Positions 1-43,642 of a DNA stretch of 43,642 nt are shown one piece after another. The DNA lies in NCBI GenBank assembly GCA_002840985.1, contig PHDM01000030.1, positions 1 through 43,642 of the forward strand, written 5' to 3'. Numbering within the stretch: position 1 is the first letter of the stretch; the number at the start of each line of letters is the position of its first letter. The notes under the pieces were generated by a model. That model made no database searches, was not told where the DNA came from, and saw nothing but the letters and a program-made list of their open reading frames with translations. This stretch comes from Bacteroidetes bacterium HGW-Bacteroidetes-17. Its GTDB lineage: Bacteria > Bacteroidota > Bacteroidia > Bacteroidales > GCA-2711565. The position numbers and the translations under genes were made by a program.

Positions 1-705
1 CATTCGGAAATCATCCAAGCGACCTATGACTTTTTAGGTGGAATCAACCCCCAAGGGATCTGTTTAGTTGAAGGATTAGGAACTTATAACTATCTTGAGT
101 ATCACACCCATGATCATGGTGCAAAAAATCTTACGGTGGTAAGTAATAACACCGGTAGTGGCCATGTGGGACTTGCGGCATTGATCGAAAACCGGCAAGT
201 CAAAAAAATGATTTGTTCATTTCCACGCACTTTAAATTCTACAGTTTTCCCTGAATTATATCACAATGGAGAAATAGAATTGGAACTTGTGCCACAAGGT
301 ACGCTGGCAGAACGAATCAGGGCCGGTGGAGCCGGAATTCCGGCATTTTATACCCCTGCTTCGGTAAATACACCACTTGCGGAAGGTAAGGAATCCCGTA
401 TATTCAACGGTGAAACTTATGTTATGGAATATGGCATCAGAGCTGATTTTTCGTTGGTAAAATGTAAAGCTGCCGACCGTTACGGAAATCTGATCTATAA
501 TAAAACTGCCCGAAATTTTGGTCCTATTATGTGCACGGCAGCCGAAGTCACCATTGTTCAGGCAAAAAAAATTGTCGAATTGGGCGACCTGGATCCTGAA
601 TGTGTCGTAACCCCGGGCGTTTTTGTAAAAAGAGTAGTTGAAGTAACAAACCCTGCTGAAGAATCCAAACTGGTTAAAGAAGATAGGAGGTATCCATGGC
701 AATAA
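1..705 (+). CDS. pcaI: 3-oxoacid (3-oxoadipate-type) CoA-transferase subunit A, 5' partial
   Basis: The reading frame is open from base 1, so the start lies outside the window; the GTG at 136 used by the ORF track sits inside the conserved part and is not the start. The product is the alpha subunit of a SCOT-family CoA-transferase, which moves CoA from succinyl-CoA to a 3-oxoacid. Visible family features are the VVSNNTGSGHVGLAAL stretch, MICSFPR, LVPQGTLAERIRAGGAGIPA and the ARNFGPIM region near the C-terminus. These resemble pseudomonad PcaI (3-oxoadipate) more than AtoD (acetoacetate), from memory of those sequences. It overlaps pcaJ by 10 bases, so the two subunits are probably translationally coupled. 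Family assignment is firm; the exact 3-oxoacid is inferred from the PcaF-like thiolase downstream. Confidence 0.88.
   Translation, partial: HSEIIQATYDFLGGINPQGICLVEGLGTYNYLEYHTHDHGAKNLTVVSNNTGSGHVGLAALIENRQVKKMICSFPRTLNSTVFPELYHNGEIELELVPQGTLAERIRAGGAGIPAFYTPASVNTPLAEGKESRIFNGETYVMEYGIRADFSLVKCKAADRYGNLIYNKTARNFGPIMCTAAEVTIVQAKKIVELGDLDPECVVTPGVFVKRVVEVTNPAEESKLVKEDRRYPWQ
685..690 (+). promoter_or_regulatory. Strong Shine-Dalgarno sequence for pcaJ
   Basis: A perfect AGGAGG lies 5 bases before the pcaJ ATG at 696, inside the last codons of pcaI. Most starts in this window have no purine-rich Shine-Dalgarno box, which is usual for Bacteroidota, so this one stands out and fixes the pcaJ start. 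Confidence 0.75.
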
Positions 706-1358
706 ATGAAAATATTAATGGTTGGGACCGAAACCAAATGGCACAAAAAGTTGCATTGGACATTCCGGATGGATCCTATGTAAATCTTGGAATTGGGATT
801 CCTGAATTGGTTGCAGGTTTTGTTCCTGAAGGACGTGAGTTTATTTATCATACCGAGAATGGTTTGCTCGGAATGGGACCTGCTCCCGAAAAAGGCTATG
901 AAGATCTTGAATTAATTAATGCAGGAAAAAAACATGTTACGAGTATTCCAGGTGCATGCTATTTTCATCATGCAGATAGTTTTACCATGATACGCGGAGG
1001 CCATATTGATGTATGTGTGCTTGGTGCGATGCAGGTATCCGGAGATGGTGATTTGGCAAATTGGTCGACCGGCGAACCCGGAGCAATCCCTGCTGTTGGC
1101 GGAGCCATGGATCTGATAGCCGGAGTAAAAACGATTTTCGTGATTACCCAACATAATACAAAAACGGGTGAGCCTAAAATAGTGAATGAATGTACTTATC
1201 CACTCACCGGTAAAAAAGTTGTCGATACAATTTATACCGACCTCGCTATCATTGATGTTAAAAAGGAGGGCCTTTACGTGAGGGAGCTTGCACCCGGAGT
1301 AAGTTTTGAATATTTGCAGGAGAATACAGGAGCCAAACTACTTCAGTATTCTAAATAG
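696..1358 (+). CDS. pcaJ: 3-oxoacid (3-oxoadipate-type) CoA-transferase subunit B
   Basis: Beta subunit of the same SCOT-family CoA-transferase; 220 residues, the normal length. The catalytic glutamate is expected at E54 in HTENGLLGMGP, where the acyl-CoA forms a glutamyl thioester. Other family signatures are YVNLGIGIPELV near the N-terminus, the FHHADSF/MIRGGH region and PAVGGAMDL. The sequence follows PcaJ closely through the ECTYPLTG segment. With PcaI it would activate 3-oxoadipate (or a related 3-oxoacid) to its CoA ester for cleavage by the thiolase at 2786. The start is supported by AGGAGG at 685-690 and the overlap with pcaI. Family and subunit are certain; substrate is likely but not proven. 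Confidence 0.9.
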   Translation: MAINENINGWDRNQMAQKVALDIPDGSYVNLGIGIPELVAGFVPEGREFIYHTENGLLGMGPAPEKGYEDLELINAGKKHVTSIPGACYFHHADSFTMIRGGHIDVCVLGAMQVSGDGDLANWSTGEPGAIPAVGGAMDLIAGVKTIFVITQHNTKTGEPKIVNECTYPLTGKKVVDTIYTDLAIIDVKKEGLYVRELAPGVSFEYLQENTGAKLLQYSK

Positions 1359-1390
1359 TAAATTTGTGACATAGTTAATAATTAGTGAGG

Positions 1391-1407
1391 TTCCGGTTCT
1401 GCCGGAA
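1391..1407 (+). other. Small hairpin before the aminotransferase start
   Basis: TTCCGG and CCGGAA form a perfect 6-bp stem with a TTCTG loop, ending 8 bases before the ATG at 1416. No T-run follows, so it is not an intrinsic terminator. It could stabilise the downstream part of the operon mRNA or affect initiation. Confidence 0.4.
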
Positions 1408-1415
1408 ATAAAAAT

Positions 1416-2768
1416 ATGGATACTCATATCCTTGACTCAAAAGAGCAAAGAAGAACAAGTGAAGAAATCTATCAGCAAGCTTGTAATGTACTTCCGGGGG
1501 GCGTAAGTCGAAATACGGTTTTTCGAAAACCCTATCCAAATTATGCTGCGACTGCCTCCGGGATTCATGTTACAGATATCGATGGTGTGCAACGGATTGA
1601 TTTTGCCAATAATATGGCATCGTTAATTCATGGCCATGCACATCCGGCAATTGTAAGTGCCGTTATCGAACAACTTTATAAAGGAACTGCTTACACTTTG
1701 GCTTCTGAAATTGAAGTCAAATATGCTCAATTATTATGTGACCGCTCGGTTGGATTTGAAAAAATCCGATTCGTAAATTCCGGTACCGAGGCAGTTATGA
1801 CGATGATTAAAGCTTCAAGAGCTTTTACCGGACGGCCAAAAATCGCTAAAGCCGAAGGGGCGTATCACGGCACCTATGATTTTGCTGAAATCAGCCAAAC
1901 TGCGAACCCTACAAATTGGGGAGATCTCGATCACCCAAATAGTGTTCCGCTTGCAAACGGAACGCCTCAGGGTGTTTTAAATGATGTAATTATTTTCCCG
2001 TACAACGATATTGAAAGAACCATTGCAATTTTAAATCAGCAGGCCGATCAGATTGCCTGTGTGTTGATCGATCCGGTACCTCACCGCATTGGTTTACTGC
2101 AGGGTACGAACGAATTTATTGAGGCACTTTATAAATGGACCCGTGAAAACGGTGCTTTATTGGTGTTTGATGAGGTCGTGACTTTCCGTGTGAATTATGG
2201 GGGTACTCAGGATAATTTTAAGGTCAAACCCGATCTTACGGCATTGGGTAAAATAATTGGTGGAGGATTTCCTGTGGGTGCACTTGCCGGTCGTTCAGAT
2301 GTGATGAAAGTTCTTGATCCCCGCGAAAGCAAACTTTTATTTCCTCATTCAGGCACTTTTTCAGCCAATCCAATAACAATGACTGCAGGTTATGCTGCCA
2401 TGAGTTTATTCGATAAGGAAGCAGTGCTAAAACTAAATGCTTTAACTCAAAAGGCGATTGATCAAATTCAGGAAGCCATTAAAATTGCAGATGTTCCGGT
2501 TTGTATTACCGGAGCCGGATCAATGTTCCGGATTCATCTTAAACCCAAAGCTCCAACAACTTACCGTGAGGCTTATCAAACAAAAGAAGAAACTGCTTTG
2601 GTGAACGAATTGCTAGATCATCTTTACTTCAAGGAAAACTTAATCATGATCAATACCTGTGCCTGCATGTTTTCGACTGTTCTGACACAACATGAGGTAA
2701 ATAAATTGGCCGAGGCTTTATTAAATGGATTCAGAATTATAAAGCCTAAACTTGAAAAATTATTTTAA
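1416..2768 (+). CDS. Class III PLP-dependent aminotransferase (HemL / beta-amino-acid aminotransferase-like)
   Basis: 450-residue fold-type I, class III aminotransferase. The PLP Schiff-base lysine is K279 in LTALGKIIGGGFPVGA and the pyridine-nitrogen aspartate is D252 in LVFDEV; the phosphate-cup region is FVNSGTEAV. Overall order resembles glutamate-1-semialdehyde aminomutase, but the usual DEVMTGFR segment reads DEVVTFRV and the HSGTFSANPITM segment resembles GSAM-like beta-amino-acid aminotransferases such as the Variovorax enzyme. It lies between the two halves of a 3-oxoacid degradation module (PcaIJ before, PcaF-like thiolase 17 bases after), not near tetrapyrrole genes. I infer a catabolic transaminase converting a beta-amino acid to a 3-oxoacid; a misannotation as hemL is easy. 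Substrate unknown. Confidence 0.82.
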   Translation: MDTHILDSKEQRRTSEEIYQQACNVLPGGVSRNTVFRKPYPNYAATASGIHVTDIDGVQRIDFANNMASLIHGHAHPAIVSAVIEQLYKGTAYTLASEIEVKYAQLLCDRSVGFEKIRFVNSGTEAVMTMIKASRAFTGRPKIAKAEGAYHGTYDFAEISQTANPTNWGDLDHPNSVPLANGTPQGVLNDVIIFPYNDIERTIAILNQQADQIACVLIDPVPHRIGLLQGTNEFIEALYKWTRENGALLVFDEVVTFRVNYGGTQDNFKVKPDLTALGKIIGGGFPVGALAGRSDVMKVLDPRESKLLFPHSGTFSANPITMTAGYAAMSLFDKEAVLKLNALTQKAIDQIQEAIKIADVPVCITGAGSMFRIHLKPKAPTTYREAYQTKEETALVNELLDHLYFKENLIMINTCACMFSTVLTQHEVNKLAEALLNGFRIIKPKLEKLF

Positions 2769-2785
2769 ACCATAAAAACTAAGTT

Positions 2786-3988
2786 ATGACCGAAGTGTAT
2801 ATCTGTGACGCAATCAGAACTCCAGTAGGCCGATATGGCGGAGCTCTTTCATCTGTAAGGGCTGATGATCTTGCTGCAATTCCACTAAAAGCATTGATGG
2901 AAAGAAATCCAAATTTGGATTGGCTGGCTGTTGATGATGTAATTTTGGGATGTGCGAACCAGGCAGGCGAGGATAATAGGAATGTTGCACGGATGGCGCT
3001 TTTGTTGGCAGGGTATTCAGAAACCATTTCCGGAACAACAATGAATCGACTTTGTGGTTCTGGGATGGATGCCATTGGCACGGCTGCCAGAGCCATCAGA
3101 GCAGGAGAAGCGGAATTGATTATTGCAGGTGGAGTCGAAAGTATGTCGCGTGCCCCATTTGTAATGGGAAAAGCCGAAAGTGAATTCTCAAGGGAACAGA
3201 AATTTTATGATACTACCATGGGCTGGCGTTTCATTAACAAAGCCCTTGATAAAAAATATGGTACTGAATCTATGATTCATACCGCTGAAAACATTGCAAA
3301 AGATTTCAATATCAGTCGCGAAGATCAGGATAAATTTGCCCAATGGAGTCAGGAGAAAGCTGCAAAAGCACAAGCCGATGGGTCAATGGCCAGGGAAATC
3401 ATTTCCGTTATAATTCCTCAACGTAAGGGAGATCCAATTGTTGTAAGCAAAGATGAACATCCACGTTTATCAAGTTTGGAGAAGATGGCATCCTTGAAGC
3501 CTGTTCTGGGTCCCGACTGTGTTGTTACAGCCGGAAATGCTTCAGGGATTAACGATGGTGCGGCCGCATTAATTATTGCTTCCGAAAAAGCAGTAAATAA
3601 GTATAATTTAAAGCCGATTGCCAGAATTCTTGGAATGAAAACTGCCGGTGTTCTTCCCCGGATTATGGGAATGGGACCGGTTCCTGCTACCAACAAACTG
3701 TTAAAGCATCTTGGCTTAACCCTTAATGATATGGATCTTATTGAATTGAATGAAGCTTTCGCAGCACAGGCTTTAGCTTGCTGCCGCGAACTTGGTTTGG
3801 CTCACAATGACCCACGAATAAACCCACAAGGCGGGGCAATCGCGTTGGGACATCCTTTAGGAATGAGTGGTGCAAGGTTGATAACAACAGCCGTTTATCA
3901 GATGCAAAATTCAGATGCGAAAAAAGCACTTTGTACGATGTGTATTGGTGTTGGACAGGGTATAGCTGTAGTACTTGAGAAAGTATAG
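2786..3988 (+). CDS. pcaF: 3-oxoadipyl-CoA / acetyl-CoA acetyltransferase (thiolase)
   Basis: 400-residue degradative thiolase. It cleaves a 3-oxoacyl-CoA with free CoA, releasing acetyl-CoA. Catalytic residues visible are C90 in MNRLCGSGMDAIG (acylated cysteine), H356 in GGAIALGHPLGMSGAR and C386 in CTMCIGVGQG. The N-terminal half (RTPVGRYGGALSSVRADDL, CANQAGEDNRNVARMALLLAG, ESMSRAPFVMGKAES) follows PcaF/PaaJ 3-oxoadipyl-CoA thiolases closely, better than generic AtoB. It is the last gene of the operon, with a terminator 33 bases downstream. With PcaIJ the expected net result is 3-oxoadipate to succinyl-CoA plus acetyl-CoA. Thiolase is certain; the PcaF subtype is likely. Confidence 0.88.
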   Translation: MTEVYICDAIRTPVGRYGGALSSVRADDLAAIPLKALMERNPNLDWLAVDDVILGCANQAGEDNRNVARMALLLAGYSETISGTTMNRLCGSGMDAIGTAARAIRAGEAELIIAGGVESMSRAPFVMGKAESEFSREQKFYDTTMGWRFINKALDKKYGTESMIHTAENIAKDFNISREDQDKFAQWSQEKAAKAQADGSMAREIISVIIPQRKGDPIVVSKDEHPRLSSLEKMASLKPVLGPDCVVTAGNASGINDGAAALIIASEKAVNKYNLKPIARILGMKTAGVLPRIMGMGPVPATNKLLKHLGLTLNDMDLIELNEAFAAQALACCRELGLAHNDPRINPQGGAIALGHPLGMSGARLITTAVYQMQNSDAKKALCTMCIGVGQGIAVVLEKV

Positions 3989-4020
3989 TACAATCTGCAA
4001 AACAATAAAATTATTTATAA

Positions 4021-4051
4021 AAAAAGCTGCCCTGATTTAGGCAGCTTTTTT
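4021..4051 (+). terminator. Intrinsic terminator after the pca-like operon
   Basis: AAAAAGCTGCC and GGCAGCTTTTT make an 11-bp stem around an 8-base loop, and the stem runs into a T tract. It lies 33 bases after the thiolase stop. Bases 3989-4020 hold nothing else recognisable. Confidence 0.9.
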
Positions 4052-4109
4052 GTTATACCAATTGTTAATTAAAATACGCCTTATGTACATTTTGATATTA
4101 CAATGGTTA

Positions 4110-4181
4110 ATGCCGACGCTAGTTCAAAGTGGCTTTAAGAATAAAATGAATTAAAGGCGCATTTTGAACTGCATTCGGTAT
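4110..4181. repeat. Imperfect long inverted repeat (REP/MITE-like)
   Basis: The 428-base gap between the thiolase and the permease gene holds this dyad. The left arm, about 4110-4138, and the right arm, about 4151-4181, are imperfect reverse complements: TTAAAG, TTTGAACT and TCGGNATT cores are shared. They are separated by about 12 bases. Outside the arms, TGTACATTTT at 4084 and GGTACATTTT at 4186 lie in the same orientation. No ORF is inside. It could be a mobile non-coding repeat or a degraded palindromic element. The rest of the gap, up to the sigma-54 promoter at 4358, shows only AT-rich sequence and a TTACAATTGTAA palindrome near 4289. Confidence 0.5.
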
Positions 4182-4357
4182 TAGTGGTACATTTTTTTTA
4201 TCATTAATGCGTAAACTCATTTTTATTAATCACAATTACAGCAATTGTTTAAACTGTTCTATTCTATAATTTTATTGTACCGAAATGAAACAACTTACAA
4301 TTGTAATACAGCCTTCATATATGTATAATAGGCAGATAAACAGACATATAAATCGAA

Positions 4358-4373
4358 TGGCACATGGTTTGCA
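4358..4373 (+). promoter_or_regulatory. Sigma-54 (RpoN) promoter for the lone FtsX-like permease
   Basis: TGGCACATGGTTTGCA matches the -24/-12 consensus TGGCAC-N5-TTGC with all conserved positions and exactly 10 bases between GG and GC. Transcription would start near 4384, leaving a leader of about 33 bases to the ATG at 4417. No convincing TAnnTTTG box competes for this start. Confidence 0.78.
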
Positions 4374-4416
4374 AAATGCTTAAATTACAAATTAGAAATC
4401 TTGAAAGAATATAGGA

Positions 4417-6819
4417 ATGTTTAAAAATTATTTAACCTCAGCTTTGCGAAATTTAATTAGAAATAAATCTTTTTCTATCATTAATATTTTAGGACTTACA
4501 ATCGGAATCACTACATGCATCATGATTTTTTTGTTTGTTTTTGATGAACTGCGGTATGGACAAGAACATCCTGAAAAAGAAAATATATACAGAATTTTAC
4601 GCGGAAGAGATGATTGGTCAGTTATCACACCAATGAAATTACTGCCTGTACTTATTGAAAATATCCCAGCTATTGAATCTACAGCGAGGTTAAAGAAAAT
4701 GAGCAGCGTTGTAACCTTTGAGAATGATTTTTATAATGAAAACGAAGTTTTATATGCTGATACCAACTTCCTGGAATTTTTCGATTGTGATTTATTAATT
4801 GGCGATAGAAAAACCGCTTTAAACAAACCTAATTCAATTATCCTTACAGAAGAAATGGTTCGCAAGTATTTTGGCAATCAAGATCCCATGGGAATGGTTC
4901 TAAAAATTGATAATGAAGTTCCGGTAATTGTAAGTGGGGTTTTGAAGGAAAGTCCAAAATTCAGGCCATTTGCGTTAGATTTTTTAATTAATATTGAAGT
5001 ACTTAGATATAACAATTCTGGCGCTTTTACCAATTGGGATAATAATTCTTTTCAATCATACGTGCGATTGAATGAAAAGGCTAATGCTGAGGTCGTGGCA
5101 GAATCGATTCCTGAATTTGTGGCAAAAGCACGTGGTTGGGATAAAATAGGATATGCAAGATATCGTCTGCAACCTTACACAAATATTCATTTGCATTCAA
5201 AAAATTTGGGTTGGGATAATTTTAGCAGAGGGGATGCGACTAACGTTTTTAGTTTTTTAGGCGTCGCCATTTTAGTTTTGGTATTGGCTTGTTTTAACTA
5301 TACAAACTTGTCGACTGCCCAAGCTGCAAGAAGGGCAAAAGAAATTGGTCTCCGTAAAACCGTTGGAGCTTCAAAGTGGCAATTGATCATTCAGTTCTTA
5401 TTTGAAGTTTTTATTTTAGTCTGTAGCTCGGTCATCTTTTCTTTAATCCTTGTTGAGATGTTAATGCCATGGTTTAATCAGTTAACAAATAAAACTTTAT
5501 CGCTTTACGCATTAAATCCAGTAGTTATAATACTTTCAATTATGCTTTTCATCAGTTTTGTTTCACTGATGGCAGGTTTTTATCCGGCTTTTGTATTGTC
5601 AGGTTACCAACCCATCAAAGTATTAAAAGGTAGTGGCTCAGCAGGACTCGAAGTTATGAAAGGTGGAGGTATTGCTATTCGTTTCCGACAAATAATGATT
5701 GTGTTTCAGCTTGCAAGTTCTGTAGCCTTAATTATAATAGCTGTCCTCATAAAAAATCAAATTGATTTTGCAGGGAATAAGGATTTAGGTATGCAGCCAA
5801 ACCAGCTACTTGTATTAAATAATATTCGGGCAGATGGAATGCAACAGCGTTATGATAATTTAAAAGCTGATTTGAGTCAATATCCTGAAATTATTAAAAT
5901 TAGTGGAGCATTCAATGTGCCTGGAGAGGATCTTAATAATTGGTGTACACTGCGATTACGAGCTGCTGATAATAAAAGTAATATTAGTAGTGCATATATG
6001 TTTATTGATGAAGGTTATTTTGATTTAATCGGTGCAAAGATCCTAAAAGGGAGGACATTCATGAGCAATAGTGCTTATGAAGATGTCAACTCGTGTATTA
6101 TCAATGAAACTACTGCCAGAATGTTGAATATTTATGATGATCCCATTGGACAGCAAGTATTTGGATTTTTTGATGATACAGTTCGAACGGTAGTTGGAAT
6201 GGTGAATGACATCCATTACAAATCACTACATGAAGGGGTTCCACCCGTGGTTTATAGGTCGGGCGATGAATATCCGCCTTATTTTTACCGGTTAGTAATG
6301 AGAATTGACAGTAAAAATATATCTAAAACCATTAGTCTAATTGAGGATGTTTGGGAAAAACATGAACCTAATTGGCCTGCTCAAATACGACTTATTGATA
6401 AGGAATTTGAAAATATGTATTTAACAGAAAAAAAAGTCTCGAAACTGATCAGTCTCTTTACATTGCTGGCTATTTCCATATCCTTACTTGGCTTATTTGG
6501 CTTAATCGCTTTTGTTGCCATATCGCGGAGAAAAGAAATAGGTATCCGTAAAACGCTTGGAGCTTCAATGTTAAACATTGTGATGACAATTGGTAAAGAA
6601 TTTATTTTTTTAACTATGGTTGCCAATTTAGTAGCTTGGCCGATTATTTATTTCATCTCTATCAGATGGTTGGACAATTTTACCGAAAGTGTATCTATAA
6701 ACTTCTTGTGGTATCCTTTGTCAGGTCTTATTGTGTTATGGATTGTTCTAATTATTGTAGTCTATCATTCAATTCATACAGCAAATCAGAATCCGGTTAT
6801 AGCCTTAAAGTATGAGTAA
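4417..6819 (+). CDS. FtsX/MacB-type ABC transporter permease-like protein
   Basis: 800 residues with two copies of the MacB-type layout: an N-terminal membrane helix (about 20-42), a large periplasmic MacB_PCD-like region, three helices of the FtsX domain (about 280-430), then a second periplasmic region and a second FtsX domain (about 675-790). The cytoplasmic coupling motifs KEIGLRKTVGAS and KEIGIRKTLGAS precede the FtsX helices, and the protein ends NPVIALKYE, as is usual for this family. No ATPase, adaptor or TolC gene is adjacent, so its partner must be elsewhere if it works as a transporter. It is transcribed alone from a predicted sigma-54 promoter and ends at a strong terminator. It is related to the tandem permeases at 28728-33551. 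Substrate unknown; such proteins act in efflux or mechanotransmission. Confidence 0.85.
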   Translation: MFKNYLTSALRNLIRNKSFSIINILGLTIGITTCIMIFLFVFDELRYGQEHPEKENIYRILRGRDDWSVITPMKLLPVLIENIPAIESTARLKKMSSVVTFENDFYNENEVLYADTNFLEFFDCDLLIGDRKTALNKPNSIILTEEMVRKYFGNQDPMGMVLKIDNEVPVIVSGVLKESPKFRPFALDFLINIEVLRYNNSGAFTNWDNNSFQSYVRLNEKANAEVVAESIPEFVAKARGWDKIGYARYRLQPYTNIHLHSKNLGWDNFSRGDATNVFSFLGVAILVLVLACFNYTNLSTAQAARRAKEIGLRKTVGASKWQLIIQFLFEVFILVCSSVIFSLILVEMLMPWFNQLTNKTLSLYALNPVVIILSIMLFISFVSLMAGFYPAFVLSGYQPIKVLKGSGSAGLEVMKGGGIAIRFRQIMIVFQLASSVALIIIAVLIKNQIDFAGNKDLGMQPNQLLVLNNIRADGMQQRYDNLKADLSQYPEIIKISGAFNVPGEDLNNWCTLRLRAADNKSNISSAYMFIDEGYFDLIGAKILKGRTFMSNSAYEDVNSCIINETTARMLNIYDDPIGQQVFGFFDDTVRTVVGMVNDIHYKSLHEGVPPVVYRSGDEYPPYFYRLVMRIDSKNISKTISLIEDVWEKHEPNWPAQIRLIDKEFENMYLTEKKVSKLISLFTLLAISISLLGLFGLIAFVAISRRKEIGIRKTLGASMLNIVMTIGKEFIFLTMVANLVAWPIIYFISIRWLDNFTESVSINFLWYPLSGLIVLWIVLIIVVYHSIHTANQNPVIALKYE

Positions 6820-6844
6820 TAATTGCTCATAATTCAAAGAAAAG

Positions 6845-6882
6845 AAAAACGCAGCTTTCCGATACGAAAAGCTGCGTTTTTT
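6845..6882. terminator. Bidirectional intrinsic terminator
   Basis: AAAAACGCAGCTTT pairs with AAAGCTGCGTTTTT around a short loop. It has T tracts in both directions and lies between convergent genes (permease stop at 6819, peptidase stop at 6901), so it can serve both. Confidence 0.92.
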
Positions 6883-6900
6883 AATCTGAGAATTTAAATG

Positions 6901-9348
6901 TTATTTTTTATTCTTCACATATTTCATTAACCATTGATCGGATTCCCATAAAACATGCAAAATGGATTCGTAAGCTGCATATCCATGACTTTCGGCCGGT
7001 AACATCACCAAACGAACGGTTGCACCGTGGCCCTTCAATGCATTGTAATAACGCTCACTTTGTAAAGGGAACGTACCTGAATTATTATCAGCCAAACCAT
7101 GGGTCATTAATAGCGGTGTTTTCATTTTATCGGCATGCATAAATGGTGCCATTTGGTTATAAACATCGGGTGCTTCCCAGTATGTTCTTTCTTCCGATTG
7201 GAAGCCAAATGGGGTTAAAGTCCTGTTGTATGCTCCACTACGAGCAAGCCCGGCAGCAAACAAATTGGAATGGGTCAATAAATTGGCGGTCATAAATGCG
7301 CCATAACTGTGACCTCCAACTGCAACACGCTTTCGATCAACAATGCCCATTTCGTCAAGTGCATCAATGGCAGCTTTTGCATTTGCAACTAATTGAGGGA
7401 TAAATAAATCGTTTGGCTCAGTGTCACCTTCGCCGATAATTGGAAATTCTGCATTTTCGAGAATTGCGAAACCTCTTTTAACCCAAAAAATTGGCGATCC
7501 GTAACTGATTCGTGTAAAACGATGTGGAGAGGTACGAACCTGACCTGCCGTTTTTGGATCTTTGTATTCACGTGGATAGGCCCACATCAGCATTGGTAAT
7601 CGCCCATCTTTTGCTTTATCATATCCTGCCGGTAAATACATTGTAGCAGTTAAATCTACACCGTCATCACGTTTGTATTTGATGAATTCTTTGGTTACGC
7701 CTTCCAGTGCTTTATATGGATTTGGGAAAAAAGTTATTTGTTTGGGAGCCTCTTTTTTCTTGAAGTTGCGCAGGTAGTAATTTGCATTTTCGGATGCAGA
7801 TTCAATACTGGTAATCATTACTCCTTTCTTTAAATCAATAAAAAACAAATTGCCTCTGAAACCAATACTCTCATAAGTGCTGATTCCGTCGGCACGCCAA
7901 ATTTCTTTGGTGGTTTTTTTTGTCAAATCATATTGATTCAGGAAGGGTCGGTTTCCTTCCGGAGAATATCCTTCACCGCTTAAATAGAGATATCGGTCTT
8001 TTTCGACAAGCAATACATTTCTTCCGAATTGATTTTCAACTGTTACAAAGCTTCCGGGATCCTGATAAATATCTTCAGAATTAAGGTTAAATAATATTTC
8101 GGGTTTAATGTTATCAATAGAGGGATTGATTTTATATACCAGTGATTCACGAGTACTCCTCCAATTATCGTACGCAATGGCAATTTTATCATTTCCCCAG
8201 GTCATGCCTCTGAATCGGTTTTTAACCGAAACAATATGGGTTTTATTATTCAGATCGAAAGGATAATCGGTTGTATAAACCGCGTCACGAAATTCTGCTT
8301 CTGTTTTGGGGTTCCCTCCATCCAGTGCTTCAATCCAATAGATCGAGGCTGGCTTATCAGATCTCCAACTTACCCTTCGTGGACCTTTCTCCACTGCATC
8401 AAAACCACTTGGGACTTCTTCTAGGAGAGGAATTTCCTGTATTACCCTGATAAATTTACCATCTTTATCCAGCAAACTTAATACTGTAGGGAACTGGTTA
8501 AAAGGAACTAAATAAGAATAGGGTTTCTTGATGGTTTCTGTAATAATATATTCACTATTTGGAGAAACAGAAAATCCACTATAGATATTTGACTCGGTTA
8601 AATTTATTGAATTACCTTCCAAATCTACTCTTACCAATAAGGAACTTGCAAAATAATCAAAATTGGCTTCATCGGCTTTGTTTTTAAGCAAATCCTGATA
8701 GGTTCTTGAAGGAGCTGTTTTTCCTAAGTTTTCCTGAACAACCGGTCCGGTAGGGGTTTCATCAGCTTCTGTCAGACTTCCACGATCGGGATTGATAAAA
8801 CTGCAAATGAAAGACTGTCCGTCAGCTGCCCAATTATAGCTGCCACCAAATACACCATTTAACACTGCTTTGGTTAACTTTTTGGCTTCTTTTGATTGAA
8901 CATCAAAATACCACAATTCAATACCTTTATTTGTGGTATTTGTGAAAGCTACTTTTTGGTAATCAGGTGACCATGATACATCACTTATGTTAGCTTTTTC
9001 CGGCAAGCCTGTTACCTGAAATTCTTCACCACTTGCAACATTTTTGATGGTGATATTTGTGTTGAAATTTGTTCGGCTGCCACCATTGGTTTTAGGATTG
9101 ATACGCAAACCGGCAAGCTTATACTCTAAAGCCGATACTTCGTCTATCGATTTAAAGGGAACATTTTCGAGCAGGATCATCCATACACCATTGTTATCTA
9201 ATCGAACAGATGGGGTTAATGGGCTGTTTATTAACTCCAGTATTTCTTTTGGTGGAGTTTGATATTTAAGGTCAACTTGGGCAATGCTTTGAAAGCTAAT
9301 AAGCAAAAATAAACCCATTAATAATTTAAAAATAAATTGTTTTTTCAT
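6901..9348 (-). CDS. S9 family serine peptidase, glutamyl-endopeptidase-like, secreted
   Basis: 815 residues. An N-terminal signal peptide (KKQFIFKLLMGLFLLISF, cleavage likely after SIAQ) sends it to the periplasm. A long beta-propeller-like region (about 50-560) is followed by an alpha/beta hydrolase domain. The catalytic triad is S681 in GGHSYGAFM, D754 in HGLADNNSG and H788 in PAESHGYAA. The ARSGAYNRTLTPFGFQ segment matches the chloroplast glutamyl endopeptidase/S9D group from memory, so cleavage after Glu is likely but not shown. The gene follows the PlsC-like gene by 21 bases and may be cotranscribed with it. It ends at the bidirectional terminator 6845-6882. Probable role: peptide scavenging in the cell envelope. 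Confidence 0.88.
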   Translation of the reverse strand: MKKQFIFKLLMGLFLLISFQSIAQVDLKYQTPPKEILELINSPLTPSVRLDNNGVWMILLENVPFKSIDEVSALEYKLAGLRINPKTNGGSRTNFNTNITIKNVASGEEFQVTGLPEKANISDVSWSPDYQKVAFTNTTNKGIELWYFDVQSKEAKKLTKAVLNGVFGGSYNWAADGQSFICSFINPDRGSLTEADETPTGPVVQENLGKTAPSRTYQDLLKNKADEANFDYFASSLLVRVDLEGNSINLTESNIYSGFSVSPNSEYIITETIKKPYSYLVPFNQFPTVLSLLDKDGKFIRVIQEIPLLEEVPSGFDAVEKGPRRVSWRSDKPASIYWIEALDGGNPKTEAEFRDAVYTTDYPFDLNNKTHIVSVKNRFRGMTWGNDKIAIAYDNWRSTRESLVYKINPSIDNIKPEILFNLNSEDIYQDPGSFVTVENQFGRNVLLVEKDRYLYLSGEGYSPEGNRPFLNQYDLTKKTTKEIWRADGISTYESIGFRGNLFFIDLKKGVMITSIESASENANYYLRNFKKKEAPKQITFFPNPYKALEGVTKEFIKYKRDDGVDLTATMYLPAGYDKAKDGRLPMLMWAYPREYKDPKTAGQVRTSPHRFTRISYGSPIFWVKRGFAILENAEFPIIGEGDTEPNDLFIPQLVANAKAAIDALDEMGIVDRKRVAVGGHSYGAFMTANLLTHSNLFAAGLARSGAYNRTLTPFGFQSEERTYWEAPDVYNQMAPFMHADKMKTPLLMTHGLADNNSGTFPLQSERYYNALKGHGATVRLVMLPAESHGYAAYESILHVLWESDQWLMKYVKNKK

Positions 9349-9369
9349 GTGTTGGAATGTTTAGTTGGA

Positions 9370-10095
9370 TTAAGTTTTATTGCAATAAAGTTTTTTCATT
9401 TTCTCAATGTCCTTTTTGTCATTTTGTAACTTGACCTCTTTCCTGGGGGGAGTAAGGTTAAAGTTTTCAGGATACCTGGCAGTTATATGACGGTAAAAAT
9501 CCTGAATAATTTTTAAATCTTCCTCATAATTGCCACTAGGGTAGAGAACAGGTCCCACTCCGGCTTCTTTCTTTGCATAATCGGCATATCCCATGGCAAT
9601 GGGTACGTTGGCCCGTTGGGCAATATGGTAAAATCCTTTTTTCCAACGGTTAGATAATTTTCTTGTTCCTTCAGGAGTGATAAGAACATATAACGAATCA
9701 GTTTGGTTAAATAGTTCAACAACCTGATCAATCATATTATTGTTTTTTCCACGGTCAACCGCTATACCACCCCAAGCCCTTAAAATTCCTCCGAAAGGGA
9801 AAACGAAAACTTCTTTTTTGATCAGGAATGTCAGCTTCACACCAATGGCAAAATAGGCAAGTCGCCCAACGAAAAAATCGACATTACTGGTGTGTGGTGC
9901 TGCAATAACAACACATTTATCAACACCAGGAGGAATAATCCCGTTGAGTTTCCATCCCCAGATTTTTAAAATAATTTTAGCAATTAATTTCAAACCATGT
10001 ACGAATTGAGTTTTGTAAATATAAGTAAATATTCGCGAGGGATAATTTGATTCAATGCACAATTTGAAAAATCGTGAATTAAATATATAAAGCAA
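9370..10095 (-). CDS. 1-acyl-glycerol-3-phosphate acyltransferase (PlsC)-like protein
   Basis: 241 residues of the glycerolipid acyltransferase family. The catalytic HX4D motif is seen as APHTSNVDF, followed by a hydrophobic stretch, the GGIAVDRGK block and the PEGTRK block that binds the phosphate. Such enzymes transfer an acyl chain to lysophosphatidic acid or to another lipid alcohol at the inner membrane. The first 35 or so residues (up to KTQFVHG) are not part of the usual domain and the true start may be further in; conserved sequence begins around LKLIAKIILKIWGWKLNG. The gene sits between dnaX and the S9 peptidase, all on the minus strand. It is a divergent short member, so ornithine-lipid or other acylation is also possible. 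Confidence 0.8.
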   Translation of the reverse strand: MLYIFNSRFFKLCIESNYPSRIFTYIYKTQFVHGLKLIAKIILKIWGWKLNGIIPPGVDKCVVIAAPHTSNVDFFVGRLAYFAIGVKLTFLIKKEVFVFPFGGILRAWGGIAVDRGKNNNMIDQVVELFNQTDSLYVLITPEGTRKLSNRWKKGFYHIAQRANVPIAMGYADYAKKEAGVGPVLYPSGNYEEDLKIIQDFYRHITARYPENFNLTPPRKEVKLQNDKKDIEKMKKLYCNKT

Positions 10096-10170
10096 TGAAT
10101 TGATTAGAGGAATGCAGGAATTTTGCTAATAAAAATTAATATTTTAACTAAATTGCTGATAGAGCATAAA

Positions 10171-11928
10171 TTAAAATTCAATCTCCAAATCCAGCTGATC
10201 CTTTAAGTCCTGAAGAGCCGGGTTTTTTTTCTTCATCTCATCAAATTTTTCTTCGTCGGTATAGGCCGTATTATTTTCTTCTTTTAAGGTAATAACCGAT
10301 TGTAAACTTAATTTTTGATTTTGCAGATGTTCTTTTAAATAAGCCTGAACCTTGTTTATATTCTGACGATCATTGGCAATAACCTTATTATCGGTTTTAA
10401 ATTCAACTAAATAATTATCCTTTAAGATAGGGGTGTATTTCCGAAGTGCGTTAACAAAACTGGGAGTTTGATCTGCTTCGGAAGATAAATAATTGCTCCA
10501 TTGGGTTTCCAAGTCTTCCTGTGTAAAATCGGTGTCGGGCAATGTATGAATTGTGCTTTTATAAGTGCTTGCTTCTTCCTCAACTTTATTGATATTTCCT
10601 TTGATTGAAATACTGCCCGGCATTCTGGGACCCGTCTTTTTTTGAACCGGTTTTGGTTCGGGATCCTTCACAGGTACTGTTTTAGGTTCATTTACAATGG
10701 TTGGCTGAGACACTGCTTGTGGTTCATTTGTCAATGGTTTTGGAATTGGTTCACTGACAATTGATTTTGTAGATTGGTTTTCAGTTTTTTTTTGAGGAGG
10801 AATGATGATCGGCTCAGATTGAGGATGTAAAGCTCCTGATTTTAATGAACACATTTGCATCAAACTTAATTCTAAACGCAAACGCTTATTGTTACTTCCT
10901 CTATATTCAATATCACAATGGTTGATAATTTCCAAACCTTTTATTAAAAACATGATATCTGCCTGTTTAGCTTGCTCGGCATAGCGACTTTTAATATTTT
11001 CACCTACCTCTAATAAGGATAAGGTTGCTTTATCTTTACAAACTAAAAGATTTCTTAAATGCTCGGCAAGTCCAATAATAAAATGCTGTCCATCGAAACC
11101 ATTTTCAAAAATATCGTTGAGGATAAGTAATGAATTGGTAATGTCATTTTTAAGTGTAGCATCAACGATTTTAAAATAATAATCGTAATCTAAGATATTC
11201 AGATTATCGATCACATTTTTATAAGTAATATTTGCACTTGAAAAACTTACAAGTTGATCAAAAATTGAAAGAGCATCTCTTAAGGCTCCATCCGCTTTTT
11301 GTGCAATAATATGTAAGGCATCTGTTTCGGCTTCGATATGCTCGTTTTGTGCAACGAATTTTAGATGATTCGCAATATCTTCAACCCCGATTCTTTTAAA
11401 ATCAAAAATCTGACAGCGTGATAAAATGGTTGGAATAATTTTATGCTTTTCGGTAGTAGCCAAAATAAATTTGGCATATGGAGGTGGTTCTTCTAAGGTC
11501 TTCAAAAAGGCATTAAATGCATTTGACGACAGCATATGAACCTCATCAATGATATAAACTTTGTATTTTCCTACCTGAGGGGGTATTCGAACTTGTTCAA
11601 CCAGATTTCGAATATCCTCAACTGAGTTATTAGATGCCGCATCCAATTCGTGGATATTGAAAGAAGCAGCGTTATTAAAGGAAGTACAAGATTCACATTT
11701 GTTACAGGCCTCAATGTTTTCCGATAGATTTTGACAATTAATTGTTTTTGCCATGATTCGGGCACAGGTTGTTTTACCAATCCCTCTAGGGCCGCAAAAT
11801 AAAAATGCCTGAGCTAAAATATTGTTTTTGATGGCATTCTTCAGTGTTGAGGTAATTGAGTTTTGTCCAACCACGGTGTCGAATGTGGCAGGCCTGTACT
11901 TTCGTGCAGAAACAATAAAATTTTCCAT
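10171..11928 (-). CDS. dnaX: DNA polymerase III subunit gamma/tau
   Basis: Clamp-loader ATPase of the replisome. The ATG at 11928 (MENFIVSARKYRPATF) is chosen over the TTG at 11958 used in the ORF track, because the N-terminus then matches the family and the TTG lies inside the predicted -7 promoter box. It has a Walker A motif GPRGIGKTT, a four-cysteine zinc module (C-x(n)-CNKCESC), the DExH-like box YIIDEVHML, the LEEPP motif and the sensor SRCQIF. After about residue 370 comes a Pro/Lys/Glu-rich linker, then a C-terminal tau-type domain. A run of nine A residues in the mRNA falls exactly at the domain III/linker junction (see separate entry). 585 residues, typical of Bacteroidota. Confidence 0.95.
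   Translation of the reverse strand: MENFIVSARKYRPATFDTVVGQNSITSTLKNAIKNNILAQAFLFCGPRGIGKTTCARIMAKTINCQNLSENIEACNKCESCTSFNNAASFNIHELDAASNNSVEDIRNLVEQVRIPPQVGKYKVYIIDEVHMLSSNAFNAFLKTLEEPPPYAKFILATTEKHKIIPTILSRCQIFDFKRIGVEDIANHLKFVAQNEHIEAETDALHIIAQKADGALRDALSIFDQLVSFSSANITYKNVIDNLNILDYDYYFKIVDATLKNDITNSLLILNDIFENGFDGQHFIIGLAEHLRNLLVCKDKATLSLLEVGENIKSRYAEQAKQADIMFLIKGLEIINHCDIEYRGSNNKRLRLELSLMQMCSLKSGALHPQSEPIIIPPQKKTENQSTKSIVSEPIPKPLTNEPQAVSQPTIVNEPKTVPVKDPEPKPVQKKTGPRMPGSISIKGNINKVEEEASTYKSTIHTLPDTDFTQEDLETQWSNYLSSEADQTPSFVNALRKYTPILKDNYLVEFKTDNKVIANDRQNINKVQAYLKEHLQNQKLSLQSVITLKEENNTAYTDEEKFDEMKKKNPALQDLKDQLDLEIEF
10785..10793 (-). other. A9 slippery run inside dnaX
   Basis: The minus-strand mRNA reads CCT CCT CAA AAA AAA ACT GAA, a run of nine A residues at codons 379-382, just after the predicted end of clamp-loader domain III. 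One extra A, or a -1 ribosomal slip, gives AAC TGA and stops at once, yielding a roughly 382-residue gamma-like product with only domains I-III. Confidence 0.45.
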
Positions 11929-11955
11929 AATCAGTTTCGGGTATAATTTTCTGGT

Positions 11956-11963
11956 CAAAAATA
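11956..11963 (-). promoter_or_regulatory. Predicted -7 promoter box for dnaX
   Basis: TATTTTTG on the minus strand fits TAnnTTTG; a TTG lies 23 bases further upstream. Transcription would start near 11949, about 20 bases before the dnaX ATG at 11928. Confidence 0.5.
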
Positions 11964-12034
11964 AGAAAAAAACAGCACTACTAACGCAATTAGATGATTA
12001 ATGACCGATTCAACAATGCTTTATTAGCAAGGAT

Positions 12035-12145
12035 AGGATGGAATGAATAATGGAAAATGATTAATGAAAAATGAAAAGTGAAGAACGAAAAGTGAATAAT
12101 CAATTATCATTGATCAATAAACATTAATCAATAATTATTAGAGGT
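12035..12145. repeat. Low-complexity AT-rich tandem-like stretch
   Basis: The 320-base gap between dnaX and the next gene contains repeated, decayed units of the AATGAAAA/AAGTGAA and ATTAATCAATAA type, for example ATGAAAAATGAAAAGTGAA. No ORF and no stable hairpin were seen. The remainder of the gap holds the two divergent promoters (11956-11963 and 12190-12217). Confidence 0.5.
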
Positions 12146-12189
12146 TTTTCAAATCTGGTTTTTGGGTTTATTTTAGGCTCTTGAAATAC

Positions 12190-12217
12190 TTGTCAAGTAA
12201 TTTAAGAACTATCTTTG
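12190..12217 (+). promoter_or_regulatory. Predicted housekeeping promoter
   Basis: TTG at 12190-12192 and TATCTTTG at 12210-12217 are separated by 17 bases and match the Bacteroidota -33/-7 consensus. Transcription would start near 12222, about 27 bases before the ATG at 12249. Confidence 0.65.
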
Positions 12218-12248
12218 TTGTAAATAAGCACATTTTATTGAGGGTATT

Positions 12249-13544
12249 ATGATCCTGGTTTATTCAGATGTTAACTCTTCTCGGCTTAAATATGTTATAA
12301 GATTGCTCTTTAATGATATTTTAAGGACTGAATATCAACTATGCAATAATCTTGAAGAGTTTAAGGAGAGTAATGATGCAAAGATCAATTACTCCGATTT
12401 GCATATTCAAAATGCAATTTCAATTCGCCCATCATTGCTGCTTTTTGAATCGAACATTTTCGATAAGGAAATCATCGTTGAAGATTGGGAAGGCTTGCCT
12501 GTTTTTTTCCTGACAGATAAAAATGCGGATATTCCGTATGATATTTTTTCAGTAATATTTTATTTGGTTTCGCGATATGAAGAATATCTGGAACCCAAAA
12601 GTCTGGATCAGCATGGTCGGTTCAAGGCTGAATCATCGATTGCCTTTAAGCATCATTTTCTGGAACGACCATTGGTTAATCAAATTGCGCTGAAGCTTAA
12701 AGAAAAAATAACCTTAAAAAGTCCTGAAATCACCTTTTTTCAACCTAAGTATCAATATGTCCCAACTTTTGATGTAGATATTGCTTTTTCATATATTGGA
12801 AAGGGGTTTTGGCGAAATACCGGGGGTATGGTCAGGTCTTTTCTGAAGCTTGAATTCAAAAAGCTTACAGAACGATTTAATGTTCTACTTGGCCTCATCC
12901 CTGATCCATTCAATAATTTTGATTTTATCTTTGGCGAACTTGGGAAAGAAAATTACAATGCGATCATTTTTATGAATCTTGGGAAGTATGGGAGATATGA
13001 TAAAAATATATCCTTTCAGAATTTGAAGTTCTTCCGTTTACTTAAGAACTTAAATGAAAAAGCGCAAATCAATATTCACCCTTCGTATACTTCAAATTCG
13101 GATCTAAGTTTACTAAGAGATGAAATAGCAAAACTCGAGCATATTTTGGGGGGCGATGTGATTAGGTCGCGGCAGCATTTTCTGATTCTTAATTTTCCGG
13201 AAACATACAGAAATTTAATTGAACTGGGCATCATTGAAGATTACTCCTTAGGTTATGCGTCGCAATTGGGGTTCAGGGCAAGTATCTGCACGCCATTTAG
13301 GTTTTATGATTTATTGAATGAGGAAGAGACCCGATTGGTGATCAGGCCATTTGCTTTCATGGATGGGACGATGACCGATTACCTGAAGTTAAATCCGGAT
13401 GAAATGTTAATTCAGGTACAACGAATTTCCGATTCAGTAAGAAAGGTAGGAGGAGATTTGATCGGAATCTGGCATAATTCATCGATTGCCGAAGATGAAG
13501 GAATAGAAAAACTATTCGTAAAAACATTATCAATTTTGAAATAG
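12249..13544 (+). CDS. Polysaccharide deacetylase-like protein (DUF7033-type N-terminus)
   Basis: 431 residues. An N-terminal half without clear motifs (about 1-160) precedes a degenerate NodB/CE4-like domain. The metal-binding first motif appears as PTFDVD near residue 176, followed by INIHPSYTSN and RSRQHF, then DYSLGYASQLGFRASI near residue 345 and WHNSS near the C-terminus. No signal peptide is visible, suggesting a cytoplasmic enzyme acting on sugar-containing precursors. This arrangement is common in Bacteroidota cell-surface polysaccharide loci. The stop codon directly abuts the ATG of the next gene (TAGATG), so the two are cotranscribed and probably coupled. Substrate unknown. Confidence 0.72.
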   Translation: MILVYSDVNSSRLKYVIRLLFNDILRTEYQLCNNLEEFKESNDAKINYSDLHIQNAISIRPSLLLFESNIFDKEIIVEDWEGLPVFFLTDKNADIPYDIFSVIFYLVSRYEEYLEPKSLDQHGRFKAESSIAFKHHFLERPLVNQIALKLKEKITLKSPEITFFQPKYQYVPTFDVDIAFSYIGKGFWRNTGGMVRSFLKLEFKKLTERFNVLLGLIPDPFNNFDFIFGELGKENYNAIIFMNLGKYGRYDKNISFQNLKFFRLLKNLNEKAQINIHPSYTSNSDLSLLRDEIAKLEHILGGDVIRSRQHFLILNFPETYRNLIELGIIEDYSLGYASQLGFRASICTPFRFYDLLNEEETRLVIRPFAFMDGTMTDYLKLNPDEMLIQVQRISDSVRKVGGDLIGIWHNSSIAEDEGIEKLFVKTLSILK

Positions 13545-14486
13545 ATGGAAATACGATATCTTAAAAATCATGAAATTGATAAAGTGAAATGGGATACCTG
13601 TATTTCCAAATCATTTAATGGAATTATCTACGCTTATTCGTGGTACCTTGATATTGTATGTGAGGATTGGGATGCCTTGATTGATGGAGATTATTTGCGG
13701 GTTTTTCCTTTACCTGTAAAACGAAAATTTGGGGTCAATCTGATATATCAACCATTTTTCACTCAGCAACTTGGCATAATTTCACAAAATATACTCACGC
13801 AAGAGGTGGTTACAGAATTCTTGAATGCCATCCCAAAAGCATTTAATTATATTGAAATTCAACTGAACAATTTTAATAAAGTTGATCATACTCAATTCGA
13901 AATTAAGCCATTATTAAACCATGAACTGGATCTGATCAATAATTATGAAAACATCAAAAAAAGATATGCGGAGAACTTAAAAAGAAAGTTGAAAAAAACT
14001 GCTGAATCAGGTCTCTTTATTAACATCAATGCCAATCCTGATGAAATAATCAAACTCTTCATCCATAATAAGGGAAAGCATATTCGCCATTTAAAAGAAA
14101 ACGATTATATAACCCTGCGTAGAATCATTTATACTGCAATTCATCGTGGCATTGCACAAGTTTATGGGGTTTACGATTCGGGTAATATCTTGTGTGCAGG
14201 TGGTTTTTTCCTTCTGTCAAATCGAAAATTGACCTTTCTTTTTTCGGGTTTAAGTAAGGAAGGCAGGGAAATGAATTCAATGGCTTTTTTGCTTGATCAA
14301 GTGATTAAAGTAAATAGCAACCAGCATCTGACTTTCGATTTTGAAGGATCAAACGATCCCGGGTTGGCAAAATTTTACAAGAGTTTCGGTTCAAAAGAAA
14401 TTATTTACTACAATTTGATCATAAGCAGATTAAATATGATATATAAAATTGGATTGAAGTTATGGCGTATAGCTAAGTTCAGGTAA
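13545..14486 (+). CDS. FemAB/GNAT-like acyltransferase
   Basis: 313 residues with no signal peptide. The N-terminal part contains YAYSWYLDIVCEDWDAL and LPVKRKFG followed by a YQPFFTQQLG motif, and the C-terminal part (about 145-290) has a GNAT fold pattern, with GGFFLLSNRKLTFLFSG and FDFEGSNDPGLAKFYKSFG, as in the FemAB/BioF2-like acetyltransferase group. Such proteins use acyl-CoA or aminoacyl-tRNA donors. It starts immediately after the stop of the deacetylase-like gene, so the two probably act on the same surface glycan or peptide substrate. Family is fairly sure; reaction unknown. Confidence 0.7.
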   Translation: MEIRYLKNHEIDKVKWDTCISKSFNGIIYAYSWYLDIVCEDWDALIDGDYLRVFPLPVKRKFGVNLIYQPFFTQQLGIISQNILTQEVVTEFLNAIPKAFNYIEIQLNNFNKVDHTQFEIKPLLNHELDLINNYENIKKRYAENLKRKLKKTAESGLFININANPDEIIKLFIHNKGKHIRHLKENDYITLRRIIYTAIHRGIAQVYGVYDSGNILCAGGFFLLSNRKLTFLFSGLSKEGREMNSMAFLLDQVIKVNSNQHLTFDFEGSNDPGLAKFYKSFGSKEIIYYNLIISRLNMIYKIGLKLWRIAKFR

Positions 14487-14524
14487 ACATGACAATTTAA
14501 TCGAAGTGATAATTTTCTTTTTAT

Positions 14525-14532
14525 TACATTTG
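14525..14532 (+). promoter_or_regulatory. Predicted -7 box before the upp-permease fusion
   Basis: TACATTTG matches TAnnTTTG exactly. No good -33 TTG is present, and the implied leader would be only 10-17 bases, so this is tentative. Confidence 0.4.
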
Positions 14533-14548
14533 TGAATCACTAAATTTG

Positions 14549-16411
14549 ATGCATATGGTTTATATTCTGGGAAAACATAACAGTTTGTTAAATCAGTTTT
14601 TATCCGAGCTCAGAGATGAGCACATTCAATTGGATCGTTATCGTTTTCGAAAGAATCTGGAACGACTGGGTGAAATTTTTGCCTATGAAATCAGTAAAAA
14701 GCTGGAATATGAGCAGAAAGGTGTTACAACACCTTTAGGAGTAGCCAATGTATTTGTATTGTCCCAACATCCTGTTCTTTCTACAATTTTCAGAGCTGGT
14801 TTACCCTTGCATCAAGGGATGTTGAATTTCTTTGATCATGCTGATAATGCCTTTGTTTCTGCATATCGCAAGTATCATAAAAATCAAAAATTTGATATCC
14901 GGATCGAATATGCTTCAAGCCCCGATCTTGATGGTCGAATATTAATTCTTTCGGATGTGATGCTGGCAACAGGAGCATCGATCGTCTTGGCATACAGAGA
15001 ACTCCTTCATATGGGAAATCCAAAGCATACCCATATTGTAGCTGCCGTTGCAAGCGCAGAAGGGGTTGAATATATTAAGAAAAATTTACCATCGACCAAA
15101 GTTACCCTTTGGGTAGGTGCTGTTGATGATGAATTGACTGCCCAATCATACATTGTTCCCGGCTTGTTTATGACAAAATTTCTGATCATAGAAAATATTA
15201 AAATTTCACTTGAGTCTATTCGATCGCATATGTTGAGAAGCATTCTCACTGTTCTGATTATTGCATTTGGGATAATGGCCCTCGTTGGTATTCTAACTGC
15301 TATTGATTCAATTAAATACTCCTTAACCGATAGTTTCGCGATGATGGGTGCAAATACTTTTACAATTCGAAACAGGGAAATTATTATACGCATGGGAGGT
15401 GGAGGTAATGATGCAAAAAGATTCAGGTCAATTACGATAGATGAGGCAACTACTTTTAAAGAGGAATTTAAAATTCCTGCCTCTGTTTCGGTTTACACTT
15501 ATGGAACTAATTCTGCTACTTTAAAATTTGAATCCGAAAAAACAGATCCGAATGTTCCGGTAATTGGTTCTGATGAAGGTTATTTAATAACTTCGGGATT
15601 GGAGATTGAGAAAGGACGGAATTTTAATGTAAATGAAGTGCATTTCGGGAATAATGTAACTATTATAGGAAGCGAAGTTGCAAAACGATTGTTTAAATCA
15701 AATGTTGACCCTATCGACAAAATAATCTCAATTGGTCCTGGAAAGTATAAGGTAATTGGGGTGTTGAAAGAGAAAGGCTCAAGTATTGGGGCGAGTGATC
15801 GTTTGGCAGTCGTACCACTGACGAATGTTAGGCAGTATTTTTCCAGAGCAAACATGAATTATACAATCAATGTAATGACTTCCAGAGCGGAAGATACAGA
15901 GGCTGCAATAGGTGAAGCAACAGGATTGTTTCGTGTAATTCGCAAAGATAAACTTGGAGAAGTAGATACTTTTGGAATAGCCAAAAGTGACCTTATTGCT
16001 GATACCCTTATAAGTATGATGAGCTATGTTACCATGGCCGCAACATTTATTGGACTGATTACGTTGCTTGGAGCGGCCATAGGTTTAATGAACATCATGC
16101 TGGTGTCGGTGACCGAACGAACACGGGAGATTGGTATCAGAAAGGCCATGGGCGCGACAAGCATTACAATTAGGAATCAATTTTTTGTGGAAGCAATCGT
16201 AATTGGACAAATTGGTGGTCTTTTGGGAATTGTCCTAGGGATTTTGATAGGGAATATTCTTTCTTTATCCATCGGTAGTGCCTTTATCGTTCCTTGGTTA
16301 TGGATCTTATTGGGCGTTGTTTTGTGTTTTATCGTAGCCATTATTTCAGGAATTATTCCTGCAAATAAAGCAGCACGGCTTGATCCAATTGATGCTTTGC
16401 GATACGAATAG
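14549..16411 (+). CDS. Uracil phosphoribosyltransferase fused to a MacB/FtsX-type ABC permease
   Basis: One uninterrupted frame of 620 codons. The ORF-track TTG at 14546 is replaced by ATG 14549 (or 14555, [12 protein letters not shown]). Residues 1-206 are a UPRTase: [39 protein letters not shown], the PRPP loop as DVMLATGAS (usually DPMLATG), and [14 protein letters not shown]. The normal C-terminal GDAGDxxxG segment, which contacts uracil, is missing. From codon 208 (ATG at 15170) a full 413-residue MacB-type permease follows: [19 protein letters not shown]1 ([15 protein letters not shown]), a periplasmic domain, [14 protein letters not shown] and the last three helices, ending [12 protein letters not shown]. 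Topology is consistent, with UPRTase in the cytosol. No ATPase gene is near. It could be a real fusion, a decayed upp tail, or an assembly artefact. Confidence 0.85.
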
Positions 16412-16417
16412 GATAAG

Positions 16418-17749
16418 CTAATTGTTTGGCCCAATTATTTTTTCAAAACCGAGGAGTTGATCGTAGACCGAACCCGGGTCACGATAATATACAAAAATCG
16501 AATATTCATTGTTGGTTTCATAATGACTGCCCTCGGTTAGTAAAATGCTACCAGCTAATTCACCGTTTTCTTTAACAATGTATTGATAATCATAATAGCC
16601 TTGCTTTAACAACAAAAGGCCATCAAAACAATTATTTGCTGGATTAAAAACCATTTTGGTGGCTTCATTTGGCATCCCTTCAATGAGTGCCCCTGTTAAA
16701 AAAATATCCTTGTCCAGCAATTCTGGTATAGCTTGAAGTTTAAAATGGACCCAACAATAGTTTGCTTCGGTCGAACTGTTTTCATCATCTTCGGTTTTAA
16801 TAAGTTTTTTGCCGTTAAGGTCATTCTCAAAAGCATAATTGTTCCCATTCCTTGGCTTGTCTTCCAAAAGTGAAACATGATAACCATCCCTCAAATAGTC
16901 AATTGAATTTATGTTGATGGCTTTATATTTTAAACTCTTAATATTGAGGGCCCTATATTCATTTCCCCCATAAAAAATACTTTTATTATTGAAATGATAA
17001 TCCAGTATATCCCCTTGATTCCTTACCGGATTGATATCAGTAATCATATTATCATCCCTGTTATTTTGCCTTATAATAATCTTTAATGATGCCGCAGGAT
17101 TTGGGATGTATAGATTCTTGAGAATGATTTTAAATCCGATTTCTTGCTTTTCTAATTTCGATTTTAGGGCGAGAGGAGGTTTAATACTCGCTTCAATTTT
17201 TATTTCAGGATCGACAATGCTGAATGTCCTGATAAAAGCAGGCTCATTTTGATTGTTGTTTTCAAAAACTTTAATGATGTAGTTGCCCGATTTAGTCAAA
17301 CGAAGATAGTCCGTAGGAAAAATTAATTCATAATGAATATAAGAGGTTGTAGTGTTTAGCGAGAATTGATAATCGCTGATCCGGTCGTTTGAGAATCCAT
17401 CGATATATTCGGCCGTCATTAGATCAGAAGGCTCCCAGTTTGAATTACAATGCACAATCGTGTAATCATAACTTTTAACTTCATCTTCCAGATCATCAAA
17501 AGCAAGTAATAGTTTTTCACCGGAATAAAGCCGAATAATGGGGTCCGACAATTCAAATCCAACTCTGTGAAGGATGACCGATTTAATATGGTCCCTGTCG
17601 GCAGCAATAGGTTTATCATTAGAGAATGAATCAATTACCATCGCCATCATTGATTTATTTCCCTGAAAGGAAAATAATAACGCAACGAAAAGCATGATAA
17701 ATGTCATCCGAAAAGCTTGCGAATAAATTTTAATGTTTAGGTATGTCAT
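16418..17749 (-). CDS. DUF5103 protein, type IX secretion system plug-like
   Basis: 443 residues with an N-terminal hydrophobic segment (MTFIMLFVALLFSF, internal Met at residue 15) that looks like a signal peptide. It carries the DUF5103 pattern: an N-terminal domain with DPIIRLYSGEKLLLAFDDLE and YDYTIVHCNSNWEPSDL, the YIDGFSNDRISDY motif, then FPTDYLRLTKSGNYIIKVF, and a C-terminal Ig-like part with TGALIEGMP. In Flavobacterium a member of this family occludes the SprA translocon pore (the plug). It ends only 6 bases from the convergent fusion gene stop, with no terminator between them. Function is inferred from the family; no other T9SS gene lies in the window. Confidence 0.75.
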   Translation of the reverse strand: MTYLNIKIYSQAFRMTFIMLFVALLFSFQGNKSMMAMVIDSFSNDKPIAADRDHIKSVILHRVGFELSDPIIRLYSGEKLLLAFDDLEDEVKSYDYTIVHCNSNWEPSDLMTAEYIDGFSNDRISDYQFSLNTTTSYIHYELIFPTDYLRLTKSGNYIIKVFENNNQNEPAFIRTFSIVDPEIKIEASIKPPLALKSKLEKQEIGFKIILKNLYIPNPAASLKIIIRQNNRDDNMITDINPVRNQGDILDYHFNNKSIFYGGNEYRALNIKSLKYKAININSIDYLRDGYHVSLLEDKPRNGNNYAFENDLNGKKLIKTEDDENSSTEANYCWVHFKLQAIPELLDKDIFLTGALIEGMPNEATKMVFNPANNCFDGLLLLKQGYYDYQYIVKENGELAGSILLTEGSHYETNNEYSIFVYYRDPGSVYDQLLGFEKIIGPNN

Positions 17750-17907
17750 TTTTATTAGTTATATTTTTGCGCTAAATTTATCGCTTTTTAAAGCTTATTT
17801 ATACAAAAGTAAAAATAAGGTGTTATATTACACTTTGCTTCTTGTAAAACAGCATAAGTTGAGGTTTATTTTGTAAAATTGCATTTTTTATATTGACATT
17901 AAAATAA

Positions 17908-19257
17908 ATGCCGAAAATGATAAAAATTAAGAAGGGGTTGGACATCAAATTAATAGGAGAAGCCGAGAAGGTCGTAGCCGAACTTGATGTCAAAAATTTC
18001 GCCATTAAACCAACCGATTTTATTGGTGTATTCCCTAAAATGATAGTAAAAGAAGGTGATTTTGTAAAAGCAGGGTCACCTTTATTTATTGATAAATATC
18101 GAGATAATATCCAGTTTACTGCCCCTGTGAGCGGGAAGATTACTGAATTGAAAAGAGGCCCTAAGCGTGTCCTACTCGAAGTAAAGATAGAAGCCGATGG
18201 TAAAAATGATTACATTGATTTTGGAAAAGCTGATCCTAAGAATCTGGATAAGAAAGACGTGATTGCTAAATTATTGGAAAGTGGTACATGGCCCTTTATT
18301 CGTCAACGCCCATATTCTACAATTGCAAATCCAAATGATGAGCCAAAAGCCATTTTTATTTCGGCATTTGATTCAAATCCATTGGCACCCGATTACGACT
18401 TGTTAGTTCATGGTCAGGGAGAAACATTTCAGGCCGGACTTGACGCGTTAGTTAAGCTGACTAAAGGTAAAGTTCATCTGAATGTGAATAACATGGCAGC
18501 TCCTTCAAAGGTATATAGTAATTCAAAAAATGTTCAGATAAATGAATTTTCAGGTCCTCATCCTGCAGGAAATATAGGGACCCAAATTGCGCATATCGAT
18601 CCTATTAATAAAGGAGATATCGTTTGGTACCTTTACCCACAGGATGTTCTGACAATCGGAAGATTATTTTTGGAAGGTAAATATGACACGACTCGATTGA
18701 TCGCTTTTACAGGCTCCGAGGTATTAAGTCCCAAGTATTATAAAACTAAATTAGGTGCCAGTATTGAAGCATTTGCAATTAAAAATGTTTCAGATGTCAA
18801 AAAACGGTTTATAAGTGGGAACGTATTGACAGGTACCAAAATTGAGAGTACCGGTTATGTTTGTTCATACCATACACATGTGACTGTTATTCCTGAAGGC
18901 GATCAACATCAGTTTATGGGGTGGTTAATTCCTAGTCCAAAGAAACATAGTTTTTATCGCACTGCTCTTTCCTGGATGACTCCAAATAAAAAATTCAAAT
19001 TGAATACCAATCTTAATGGTGGCATTAGGGCTTTTGTTATGACTGGTGAGTTTGAAAAGGTTTTTCCTATGGATATTTATCCGATGCAATTGATAAAAGC
19101 CATCATGGTTGAAGATATAGATGCAATGGAAAACCTGGGAATTTATGAAGTAGATGAAGAAGATTTCGCTTTATGCGAATATATCAGTACTTCTAAAATC
19201 GAAATCCAATCTGTTGTTCGACATGGATTGGATATGATTAGAAAGGAAATGAGTTAA
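17908..19257 (+). CDS. nqrA: Na+-translocating NADH:quinone oxidoreductase subunit A
   Basis: 449 residues, the usual length. It is the peripheral cytoplasmic subunit that contributes to ubiquinone/menaquinone and inhibitor binding. The N-terminal IKIKKGLDIKLIGEAE and the barrel-sandwich part (VKEGDFVKAGSPLF, QFTAPVSGKI) are typical, as are GTWPFIRQRPYS and FSGPHPAGNIGTQIAHIDP. It is the first gene of a six-gene operon in the canonical order. ATG 17908 (MPKMIKIKKG) or 17917 may be the start. A TATTTTTG box at 17762-17769 is one possible promoter, which would leave a leader of about 130 bases. Confidence 0.95.
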   Translation: MPKMIKIKKGLDIKLIGEAEKVVAELDVKNFAIKPTDFIGVFPKMIVKEGDFVKAGSPLFIDKYRDNIQFTAPVSGKITELKRGPKRVLLEVKIEADGKNDYIDFGKADPKNLDKKDVIAKLLESGTWPFIRQRPYSTIANPNDEPKAIFISAFDSNPLAPDYDLLVHGQGETFQAGLDALVKLTKGKVHLNVNNMAAPSKVYSNSKNVQINEFSGPHPAGNIGTQIAHIDPINKGDIVWYLYPQDVLTIGRLFLEGKYDTTRLIAFTGSEVLSPKYYKTKLGASIEAFAIKNVSDVKKRFISGNVLTGTKIESTGYVCSYHTHVTVIPEGDQHQFMGWLIPSPKKHSFYRTALSWMTPNKKFKLNTNLNGGIRAFVMTGEFEKVFPMDIYPMQLIKAIMVEDIDAMENLGIYEVDEEDFALCEYISTSKIEIQSVVRHGLDMIRKEMS

Positions 19258-19284
19258 GATATTGTTTAACCATTATATAGATTA

Positions 19285-20421
19285 ATGAAAGCACTTAGAA
19301 AAATATTAGATAATATAAAACCGCATGTTCAAAAAGGTGGAAAATTTGAAATGTTCCGCTCTACTTTTGATGCCATGGAAACCTTATTTTTTGTACCTGA
19401 CCATGTAACCCTCAAGGGCAGTCACATTAGGGATGGGGTTGATATGAAGAGAACCATGATCACGGTTTTCATCGCCTTAATCCCGGCATTGCTATTCGGG
19501 ATGTGGAATGTGGGATATCAGCATTTTCGCTCACTCGGCGAAACCGTTGAATTATGGCCGGCATTTTGGTACGGATTTTTGAAGGTACTTCCAATCTTAA
19601 TTGTTTCGTATGTAGTTGGTTTGGGAATTGAAATCATATTTGCCCAAAAACGAGGACACGAAGTCAACGAAGGGTTTTTTGTTTCGGGATTATTAATTCC
19701 ATTAGTTCTTCCTCCGGATATTCCATTGTGGATGGTTGCTGTCGCAACTGCTTTTGCAGTAATTATTGGGAAAGAAGTTTTTGGTGGAACCGGTATGAAT
19801 ATCCTTAATCCGGCATTAACGGCCCGGGCATTCTTATTTTTCGCTTATCCTTCATTTATGTCGGGCGATAAAGTTTGGATTTCGGATAAAGCTGATGCTT
19901 TTTCGGGAGCCACTCCACTTGGGGATGCTTTAGTCGGACATATCGACAAACTACCCAATCCAATGGATATGATTATTGGGATTATTCCTGGTTCGGTAGG
20001 CGAAACTTCTATTATTGCAATCGGTATTGGAGCGTTAATACTTTTATATACAGGTGTTGGAAGTTGGAGGATTTTATTCTCAACAATTGCAGGTGGATTA
20101 TTCATGGGCTATTTATTTAATTTATGGGGATTAAATGATTATATGAACATTCCTCCTTATTATCACTTGATTATGGGTGGATTTGCTTTTGGTGCGGTTT
20201 TCATGGCAACCGATCCAGTTACAGCAGCACAAACCAATAAAGGAAAATACATTTATGGATTCTTAATAGGACTGATGGCTGTGCTGATCAGAGTGTTTAA
20301 TCCGGCTTATCCTGAAGGAATGATGCTTGCCATTTTATTGATGAACGTATTTGCACCTCTTATCGATCATTATGTGGTAGAAGCTAATATCAAAAGACGA
20401 CTTAAACGTGTTAAGGCTTAA
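19285..20421 (+). CDS. nqrB: Na+-translocating NADH:quinone oxidoreductase subunit B
   Basis: 378 residues, polytopic membrane subunit carrying a covalently bound FMN and riboflavin, in the Na+-translocation path. The flavinylation motif is DAFSGATPLG with T210. Other features are an N-terminal amphipathic stretch, GGTGMNILNPALTARAFLFF, and the C-terminal MATDPVTAAQTNKGKYIYG. It starts 27 bases after nqrA. ApbE, encoded just after the operon, should attach the FMN. Confidence 0.95.
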   Translation: MKALRKILDNIKPHVQKGGKFEMFRSTFDAMETLFFVPDHVTLKGSHIRDGVDMKRTMITVFIALIPALLFGMWNVGYQHFRSLGETVELWPAFWYGFLKVLPILIVSYVVGLGIEIIFAQKRGHEVNEGFFVSGLLIPLVLPPDIPLWMVAVATAFAVIIGKEVFGGTGMNILNPALTARAFLFFAYPSFMSGDKVWISDKADAFSGATPLGDALVGHIDKLPNPMDMIIGIIPGSVGETSIIAIGIGALILLYTGVGSWRILFSTIAGGLFMGYLFNLWGLNDYMNIPPYYHLIMGGFAFGAVFMATDPVTAAQTNKGKYIYGFLIGLMAVLIRVFNPAYPEGMMLAILLMNVFAPLIDHYVVEANIKRRLKRVKA

Positions 20422-20448
20422 TTATTAAGAGAAATAAAACATAAACAT

Positions 20449-21186
20449 ATGTATAGTAATTTTTATATTTTTCGATATGCAAGTGTGATGGTGATCATTG
20501 TGGCTGCCGTATTATCTTCGGCTGCAATGTTCCTAAAACCTTATCAGGAGCGAAATGAGGCAATTGAAAAGATGAAAGGAATTTTGGCCTCAGCCAAAAT
20601 TGATGCTACAACTGAAAACACGATTGAACTTTACGAAAAAAACGTGAATGAAGAAATCGTAATTAACAATGTTGGCGACATAGTATCAATATATAAAAAT
20701 GGCAATTTTGAATCCGGAGAAATCCGAGCCTTTAATCTAGACCTTAAAAAGGAATTGTACAAAAAAAGCAAAGGATTAGAATTCAATATCCCCTTGTTGG
20801 TTTCCGAATTAAATGGTGAAAAAATATATATTATTCCATTACGTGGTACCGGTCTTTGGGGCCCGATTTGGGGAAATATTGCTGTACAGGATAATTTCAG
20901 TACAGTCATTGGAGTAACCTTTGGACATAAGGGTGAAACTCCTGGATTGGGAGCTGAGATTGATACAAAGGATTTTCAATCACAATTTGTTGGAAAAGAA
21001 ATTTTTGAAGATGGTAAATTCCAATCAATAAGTGTGGTAAAAGGCGGCATTGTTAATTTACCCGAAAACATGAAAATTCACGGTGTAGATGCAATTTCAG
21101 GGGGTACAATTACAAGTAATGCGGTTACCGAAATGCTTGCAAATTGTTTAGAAAATTATGTTCCATTTATTACTAAAAATAACTAA
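20449..21186 (+). CDS. nqrC: Na+-translocating NADH:quinone oxidoreductase subunit C
   Basis: 245 residues, one N-terminal membrane helix (about 9-30) and a periplasmic FMN-binding domain. The flavinylation motif reads DAISGGTITSNAV (residues 214-226). Compared with the common SGAT form it has Gly instead of Ala, which leaves the attachment threonines intact. GLWGPIWGNIAV and HKGETPGLGAEI are typical of the family. It sits between nqrB and nqrD with short gaps. Confidence 0.94.
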   Translation: MYSNFYIFRYASVMVIIVAAVLSSAAMFLKPYQERNEAIEKMKGILASAKIDATTENTIELYEKNVNEEIVINNVGDIVSIYKNGNFESGEIRAFNLDLKKELYKKSKGLEFNIPLLVSELNGEKIYIIPLRGTGLWGPIWGNIAVQDNFSTVIGVTFGHKGETPGLGAEIDTKDFQSQFVGKEIFEDGKFQSISVVKGGIVNLPENMKIHGVDAISGGTITSNAVTEMLANCLENYVPFITKNN

Positions 21187-21189
21187 GCA

Positions 21190-21849
21190 ATGAATGTAGA
21201 GAAAAAAGAAAAAGAAGCTTTGTTTTCGATAAAAAATCGAAAACTCTTGATAAATCCCCTTCATAAGGACAATCCAATAACAATTCAGGTTTTGGGGGTT
21301 TGTTCTGCGTTAGCTGTTACTGCTAAAATGAAGCCTGCCTTTGTAATGACTTTATCTGTGATGGCAGTTGTAGCGGTTGCAAATGTGCTGATCTCAATTA
21401 TGAGAAATGGAATACCACCGCGAATCAGAATTATTGTTCAACTAGTGGTAATTGCAGCACTTGTAATTCTAGTTGATCAGGTTTTAAAAGCTTTTGTATT
21501 TGACATCAGTAAGCAACTGTCCGTTTTTGTCGGATTAATTATAACCAATTGTATCCTCATGGGTCGTTTAGAAGCTTTTGCAATGGCTAACAAGCCTTGG
21601 CCCGCATTCTTAGATGGGCTTGGAAATGGATTCGGCTATGGTTGGATTTTAATTGTGGTGTCTTTTTTCCGGGAACTTTTAGGCTCAGGGACCGTTTGGG
21701 ATTACCCGATCATGGAAAATCTGGGCGTTTATAATTTTGGGTATAAAAACAATGGATTAATGATACTGCCGCCAATGGCTTTAATTCTTATTGGGATCAT
21801 TATCTGGGTTCAGAAGTCAAAAGACAAATCATTAATTGAAGAAAAATAG
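21190..21849 (+). CDS. nqrD: Na+-translocating NADH:quinone oxidoreductase subunit D
   Basis: 219 residues with about six membrane helices. NqrD and NqrE are homologous, inverted partners that hold an intramembrane iron cluster via cysteines; the first is in VLGVCSALAV and the second in LIITNCILMGRLEAFA. KPWPAFLDGLGNGFGYGW is a family signature. The gene starts 3 bases after nqrC, so translational coupling is likely. Confidence 0.95.
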   Translation: MNVEKKEKEALFSIKNRKLLINPLHKDNPITIQVLGVCSALAVTAKMKPAFVMTLSVMAVVAVANVLISIMRNGIPPRIRIIVQLVVIAALVILVDQVLKAFVFDISKQLSVFVGLIITNCILMGRLEAFAMANKPWPAFLDGLGNGFGYGWILIVVSFFRELLGSGTVWDYPIMENLGVYNFGYKNNGLMILPPMALILIGIIIWVQKSKDKSLIEEK

Positions 21850-21865
21850 TAAATAAAATAACAAA

Positions 21866-22489
21866 TTGGTTATGCAAGAATTATTTAACATATTCGTAAA
21901 GTCCATCTTTATTGATAACATGATATTTGCCTATTTTCTGGGCATGTGTTCATACCTCGCAGTATCGAAAACAGTAAAGACTTCAATGGGACTTGGGCTG
22001 GCAGTTATCTTCGTACTTGTAATTACCGTTCCCGTCGATTATTTAATGCAAAAATACCTTCTCTCGGCAGGAGCACTAAGTTGGTTAAGTCCGGAATTTG
22101 CCGATGTGGATCTAAGTTTCTTAAGTTTCATCATGTTTATCGCTGTAATTGCATCCATGGTTCAGTTGGTTGAGATGATCGTTGAAAAATTTACACCTGC
22201 ATTATATAATTCATTGGGTATTTTCCTTCCATTAATAGCCGTAAACTGCGCAATTTTGGGAGGTTCATTATTTATGCAGGAGCGTGAATACGAAACAATC
22301 TGGCAAGCTACTTCTTTTGGTTTAGGTTCAGGCGTTGGATGGTTGTTGGCAATTGTTGGGATAGCAGCCATTCGTGAGAAAATCCGTTATTCAAATGTTC
22401 CGGCTCCTTTACGTGGACTGGGTATCACCTTCATTATTACCGGATTAATGGGAATTGCATTTATGAGTTTCTTAGGAATAAAATTATAG
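21866..22489 (+). CDS. nqrE: Na+-translocating NADH:quinone oxidoreductase subunit E
   Basis: 207 residues, about six helices. Typical features are [23 protein letters not shown]-type sequence at the N-terminus (conserved Cys in LGMCSYLA) and [15 protein letters not shown] in the middle, the pair of cysteines for the shared iron site with Nqr[19 protein letters not shown] closes the conserved region. The start may be the ATG at 21872, two codons after the GTT ATG at 21866-21871. Confidence 0.95.
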
Positions 22490-22514
22490 TCTTTAACAAG
22501 ATAATAAATTAGAT

Positions 22515-23771
22515 ATGATTTTAAATATAAGTATAGGATTGGTTGTTTTGATCAGCATCGCAGTTTTCTTATCCATTATTATGCTTTTGGTTTCCGTGCT
22601 GTTGTACGCCAGAAAAAAGCTCATGCCTTCAGGGGAAATTAAACTTGTAATCAACGACGAGAAAGAGTTTACTGTTGCCCCGGGTTCGACAGTATTGACA
22701 ACATTGGCCAACGAAAAAATATTTCTGCCATCGGCATGCGGTGGGGGTGGAACATGCGCCATGTGTAAATGCCAGGTGTTTGAAGGGGGAGGATCAATTC
22801 TTCCGACCGAAGTTGGGTATTTTACCCGTAAGGAGCAACAAAATAACTGGCGACTTGGATGTCAGGTTAAGGTTAAAGAGAATATGAAAATAGGCATTCC
22901 AAAAGAAATTTTTGGGATCAAGAAATGGGAGTGTGAAGTTATTTCAAATCGCAATGTTGCAACTTTTATAAAAGAATTTGTTGTTCGGCTTCCCGAAGGA
23001 GAAACACTGGATTTCCGTTCAGGTGGATATATTCAAATTGATGTACCAAAATGTGAAGTTGATTTTAAGGATATGGTAATTGAGGAAAAATATCGGGGCG
23101 ACTGGGATAACTTCAAAATGTGGGATTTAAAAATGAAAAATCCTGAACCTATTTTCCGTGCTTATTCAATGGCCAATCACCCTGCCGAAGGAAATATCGT
23201 GATGCTAAATATACGTATTGCTACACCACCTTTCGATCGGGTTGCCGGTGGATTTAAGAACGTGAATCCCGGAATTTGTTCTTCGTATGTGTTTTCACGA
23301 AAAGCAGGCGATAAAGTGACTGTTTCAGGCCCTTATGGTGAGTTTTTCATTAAACCTACCGAGCGGGAGATGATGTTTATTGGCGGTGGTGCCGGAATGG
23401 CTCCAATGCGTTCGCATATTTTCGATCAATTTAATACACGCAAAACAAACCGAAAAGCAACGTTTTGGTATGGCGGTCGATCTTCAAGGGAATTATTCTT
23501 TGTGGATCAATTCAGGGAAATTGAAAAGAATTTTCCGAATTTCAAATTCAATATTGGGCTTTCAGAACCTTTGCCCGAGGATCATTGGGATGGGTACACC
23601 GGATTTATTCATCAGATAATCATGGACAATTATTTAAAAACTCATCCTGAACCAGAAGAAATTGAATATTATCTTTGTGGACCGCCGATGATGAATGATG
23701 CTGTTCTCAAGATGCTTGATGATTATGGAGTACCTCAGGAAATGATTGCTTTTGATGATTTCGGAGGATAG
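22515..23771 (+). CDS. nqrF: Na+-translocating NADH:quinone oxidoreductase subunit F
   Basis: 418 residues and the electron entry subunit. It has one N-terminal helix (about 5-30), a ferredoxin-type [2Fe-2S] domain with ACGGGGTCAMCKC and a later GC in WRLGCQV, an FAD domain with FRAYSMANHP, and an NADH domain with FIGGGAGMAPMRSH and the C-terminal YYLCGPPMMNDAV. It oxidises NADH at the cytosolic side. Last gene of the operon, followed by a strong terminator. Confidence 0.96.
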   Translation: MILNISIGLVVLISIAVFLSIIMLLVSVLLYARKKLMPSGEIKLVINDEKEFTVAPGSTVLTTLANEKIFLPSACGGGGTCAMCKCQVFEGGGSILPTEVGYFTRKEQQNNWRLGCQVKVKENMKIGIPKEIFGIKKWECEVISNRNVATFIKEFVVRLPEGETLDFRSGGYIQIDVPKCEVDFKDMVIEEKYRGDWDNFKMWDLKMKNPEPIFRAYSMANHPAEGNIVMLNIRIATPPFDRVAGGFKNVNPGICSSYVFSRKAGDKVTVSGPYGEFFIKPTEREMMFIGGGAGMAPMRSHIFDQFNTRKTNRKATFWYGGRSSRELFFVDQFREIEKNFPNFKFNIGLSEPLPEDHWDGYTGFIHQIIMDNYLKTHPEPEEIEYYLCGPPMMNDAVLKMLDDYGVPQEMIAFDDFGG

Positions 23772-23793
23772 TGAAATCAAAATAAAAAACAAG

Positions 23794-23828
23794 GCCCCGA
23801 TCACGAATTTACGAGATCGGGGCTTTTT
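23794..23828 (+). terminator. Intrinsic terminator after nqrF
   Basis: GCCCCGATC and GATCGGGGC form a 9-bp GC-rich stem with a 12-base loop, followed by TTTTT. It ends the nqr operon; apbE, 43 bases further on, needs its own promoter or read-through. Confidence 0.92.
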
Positions 23829-23844
23829 GTTCTGTTCAAATTGT

Positions 23845-23852
23845 TAATTTTG
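23845..23852 (+). promoter_or_regulatory. Predicted -7 box for apbE
   Basis: TAATTTTG matches TAnnTTTG. A TTTTTG at 23824-23829, formed by the T tract of the nqr terminator, lies 15 bases upstream and could serve as a slightly close -33 box. Confidence 0.45.
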
Positions 23853-23870
23853 AAAGTAAATTTTAACCCA

Positions 23871-24878
23871 ATGAAAAAAGTCACAATTCTTATTATTTGC
23901 ATTGCCATTTTTATTTCTTCATGTCAACTGAGAACAAAAGCTTTAGAAAAAATAAGTTTTCAGGGAGAAGCCCAGGGGACTTATTATATGGTCACCTATT
24001 TTGATGGGCAAAATAGAAATTTGAAAAAGGAGATTGATTCTATTTTAGTAGATTTTGATCAATCATTATCATCCTGGGTGCCTAATTCGATTTTATCACG
24101 GGTAAACAGAAACGAAGAGAATGTTCTGCTCGATCAATATTTTACCGACAATTTTAACTTATCTGAGAAGGTTTCCAAGGAAACTGACGGGGCATTTGAT
24201 TGTACCGTTGGCCCCCTGATTGAAGCGTGGGGATTTGGTTTTAGGGAAAAAGTGGACATCGATCAAAGAATGATCGATAGTATTCTAGCATTTGTTGGAT
24301 TTGAAAAAGCTAAAATTGAAAACAATGTACTGGTGAAATCAGATCCACGCATGGAACTAAGTTTTAATGCCGTTGCTCAGGGTTATTCTGTGGATGTGGT
24401 TGGCCGATTTCTGAAAAATCTGGGGATTCAGAATTTTATAATTGACATAGGTGGAGAGGTTTTGGCTTCGGGAAGCAAACCCAATTCAGAATTATGGCAG
24501 GTTGGGATTCAAAAGCCAACGGTGGATCAGAATGGAGAAATAGAAGCCGATGTAATAGTCAACCTAATGGATAAAGCACTGGTCACTTCAGGAAGCTATC
24601 GTAAATATTATGAGAAAAATGGCAAACGATATTCTCACATGATTGATCCCTCAACAGGATATCCGGTTAAGCATTCATTGCTTAGCGTATCGGTTTTAGC
24701 CGATAAATGTGCCGATGCCGATGCTTATGCAACCGCATTTATGATTATGGGTTTGGAAAAATCATTAGACTTCCTTGAAGGACGAAATGACTTGGATGCA
24801 TACTTTATTTTCGATGATGAAAACGGACAAATGAAAACCAATAGCACAAAAGGTTTTGAAAGTTTAATCAGTAAGTAA
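23871..24878 (+). CDS. apbE: FAD:protein FMN transferase
   Basis: The ATG at 23871 is used rather than the 23841 start in the ORF track, because it gives a clean lipoprotein signal peptide MKKVTILIICIAIFISSC with a lipobox ISSC, so the protein is anchored on the periplasmic side of the membrane; 335 residues. ApbE attaches FMN to threonine residues of NqrB and NqrC. Family motifs seen: GEAQGTYYMVTYF, DGAFDCTVGPLIEAWGFG, ELSFNAVAQGYSVD, IDIGGEVLASG, ALVTSGSYRKYYEKNGK, HMIDPSTGYPV, and CADADAYATAFMIMG. Its place directly after nqrF fits its job in maturing the complex. Confidence 0.94.
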   Translation: MKKVTILIICIAIFISSCQLRTKALEKISFQGEAQGTYYMVTYFDGQNRNLKKEIDSILVDFDQSLSSWVPNSILSRVNRNEENVLLDQYFTDNFNLSEKVSKETDGAFDCTVGPLIEAWGFGFREKVDIDQRMIDSILAFVGFEKAKIENNVLVKSDPRMELSFNAVAQGYSVDVVGRFLKNLGIQNFIIDIGGEVLASGSKPNSELWQVGIQKPTVDQNGEIEADVIVNLMDKALVTSGSYRKYYEKNGKRYSHMIDPSTGYPVKHSLLSVSVLADKCADADAYATAFMIMGLEKSLDFLEGRNDLDAYFIFDDENGQMKTNSTKGFESLISK

Positions 24879-24900
24879 ATCTGTGGATATGAATATAAAG

Positions 24901-24976
24901 GACGCTAGATTTTAGACTTTAGATATTAGATAGAAGAATCCGTTTCTAGCGTCTAATATCTAGTTTCTAAAATCTA
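24901..24976. repeat. Inverted repeat between convergent genes
   Basis: Two nested dyads share this stretch. GACGCTAGA (24901-24909) pairs perfectly with TCTAGCGTC (24945-24953). The 25-base arm 24906-24930 pairs with 24952-24976 at 22 of 25 positions (TAGATTTTAGA... against ...TCTAAAATCTA). The right arm ends exactly on the stop codon of the small gene. It could be a terminator substitute between the two convergent genes, or a drifting tandem-repeat remnant. Confidence 0.55.
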
Positions 24977-25159
24977 ATCGTTATGACACGTGCTCTCCTC
25001 CGAGCCACAAGTACAACCCATTCGCTGACCGGTTCGGGGATCAACAGTACTGCATTGTTTGGTGAATTTCCCATCTTTTTTTACAAACATTTTAATGCCA
25101 ATAAAAGCGAAGGCCAGTGCCATCAGTACTACGGTTATAAGGATTAATTTGAGTAGCAT
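24974..25159 (-). CDS. Small Cys-rich single-pass membrane protein (NqrM-like pattern)
   Basis: 61 residues. One N-terminal membrane helix (LILITVVLMALAFAFIGIKMF, residues about 5-25) is followed by a basic stretch and four cysteines: C36, C49, C51 and C58, in the order C-x12-C-x-C-x6-C, with GCTCG in the middle. I recall a conserved Bacteroidota family of this kind annotated only as a membrane or secreted protein. The layout resembles proteobacterial NqrM (DUF539), a small membrane protein with four cysteines that helps load the iron site of NqrD/NqrE and often lies beside apbE. Here it lies tail to tail with apbE after the nqr operon. The gene is likely real; the NqrM role is an inference. 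Confidence 0.72.
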   Translation of the reverse strand: MLLKLILITVVLMALAFAFIGIKMFVKKDGKFTKQCSTVDPRTGQRMGCTCGSEESTCHND

Positions 25160-25281
25160 AATTTAGATTTTTTACAAAGATACGATCATTCATTTAATTG
25201 CCGACTGCCAGATGTAATTTAAATATAATTATAAATTGTGATTTGGTTAAGAATACAGAATAAAGAATTCAGAATGCAGTT

Positions 25282-26055
25282 TTAGGGATTAAAGGACCTG
25301 CGGAATTCTGCGCAAATAATTGCTGTTGCAACGGATGCATTTAGAGATTCAGCTTGATTTGTTAAATTTTGCGAATAGGATGGGATATTAACTCGTTTAT
25401 CAATCATTTTTTCGATTTCAGGAGAGATGCCTTGTGATTCATTGCCAATGATAATTAAACCTTTTTCGGTAAGTTTTTCGTCATAAATATTCATTCCATT
25501 CAGAAAGGTGCCATAAACAGTCACTTTTTCCGTTCGAGCTTTTTGAATAAAAGCTTTTAGATCTTGATAAATAACATTTACTCGCATAAAAGATCCCATA
25601 CTTGATTGGAGTACTTTTGGATTGTATAAATCAGCCGTGTTTTGAGAGCATACTATCGTTCTGATCCCGAACCAGTCAGTAGTACGGATAATGGTTCCTA
25701 AATTGCCCGGATCACGGATATCATCCAAAACAAGGATCAAATCATTAAAATTTATTTCTTGATCAAACCCGGCAGGAATTTGTGCTGTTGCCAGAACCTG
25801 GTTTGGAGTTTTAAATGAACTAATGCGTTCTAGCTCTTTTGGGGATATTTTTTCTGCATTTAATTGATTCTTTCTGATCAGTTCCTGATGAGCCTCCAGC
25901 CATGCAGGGAGTGCGTATAAAGCATTTACTTTATAATTGCTCATGATGAGTTCGTGAACCATTTTCTCACCTTCAACCACAAATTCTCCGGTCGCTTTCC
26001 TGAATTTTAAAAGCTTAAGGGAACTGATATGTTTTATCTGGCTTTTTGAGATCAT
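25282..26055 (-). CDS. TrmH/SpoU-family RNA 2'-O-methyltransferase
   Basis: 257 residues, SPOUT fold with the trefoil-knot motifs in order: DDIRDPGNLGTIIRT (motif 1), IIIGNESQGIS (motif 2) and LNASVATAII (motif 3). An N-terminal substrate-binding domain has GEFVVEGEKMVHELI. It uses S-adenosylmethionine to methylate the 2'-OH of an rRNA or tRNA nucleotide; which one cannot be told (RlmB- or TsnR-like). The gene follows the S6-S18-L9 operon terminator on the same strand. Confidence 0.9.
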   Translation of the reverse strand: MISKSQIKHISSLKLLKFRKATGEFVVEGEKMVHELIMSNYKVNALYALPAWLEAHQELIRKNQLNAEKISPKELERISSFKTPNQVLATAQIPAGFDQEINFNDLILVLDDIRDPGNLGTIIRTTDWFGIRTIVCSQNTADLYNPKVLQSSMGSFMRVNVIYQDLKAFIQKARTEKVTVYGTFLNGMNIYDEKLTEKGLIIIGNESQGISPEIEKMIDKRVNIPSYSQNLTNQAESLNASVATAIICAEFRRSFNP

Positions 26056-26066
26056 GTGATTCCGGC

Positions 26067-26099
26067 AAAAAAATAAATCCCGATCGAAACCGGGATTTA
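26067..26099 (-). terminator. Intrinsic terminator after rplI
   Basis: On the minus strand TAAATCCCG pairs with CGGGATTTA over an 8-base loop, followed by a seven-T run. It lies after rplI and just before the methyltransferase start at 26055, so that gene may be expressed mainly by read-through. Confidence 0.88.
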
Positions 26100-26126
26100 A
26101 AGATAATAAAATATTGTACTGAAAAC

Positions 26127-26576
26127 TTACTCGGCAATAACCTCGAAATTAATTTCGGCTGTGATCTCTTTATGAATTTTGATCGTAGCTTTATAAGTTC
26201 CAATTTCTTTAATTGAGTCGCCGTCGACAATAATTTTCTTACGGTCGATATCAAATTTGAATTGAGCTTTAAGTGCTTCGGCAATCTGTAATGCATTTAC
26301 AGAACCAAAAATCTTACCGGAAGTGCCGGCTTTGGCACCAATTTTAACGGTAACATCTTGAAGCGCTTTTAATAGGGTTTCAGCTTCTTTTCTAATTTTG
26401 TCCTCTTTATAGGCTTTTTGTTTTAGATCTTCATCCCTGACTTTTTTATTTGGTTCGGTAGCTAAAATTGCCAACCCTTGTGGGATAAGGAAATTTCTGC
26501 CATAACCATTCTTTACCGATACAAGGTCGTTGGTATAACCTAAGCCTTGAACATCTTCTTTTAAAATAACTTTCAT
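26127..26576 (-). CDS. rplI: 50S ribosomal protein L9
   Basis: 149 residues, normal length. The N-terminal rRNA-binding domain begins MKVILKEDVQGLGYTNDLV with VKNGYGRNFLIPQGLA, followed by the long connecting helix (Lys/Glu-rich, about 40-75) and the C-terminal domain (GKIFGSVNALQIAEAL). Third gene of the rpsF-rpsR-rplI operon, 12 bases after rpsR. Confidence 0.97.
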   Translation of the reverse strand: MKVILKEDVQGLGYTNDLVSVKNGYGRNFLIPQGLAILATEPNKKVRDEDLKQKAYKEDKIRKEAETLLKALQDVTVKIGAKAGTSGKIFGSVNALQIAEALKAQFKFDIDRKKIIVDGDSIKEIGTYKATIKIHKEITAEINFEVIAE

Positions 26577-26588
26577 GACTTTTTCTCC

Positions 26589-26858
26589 TTATTTTAGTAA
26601 ATCTGCAACATAAGGCATTAACGCAATGTGACGGGCGCGTTTAATAGCCTGCGATACTTTCTTTTGATATTTTGTTGAGGTACCTGTAAGGCGTCGAGGT
26701 AAAATTTTACCTTGCTCATTCACAAACTTCAAAAGGAAATTAGCATCTTTATAATCGATGTATTTTATTCCACTCTTTTTAAATCGGCAATACTTTTTCT
26801 TTTTAGTATCAACCGCTATGGGAGTTAGATATTTAATATCTGTACTTGACTGTGCCAT
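26589..26858 (-). CDS. rpsR: 30S ribosomal protein S18
   Basis: 89 residues. Core motifs are [34 protein letters not shown] and [20 protein letters not shown]18 binds S6 on the ribosome platform. Middle gene of the operon with short spacers on both sides. The single Cys in KKYCRFKK is the usual remnant of the zinc-binding form. Confidence 0.97.
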
Positions 26859-26882
26859 TTTGATAATTTAAAGGGTTAATAA

Positions 26883-27242
26883 CTATTTGCTTTCTTTTTC
26901 AACAGATTCTTCTTTTGCTTTTTTGCGTTTTTTCTCATTGTATGCAACTGCATGTTTGTCGAGTTTGACGGTTAAAAAGCGTAAGATTCTCTCGTCTCGT
27001 TTAAAAGCAACTTCAAAGTCACGAACAACCTGACCTGCATCTTTATACTCAATTAAGTGATAAAAACCGGTTGATTTTTTTTGAATTGGGTACGCTAATT
27101 TTTTTAAGCCCCAATGCTCTTCGTGAACAATTTCTGCCCCTTTTTCTTTCAAGAAATCCTGATACTTTTTTACCGCTTCCTTCATCTGGTCATCAGACAA
27201 AACGGGAGTCATAATGAAAACGGTTTCGTATTGATTCATCAT
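26883..27242 (-). CDS. rpsF: 30S ribosomal protein S6
   Basis: 119 residues. The conserved N-terminus [38 protein letters not shown] and [15 protein letters not shown] are present, followed by a charged Lys/Glu tail. It starts with ATGATG; the first is used here, the second is equally good. First gene of the operon, with a predicted promoter at 27318-27348. Confidence 0.97.
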
Positions 27243-27283
27243 TACTAGGATTAAATTTGTTTATACTTGATTTTGATTTATTT

Positions 27284-27301
27284 CCGGCTCATTCAAGCCT
27301 T
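27284..27301 (-). promoter_or_regulatory. Small leader hairpin before rpsF
   Basis: GGCT and AGCC form a short stem with a CCGG just after it, within the predicted 70-base 5' leader of rpsF. An S6:S18-binding RNA with a conserved CCG occurs in rpsF leaders of many bacteria; the match here is weak and only suggestive. Confidence 0.25.
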
Positions 27302-27317
27302 TTCCATAAATGGAGTG

Positions 27318-27348
27318 CAAAAATAGAAAAATTATTTGATTATACCAA
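27318..27348 (-). promoter_or_regulatory. Predicted housekeeping promoter of rpsF-rpsR-rplI
   Basis: On the minus strand TTG (27346-27348) and TATTTTTG (27318-27325) are 20 bases apart, within the normal -33/-7 spacing. Start of transcription is expected near 27311. Confidence 0.65.
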
Positions 27349-27410
27349 CCCAAAATCATTGAAAATTTGATTTTCACGGGTTTAAAGTGGAATTATTATT
27401 GCGTGATTGG

Positions 27411-28106
27411 CTAGATTAAATTCTCGTCCGCAAAACTAAAGAAATTATTGTCGCCAATGATAAGATGATCCAGTACATTAATATCCAGCAATTGGCCCCC
27501 TTCAACAATTTTTTTTGTCAATTTCAAATCTTGCTCGCTGGGTTTTATGTTTCCTGATGGGTGATTGTGGCAAAGAACGATTCCGCTTGCTCCGTTTTCA
27601 ATGCTGAGTTTGAATATTTTTTTTGGATCAGCGATGGTTCCTGAAACTCCTCCGTCACTAATTTGTATATGTTTAATGATTTTGTTGGCGCGATTTAATA
27701 GCAGTACCCAAAATCCTTCATATTTATAATCTTCAACAATTGCCATGAAATAGTTGAAAACATCTTTTGATCCGCTGATGGATGATTTCTCAATAACTTC
27801 AGCACTTCGCCTTCGCCTCCCCAACTCCAGGGCCGCGATGATGGACAAGGCTTTAGCCTCACCAATTCCCTTAAAAGTAAGAAAATCGTTGGTCGTAAAT
27901 TTTGAAAGCTCGATGAGGTTGTTCTTGGCTTTTTCCAGAATTTCTTTTGATAAATCAACTGCTGTTGCTTCTTTATTCCCTGAACGCAATAATATTGCAA
28001 TGAGTTCGGCATCGCTTAGTGCATTTTTCCCTTTTAAGAGCAATTTTTCTCTTGGGCGGTCATCTTCGGCCCATTGTTTTATGGAGTGGTTTTTTTTCTC
28101 ACCCAT
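27411..28106 (-). CDS. radC: RadC family JAB-domain protein
   Basis: 231 residues. An N-terminal helix-hairpin-helix-like region (LSDAELIAILLRSG, FKGIGEAKALSIIAALELGRR) is followed by a JAB/MPN metalloprotease-like domain with the zinc motif HNHPSGNIKPSEQD. This is the common chromosomal RadC, whose molecular function remains uncertain despite the DNA-repair name. Its minus-strand TATCTTTG box at 28129-28136 suggests a separate promoter. Confidence 0.92.
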   Translation of the reverse strand: MGEKKNHSIKQWAEDDRPREKLLLKGKNALSDAELIAILLRSGNKEATAVDLSKEILEKAKNNLIELSKFTTNDFLTFKGIGEAKALSIIAALELGRRRRSAEVIEKSSISGSKDVFNYFMAIVEDYKYEGFWVLLLNRANKIIKHIQISDGGVSGTIADPKKIFKLSIENGASGIVLCHNHPSGNIKPSEQDLKLTKKIVEGGQLLDINVLDHLIIGDNNFFSFADENLI

Positions 28107-28128
28107 ATCAACTTTTTTGAATACTGAA

Positions 28129-28136
28129 CAAAGATA
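28129..28136 (-). promoter_or_regulatory. Predicted -7 box for radC
   Basis: TATCTTTG on the minus strand, a perfect TAnnTTTG, lies 22 bases before the radC start. The nearest TTG is 25 bases further upstream, slightly beyond the usual spacing. Confidence 0.5.
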
Positions 28137-28233
28137 AGGTAAAAAGTAATTTAAATCATACCAATAAATGGATAACTCTTTGGATGGTAATAATTTATTC
28201 GTTAAAAGTGATGATGAGGTATCAGTCTTATTT

Positions 28234-28259
28234 ATCCCGATACGCTCCGCTATCGGGAT
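28234..28259. repeat. Palindromic CCCGATA hairpin
   Basis: ATCCCGATA and TATCGGGAT form a perfect 9-bp stem around CGCTCCGC. No T-run follows on the plus strand and the site is far from any gene end, so it looks like an interspersed palindromic repeat between the rpsT terminator and radC. Confidence 0.55.
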
Positions 28260-28313
28260 TCGTTCAACTTTGAATTTTTATTGCGCTAACTCTTATAAAA
28301 ATTTAGTTTCACG

Positions 28314-28343
28314 AAAAAAAAGGTCCCTGAAACAGAGACCTTT
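28314..28343 (-). terminator. Intrinsic terminator of rpsT
   Basis: On the minus strand AAAGGTC pairs with GACCTTT, with an inner CTG/CAG pair, followed by a T tract. It lies about 25 bases after the rpsT stop. Confidence 0.88.
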
Positions 28344-28368
28344 GTGGATATGATGTTTTCGATAATAT

Positions 28369-28620
28369 TTACAAAGAATTTGTAAGCTTGGTTAATTTTG
28401 ATTTTAAATTACCGGCTTTGTTCTTGTGAAGAATAGATTTCTTAACAAGCTTATCAATCATCGATACTAACTTGGGAAGCTTTTCGCTTGCTTCGCTTTT
28501 TTCGGTAATTGCCCTAAATTGACGTACTGCATTTCTCATGGTTTTAGCATAATAACGGTTACGTAATCTTTTTAGGTCGTTAGTTCTGATCCTTTTAATT
28601 GATGATTTATGATTGGCCAT
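28369..28620 (-). CDS. rpsT: 30S ribosomal protein S20
   Basis: 83 residues, highly basic and helical. [21 protein letters not shown] at the start and [14 protein letters not shown] near the end are the family signatures. Monocistronic: a promoter at 28666-28696 and a terminator at 28314-28343 flank it. Confidence 0.97.
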
Positions 28621-28665
28621 AGGTTCTTTTTATTAAATATCTATTTTACTTTCATTTTCGGGCTG

Positions 28666-28696
28666 CAAAGATACATAAATTTATTTTTCAACAAAA
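28666..28696 (-). promoter_or_regulatory. Predicted housekeeping promoter of rpsT
   Basis: TTTTG and TATCTTTG on the minus strand, 18 bases between the TTG and the -7 box: a model Bacteroidota promoter. Transcription would begin near 28659, giving a leader of about 40 bases. Confidence 0.75.
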
Positions 28697-28727
28697 TTAT
28701 TGTTAATATTAATTTTTAATAGATTAT

Positions 28728-31142
28728 TTATTCGTACCGGATTGCATCAATAGGGTTTTTATAGGCTGCCTTAATGGAGTGAAAATAGACCGTAATATTT
28801 GCAATAATCAGACTTGAAATTGAAGAAACAAGAAAAACCCACCAAGGGATATTTATACGATATGAAAATCGTGATAACCATATATCTAAAAAATAGATTA
28901 CAACCGGAACCGAAACTATACTTGCAATGATAATCAGAGCAGAGTATTCTTTACACAATTGTAGTACAATACTCGAAACAGACGCTCCATATACTTTCCT
29001 TATACCTATTTCTTTTGTCTTTTGAAAAACCATAAATGATGCAAGTCCAAACAATCCAAGGCAAGCTATAAAAATGATGAGTAGTGATAAATAAAATAAA
29101 ATAGAATATAGCTTTTCTTCATTGGTGTACTGATCGTTAAGACGATTTATAAGTAATGAATATTCAAAAGGCGATTCTGGCGCAAATATTTTCCATGATT
29201 TTTCAATATGAGGAATCACTGTTGGGAGATATTTTTCATTGAATTTTATACTCGCTTGCCTATGGAACTGTTCATTCCAAAAAATAGCCATTGGAACAAT
29301 TGAATTGTGAAGTGACTCCACATGGTAATCTTTAAATATTCCGATAATTGTAAAATCATCAGGCACGATGGAGCCTGCTTTATTTACCTTTATGTATTCT
29401 CCAACGATTGTATCCCAACCAAGAAGTTTGGCTGCAGTTTCATTGATTAAACAGGTATTGATCTTATCTGTTTGTAAATCAGGATTGAAAAACCTTCCTT
29501 CTTTAATCTTGATTTGATACAAATCAAAAAAATCCGGATCAACGGTTGTAATCCTCATCGTTTCCTCTGTATCTTTCCATTTAAAAGAGACCGTGTTATA
29601 TGTATTTCCTGGTATTCCATGTGAAAATGAAACATTGGTGATATATGGAATTTTTAGTAGCTCTGCCTTAAATTCATTCCTGGAATTAACGATTTTAGTA
29701 GGTAGAAGAAGGTTGATTATATGCTCTTTTTTAAATCCAAGATCTTTGTTTTGCATATAATTATTTTGTAATGAAATAATGATTGTGCCGGCTATTAGTG
29801 AGCTTGTAATTGTAAATTGGAATAATATAAGTATGCGCCTGAATAGAAAAGAATTTGAGTTCCTGTTTTTACTATCCGTAAGTAGTTTTGATAATTTTGT
29901 TTGCGATAAATAGACAGCCGGATATAGACCTGAAATAATACCTAAAAAGAGTGTGAAAAGCAATATGATAGCCAATCCTGTAGTACTAAATATTTGAGAA
30001 AGGTCTATTGTTTTCGCGAAATAGTTATTGAATTCGGGTAAAATTCTTTGAAGAAGCGTCAATGCAATAAGCATTGCAAAAAGAGCAATAATGATAGATT
30101 CAAGTAAAAATTGAAGCTTAAGACTCAAATTTGGTGCTCCAACTATTTTTTTTATTGAAATCTCTTTTGTTCGTGTTGATGCTGTGGCAGTAGATAGGTT
30201 AATAAAATTTATAATTGCTATAAACAATATAAAGATGGCGATAATCATGAACACATTAATCATTTGTTTGTTTCCATGTTTAATGCCTGCAAACATCGAT
30301 GTGAACTCTTCATCCTTAGAAAAATAAATTTCGGATAATGATCTTAGAGATACAAAATCTTCACTTTCAAACTGATTTGTTCCATATTTTTTAAAAATAT
30401 CATGATCATAATTATCTAAATAATGATAAATTTTATTGCTTATTTTTTTAGAATCGTAATGACCATTTAGAAGAAGGTACGTGAGATAGTTATAAGAATT
30501 TAATTCAGCTAGATACTCCTTGCCATAGATATTACTTAGTGTTTGAAGAGAGAGTAGGGCATCAAATTGAAAATGTGATTTCTCAGGCCTAATAACTACA
30601 CCATCTATTCTATAGCTTGTATTTCTGATCTTAATGACCTTGTTTATGGGATTCTCTTTACCAAAAAGCTTTTCCGATACCTCGTCAGATAAAACACAAC
30701 TCATTGGATCTTTCAGGGCATTTGCAGCATTTCCATACTTAAATTCCAAAGTAAAAATGTCAAATATGGTTGAATCCACATATTGCCGGATATTGATATT
30801 CAAATTATGGCCTAATTCCGCATCATTGCTTGGACTAAAAGATATGGTAGCTTGCCCTAAATTTGTGGTGCGACAAGTCTTTTCAATTTCTGGAATTGAA
30901 TTCGCTAACAAATGCCCGATTCCAGCTGGTAAGATTGGAGATTCTCCAAATATGAGCCCATATTTCTCATCATATCTCTTATTGAATTTGTCATAATTAT
31001 ATTCATAAAGAGCATACATGCCAATAAGCAGAAATATGCAAATACCGATGGCTAAACCAAATATATTGATAAAAGAATAAAGCTTTTGCCGAAATATATT
31101 TCGAATGGCGTACTTTAAATAGTAATTATTCATTTTACTCAA
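28728..31142 (-). CDS. FtsX/MacB-type ABC permease-like protein (distal gene of tandem pair)
   Basis: 804 residues with the double MacB_PCD-FtsX layout: TM1 at about 20-42, periplasmic region, three helices near 300-430 with TRTKEISIKKIVGAP, a second periplasmic region, and the last helices after KTKEIGIRKVYGAS. It ends NPIDAIRYE. It lies 18 bases after its homologue at 31161-33551 and shares blocks such as INETAAKLLGWD and SFSHGIPGNTYNT, so the pair arose by tandem duplication. No ATPase gene is adjacent. It would be cotranscribed from the sigma-54 promoter at 33574-33589. Confidence 0.87.
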   Translation of the reverse strand: MSKMNNYYLKYAIRNIFRQKLYSFINIFGLAIGICIFLLIGMYALYEYNYDKFNKRYDEKYGLIFGESPILPAGIGHLLANSIPEIEKTCRTTNLGQATISFSPSNDAELGHNLNINIRQYVDSTIFDIFTLEFKYGNAANALKDPMSCVLSDEVSEKLFGKENPINKVIKIRNTSYRIDGVVIRPEKSHFQFDALLSLQTLSNIYGKEYLAELNSYNYLTYLLLNGHYDSKKISNKIYHYLDNYDHDIFKKYGTNQFESEDFVSLRSLSEIYFSKDEEFTSMFAGIKHGNKQMINVFMIIAIFILFIAIINFINLSTATASTRTKEISIKKIVGAPNLSLKLQFLLESIIIALFAMLIALTLLQRILPEFNNYFAKTIDLSQIFSTTGLAIILLFTLFLGIISGLYPAVYLSQTKLSKLLTDSKNRNSNSFLFRRILILFQFTITSSLIAGTIIISLQNNYMQNKDLGFKKEHIINLLLPTKIVNSRNEFKAELLKIPYITNVSFSHGIPGNTYNTVSFKWKDTEETMRITTVDPDFFDLYQIKIKEGRFFNPDLQTDKINTCLINETAAKLLGWDTIVGEYIKVNKAGSIVPDDFTIIGIFKDYHVESLHNSIVPMAIFWNEQFHRQASIKFNEKYLPTVIPHIEKSWKIFAPESPFEYSLLINRLNDQYTNEEKLYSILFYLSLLIIFIACLGLFGLASFMVFQKTKEIGIRKVYGASVSSIVLQLCKEYSALIIIASIVSVPVVIYFLDIWLSRFSYRINIPWWVFLVSSISSLIIANITVYFHSIKAAYKNPIDAIRYE

Positions 31143-31160
31143 TTTTATTGAAAATATAAT

Positions 31161-33551
31161 TTATTCATGCCGGATCGCATCCACAGGATTGCAATGGGCT
31201 GCTTTTAGGGAATGAATACTGACAGTCAATAATGCAATAATTATAGTAACTATTAAGGCAAATGGGAAAACCCACCATTGTATAGATATCCTGTAAGGAT
31301 AAGCATCCAGCCATTTCGATAAAATGATCCAGGTGATTGGTACTGCAATAATATTAGAAATCAGAACCAAAATGGCAAATTCTTTTGAAAATTTGGCAAC
31401 AATTTGTATAATAGAAGAACCCAATACCTTTCTGATACCAATTTCTTTAAATCTTTTTTGAGTCATAAAAGCTGATAACCCTAACAAGCCAAGACAAGCG
31501 ATAAAGATTGCCAGAATTGAAAAATAGATAGCAATTTTTTGCATACGTTGTTCCGATTTGTACATTTGGTCAAACTGCTGGTCAAGAAAGGTATATTCAA
31601 ATGGGAATCCTGGGCTGTTTTTATTCCAAGTTTTTTCGATATAGTCAATTGTTTCGGGAATATTGGCAGATGAAATTTTGATGCTCGCTTTCCGGTAAGT
31701 ACTGTCTGCCCAAAAAACTGCCAGAGGAACAACTGGTACGTGTAAAGACTCCAGATGATAGTCTTCAAATAATCCAATTACTGTAAAACGTGCAGGTACT
31801 AAATAGTTTGAACTCTGCAACTGTACTGTTTTGCCAACCGGATCGTCCCATCCAATCATTTTAGCAGCGGTTTCATTTATCAGGCAGGTGTTTCTCCTGT
31901 CAGTAGATAATTCCCAGGAAAACGCCCTTCCTTCTTTAATTTTAATATTCAATGTTTCGAAAAAATCCGGATCTACTGAAGATATTCTCATGCCAATAGG
32001 TTCCTCTTTCCATATAAAACTCAAGGTAGTATTTGTATTACCAGGAATTCCTTCTGAAAATGACACCTTCGAAATATTCGGATATTGAAGCAGTTCTTTT
32101 TTAAAAGTTTCAGTTGATAAACGTAAACGGTCACTTAATTGCAAATTGAGAATATTTTCTTTGTCAAATCCTAAATCCTTGTTTTTGAGATAAGAAATCT
32201 GTTTGTAAATTAATAAAGTACCGGAAATCAAAATGGATGCAATAATAAACTGTAATATAATCAACACTTTACGAAAATAACCTATTTCCCCCCCAACATT
32301 TAAGATGCCCTTCAATACAATTAATGGTTTAAATAAAGACATGTATATGGCAGGATATAATCCTGCAAGTAACCCAACTACAATCGAAGTCAATAAAATT
32401 AGAATTATACCAGGAGTAGTGAAAATAGTATCATGCAAATTAAGATTTGTTAAAGTTAAATTGTTGAATTCCGGTAAAAGAACTTGAAGCATAGTGATGG
32501 CAAGTATTATAGCAATAAAACTTATAAATAGTGATTCTGTAAGAAATTGTAAAATCAGTTTTTGTTTTGAAGAACCAAGAACTTTTTTGACTCCAACTTC
32601 GCGGGCTCGATTTAATGCTCTTGCCGTTGTTAAATTGATGAAGTTTATCATGGCGATAACCAGTATAAAAATTGCAATGATAATAAATGCATTAACTATT
32701 GGTTTGTTGCCATGTTTTACTGCAAATTCATACTTAGCATCCTTAAAAAAGTAAATATTTTTTAAAGGCCTCAAAATAATATTTGATGAGGTCCAACTTT
32801 CTTTTATTAAGGTTTTTTGGTCGTCAAATTCTTTTAAGAATGTAAAAATTTTATCACGTACTGTTTCAGCATTGTAATCATCATAAAAAAGAAAGTAGGT
32901 GAGATAATTGCGATAACCAAGTGTTTCCATGCTTTTCTGACCCATAACATTGTACAAAGTTGTTATGGAAAAATATGCATCACATTGAATGTGAAAATTT
33001 TTCGGATCTTCAATTACACCGGTAATTTTCATATTAGCCCGATTATCATAATTGATTACTTTATTTAATGGATCCTCATTTTCGAATAATGCTTTAGCAA
33101 TTTTTTCAGTAATTACAATAGAATTGGGTTCTATTAGTGCTTTTTGAGGGTCACCTGAAATCAATCTTAATTTAAAAATGTCGAAAAATGTTGAATCTGC
33201 AGCCCCCATATTTTTTACTGTAACTGCTTTTTCCAGATCATTATTTTCGAGCGAAAGCTTTAACAATCCTCTTCCAAAACTTCTAAATCGACAAATTTTA
33301 TCAATTTCTGGGATTTTTCCATCCACTATCTTAGCTATTCCAGGTGGAATCACGCACCAATCATTTAATTCCATCCTGTAAATACGATTATAATTTGGAT
33401 TAAATCTGTCGTAGCTATATTCGTTTTTTACATAGAGTGCAATAATTAAAAAAACACATAGCCCAATGGCAAGACCTAAAATATTTATGATAGAATATAT
33501 CTTTTGTCTTCGGATATTTCTAATGGCCAATTTTAAGTAATACGGTATCAT
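31161..33551 (-). CDS. FtsX/MacB-type ABC permease-like protein (proximal gene of tandem pair)
   Basis: 796 residues, same domain order as its downstream neighbour. Motifs: RNIRRQKIYSIINILGLAIG at the N-terminus, RAREVGVKKVLGSSKQ and KEIGIRKVLGSS before the two FtsX helix bundles, and a C-terminal NPVDAIRHE. The first ATG at 33551 gives a 12-base leader from the predicted sigma-54 start. The divergent response regulator and kinase genes (33720-36438) very probably control it. Substrate unknown. Confidence 0.87.
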   Translation of the reverse strand: MIPYYLKLAIRNIRRQKIYSIINILGLAIGLCVFLIIALYVKNEYSYDRFNPNYNRIYRMELNDWCVIPPGIAKIVDGKIPEIDKICRFRSFGRGLLKLSLENNDLEKAVTVKNMGAADSTFFDIFKLRLISGDPQKALIEPNSIVITEKIAKALFENEDPLNKVINYDNRANMKITGVIEDPKNFHIQCDAYFSITTLYNVMGQKSMETLGYRNYLTYFLFYDDYNAETVRDKIFTFLKEFDDQKTLIKESWTSSNIILRPLKNIYFFKDAKYEFAVKHGNKPIVNAFIIIAIFILVIAMINFINLTTARALNRAREVGVKKVLGSSKQKLILQFLTESLFISFIAIILAITMLQVLLPEFNNLTLTNLNLHDTIFTTPGIILILLTSIVVGLLAGLYPAIYMSLFKPLIVLKGILNVGGEIGYFRKVLIILQFIIASILISGTLLIYKQISYLKNKDLGFDKENILNLQLSDRLRLSTETFKKELLQYPNISKVSFSEGIPGNTNTTLSFIWKEEPIGMRISSVDPDFFETLNIKIKEGRAFSWELSTDRRNTCLINETAAKMIGWDDPVGKTVQLQSSNYLVPARFTVIGLFEDYHLESLHVPVVPLAVFWADSTYRKASIKISSANIPETIDYIEKTWNKNSPGFPFEYTFLDQQFDQMYKSEQRMQKIAIYFSILAIFIACLGLLGLSAFMTQKRFKEIGIRKVLGSSIIQIVAKFSKEFAILVLISNIIAVPITWIILSKWLDAYPYRISIQWWVFPFALIVTIIIALLTVSIHSLKAAHCNPVDAIRHE

Positions 33552-33573
33552 CGTTTTTTATTTATTTTATATT

Positions 33574-33589
33574 TGCATTAAACATGCCA
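33574..33589 (-). promoter_or_regulatory. Sigma-54 (RpoN) promoter of the tandem permease operon
   Basis: TGGCATGTTTAATGCA on the minus strand keeps GG and GC with exactly 10 bases between. It differs from TGGCACG-N4-TTGCA at two less critical positions. The start would be near 33563. It is divergent from an NtrC-type activator gene, which strengthens the call. Confidence 0.72.
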
Positions 33590-33603
33590 ATTTTGTTAAA
33601 GAA

Positions 33604-33624
33604 TTGTAATATAATGCATTACAA
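33604..33624. promoter_or_regulatory. Inverted repeat in the divergent promoter region
   Basis: TTGTAAT and ATTACAA are perfect 7-bp arms separated by 7 bases, 41-61 bases upstream of the sigma-54 start. The related palindrome TTACAATTGTAA lies upstream of the other sigma-54 promoter, at about 4289-4300. It is a candidate activator site. Confidence 0.4.
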
Positions 33625-33661
33625 ATAATTGTTTGCAACTTCAGCAAAGGGTTGTGTCAAA

Positions 33662-33692
33662 ATGATACGCTATATTGTATCATGTTGATACG
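33662..33692. promoter_or_regulatory. GATAC-type operator / upstream activator site
   Basis: ATGATAC and GTATCAT form perfect 7-bp arms with an 8-base spacer (33662-33683), and a third half-site TGATACG follows at 33686-33692. It is centred about 110 bases upstream of the sigma-54 start of the permease operon, the usual place for an NtrC-type enhancer, and overlaps the -33 box of the regulator's own promoter, which suggests autorepression. Confidence 0.55.
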
Positions 33693-33705
33693 TTTCGTAC
33701 ATTTG
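33675..33705 (+). promoter_or_regulatory. Predicted housekeeping promoter of the response regulator gene
   Basis: TTG at 33675-33677 and TACATTTG at 33698-33705, 20 bases apart. The start would be near 33711, about 9 bases before the ATG at 33720. Confidence 0.6.
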
Positions 33706-33719
33706 TAAAAAATACATCA

Positions 33720-35093
33720 ATGGACGCCAAAATTTCAGGTAAAATTTTGTTTGTAGATGATGATGTGGATGTTTTGCATACCGCCCGCTTGATATTAAAG
33801 CCTCATTTTTCTGAAGTAATTACCCTTACCGAGCCTGATAAAATCCCTGATCTTTTACTCGAACATCATTTTGATGTCATCGTATTAGATATGAACTTTT
33901 CGTTTGGTCAGACGAGTGGAAATGAAGGATTATTTTGGTTAAGGAAAATCCTTTCAATTGATCCAGGAGCCCATGTATTAATGAATACGGCTTATGGCGA
34001 TATTCGGTTGGCAGTTGAAGCCATGAAAGAAGGGGCCATTGACTTTTTAGTTAAGCCCTGGGAGCAGGAAAGATTACTTGCCACTGTGCAATCTGTTTTC
34101 GAACTGAGCCGGGCTAAAAAGGAAAATAAAAACCTTACCCAGATCAAAAATGCCTTGTCTTTTGATTTAGACCAACCCTTTGGCGAACTTATCAGTAAAG
34201 CTAAAAGCATGCTGCCTGTTTTCGAAGCCATTAATAAAGTAGCCAAAACAGACGCTGATGTGTTAATTCTTGGAGAGAATGGCACAGGAAAAGAGTTGGT
34301 TGCCCGAAGTATTCATCGAAAATCAAAACGTGCTTCGGAAATGTTTATAAATGTTGATTTGGGTGCTATTCCTGAAAGCCTTTTTGAATCGGAGTTATTT
34401 GGGCATAACAAGGGTGCTTTTACCGATGCAAGTGAAGATCGAATGGGCCGATTTCAAATGGCAAATCGAGGTACTCTTTTTTTGGATGAAATCGGAAACC
34501 TAAATTTAAATTTACAATCTAAACTCTTATCCGTTATTCAAAACAGAGCGGTTTATAAAGTGGGTTCAAGTCAAGCTCAAAATATTGACATACGATTAAT
34601 TTGTGCAACCAATAAACCCATTTATCAAATGCTTGCCAGAGAAGAATTTCGACAGGATTTACTCTATCGTATCAATACTGTTGAAATAAATTTGCCACCT
34701 TTAAGACAGCGGACAGAAGATATTCCACTTTTGGTAAATCATTTTCTTCATCTCTTTAACAAAAAGTATGATAAAGTCGGACAAAAATTTACCGAAAAGG
34801 CGATTCGTAAACTGCAGTTGTACGATTGGCCGGGAAATATCCGTGAACTGCAACATTTGGTCGAAAGGGCTGTAATTATGAATAATGACATTTTCATTGA
34901 TGAAAATGCAATTCTGTTAAATGTCCCAAATGAACAACAAGATAAGGTAGTTAATTTTCACATTGAAAATGTGGAGAAAGAAGCAATACAAAAAGCCTTA
35001 AAAGCAGTGAACTGGAACATGACGGAAGCATCTAAAATACTGGGCTATGGACGAAGTACTTTATACCGGAAAATGAAAAAGTATGAACTTTAA
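33720..35093 (+). CDS. NtrC-family sigma-54-dependent response regulator
   Basis: 457 residues from ATG 33720; the ORF-track start at 33675 is a TTG inside the promoter. Receiver domain (about 8-125) with the acidic pair DDD near 13-15, phosphoacceptor D57 in VIVLDMNF and K112 in LVKPWE. The AAA+ domain has Walker A GENGTGKE (185-192), Walker B FLDEIGN, and the sigma-54-contact loop as GAFTDA (232-237) instead of GAFTGA. The C-terminal Fis-type helix-turn-helix is TEASKILGYGRSTLYRKMKK. It overlaps the kinase gene by 11 bases. Predicted targets are the divergent permease operon and possibly the permease at 4417. Confidence 0.92.
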   Translation: MDAKISGKILFVDDDVDVLHTARLILKPHFSEVITLTEPDKIPDLLLEHHFDVIVLDMNFSFGQTSGNEGLFWLRKILSIDPGAHVLMNTAYGDIRLAVEAMKEGAIDFLVKPWEQERLLATVQSVFELSRAKKENKNLTQIKNALSFDLDQPFGELISKAKSMLPVFEAINKVAKTDADVLILGENGTGKELVARSIHRKSKRASEMFINVDLGAIPESLFESELFGHNKGAFTDASEDRMGRFQMANRGTLFLDEIGNLNLNLQSKLLSVIQNRAVYKVGSSQAQNIDIRLICATNKPIYQMLAREEFRQDLLYRINTVEINLPPLRQRTEDIPLLVNHFLHLFNKKYDKVGQKFTEKAIRKLQLYDWPGNIRELQHLVERAVIMNNDIFIDENAILLNVPNEQQDKVVNFHIENVEKEAIQKALKAVNWNMTEASKILGYGRSTLYRKMKKYEL

Positions 35094-36438
35094 TTTCTTT
35101 AGGGTAAAACTGATTGTTTATATTGTATTGCTAATTGCCAGCAGTATTGCAAGCCTGTATTTTGCTATTGCTTCGCCCTTTTGGCTGTTGTCGGGTTGGG
35201 CTTTTTTGCTGGTAATTTTAAGTTCGGTTTTACTTATCCGCGAATCGGAAAGAAGCAAACGTGAACTACTCAACTTTATCAGTGCCATCACTTTCGGTGA
35301 GTTTAAAAATACGTATAAGTTAAAAAGCAAGAATGATGATCTTGCAAAAGCTTTTGATGATCTGATCAGTGTTTACCGTAATTTAAGCACTGAAAAAGAG
35401 CGCAATCATTCGTACTTACAAACCATTGTTGAACACATAAATATTGTTCTTCTTTGTTTTGATAAAGACGAAAACATTGTGATTTTGAATGAAGCAGCAA
35501 AACGGTTTTTTGATCGTTCCAATATTAAAAAAATAAATGTGATTGAACGGTTTGATCAGCCTCTCTCTTCGATTGTTAAAGAAATAAAGGGCGGTCAAAA
35601 AAAACTTTACAAATTTAGTAAAATGGGAAATGCCTATACCATTTCGATACAGGCTACAGAGTTTAAATTACAAGACAAGCCCTATAAATTAGTCTCTATA
35701 CAGGATGTTAGGTTTGAATTGGAAGAGCAAGAATTGGATTCGTGGCGTAAATTGGTAAGGGTTCTGACTCATGAGATTATGAATACGGCTATTCCGATCT
35801 CAACATTGGCAGGAGTTACAAATCAATTGTTGTTCGATGAAAAAGGAAATGAAAAAGATTTGACTTCTTTGAATCAGGAAGATCAAAGCGATTTAAGACA
35901 CAGTCTGAAAACCATAGAAAAGCGCAGCAAAGGAATCGTTGAATTTGTTAAAGCGACCAAAAGCTATACAAATATGCCTGCTCCGAAGTTCGAAAAAGCG
36001 AATCTTAAACAGATAATCCAAAATGTTATTGACTTACTGAGGCCAGGATTTGAAGATAAAAACGTTAAAATTGTTCTAGAAGCAAACGACGGGATAGCTG
36101 ATTTAGATTTGGATACTAAACTGATCGAACAATTGCTGATCAATATCCTTAAAAATTCGATGGATGCTTTAGAAAAATCTGAAAGCGGGTTGGTGAAAAT
36201 CAGTTTAAAAAGCGTTGATTTTGAAAACAGAACCATGGTTGAGATAGCTGATAATGGCTCTGGGATGAATCAGGATATTCTCGAAAATATTTTTATCCCT
36301 TTTTATACTACCAAAAGAGAAGGATCAGGAATAGGATTAAGTTTGTCAAAACAAATTATGAGAATGCATCATGGCACCATCGAGGCCAGATCTGTTGAAG
36401 AGAAAGGCACCACAATAATTTTAACTTTTCGGGATTAA
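35083..36438 (+). CDS. NtrY-like sensor histidine kinase
   Basis: 451 residues. Two close membrane helices (about 9-29 and 33-52) leave almost no periplasmic loop, so it probably senses a membrane or cytoplasmic signal. A short linker is followed by a PAS-like domain (about 108-215), then a dimerisation domain with H230 in RVLTHEIMNTAIP, and an ATPase domain with the N box NILKNSMDALE, the G1 box DNGSGM, the F box PFYTTK and the G2 box GSGIGLSLS. The partner is the overlapping response regulator gene. It ends 37 bases before the convergent ankyrin gene. Confidence 0.92.
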   Translation: MNFNFFRVKLIVYIVLLIASSIASLYFAIASPFWLLSGWAFLLVILSSVLLIRESERSKRELLNFISAITFGEFKNTYKLKSKNDDLAKAFDDLISVYRNLSTEKERNHSYLQTIVEHINIVLLCFDKDENIVILNEAAKRFFDRSNIKKINVIERFDQPLSSIVKEIKGGQKKLYKFSKMGNAYTISIQATEFKLQDKPYKLVSIQDVRFELEEQELDSWRKLVRVLTHEIMNTAIPISTLAGVTNQLLFDEKGNEKDLTSLNQEDQSDLRHSLKTIEKRSKGIVEFVKATKSYTNMPAPKFEKANLKQIIQNVIDLLRPGFEDKNVKIVLEANDGIADLDLDTKLIEQLLINILKNSMDALEKSESGLVKISLKSVDFENRTMVEIADNGSGMNQDILENIFIPFYTTKREGSGIGLSLSKQIMRMHHGTIEARSVEEKGTTIILTFRD

Positions 36439-36475
36439 TGATAAAGAGAAAACAAGAGAATAATTTTAACGATTA

Positions 36476-38170
36476 CTATTTTCTGAATGCTTCCTGTTTA
36501 AGTTGATTAATAATTCCTGCATCTACCCAATAAATATCTTCGGTACCTTTTTTATTGCTGGTAAAGAAGAAATATTTCTCATCAGGTGAAACATTAGGAC
36601 AATACTCAGTTGTAGCAGTATTTATTTCTGGTCCCATATTGATTGATGGTGTCCAGCTATGGTCGTCTTTTCTGAAACTGATGTACAAATCACCACCTCC
36701 AAAATGATCTTCGAATCCGTGTGAAGTAAATATGATGTAGTCGCCATTGGGTGAAATCATTGCATTGTATTCACCATCAGCTGTATTTATTTCAGGCCCT
36801 AGTTTTATGGGATCAACTACTTTCCCATTTTCTATTTTTGAAAGGAACAGATCATTATCCACTCCGGTATATAGCAATTCTCCATGCTTCGTTAGGCTGG
36901 GATAAAAGCAACCTTTTAACTGTGTGGTGTCAAATAATCGAAAATTGTCCCAGTCGCCGTTAACGCGTTCGGCAATCCATATTTCCCAAGGAGAAGGATT
37001 TGCACTGCCATCTTGTGGGCGCTGAGAGATAAAATAAAGATTCTGATTATCGTGACTAATGAAACATTCGGCAGTGTTGAATTTACCTGAGAATACTGCG
37101 GCTTCAGGTTTTGACCATCTGCCGTTTTCATATTTCATCAGTTGAACGGTCATAGGCATTTGAGTGATTCGCGAATATCTTGTAAAATAAAACTCTTTAA
37201 AATCCGGTGAAAACATCACATCCCGCTCTTCAAAATCAGAAGTTGAAATTAAACCCGGTGCAAAAAGCTTTGGAGTTAATCCGGGAGTTTCAAAACCGGG
37301 ATACTTATCTTTTAAAATTAAATCATCATGCTGAATCGCACCTTTTAATTTGAGATAATCCGTGAAAGAGGTTGACTCAAGTTTTTGTGCAAAGCTTAAT
37401 GCATTTTGCCCGGCAAAGTTTTTTAAATGGATATCTGCCCCTAATTCAATCAATTTTTTCATGGCATCATAATTCTTATGGATAATGGAAATATGAAGGG
37501 CACATTCTCCAAAATCATTTAAAAGATTAAGATCTAATCCCCGATCAGATAGTTTTGAAATAAAATCAATATTGCCTTTAAGCGCAGCGGCAAGCAAAAG
37601 ACCCGATCCATCTTTGGTTAATTGTTTTAGATCGAAACCGGAGTTCAGGAATTTTTCAAAAATACCCTCAAACCCAAACATTGTTGAGAAATATAACAAT
37701 TCAAACGCACCATCTCCTTCAGTTTGGATTTCAGCATTTTGTGCCATTAAAAAATTTACACTTTCAGTGTGTCCCCTGGTCGCGGCCAGATACAATGGCG
37801 TTTTATTTGTTTCATCCTTCAGGTTTAAATCTGCGTCAATCGAATGCAGCCATTTAAGTATTTCGGTGCCTCCTGCGGCTGCAGCCCAGTGTATGGCTTG
37901 TCGTTTATTTGGCCCAACAATAAATGGATCGGCACCATTTTCAACCAGGAGTTTGGCAATTTCAAGTTGTTTAAAATTTGCCGCGAAATGAATTGGGGAA
38001 AACCCTCGGGGATTTTTAATGGTAGCATTAGCCGGGTCAGCCTCAATTAATTGTTTTGTTTTATCCAGATTGCCTTGCATGATGGCAGTAAAGATTTCTT
38101 GTGAAAACACAGAAGAGGATAATAAAATCGCAATTGTAATAAGAATTGGATTGAGACTTCTACTTAACAT
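36476..38170 (-). CDS. Exported ankyrin-repeat plus PD40 beta-propeller protein
   Basis: 564 residues. A signal peptide (LNPILITIAILLSSSVFSQ) leads into seven or so ankyrin repeats (about 28-275), with clear units such as SPIHFAANFKQLEIAKLLVENGADP and TPLYLAATRGHTESVNFL. The rest (about 290-550) is a PD40/WD40-like propeller with repeats like FSPDFKEFYFTRY, ISPNGDYIIFTS and VSPDEKYFFFTSNK, as in TolB and OmpA-associated proteins of Bacteroidota. No catalytic motif is seen. Probable role: binding another protein or a glycan in the periplasm. Ankyrin and PD40 together in one exported protein is uncommon. Confidence 0.8.
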   Translation of the reverse strand: MLSRSLNPILITIAILLSSSVFSQEIFTAIMQGNLDKTKQLIEADPANATIKNPRGFSPIHFAANFKQLEIAKLLVENGADPFIVGPNKRQAIHWAAAAGGTEILKWLHSIDADLNLKDETNKTPLYLAATRGHTESVNFLMAQNAEIQTEGDGAFELLYFSTMFGFEGIFEKFLNSGFDLKQLTKDGSGLLLAAALKGNIDFISKLSDRGLDLNLLNDFGECALHISIIHKNYDAMKKLIELGADIHLKNFAGQNALSFAQKLESTSFTDYLKLKGAIQHDDLILKDKYPGFETPGLTPKLFAPGLISTSDFEERDVMFSPDFKEFYFTRYSRITQMPMTVQLMKYENGRWSKPEAAVFSGKFNTAECFISHDNQNLYFISQRPQDGSANPSPWEIWIAERVNGDWDNFRLFDTTQLKGCFYPSLTKHGELLYTGVDNDLFLSKIENGKVVDPIKLGPEINTADGEYNAMISPNGDYIIFTSHGFEDHFGGGDLYISFRKDDHSWTPSINMGPEINTATTEYCPNVSPDEKYFFFTSNKKGTEDIYWVDAGIINQLKQEAFRK

Positions 38171-38260
38171 AACGATGTCGGTTTATGGATTTAAACTGAA
38201 TGAAAACCTGATTACTTCATTGTGCAAATACCCTATCGACATATAAATGATATTTTATGA

Positions 38261-38290
38261 TTGATTGTTTATTCGATCGCATTAAATTTT
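38261..38290 (+). promoter_or_regulatory. Predicted promoter of the cysE leader
   Basis: TTG at 38261-38263 and TAAATTTT at 38283-38290, 19 bases apart, a one-mismatch match to TAnnTTTG. Transcription would start near 38296, about 10 bases before the leader ORF at 38307. Confidence 0.45.
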
Positions 38291-38306
38291 ACCTTAATTT
38301 TACCGC

Positions 38307-38384
38307 ATGATAAATCAAAACCGAAATTACAATAATTGTTGTTGCCTTCTTTCTGAAAAAGGATGGGCTTATCTTATGATGTGA
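38307..38384 (+). CDS. Cysteine-rich leader peptide (candidate cysE attenuator)
   Basis: ATG to TGA, 25 residues, too short for the ORF track. Codons 11-13 are TGT TGT TGC, three Cys codons in a row, in NNCCCLLSEKGW. The stop lies 30 bases before the left arm of a terminator hairpin that sits in front of cysE. Cys is a rare amino acid in these proteins, and the only Cys run in the window is placed upstream of the genes for cysteine synthesis. The likely role is that of trp- or his-type leader peptides: ribosome stalling at Cys codons when Cys-tRNA is low. Expression is not shown. Confidence 0.7.
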   Translation: MINQNRNYNNCCCLLSEKGWAYLMM

Positions 38385-38418
38385 TTTTGGTAAAAACATA
38401 TTATTAATTTAAAGGCCC
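38365..38418 (+). promoter_or_regulatory. Candidate antiterminator helix of the cysE leader
   Basis: GGGCTT (38365-38370) can pair with AAGGCC C (38413-38418) by four G-C pairs, one G-U and one U-A. This would occupy the left arm of the terminator at 38415-38421. The first segment overlaps the end of the leader ORF, so a ribosome reaching the stop codon would mask it, while one stalled at the Cys codons would leave it free. Confidence 0.45.
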
Positions 38419-38438
38419 TGAAATTCAGGGCTTTTTTT
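38414..38438 (+). terminator. Intrinsic terminator in the cysE leader (attenuator)
   Basis: GCCCTGA pairs with TCAGGGC around AAT, followed by seven T residues. It ends 11 bases before the cysE ATG. There is no plus-strand gene between 36438 and here for it to terminate, other than the leader ORF, so its natural role is to stop transcription before cysE. Confidence 0.85.
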
Positions 38439-38448
38439 ATATTTTAAA

Positions 38449-39252
38449 ATGAAAAAAGAAGAATTTTTTAGTCAGATAGGACAATTCAAAAAACGTGTGT
38501 ACCGAAAGCTTCCATCGATTAAACATAGCATTGCTTTTGCAGATAATTTAGTTGCATTTTTGTTCCCGGTTCGTTTAGAAATCATTTGCCAGAAACCCGA
38601 AAAGGAATTTGAGCGATTAAAATTAGAATTCAACTCAATTTTAATGGCAATGGGATACAATGAGGAAAATGCGTTTGAGGTGAGCAATGATTTTATGGAA
38701 ACCATGCCTGATATTTATGCTAATCTGATAACTGATGTCAGTGCAATTTATGAAGGTGATCCGGCAGCGCGTTCAATAGAAGAAATAATTATTACATATC
38801 CGGGATTTTTAGCTACTTGTATTTATCGATTGGCACATGAACTTTACAAGTTGCAAGTTCCTGTTATGCCGAGAATATTCTCCGAATATGCGCATAGTAT
38901 TACAGGAATCGATATTCATCCCGGAGCAACGATTGGCCAATCATTTTGTATTGACCATGGAACAGGGATTGTGATTGGCGAAACTGCTGAAATTGGAAGT
39001 CATGTTAAGATTTATCAGGGTGTTACGATAGGTGCTTTAAGTATTCAAAAAAATGAAACTTCTATCAAACGACATCCAACTATCAAGGATCATGTAATCA
39101 TTTATGCCGGTGCCACTATTTTGGGTGGAAATACAACAGTGGGCGAAAATGCAATAATAGGCGGGAATGTTTGGCTGATCGAAAGTGTCGAGCCACGTTC
39201 GGTGGTAACTCACAGCCATAAAGTTCAAATCCGACAGAAAAAAAAGAATTAA
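38449..39252 (+). CDS. cysE: Serine O-acetyltransferase
   Basis: 267 residues. It makes O-acetylserine from serine and acetyl-CoA, the committed step of cysteine synthesis. An N-terminal helical domain (about 1-135) is followed by the left-handed beta-helix with hexapeptide repeats. The active-site block is FCIDHGTGIVIGETAEIG, followed by KIYQGVTIGALS and VIIYAGATILGGNTTVGENAIIGGNVW. First gene of a cysE-cysK operon; the leader holds a candidate attenuator. Confidence 0.94.
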   Translation: MKKEEFFSQIGQFKKRVYRKLPSIKHSIAFADNLVAFLFPVRLEIICQKPEKEFERLKLEFNSILMAMGYNEENAFEVSNDFMETMPDIYANLITDVSAIYEGDPAARSIEEIIITYPGFLATCIYRLAHELYKLQVPVMPRIFSEYAHSITGIDIHPGATIGQSFCIDHGTGIVIGETAEIGSHVKIYQGVTIGALSIQKNETSIKRHPTIKDHVIIYAGATILGGNTTVGENAIIGGNVWLIESVEPRSVVTHSHKVQIRQKKKN

Positions 39253-39291
39253 TAAAAGTTATAAATCAGTTATAAATTATAGCATTTGAAA

Positions 39292-40200
39292 ATGAAAGCC
39301 GAGAATATTTTAAAAACAATCGGACAAACACCGATTATCAGGATTAATAAAATGTTCGAACCTGAACTAAATGTATGGATAAAACTGGAACATCTGAATC
39401 CGGGTGGAAGTATTAAAGACAGAATAGCACTTGCCATGATTGAAGATGCAGAAACACGGGGTTTGCTGGATCATTCGAAGACTATTATCGAACCAACCTC
39501 AGGAAATACAGGTATTGGCTTGGCAATGGTAGCCGCAGTAAAAAGTTACGATTTGATACTGGTGATGCCTGACTCCATGTCGGTGGAGCGACGAAATATT
39601 TTAACTGCATATGGCGCAAAACTGGTGTTAACACCAAGGACAGAAGGGATGAAAGGAGCCATTAATAAAGCAATTGAGCTTTCGAAAGTGCAGCCATCGT
39701 GGATGCCAATGCAATTTGAAAATACATCAAACCCAATGGTACATTACGCGAAAACGGCCATTGAAATTTTGAAGGATTTCGATGGAAGCATTGATTTTTT
39801 GATTACTGGAGTGGGAACCGGTGGGCATATTTCCGGTATATCCAGGGCACTGAAAAAAGAAATGCCGCAAATAAAAGTCATGGCTGTTGAACCCATAGGA
39901 TCTGACGTTATTGGGGGAGGAAATCCCGGACCACATGCCATACAAGGTATTGGCGCCGGGTTTATTCCTGAGAATCTGGATTTATCGATGATAGATGGTA
40001 CAATTTCAATTAGCAAAGAAGAAGCATTTGAATTTTGCAAAAACGCGGCTAAATTGGAAGGTTTGTTAGTTGGAATTTCAACAGGTGCATCCTTGGCAGC
40101 TATTTCTAAAATGTCAACGAAGCTTAAAGATAAAACAGTTTTGACCTTATCTTATGACAGAGGTGATCGTTATTTGTCGGTTGAAGGATTGTTTAATTAA
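39292..40200 (+). CDS. cysK: Cysteine synthase (O-acetylserine sulfhydrylase)
   Basis: 302 residues from ATG 39292; the TTG at 39286 in the ORF track is not needed. It converts O-acetylserine and sulfide to cysteine. The PLP lysine is K42 in [11 protein letters not shown], the substrate loop is TSGNTGIG, the phosphate loop is [11 protein letters not shown], and the C-terminal part contains [10 protein letters not shown] and DRGDRYLS. Whether it is CysK or CysM type is not decided. It lies 39 bases after cysE and ends with a strong terminator. Confidence 0.93.
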
Positions 40201-40223
40201 TAAAATAAAAATAGTGATTAATA

Positions 40224-40263
40224 AAAAAGAGGACTTTAGTTTATTAACTAAAATCCTCTTTTG
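40224..40263. terminator. Bidirectional terminator of cysK and tRNA-Asp
   Basis: AAAGAGGACTTTAGTT and AACTAAAATCCTCTTT form a 16-bp stem with one mismatch and T tracts on both strands. It lies between cysK (plus) and tRNA-Asp (minus) and can end both. Confidence 0.92.
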
Positions 40264-40337
40264 CGGTCCGGACGGGACTCGAACCCGCGACCTCCGCCGT
40301 GACAGGGCGGCATTCTAACCAACTGAACTACCGAACC
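40264..40337 (-). tRNA. tRNA-Asp (anticodon GUC)
   Basis: Folds as a cloverleaf on the minus strand. The acceptor stem is GGTTCGG/CCGGACC (one G-U) with a G discriminator. The D arm is GTTC...GAAT, the anticodon stem CCGCC/GGCGG with loop CTGTCAC, and the T arm GCGGG TTCGAGT CCCGT. Anticodon GTC reads Asp codons. CCA is not encoded in full. Confidence 0.96.
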
Positions 40338-40382
40338 AATATTTGTTTTAATGAACATCTAAACATCGCTGCTTAGAGCGGG

Positions 40383-40413
40383 CAAAGATAATTCAATTTT
40401 TTGTTCCACAAAA
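40383..40413 (-). promoter_or_regulatory. Predicted housekeeping promoter of tRNA-Asp
   Basis: On the minus strand TTTTG (40409-40413) and TATCTTTG (40383-40390) are 18 bases apart, a full match to the Bacteroidota consensus. Confidence 0.75.
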
Positions 40414-40480
40414 TAAATTATCAAAAAAAATAAAATTCATTTATCCTTTCTTTAGCTATTTTTGAAATAAAAATAAAAGG

Positions 40481-41239
40481 ATGTTTAAATACGCTTTAGT
40501 TCGTAAGCCTGCTGAATCAATGATTCATGGCATAACCCGCATGGATTTAGGTAAGCCTGAATTTCAGAAGGCATTAAATCAGCACGATGAATATTGTAAG
40601 GCACTTAAAAAGTGTGGGTTAGCAATTGTCGAGATACCTGCAGAACCTAACTTTCCGGATAGTGTTTTTGTAGAAGATACTGCCATTGTCACCGAAAAAT
40701 GTGCAATAATTACTTTTCCTGGTCATGTAAACAGGAGGGGTGAAGAGCTAAGCGTTGCCTCAAAACTTGCGGAATTTAGGACATTAGAATACATTAAATA
40801 CCCCGGAACATTGGATGGTGGGGATATCATGCGCGCGGAAAATCATTTTTTTATCGGATTGTCAGATCGTACAAATAAAGAAGGGGCGGAGCAACTGATG
40901 AAACTCCTTGCAAAATATGGCCATACCTCCTCCATGATAGCGATTGATAAGATGCTTCATTTAAAAACCGGGATTAACTATGTGGGTAATCAAACCCTCG
41001 TGATGATTGACAGCTTATTGTCGATGAAAGGATTTGATGACTATAAGAAGATTTCCATTCCGGATGAAGAAAGTTATGCAGCAAATTGTTTGTTGATCAA
41101 TGATTATTTATTGGTTGCGAAAGGTTTTGAAAGTGCCAAAAAAACTTTTGTAAATGCAGGCTTTAAGATTATTGAGTTGGAAATGAGTGAATACATGAAG
41201 CTGGACGGAGGACTGAGCTGCCTTTCACTCCGATTTTAA
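40481..41239 (+). CDS. Dimethylarginine dimethylaminohydrolase (DDAH)-family protein
   Basis: 252 residues of the guanidino-modifying pentein superfamily. Conserved pieces: FPDSVFVEDTAIV with D60 and E65, LDGGDIMR, the catalytic H160 in MLHLKTGINYVGN, and the nucleophile C247 in the C-terminal LDGGLSCLSLRF. Members hydrolyse methylated arginine to citrulline plus an amine, or act on related guanidines such as arginine or citrulline. A TATTTTTG box at 40457-40464 may drive it; AAGG just before the ATG is a weak ribosome site. It stands alone, between the tRNA and comEC. Substrate not proven. Confidence 0.88.
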   Translation: MFKYALVRKPAESMIHGITRMDLGKPEFQKALNQHDEYCKALKKCGLAIVEIPAEPNFPDSVFVEDTAIVTEKCAIITFPGHVNRRGEELSVASKLAEFRTLEYIKYPGTLDGGDIMRAENHFFIGLSDRTNKEGAEQLMKLLAKYGHTSSMIAIDKMLHLKTGINYVGNQTLVMIDSLLSMKGFDDYKKISIPDEESYAANCLLINDYLLVAKGFESAKKTFVNAGFKIIELEMSEYMKLDGGLSCLSLRF

Positions 41240-41250
41240 TCAAAAGAATT

Positions 41251-41377
41251 CCTCGAAGCTCTGCTTCGTGGTAAGAATCCAGAATTCAGAATCCAGAAAA
41301 GGGATTAAAATATCCTCAAAAAAATTCTGACTTCTGACTACTGTATTCTAGATACCTCGCAGCTCTGCCGCGTGGTA
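41251..41377. repeat. Composite repeat: two hairpin direct repeats around an inverted stretch
   Basis: CCTCGAAGCTCTGCTTCGTG (41251) and CCTCGCAGCTCTGCCGCGTG (41355), each continuing to GTA, are direct repeats with 3 differences. The differences largely preserve the hairpin around TCT. Between them AGAATCCAGAATTCAGAATC and a TTCTGACTTCTGACTACTG stretch form an imperfect dyad. It fills most of the gap between the convergent DDAH-family and comEC genes; no true terminator is seen. Confidence 0.6.
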
Positions 41378-41383
41378 GTTCAT

Positions 41384-43477
41384 TCACAGCTTGATAATAC
41401 AAGCACCTGAATTGTTCACGGTATAAAGTGGAATCCCAATTTTTTCCGCTTCCGGTATTAATTTCTGGGCAAAATAGTTTGAGTTTGAAGAATCCAAGAT
41501 GATAAGTTTTGGAGAGAAATTAGCTTGCAATTCTTCTATCGAAATTTTTGGGTTATTTGAGATAATCAAGTAATCGACCGGAATCTGGAGCTCTTTTAGA
41601 ATGTCATCATTGTCTTTGTTAATTCTTAAAAAGGTTTGATTCTGAAAGAAAAACAAATCTCCATGCTTTATTAGTTGGATTGAAGAATCTTTATTTTCAT
41701 CAAAGGACATAATTTGAGGCTGACTAATGCCCGAATACCACCAATTGGTTGTTAAGTGATAATTGATTTTCTGTTGGTCGATGATCAGCGCTGAATCCAA
41801 CATTACAAAATTCTTTTTGTCTTGTTGAAACTCAATTGCAGAATAGTCCTGAATTTTATATACAATCATTTTATGCTGCCATGATTGTTCAATATTCCGG
41901 TAGCTAAATCCAAATCCTAAAATAACAATTGAAACTAAACTTATGACAAACCACGATTTCGATTTCTGTAGAATTGCTTGTGTGATACCGATAATTAAAA
42001 GATAGATGATGAACATCATCACAAAACTCAAAACCAGGCCTTTCAAGGTTGATCCGGGTAAAGATTCAATAAAAGCAACGTATTTATTCATAAAACCAAT
42101 GATCATCTTAAAAATAAATTGAAAACAAACCGAAATCAATGGAATGGATGAAAGCAGCAAATAGAGAAATCCAATGTTGATGATAAGCGTAGCTAATAAA
42201 ATGACCACTAAATTGGTAAATAAAAAATAAACCGGGAATTGATGGAAATAATAAATCGCCAAAGGGAATGTCCCCAGCTGTGCTGCAACCGACACAATTA
42301 AGATGGAAAGTGTTTTATCGATGATACGGTTTGGATGATAAAGTTGTTTTTTAATCTGCGGATAAAGAGATACGATTCCAATCACAGCTGCATATGAAAG
42401 TTGAAAACCAACTTCCATAATCATCAATGGATTAATTAAAAGCAGTAGAAAGGCTGAGGTTGCAATGGAATTATAAATATTTCCTTTTTTACCGAATGCT
42501 TCACCTACAATAATAAAACTGAGCATGACAGTCGCCCGCAAAACAGAAGGTGAAAAACCTGTTATCAAAGCATAACTCCAAATTAAAAGAATTAGTAACA
42601 TGGTTTTTATCATTTTTTGGGTTCCCTTTTTCTTTAAAAATGATAAGATGAGGTTGAATGCTAAAAAAATAATTCCGACATGTAAACCCGATACGCAAAG
42701 TACATGCATCGCTCCTGCACCTGCATAATCCTGACGGGTTTCATCATCAAGAATTTCATCCTGTCCAAGCAGAATTGCTGCTGCTACAGCGAATTCCGAT
42801 TCTGAAAGATTTGAATCTGTTAGGGTGTTTAGAAAATGTCGCCTGATTTTTAAAGCATAATATTTTATAGGATTAGCTTGTTTATGGTCAATGATCTGCC
42901 ACGCATCTTTATTCAAGTAGGCTTGATGATTGATATTGCGGTTTTTTAAATATTTTCGATAGTTAAATTCATGTGGGTTCTGAGGTGGATTGATCCCCGA
43001 CAATCGGGTGTTGATTTGTAAATGATCGCCATAGTTTAACATTTTGGCTAAACTATCTTTAGCGAGATAAATAAGGCATTTTGCAGAAGTTGAACTTGAA
43101 TTTTTATTTATACTCTGGATAAAAACATCACCCACGATTTTTATTGATTTTGCTGATTCAGAAGGTTCTTCAGTAATCATCAAAAGATATTCCTGTTTTT
43201 GATTAGCTGAAATAGCCAGTTGGCCTTTTGATTTTTGCATTGCAGTTAAGAGCATTCCCAATACCATAAAAATGATTCCAATAAAAAACCCGGGGATCAA
43301 TCGGAACCGGTAATTTAAAAACCTGGTAAAAGGCAGTAAAAATGAGCTGACAAGTACAATGATAATAAAGAATAATACAGGATGCAGTATCTTGATATTT
43401 GTATAATAAGCGATGAATACCCCAAGGAGATAAAATAAGAGTAAACGTACGTAAGGGAATTTATGCCAGAAGATCAT
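41384..43477 (-). CDS. comEC: ComEC/Rec2-family DNA uptake channel protein
   Basis: 697 residues, many membrane helices. Two helices and a DUF4131-like soluble part (about 100-210) precede the competence domain with the signature AAAILLGQDEILDDETRQDYAGAGAMHVLCVSGLHVGI-type region (LCVSGLHVGIIFL around 265) and FSPSVLRATVMLSF. The C-terminal soluble region (about 535-697) has no HxHxDH motif of the metallo-beta-lactamase nuclease domain, common in Bacteroidota members. It would pass one DNA strand across the inner membrane. It lies 57 bases after the partial lpxB-like gene on the same strand. Confidence 0.9.
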   Translation of the reverse strand: MIFWHKFPYVRLLLFYLLGVFIAYYTNIKILHPVLFFIIIVLVSSFLLPFTRFLNYRFRLIPGFFIGIIFMVLGMLLTAMQKSKGQLAISANQKQEYLLMITEEPSESAKSIKIVGDVFIQSINKNSSSTSAKCLIYLAKDSLAKMLNYGDHLQINTRLSGINPPQNPHEFNYRKYLKNRNINHQAYLNKDAWQIIDHKQANPIKYYALKIRRHFLNTLTDSNLSESEFAVAAAILLGQDEILDDETRQDYAGAGAMHVLCVSGLHVGIIFLAFNLILSFLKKKGTQKMIKTMLLILLIWSYALITGFSPSVLRATVMLSFIIVGEAFGKKGNIYNSIATSAFLLLLINPLMIMEVGFQLSYAAVIGIVSLYPQIKKQLYHPNRIIDKTLSILIVSVAAQLGTFPLAIYYFHQFPVYFLFTNLVVILLATLIINIGFLYLLLSSIPLISVCFQFIFKMIIGFMNKYVAFIESLPGSTLKGLVLSFVMMFIIYLLIIGITQAILQKSKSWFVISLVSIVILGFGFSYRNIEQSWQHKMIVYKIQDYSAIEFQQDKKNFVMLDSALIIDQQKINYHLTTNWWYSGISQPQIMSFDENKDSSIQLIKHGDLFFFQNQTFLRINKDNDDILKELQIPVDYLIISNNPKISIEELQANFSPKLIILDSSNSNYFAQKLIPEAEKIGIPLYTVNNSGACIIKL

Positions 43478-43534
43478 AAAAAGAAAAACTTACTTTTCTT
43501 TTTATTCCGTTTTTACGATTTTGTCCAGTAAAAA

Positions 43535-43642
43535 TTATTGTAAGTGCGTGAATATATTAAGCGCAGCCCTTCCGGAAGCACCTTCTTCGCCCAATCGTTT
43601 TTTGAGCTTGATAAAATCAAGTTGCATTTTATCGCGATATTG
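43535..43642 (-). CDS. lpxB: Probable lipid-A-disaccharide synthase, C-terminal end
   Basis: Only the last 35 codons are in the window (the 5' part lies beyond base 43642), so the ORF track missed it. The readable end, RDKMQLDFIKLKKRLGEEG followed by ASGRAALNIFTHLQ, has the pattern of the LpxB C-terminus (a helix, then LGE-x-GAS-x-RAA). LpxB joins UDP-2,3-diacylglucosamine and lipid X in lipid A synthesis. The assignment rests on this short tail only. Confidence 0.55.
   Translation of the reverse strand, partial: QYRDKMQLDFIKLKKRLGEEGASGRAALNIFTHLQ

Follow-up and report, generated by a model that had tools for sequence, protein, structure and literature searches.

Adjacent to a kinase and two permease genes we identified an intergenic region which is very probably a divergent, psp-like switch, in which an NtrC-type response regulator (P0001) would activate two tandem permease genes (P0002 and P0004) from a pair of DNA dyads and, from the same sites, repress its own gene. 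All positions refer to the window, the whole 43,642-nucleotide stretch of DNA that was analysed (Table 1). From the sequence and its comparison between loci we infer that P0001 binds here, activates the permease genes and represses itself, as well as what kind of signal is sensed. The same layout recurs across the phylum Bacteroidota, with each copy carrying its own site sequence and a matching regulator.

In the proposed mechanism, the histidine kinase P0003 would phosphorylate P0001, dimers of which would bind cooperatively to the two 17 bp dyads, along a single face of the DNA, and loop to a sigma-54 RNA polymerase waiting at the promoter of the permease operon. Activation by P0001 would then lead to transcription of both permease genes, and the dyad-bound regulator would also limit its own synthesis because dyad 2 lies over -33/-18 of its sigma-A promoter. 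The operator would be private to P0001, with paralogous modules in the same cell reading other operators, since the operator sequence matches the recognition helix GRSTLYRK. The signal is probably the state of the membrane or the permease itself, as the sensor is predicted to have no periplasmic domain.

Table 1 Features of the divergent locus (start codons, membrane helices and promoters as predicted)
Feature	Position	Strand	Basis
P0004, second tandem permease	28728-31142	minus	two MacB-like periplasmic and two FtsX stretches
P0002, permease of about 800 aa	31161-33551	minus	single chain carrying two MacB-like periplasmic domains and two FtsX domains
Putative sigma-54 (-24/-12) promoter of the permease operon, TTGGCATGTTTAATGCA, GG-N10-GC	33574-33590	minus	sequence, shuffles, conservation in G001 and G002
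Dyad 1, TGTGTCA-AAA-TGATACG, putative enhancer/operator	33653-33669		sequence and conservation
Inverted repeat ATGATAC-N8-GTATCAT	33662-33683		right half of dyad 1 and left half of dyad 2
Putative, weak -33 element of the regulator promoter, TTG	33675-33677	plus	sequence only
Dyad 2, TGTATCA-TGT-TGATACG, putative enhancer/operator	33676-33692		sequence and conservation
Putative -7 box of the regulator promoter, Bacteroidota sigma-A type, TACATTTG	33698-33705	plus	TAnnTTTG consensus
P0001, NtrC-type response regulator	33720-35093	plus	receiver, sigma-54 AAA+ and Fis-type HTH domains
P0003, histidine kinase, overlapping the regulator gene	35083-36438	plus	domains and hydropathy

Regulator, kinase and permeases

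The three domains of P0001 all scored above cut-off (PF00072, PF00158 and PF02954), whilst none of the NCBIfam equivalogs reached its cut-off. The sigma-54 contact loop of its AAA+ domain (34413-34430) reads GAFTDA and not GAFTGA. This form is common to 92 of 110 relatives, with GAFTGA found in only three, and a motif search restricted to GAFTGA would therefore not recover this family of regulators. GAFTGA is described as invariant in a 2025 survey (PMC12316311), and GAFTDA is among the loop variants expected to retain activity (PMC4641369).

P0003 has two membrane helices predicted from hydropathy (residues 10-26 and 36-52) with a 9-residue loop between them, which suggests a kinase of the intramembrane-sensing type. 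Two helices with loops of 1-14 residues were present in 72 of the 83 kinases which follow related regulators, and by virtue of these short loops the kinases of the family seem to have no periplasmic sensor domain.

P0002 is predicted to be a type VII ABC permease (MacB/FtsX superfamily), with MacB_PCD and FtsX matches above cut-off and a MacB/YbbP-like fold; the best structural match to its AlphaFold2 model (mean pLDDT 80) is E. coli YbbP, followed by MacB, LolCDE and BceAB. P0004 lies 18 bp downstream and is 46% identical to P0002 in alignment. Assignment to the ADOP duplicated permeases (TIGR03434) was rejected, with scores of 260.6 and 208.8 bits against an NCBIfam cut-off of 622.3. No ABC ATPase gene was seen beside this locus. 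Matches to the MacB-core domain number 65 in this single genome.

Two promoters in a shared intergenic region

The intergenic region has a GC content of 26% and is bounded by the ATG of P0002 at 33551 on the minus strand and by the ATG of P0001 at 33720, which we take as the regulator start codon in place of the upstream TTG chosen by the ORF caller. The minus-strand GG-N10-GC promoter reported in the first-pass annotation is present: a strict TGGCA-N7/8-TGC[AT] element arises in only 0.2% of dinucleotide shuffles, and the TGGCAYGNNNNWTGCW form of it occurs only twice across the 3.6 Mb genome, which itself encodes sigma-54 (rpoN, PF04552 match, E 2.6e-51). Read as a -12/-24 element, it would set the start of transcription at about 33563.

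On the plus strand, the letters of the TTG-N20 promoter proposed earlier for the regulator are there, as is its -7 box, but the TTG element is weak. In Flavobacterium the TAnnTTTG motif covers -12 to -5 (PMC9723704), which would put the regulator start near 33710. A perfect TAnnTTTG box was found in 13 of 74 modules where 1.7 were expected, and across the family these -7 boxes cluster 5-8 bp past dyad 2. Relative to that start, dyad 2 itself would extend from about -34 to -18, which agrees with the earlier placement of a repeat over the -33 box, and by its geometry alone this arrangement is compatible with autorepression by promoter occlusion. PspF bound at the pspA enhancer likewise lowers its own expression (PMC3709507).

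A rather unlikely alternative is that the dyads are an enhancer for the permeases only, their overlap with the regulator promoter being accidental and the regulator being expressed constitutively or even activated. Autorepression is argued from where the sites lie, the -33 element is nowhere strongly conserved, and in several relatives over 100 bp separate the dyads from the ATG of the regulator (222 bp in L008, 290 bp in L010 and 130 bp in L019). However, the placement of the -7 box 5-8 bp past dyad 2 holds across the family at a level above shuffles, and dyad 2 repeatedly falls at about -35 to -17.

Conservation of the module and its paralogous family

Comparison with related genomes, which had been suggested as a test of the sites, found the dyads and the sigma-54 promoter conserved along with the genes in two orthologous loci. 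The regulator orthologue is 98% identical in the sister genome G001 and 82% identical in G002, both loci retain the two dyads at the same distance to the regulator ATG, and both have a sigma-54 promoter ahead of the permease gene, even G002, where this promoter reads differently (TTGGCACATATCCTGCA) and the permease shares only about 57% identity. In Bacteroidales and Cytophagales, regulators that share the recognition helix of P0001 are accompanied by TGTnTCA/TGTnCCA dyads of the same kind, repeated every 22-23 bp. The genome of this locus is 3.6 Mb at 87% completeness, and its closest named relatives are Bacteroidales metagenome-assembled genomes.

The first-pass annotation had described a compact, self-contained switch; its layout is indeed conserved, but it belongs to a large family of paralogous loci. 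This genome has nine closely paralogous regulators (P0001 included) and G001 has 14, where eight regulator modules are found within 70 kb (L106-L109, G001:C99:403-472 kb). Most of these paralogues have their own operator. Typically the divergent gene of a module encodes about 800 aa and is of the same permease kind, whilst in some modules an adaptor-like protein or an ABC ATPase comes first instead. At least three paralogous regulator modules also lie on contig C11 of genome G000.

Dyad pairs of the form TGT-N10/11-ACA, 20-24 bp apart and with a score of at least 27, were present upstream of 62% of the first 45 regulators; dinucleotide shuffles contained them in 0.9% of cases, and segments drawn at random from these loci in 2.8%. 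Sigma-54-like elements scoring at least 11.5 were found on the divergent strand in 73%, whereas the opposite strand had them in 18% and shuffles in 5%. An initial scoring, which used half-site similarity only and 17 bp units, overlooked 16 bp operators and was replaced. A convincing dyad pair was absent at 34 of 108 regulators, including Dyadobacter relatives at about 40% identity, and five loci of the same class (L005, L006, L007, L012 and L019) had no recognisable in-phase sigma-54 site. One contig binned as Gammaproteobacteria carries a regulator with 48% identity and a kinase (L013:626-2014), together with twin dyads of the TGTACGC type and a sigma-54 site that is in phase with them, a module which may be there through transfer or mis-binning.

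Promoter and dyads keep a fixed helical phase

The best position for the sigma-54 element was picked irrespective of its distance to the dyads. Measured from the -12 base of that element, the centre of dyad 1 is mostly about 74-78 or 85-89 bp away (tabulated distances are 0.5 lower), two classes one helical turn apart with an empty gap between them. Thinning to <65% identity left 29 modules, for which a Rayleigh test at 10-10.5 bp gave a p of about 2e-6; the empty gap is more telling than this value, since one narrow cluster also yields a small p.

This locus belongs to the upper class, with 86 bp between the -12 C of the promoter and the centre of dyad 1. The enhancer had been placed at -110 by the first-pass annotation, which is the midpoint of the dyads, their own centres lying at about -98 and -121 from the predicted sigma-54 start. 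Both dyads are on the same side of the helix, as they are about two turns apart (period 23 bp).

Operator sequence follows the recognition helix

Across 110 non-redundant regulators, the inner bases of the half-site track the recognition helix. The helix of P0001, GRSTLYRK, goes with TGTaTCA, GRTTLYRK or ARTTLYRK with TGTTTCA/TGTTCCA, NRSTLY with TGTTGGA, SRTTLYLK with TGTTCAG, TRASLYRR with TGTtCGa in 16 bp units, TRG(A/S)LYRR with TGTCCA and TRQT(L/I)YNK with TGTAAAA. With identity in the rest of the protein controlled for, operator and helix remained correlated (partial Mantel r = 0.22, reached by 0 of 2000 permutations). The Ser/Thr directly after the helix Arg tracks base 4 of the half-site, which is T in 1 of 28 cases for GRST vs. 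16 of 20 for [GA]RTT; the Fisher p of 3e-8 for this contrast is optimistic, as half-sites are not independent. This covariation in cis and trans is the strongest evidence for the predicted binding of P0001 to the dyads.

It is improbable that a transcription factor other than P0001 occupies the dyads. C4, a paralogue from the same genome with the helix GRTTLYRK, has an operator (TGTTTCA-N3-CGGAACA) that resembles that of P0001, so that cross-binding is conceivable. Against this, operator sequence and the helix of the neighbouring regulator covary more closely than general relatedness would explain, and the exact operator adjoins only this regulator: TGTNTCA-N3-TGATAC has two exact matches in the whole genome, both at this locus, although at 87% completeness more sites may be absent from the count.

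The unit which P0001 would recognise is the dyad of 17 bp, present twice and built from four half-sites, an arrangement found in 0 of 1000 shuffles. The first-pass annotation had instead described a 7-8-7 inverted repeat with a third half-site, TGATACG. The repeat exists but was parsed wrongly, as it joins the inner halves of two dyads; the third half-site was found (33686-33692), yet a fourth, TGTGTCA (33653-33659), had been overlooked. A perfect 7 bp inverted repeat with a spacer of 0-20 bp occurs in 60% of dinucleotide shuffles (6% with a spacer of exactly 8), so the 7-8-7 repeat proves nothing by itself, and being at chance level it was dropped as the unit in favour of the conserved twin dyads. 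Readings of the inverted repeat as a terminator or hairpin in RNA, or as a product of chance in AT-rich DNA, are very improbable: chance does readily supply such a repeat here, but no terminator-like site was found in the region and what is conserved is the twin dyad with its fixed period and phase, not the 7-8-7 repeat. A fifth half-site, GTATCAT (33544-33550), overlaps the permease start codon and is kept in G001 and not in G002, possibly a coincidence.

Relation to known systems

This kind of circuit, psp-like and NtrC-like, is already known. In E. coli pspF/pspA the activator gene is divergent from a sigma-54 operon, and NtrC acts at paired palindromic enhancers. The pspA gene has two enhancer sites (PMC3709507). 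Our locus shares with pspF/pspA the divergent activator, the two activator sites (predicted here) and a membrane-related output. PspF, however, is without a receiver domain and is held by PspA, whereas P0001 is a two-component response regulator with a kinase, and here the output is ABC permeases and the system exists in many paralogous copies with different operators. The receiver, sigma-54 AAA+ and Fis-type HTH domains are those of the NtrC family (AtoC, ZraR, NtrC), unlike the GAFTDA loop and the TGTnTCA dyads of 17 bp set 23 bp apart. A two-helix, near-loopless kinase linked to a permease of the MacB/FtsX superfamily is likewise found in Bce-type BceAB-BceRS, but there the activator is OmpR-type and not an NtrC-type sigma-54 activator; our locus also differs in that no adjacent ATPase gene was seen and the permease is duplicated, with two periplasmic domains. 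E. coli YbbP (of YbbAP-TesA) has the same length as P0002, with about 12% identity and a TM-score of 0.45, and no ybbA or tesA homologue was seen beside P0002.

The only literature on the module which turned up was a 2025 survey (PMC12316311), which describes a sigma-54 enrichment for COG0577 and for FtsX-like permeases of Bacteroidia as first evidence and so already ties sigma-54 to these permeases at survey level; in its accessible part, paired operators, their spacing, a helix code and paralogous kinase-regulator modules were not found mentioned. A paralogous, orthogonal and phase-locked family with duplicated permeases was not found described in the searchable literature. Tentatively, Bacteroidota might have a large family of insulated sense-and-pump modules (intramembrane kinase, NtrC-type activator and duplicated MacB/FtsX permease), in which the permease would be the sensor, a helix-to-operator code would keep the copies orthogonal and the spacing would be fixed to one of two helical turns. 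For the very many Bacteroidota permeases that are uncharacterised, the locus offers a regulatory logic that can be tested. It also provides a naturally occurring series of enhancer-binding proteins in which a few residues of the helix apparently reveal the choice of operator, and an example, seen throughout a family, of enhancer and promoter spaced in register with the helical repeat.

Related sites elsewhere in the genome

The degenerate class pattern YGTNYCRNNNYGRNACR has seven sites in the genome, vs. two for the reversed control: two at this locus, one at the C4 paralogue, one upstream of the permease at 4417 and three that are seemingly unrelated. A wider P0001 regulon was rejected. In other genomes of the genus the class pattern is no commoner than the control, and for this reason we trust only those sites with sigma-54 phasing. 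Elsewhere in the window, a single frame (14546-16411) contains both an apparent uracil phosphoribosyltransferase and a MacB-like permease; it is a private fusion or an assembly error, since its parts are separate or split by a stop in five relatives from the genus.

The lone permease at 4417-6819 is preceded by a strong sigma-54 promoter of its own (ATGGCACATGGTTTGCA) and, in the same helical phase at 88 bp, by one dyad only (TGTACCGAAATGAAACA); the two elements lie at 4276-4292 and 4357-4373. By the helix code, its regulator is likely to be the C4 paralogue (GRTTLYRK) and not P0001. A permease in G001 with 54% identity has a similar dyad (CGTTTCGTTTTGGAACA), also in phase.
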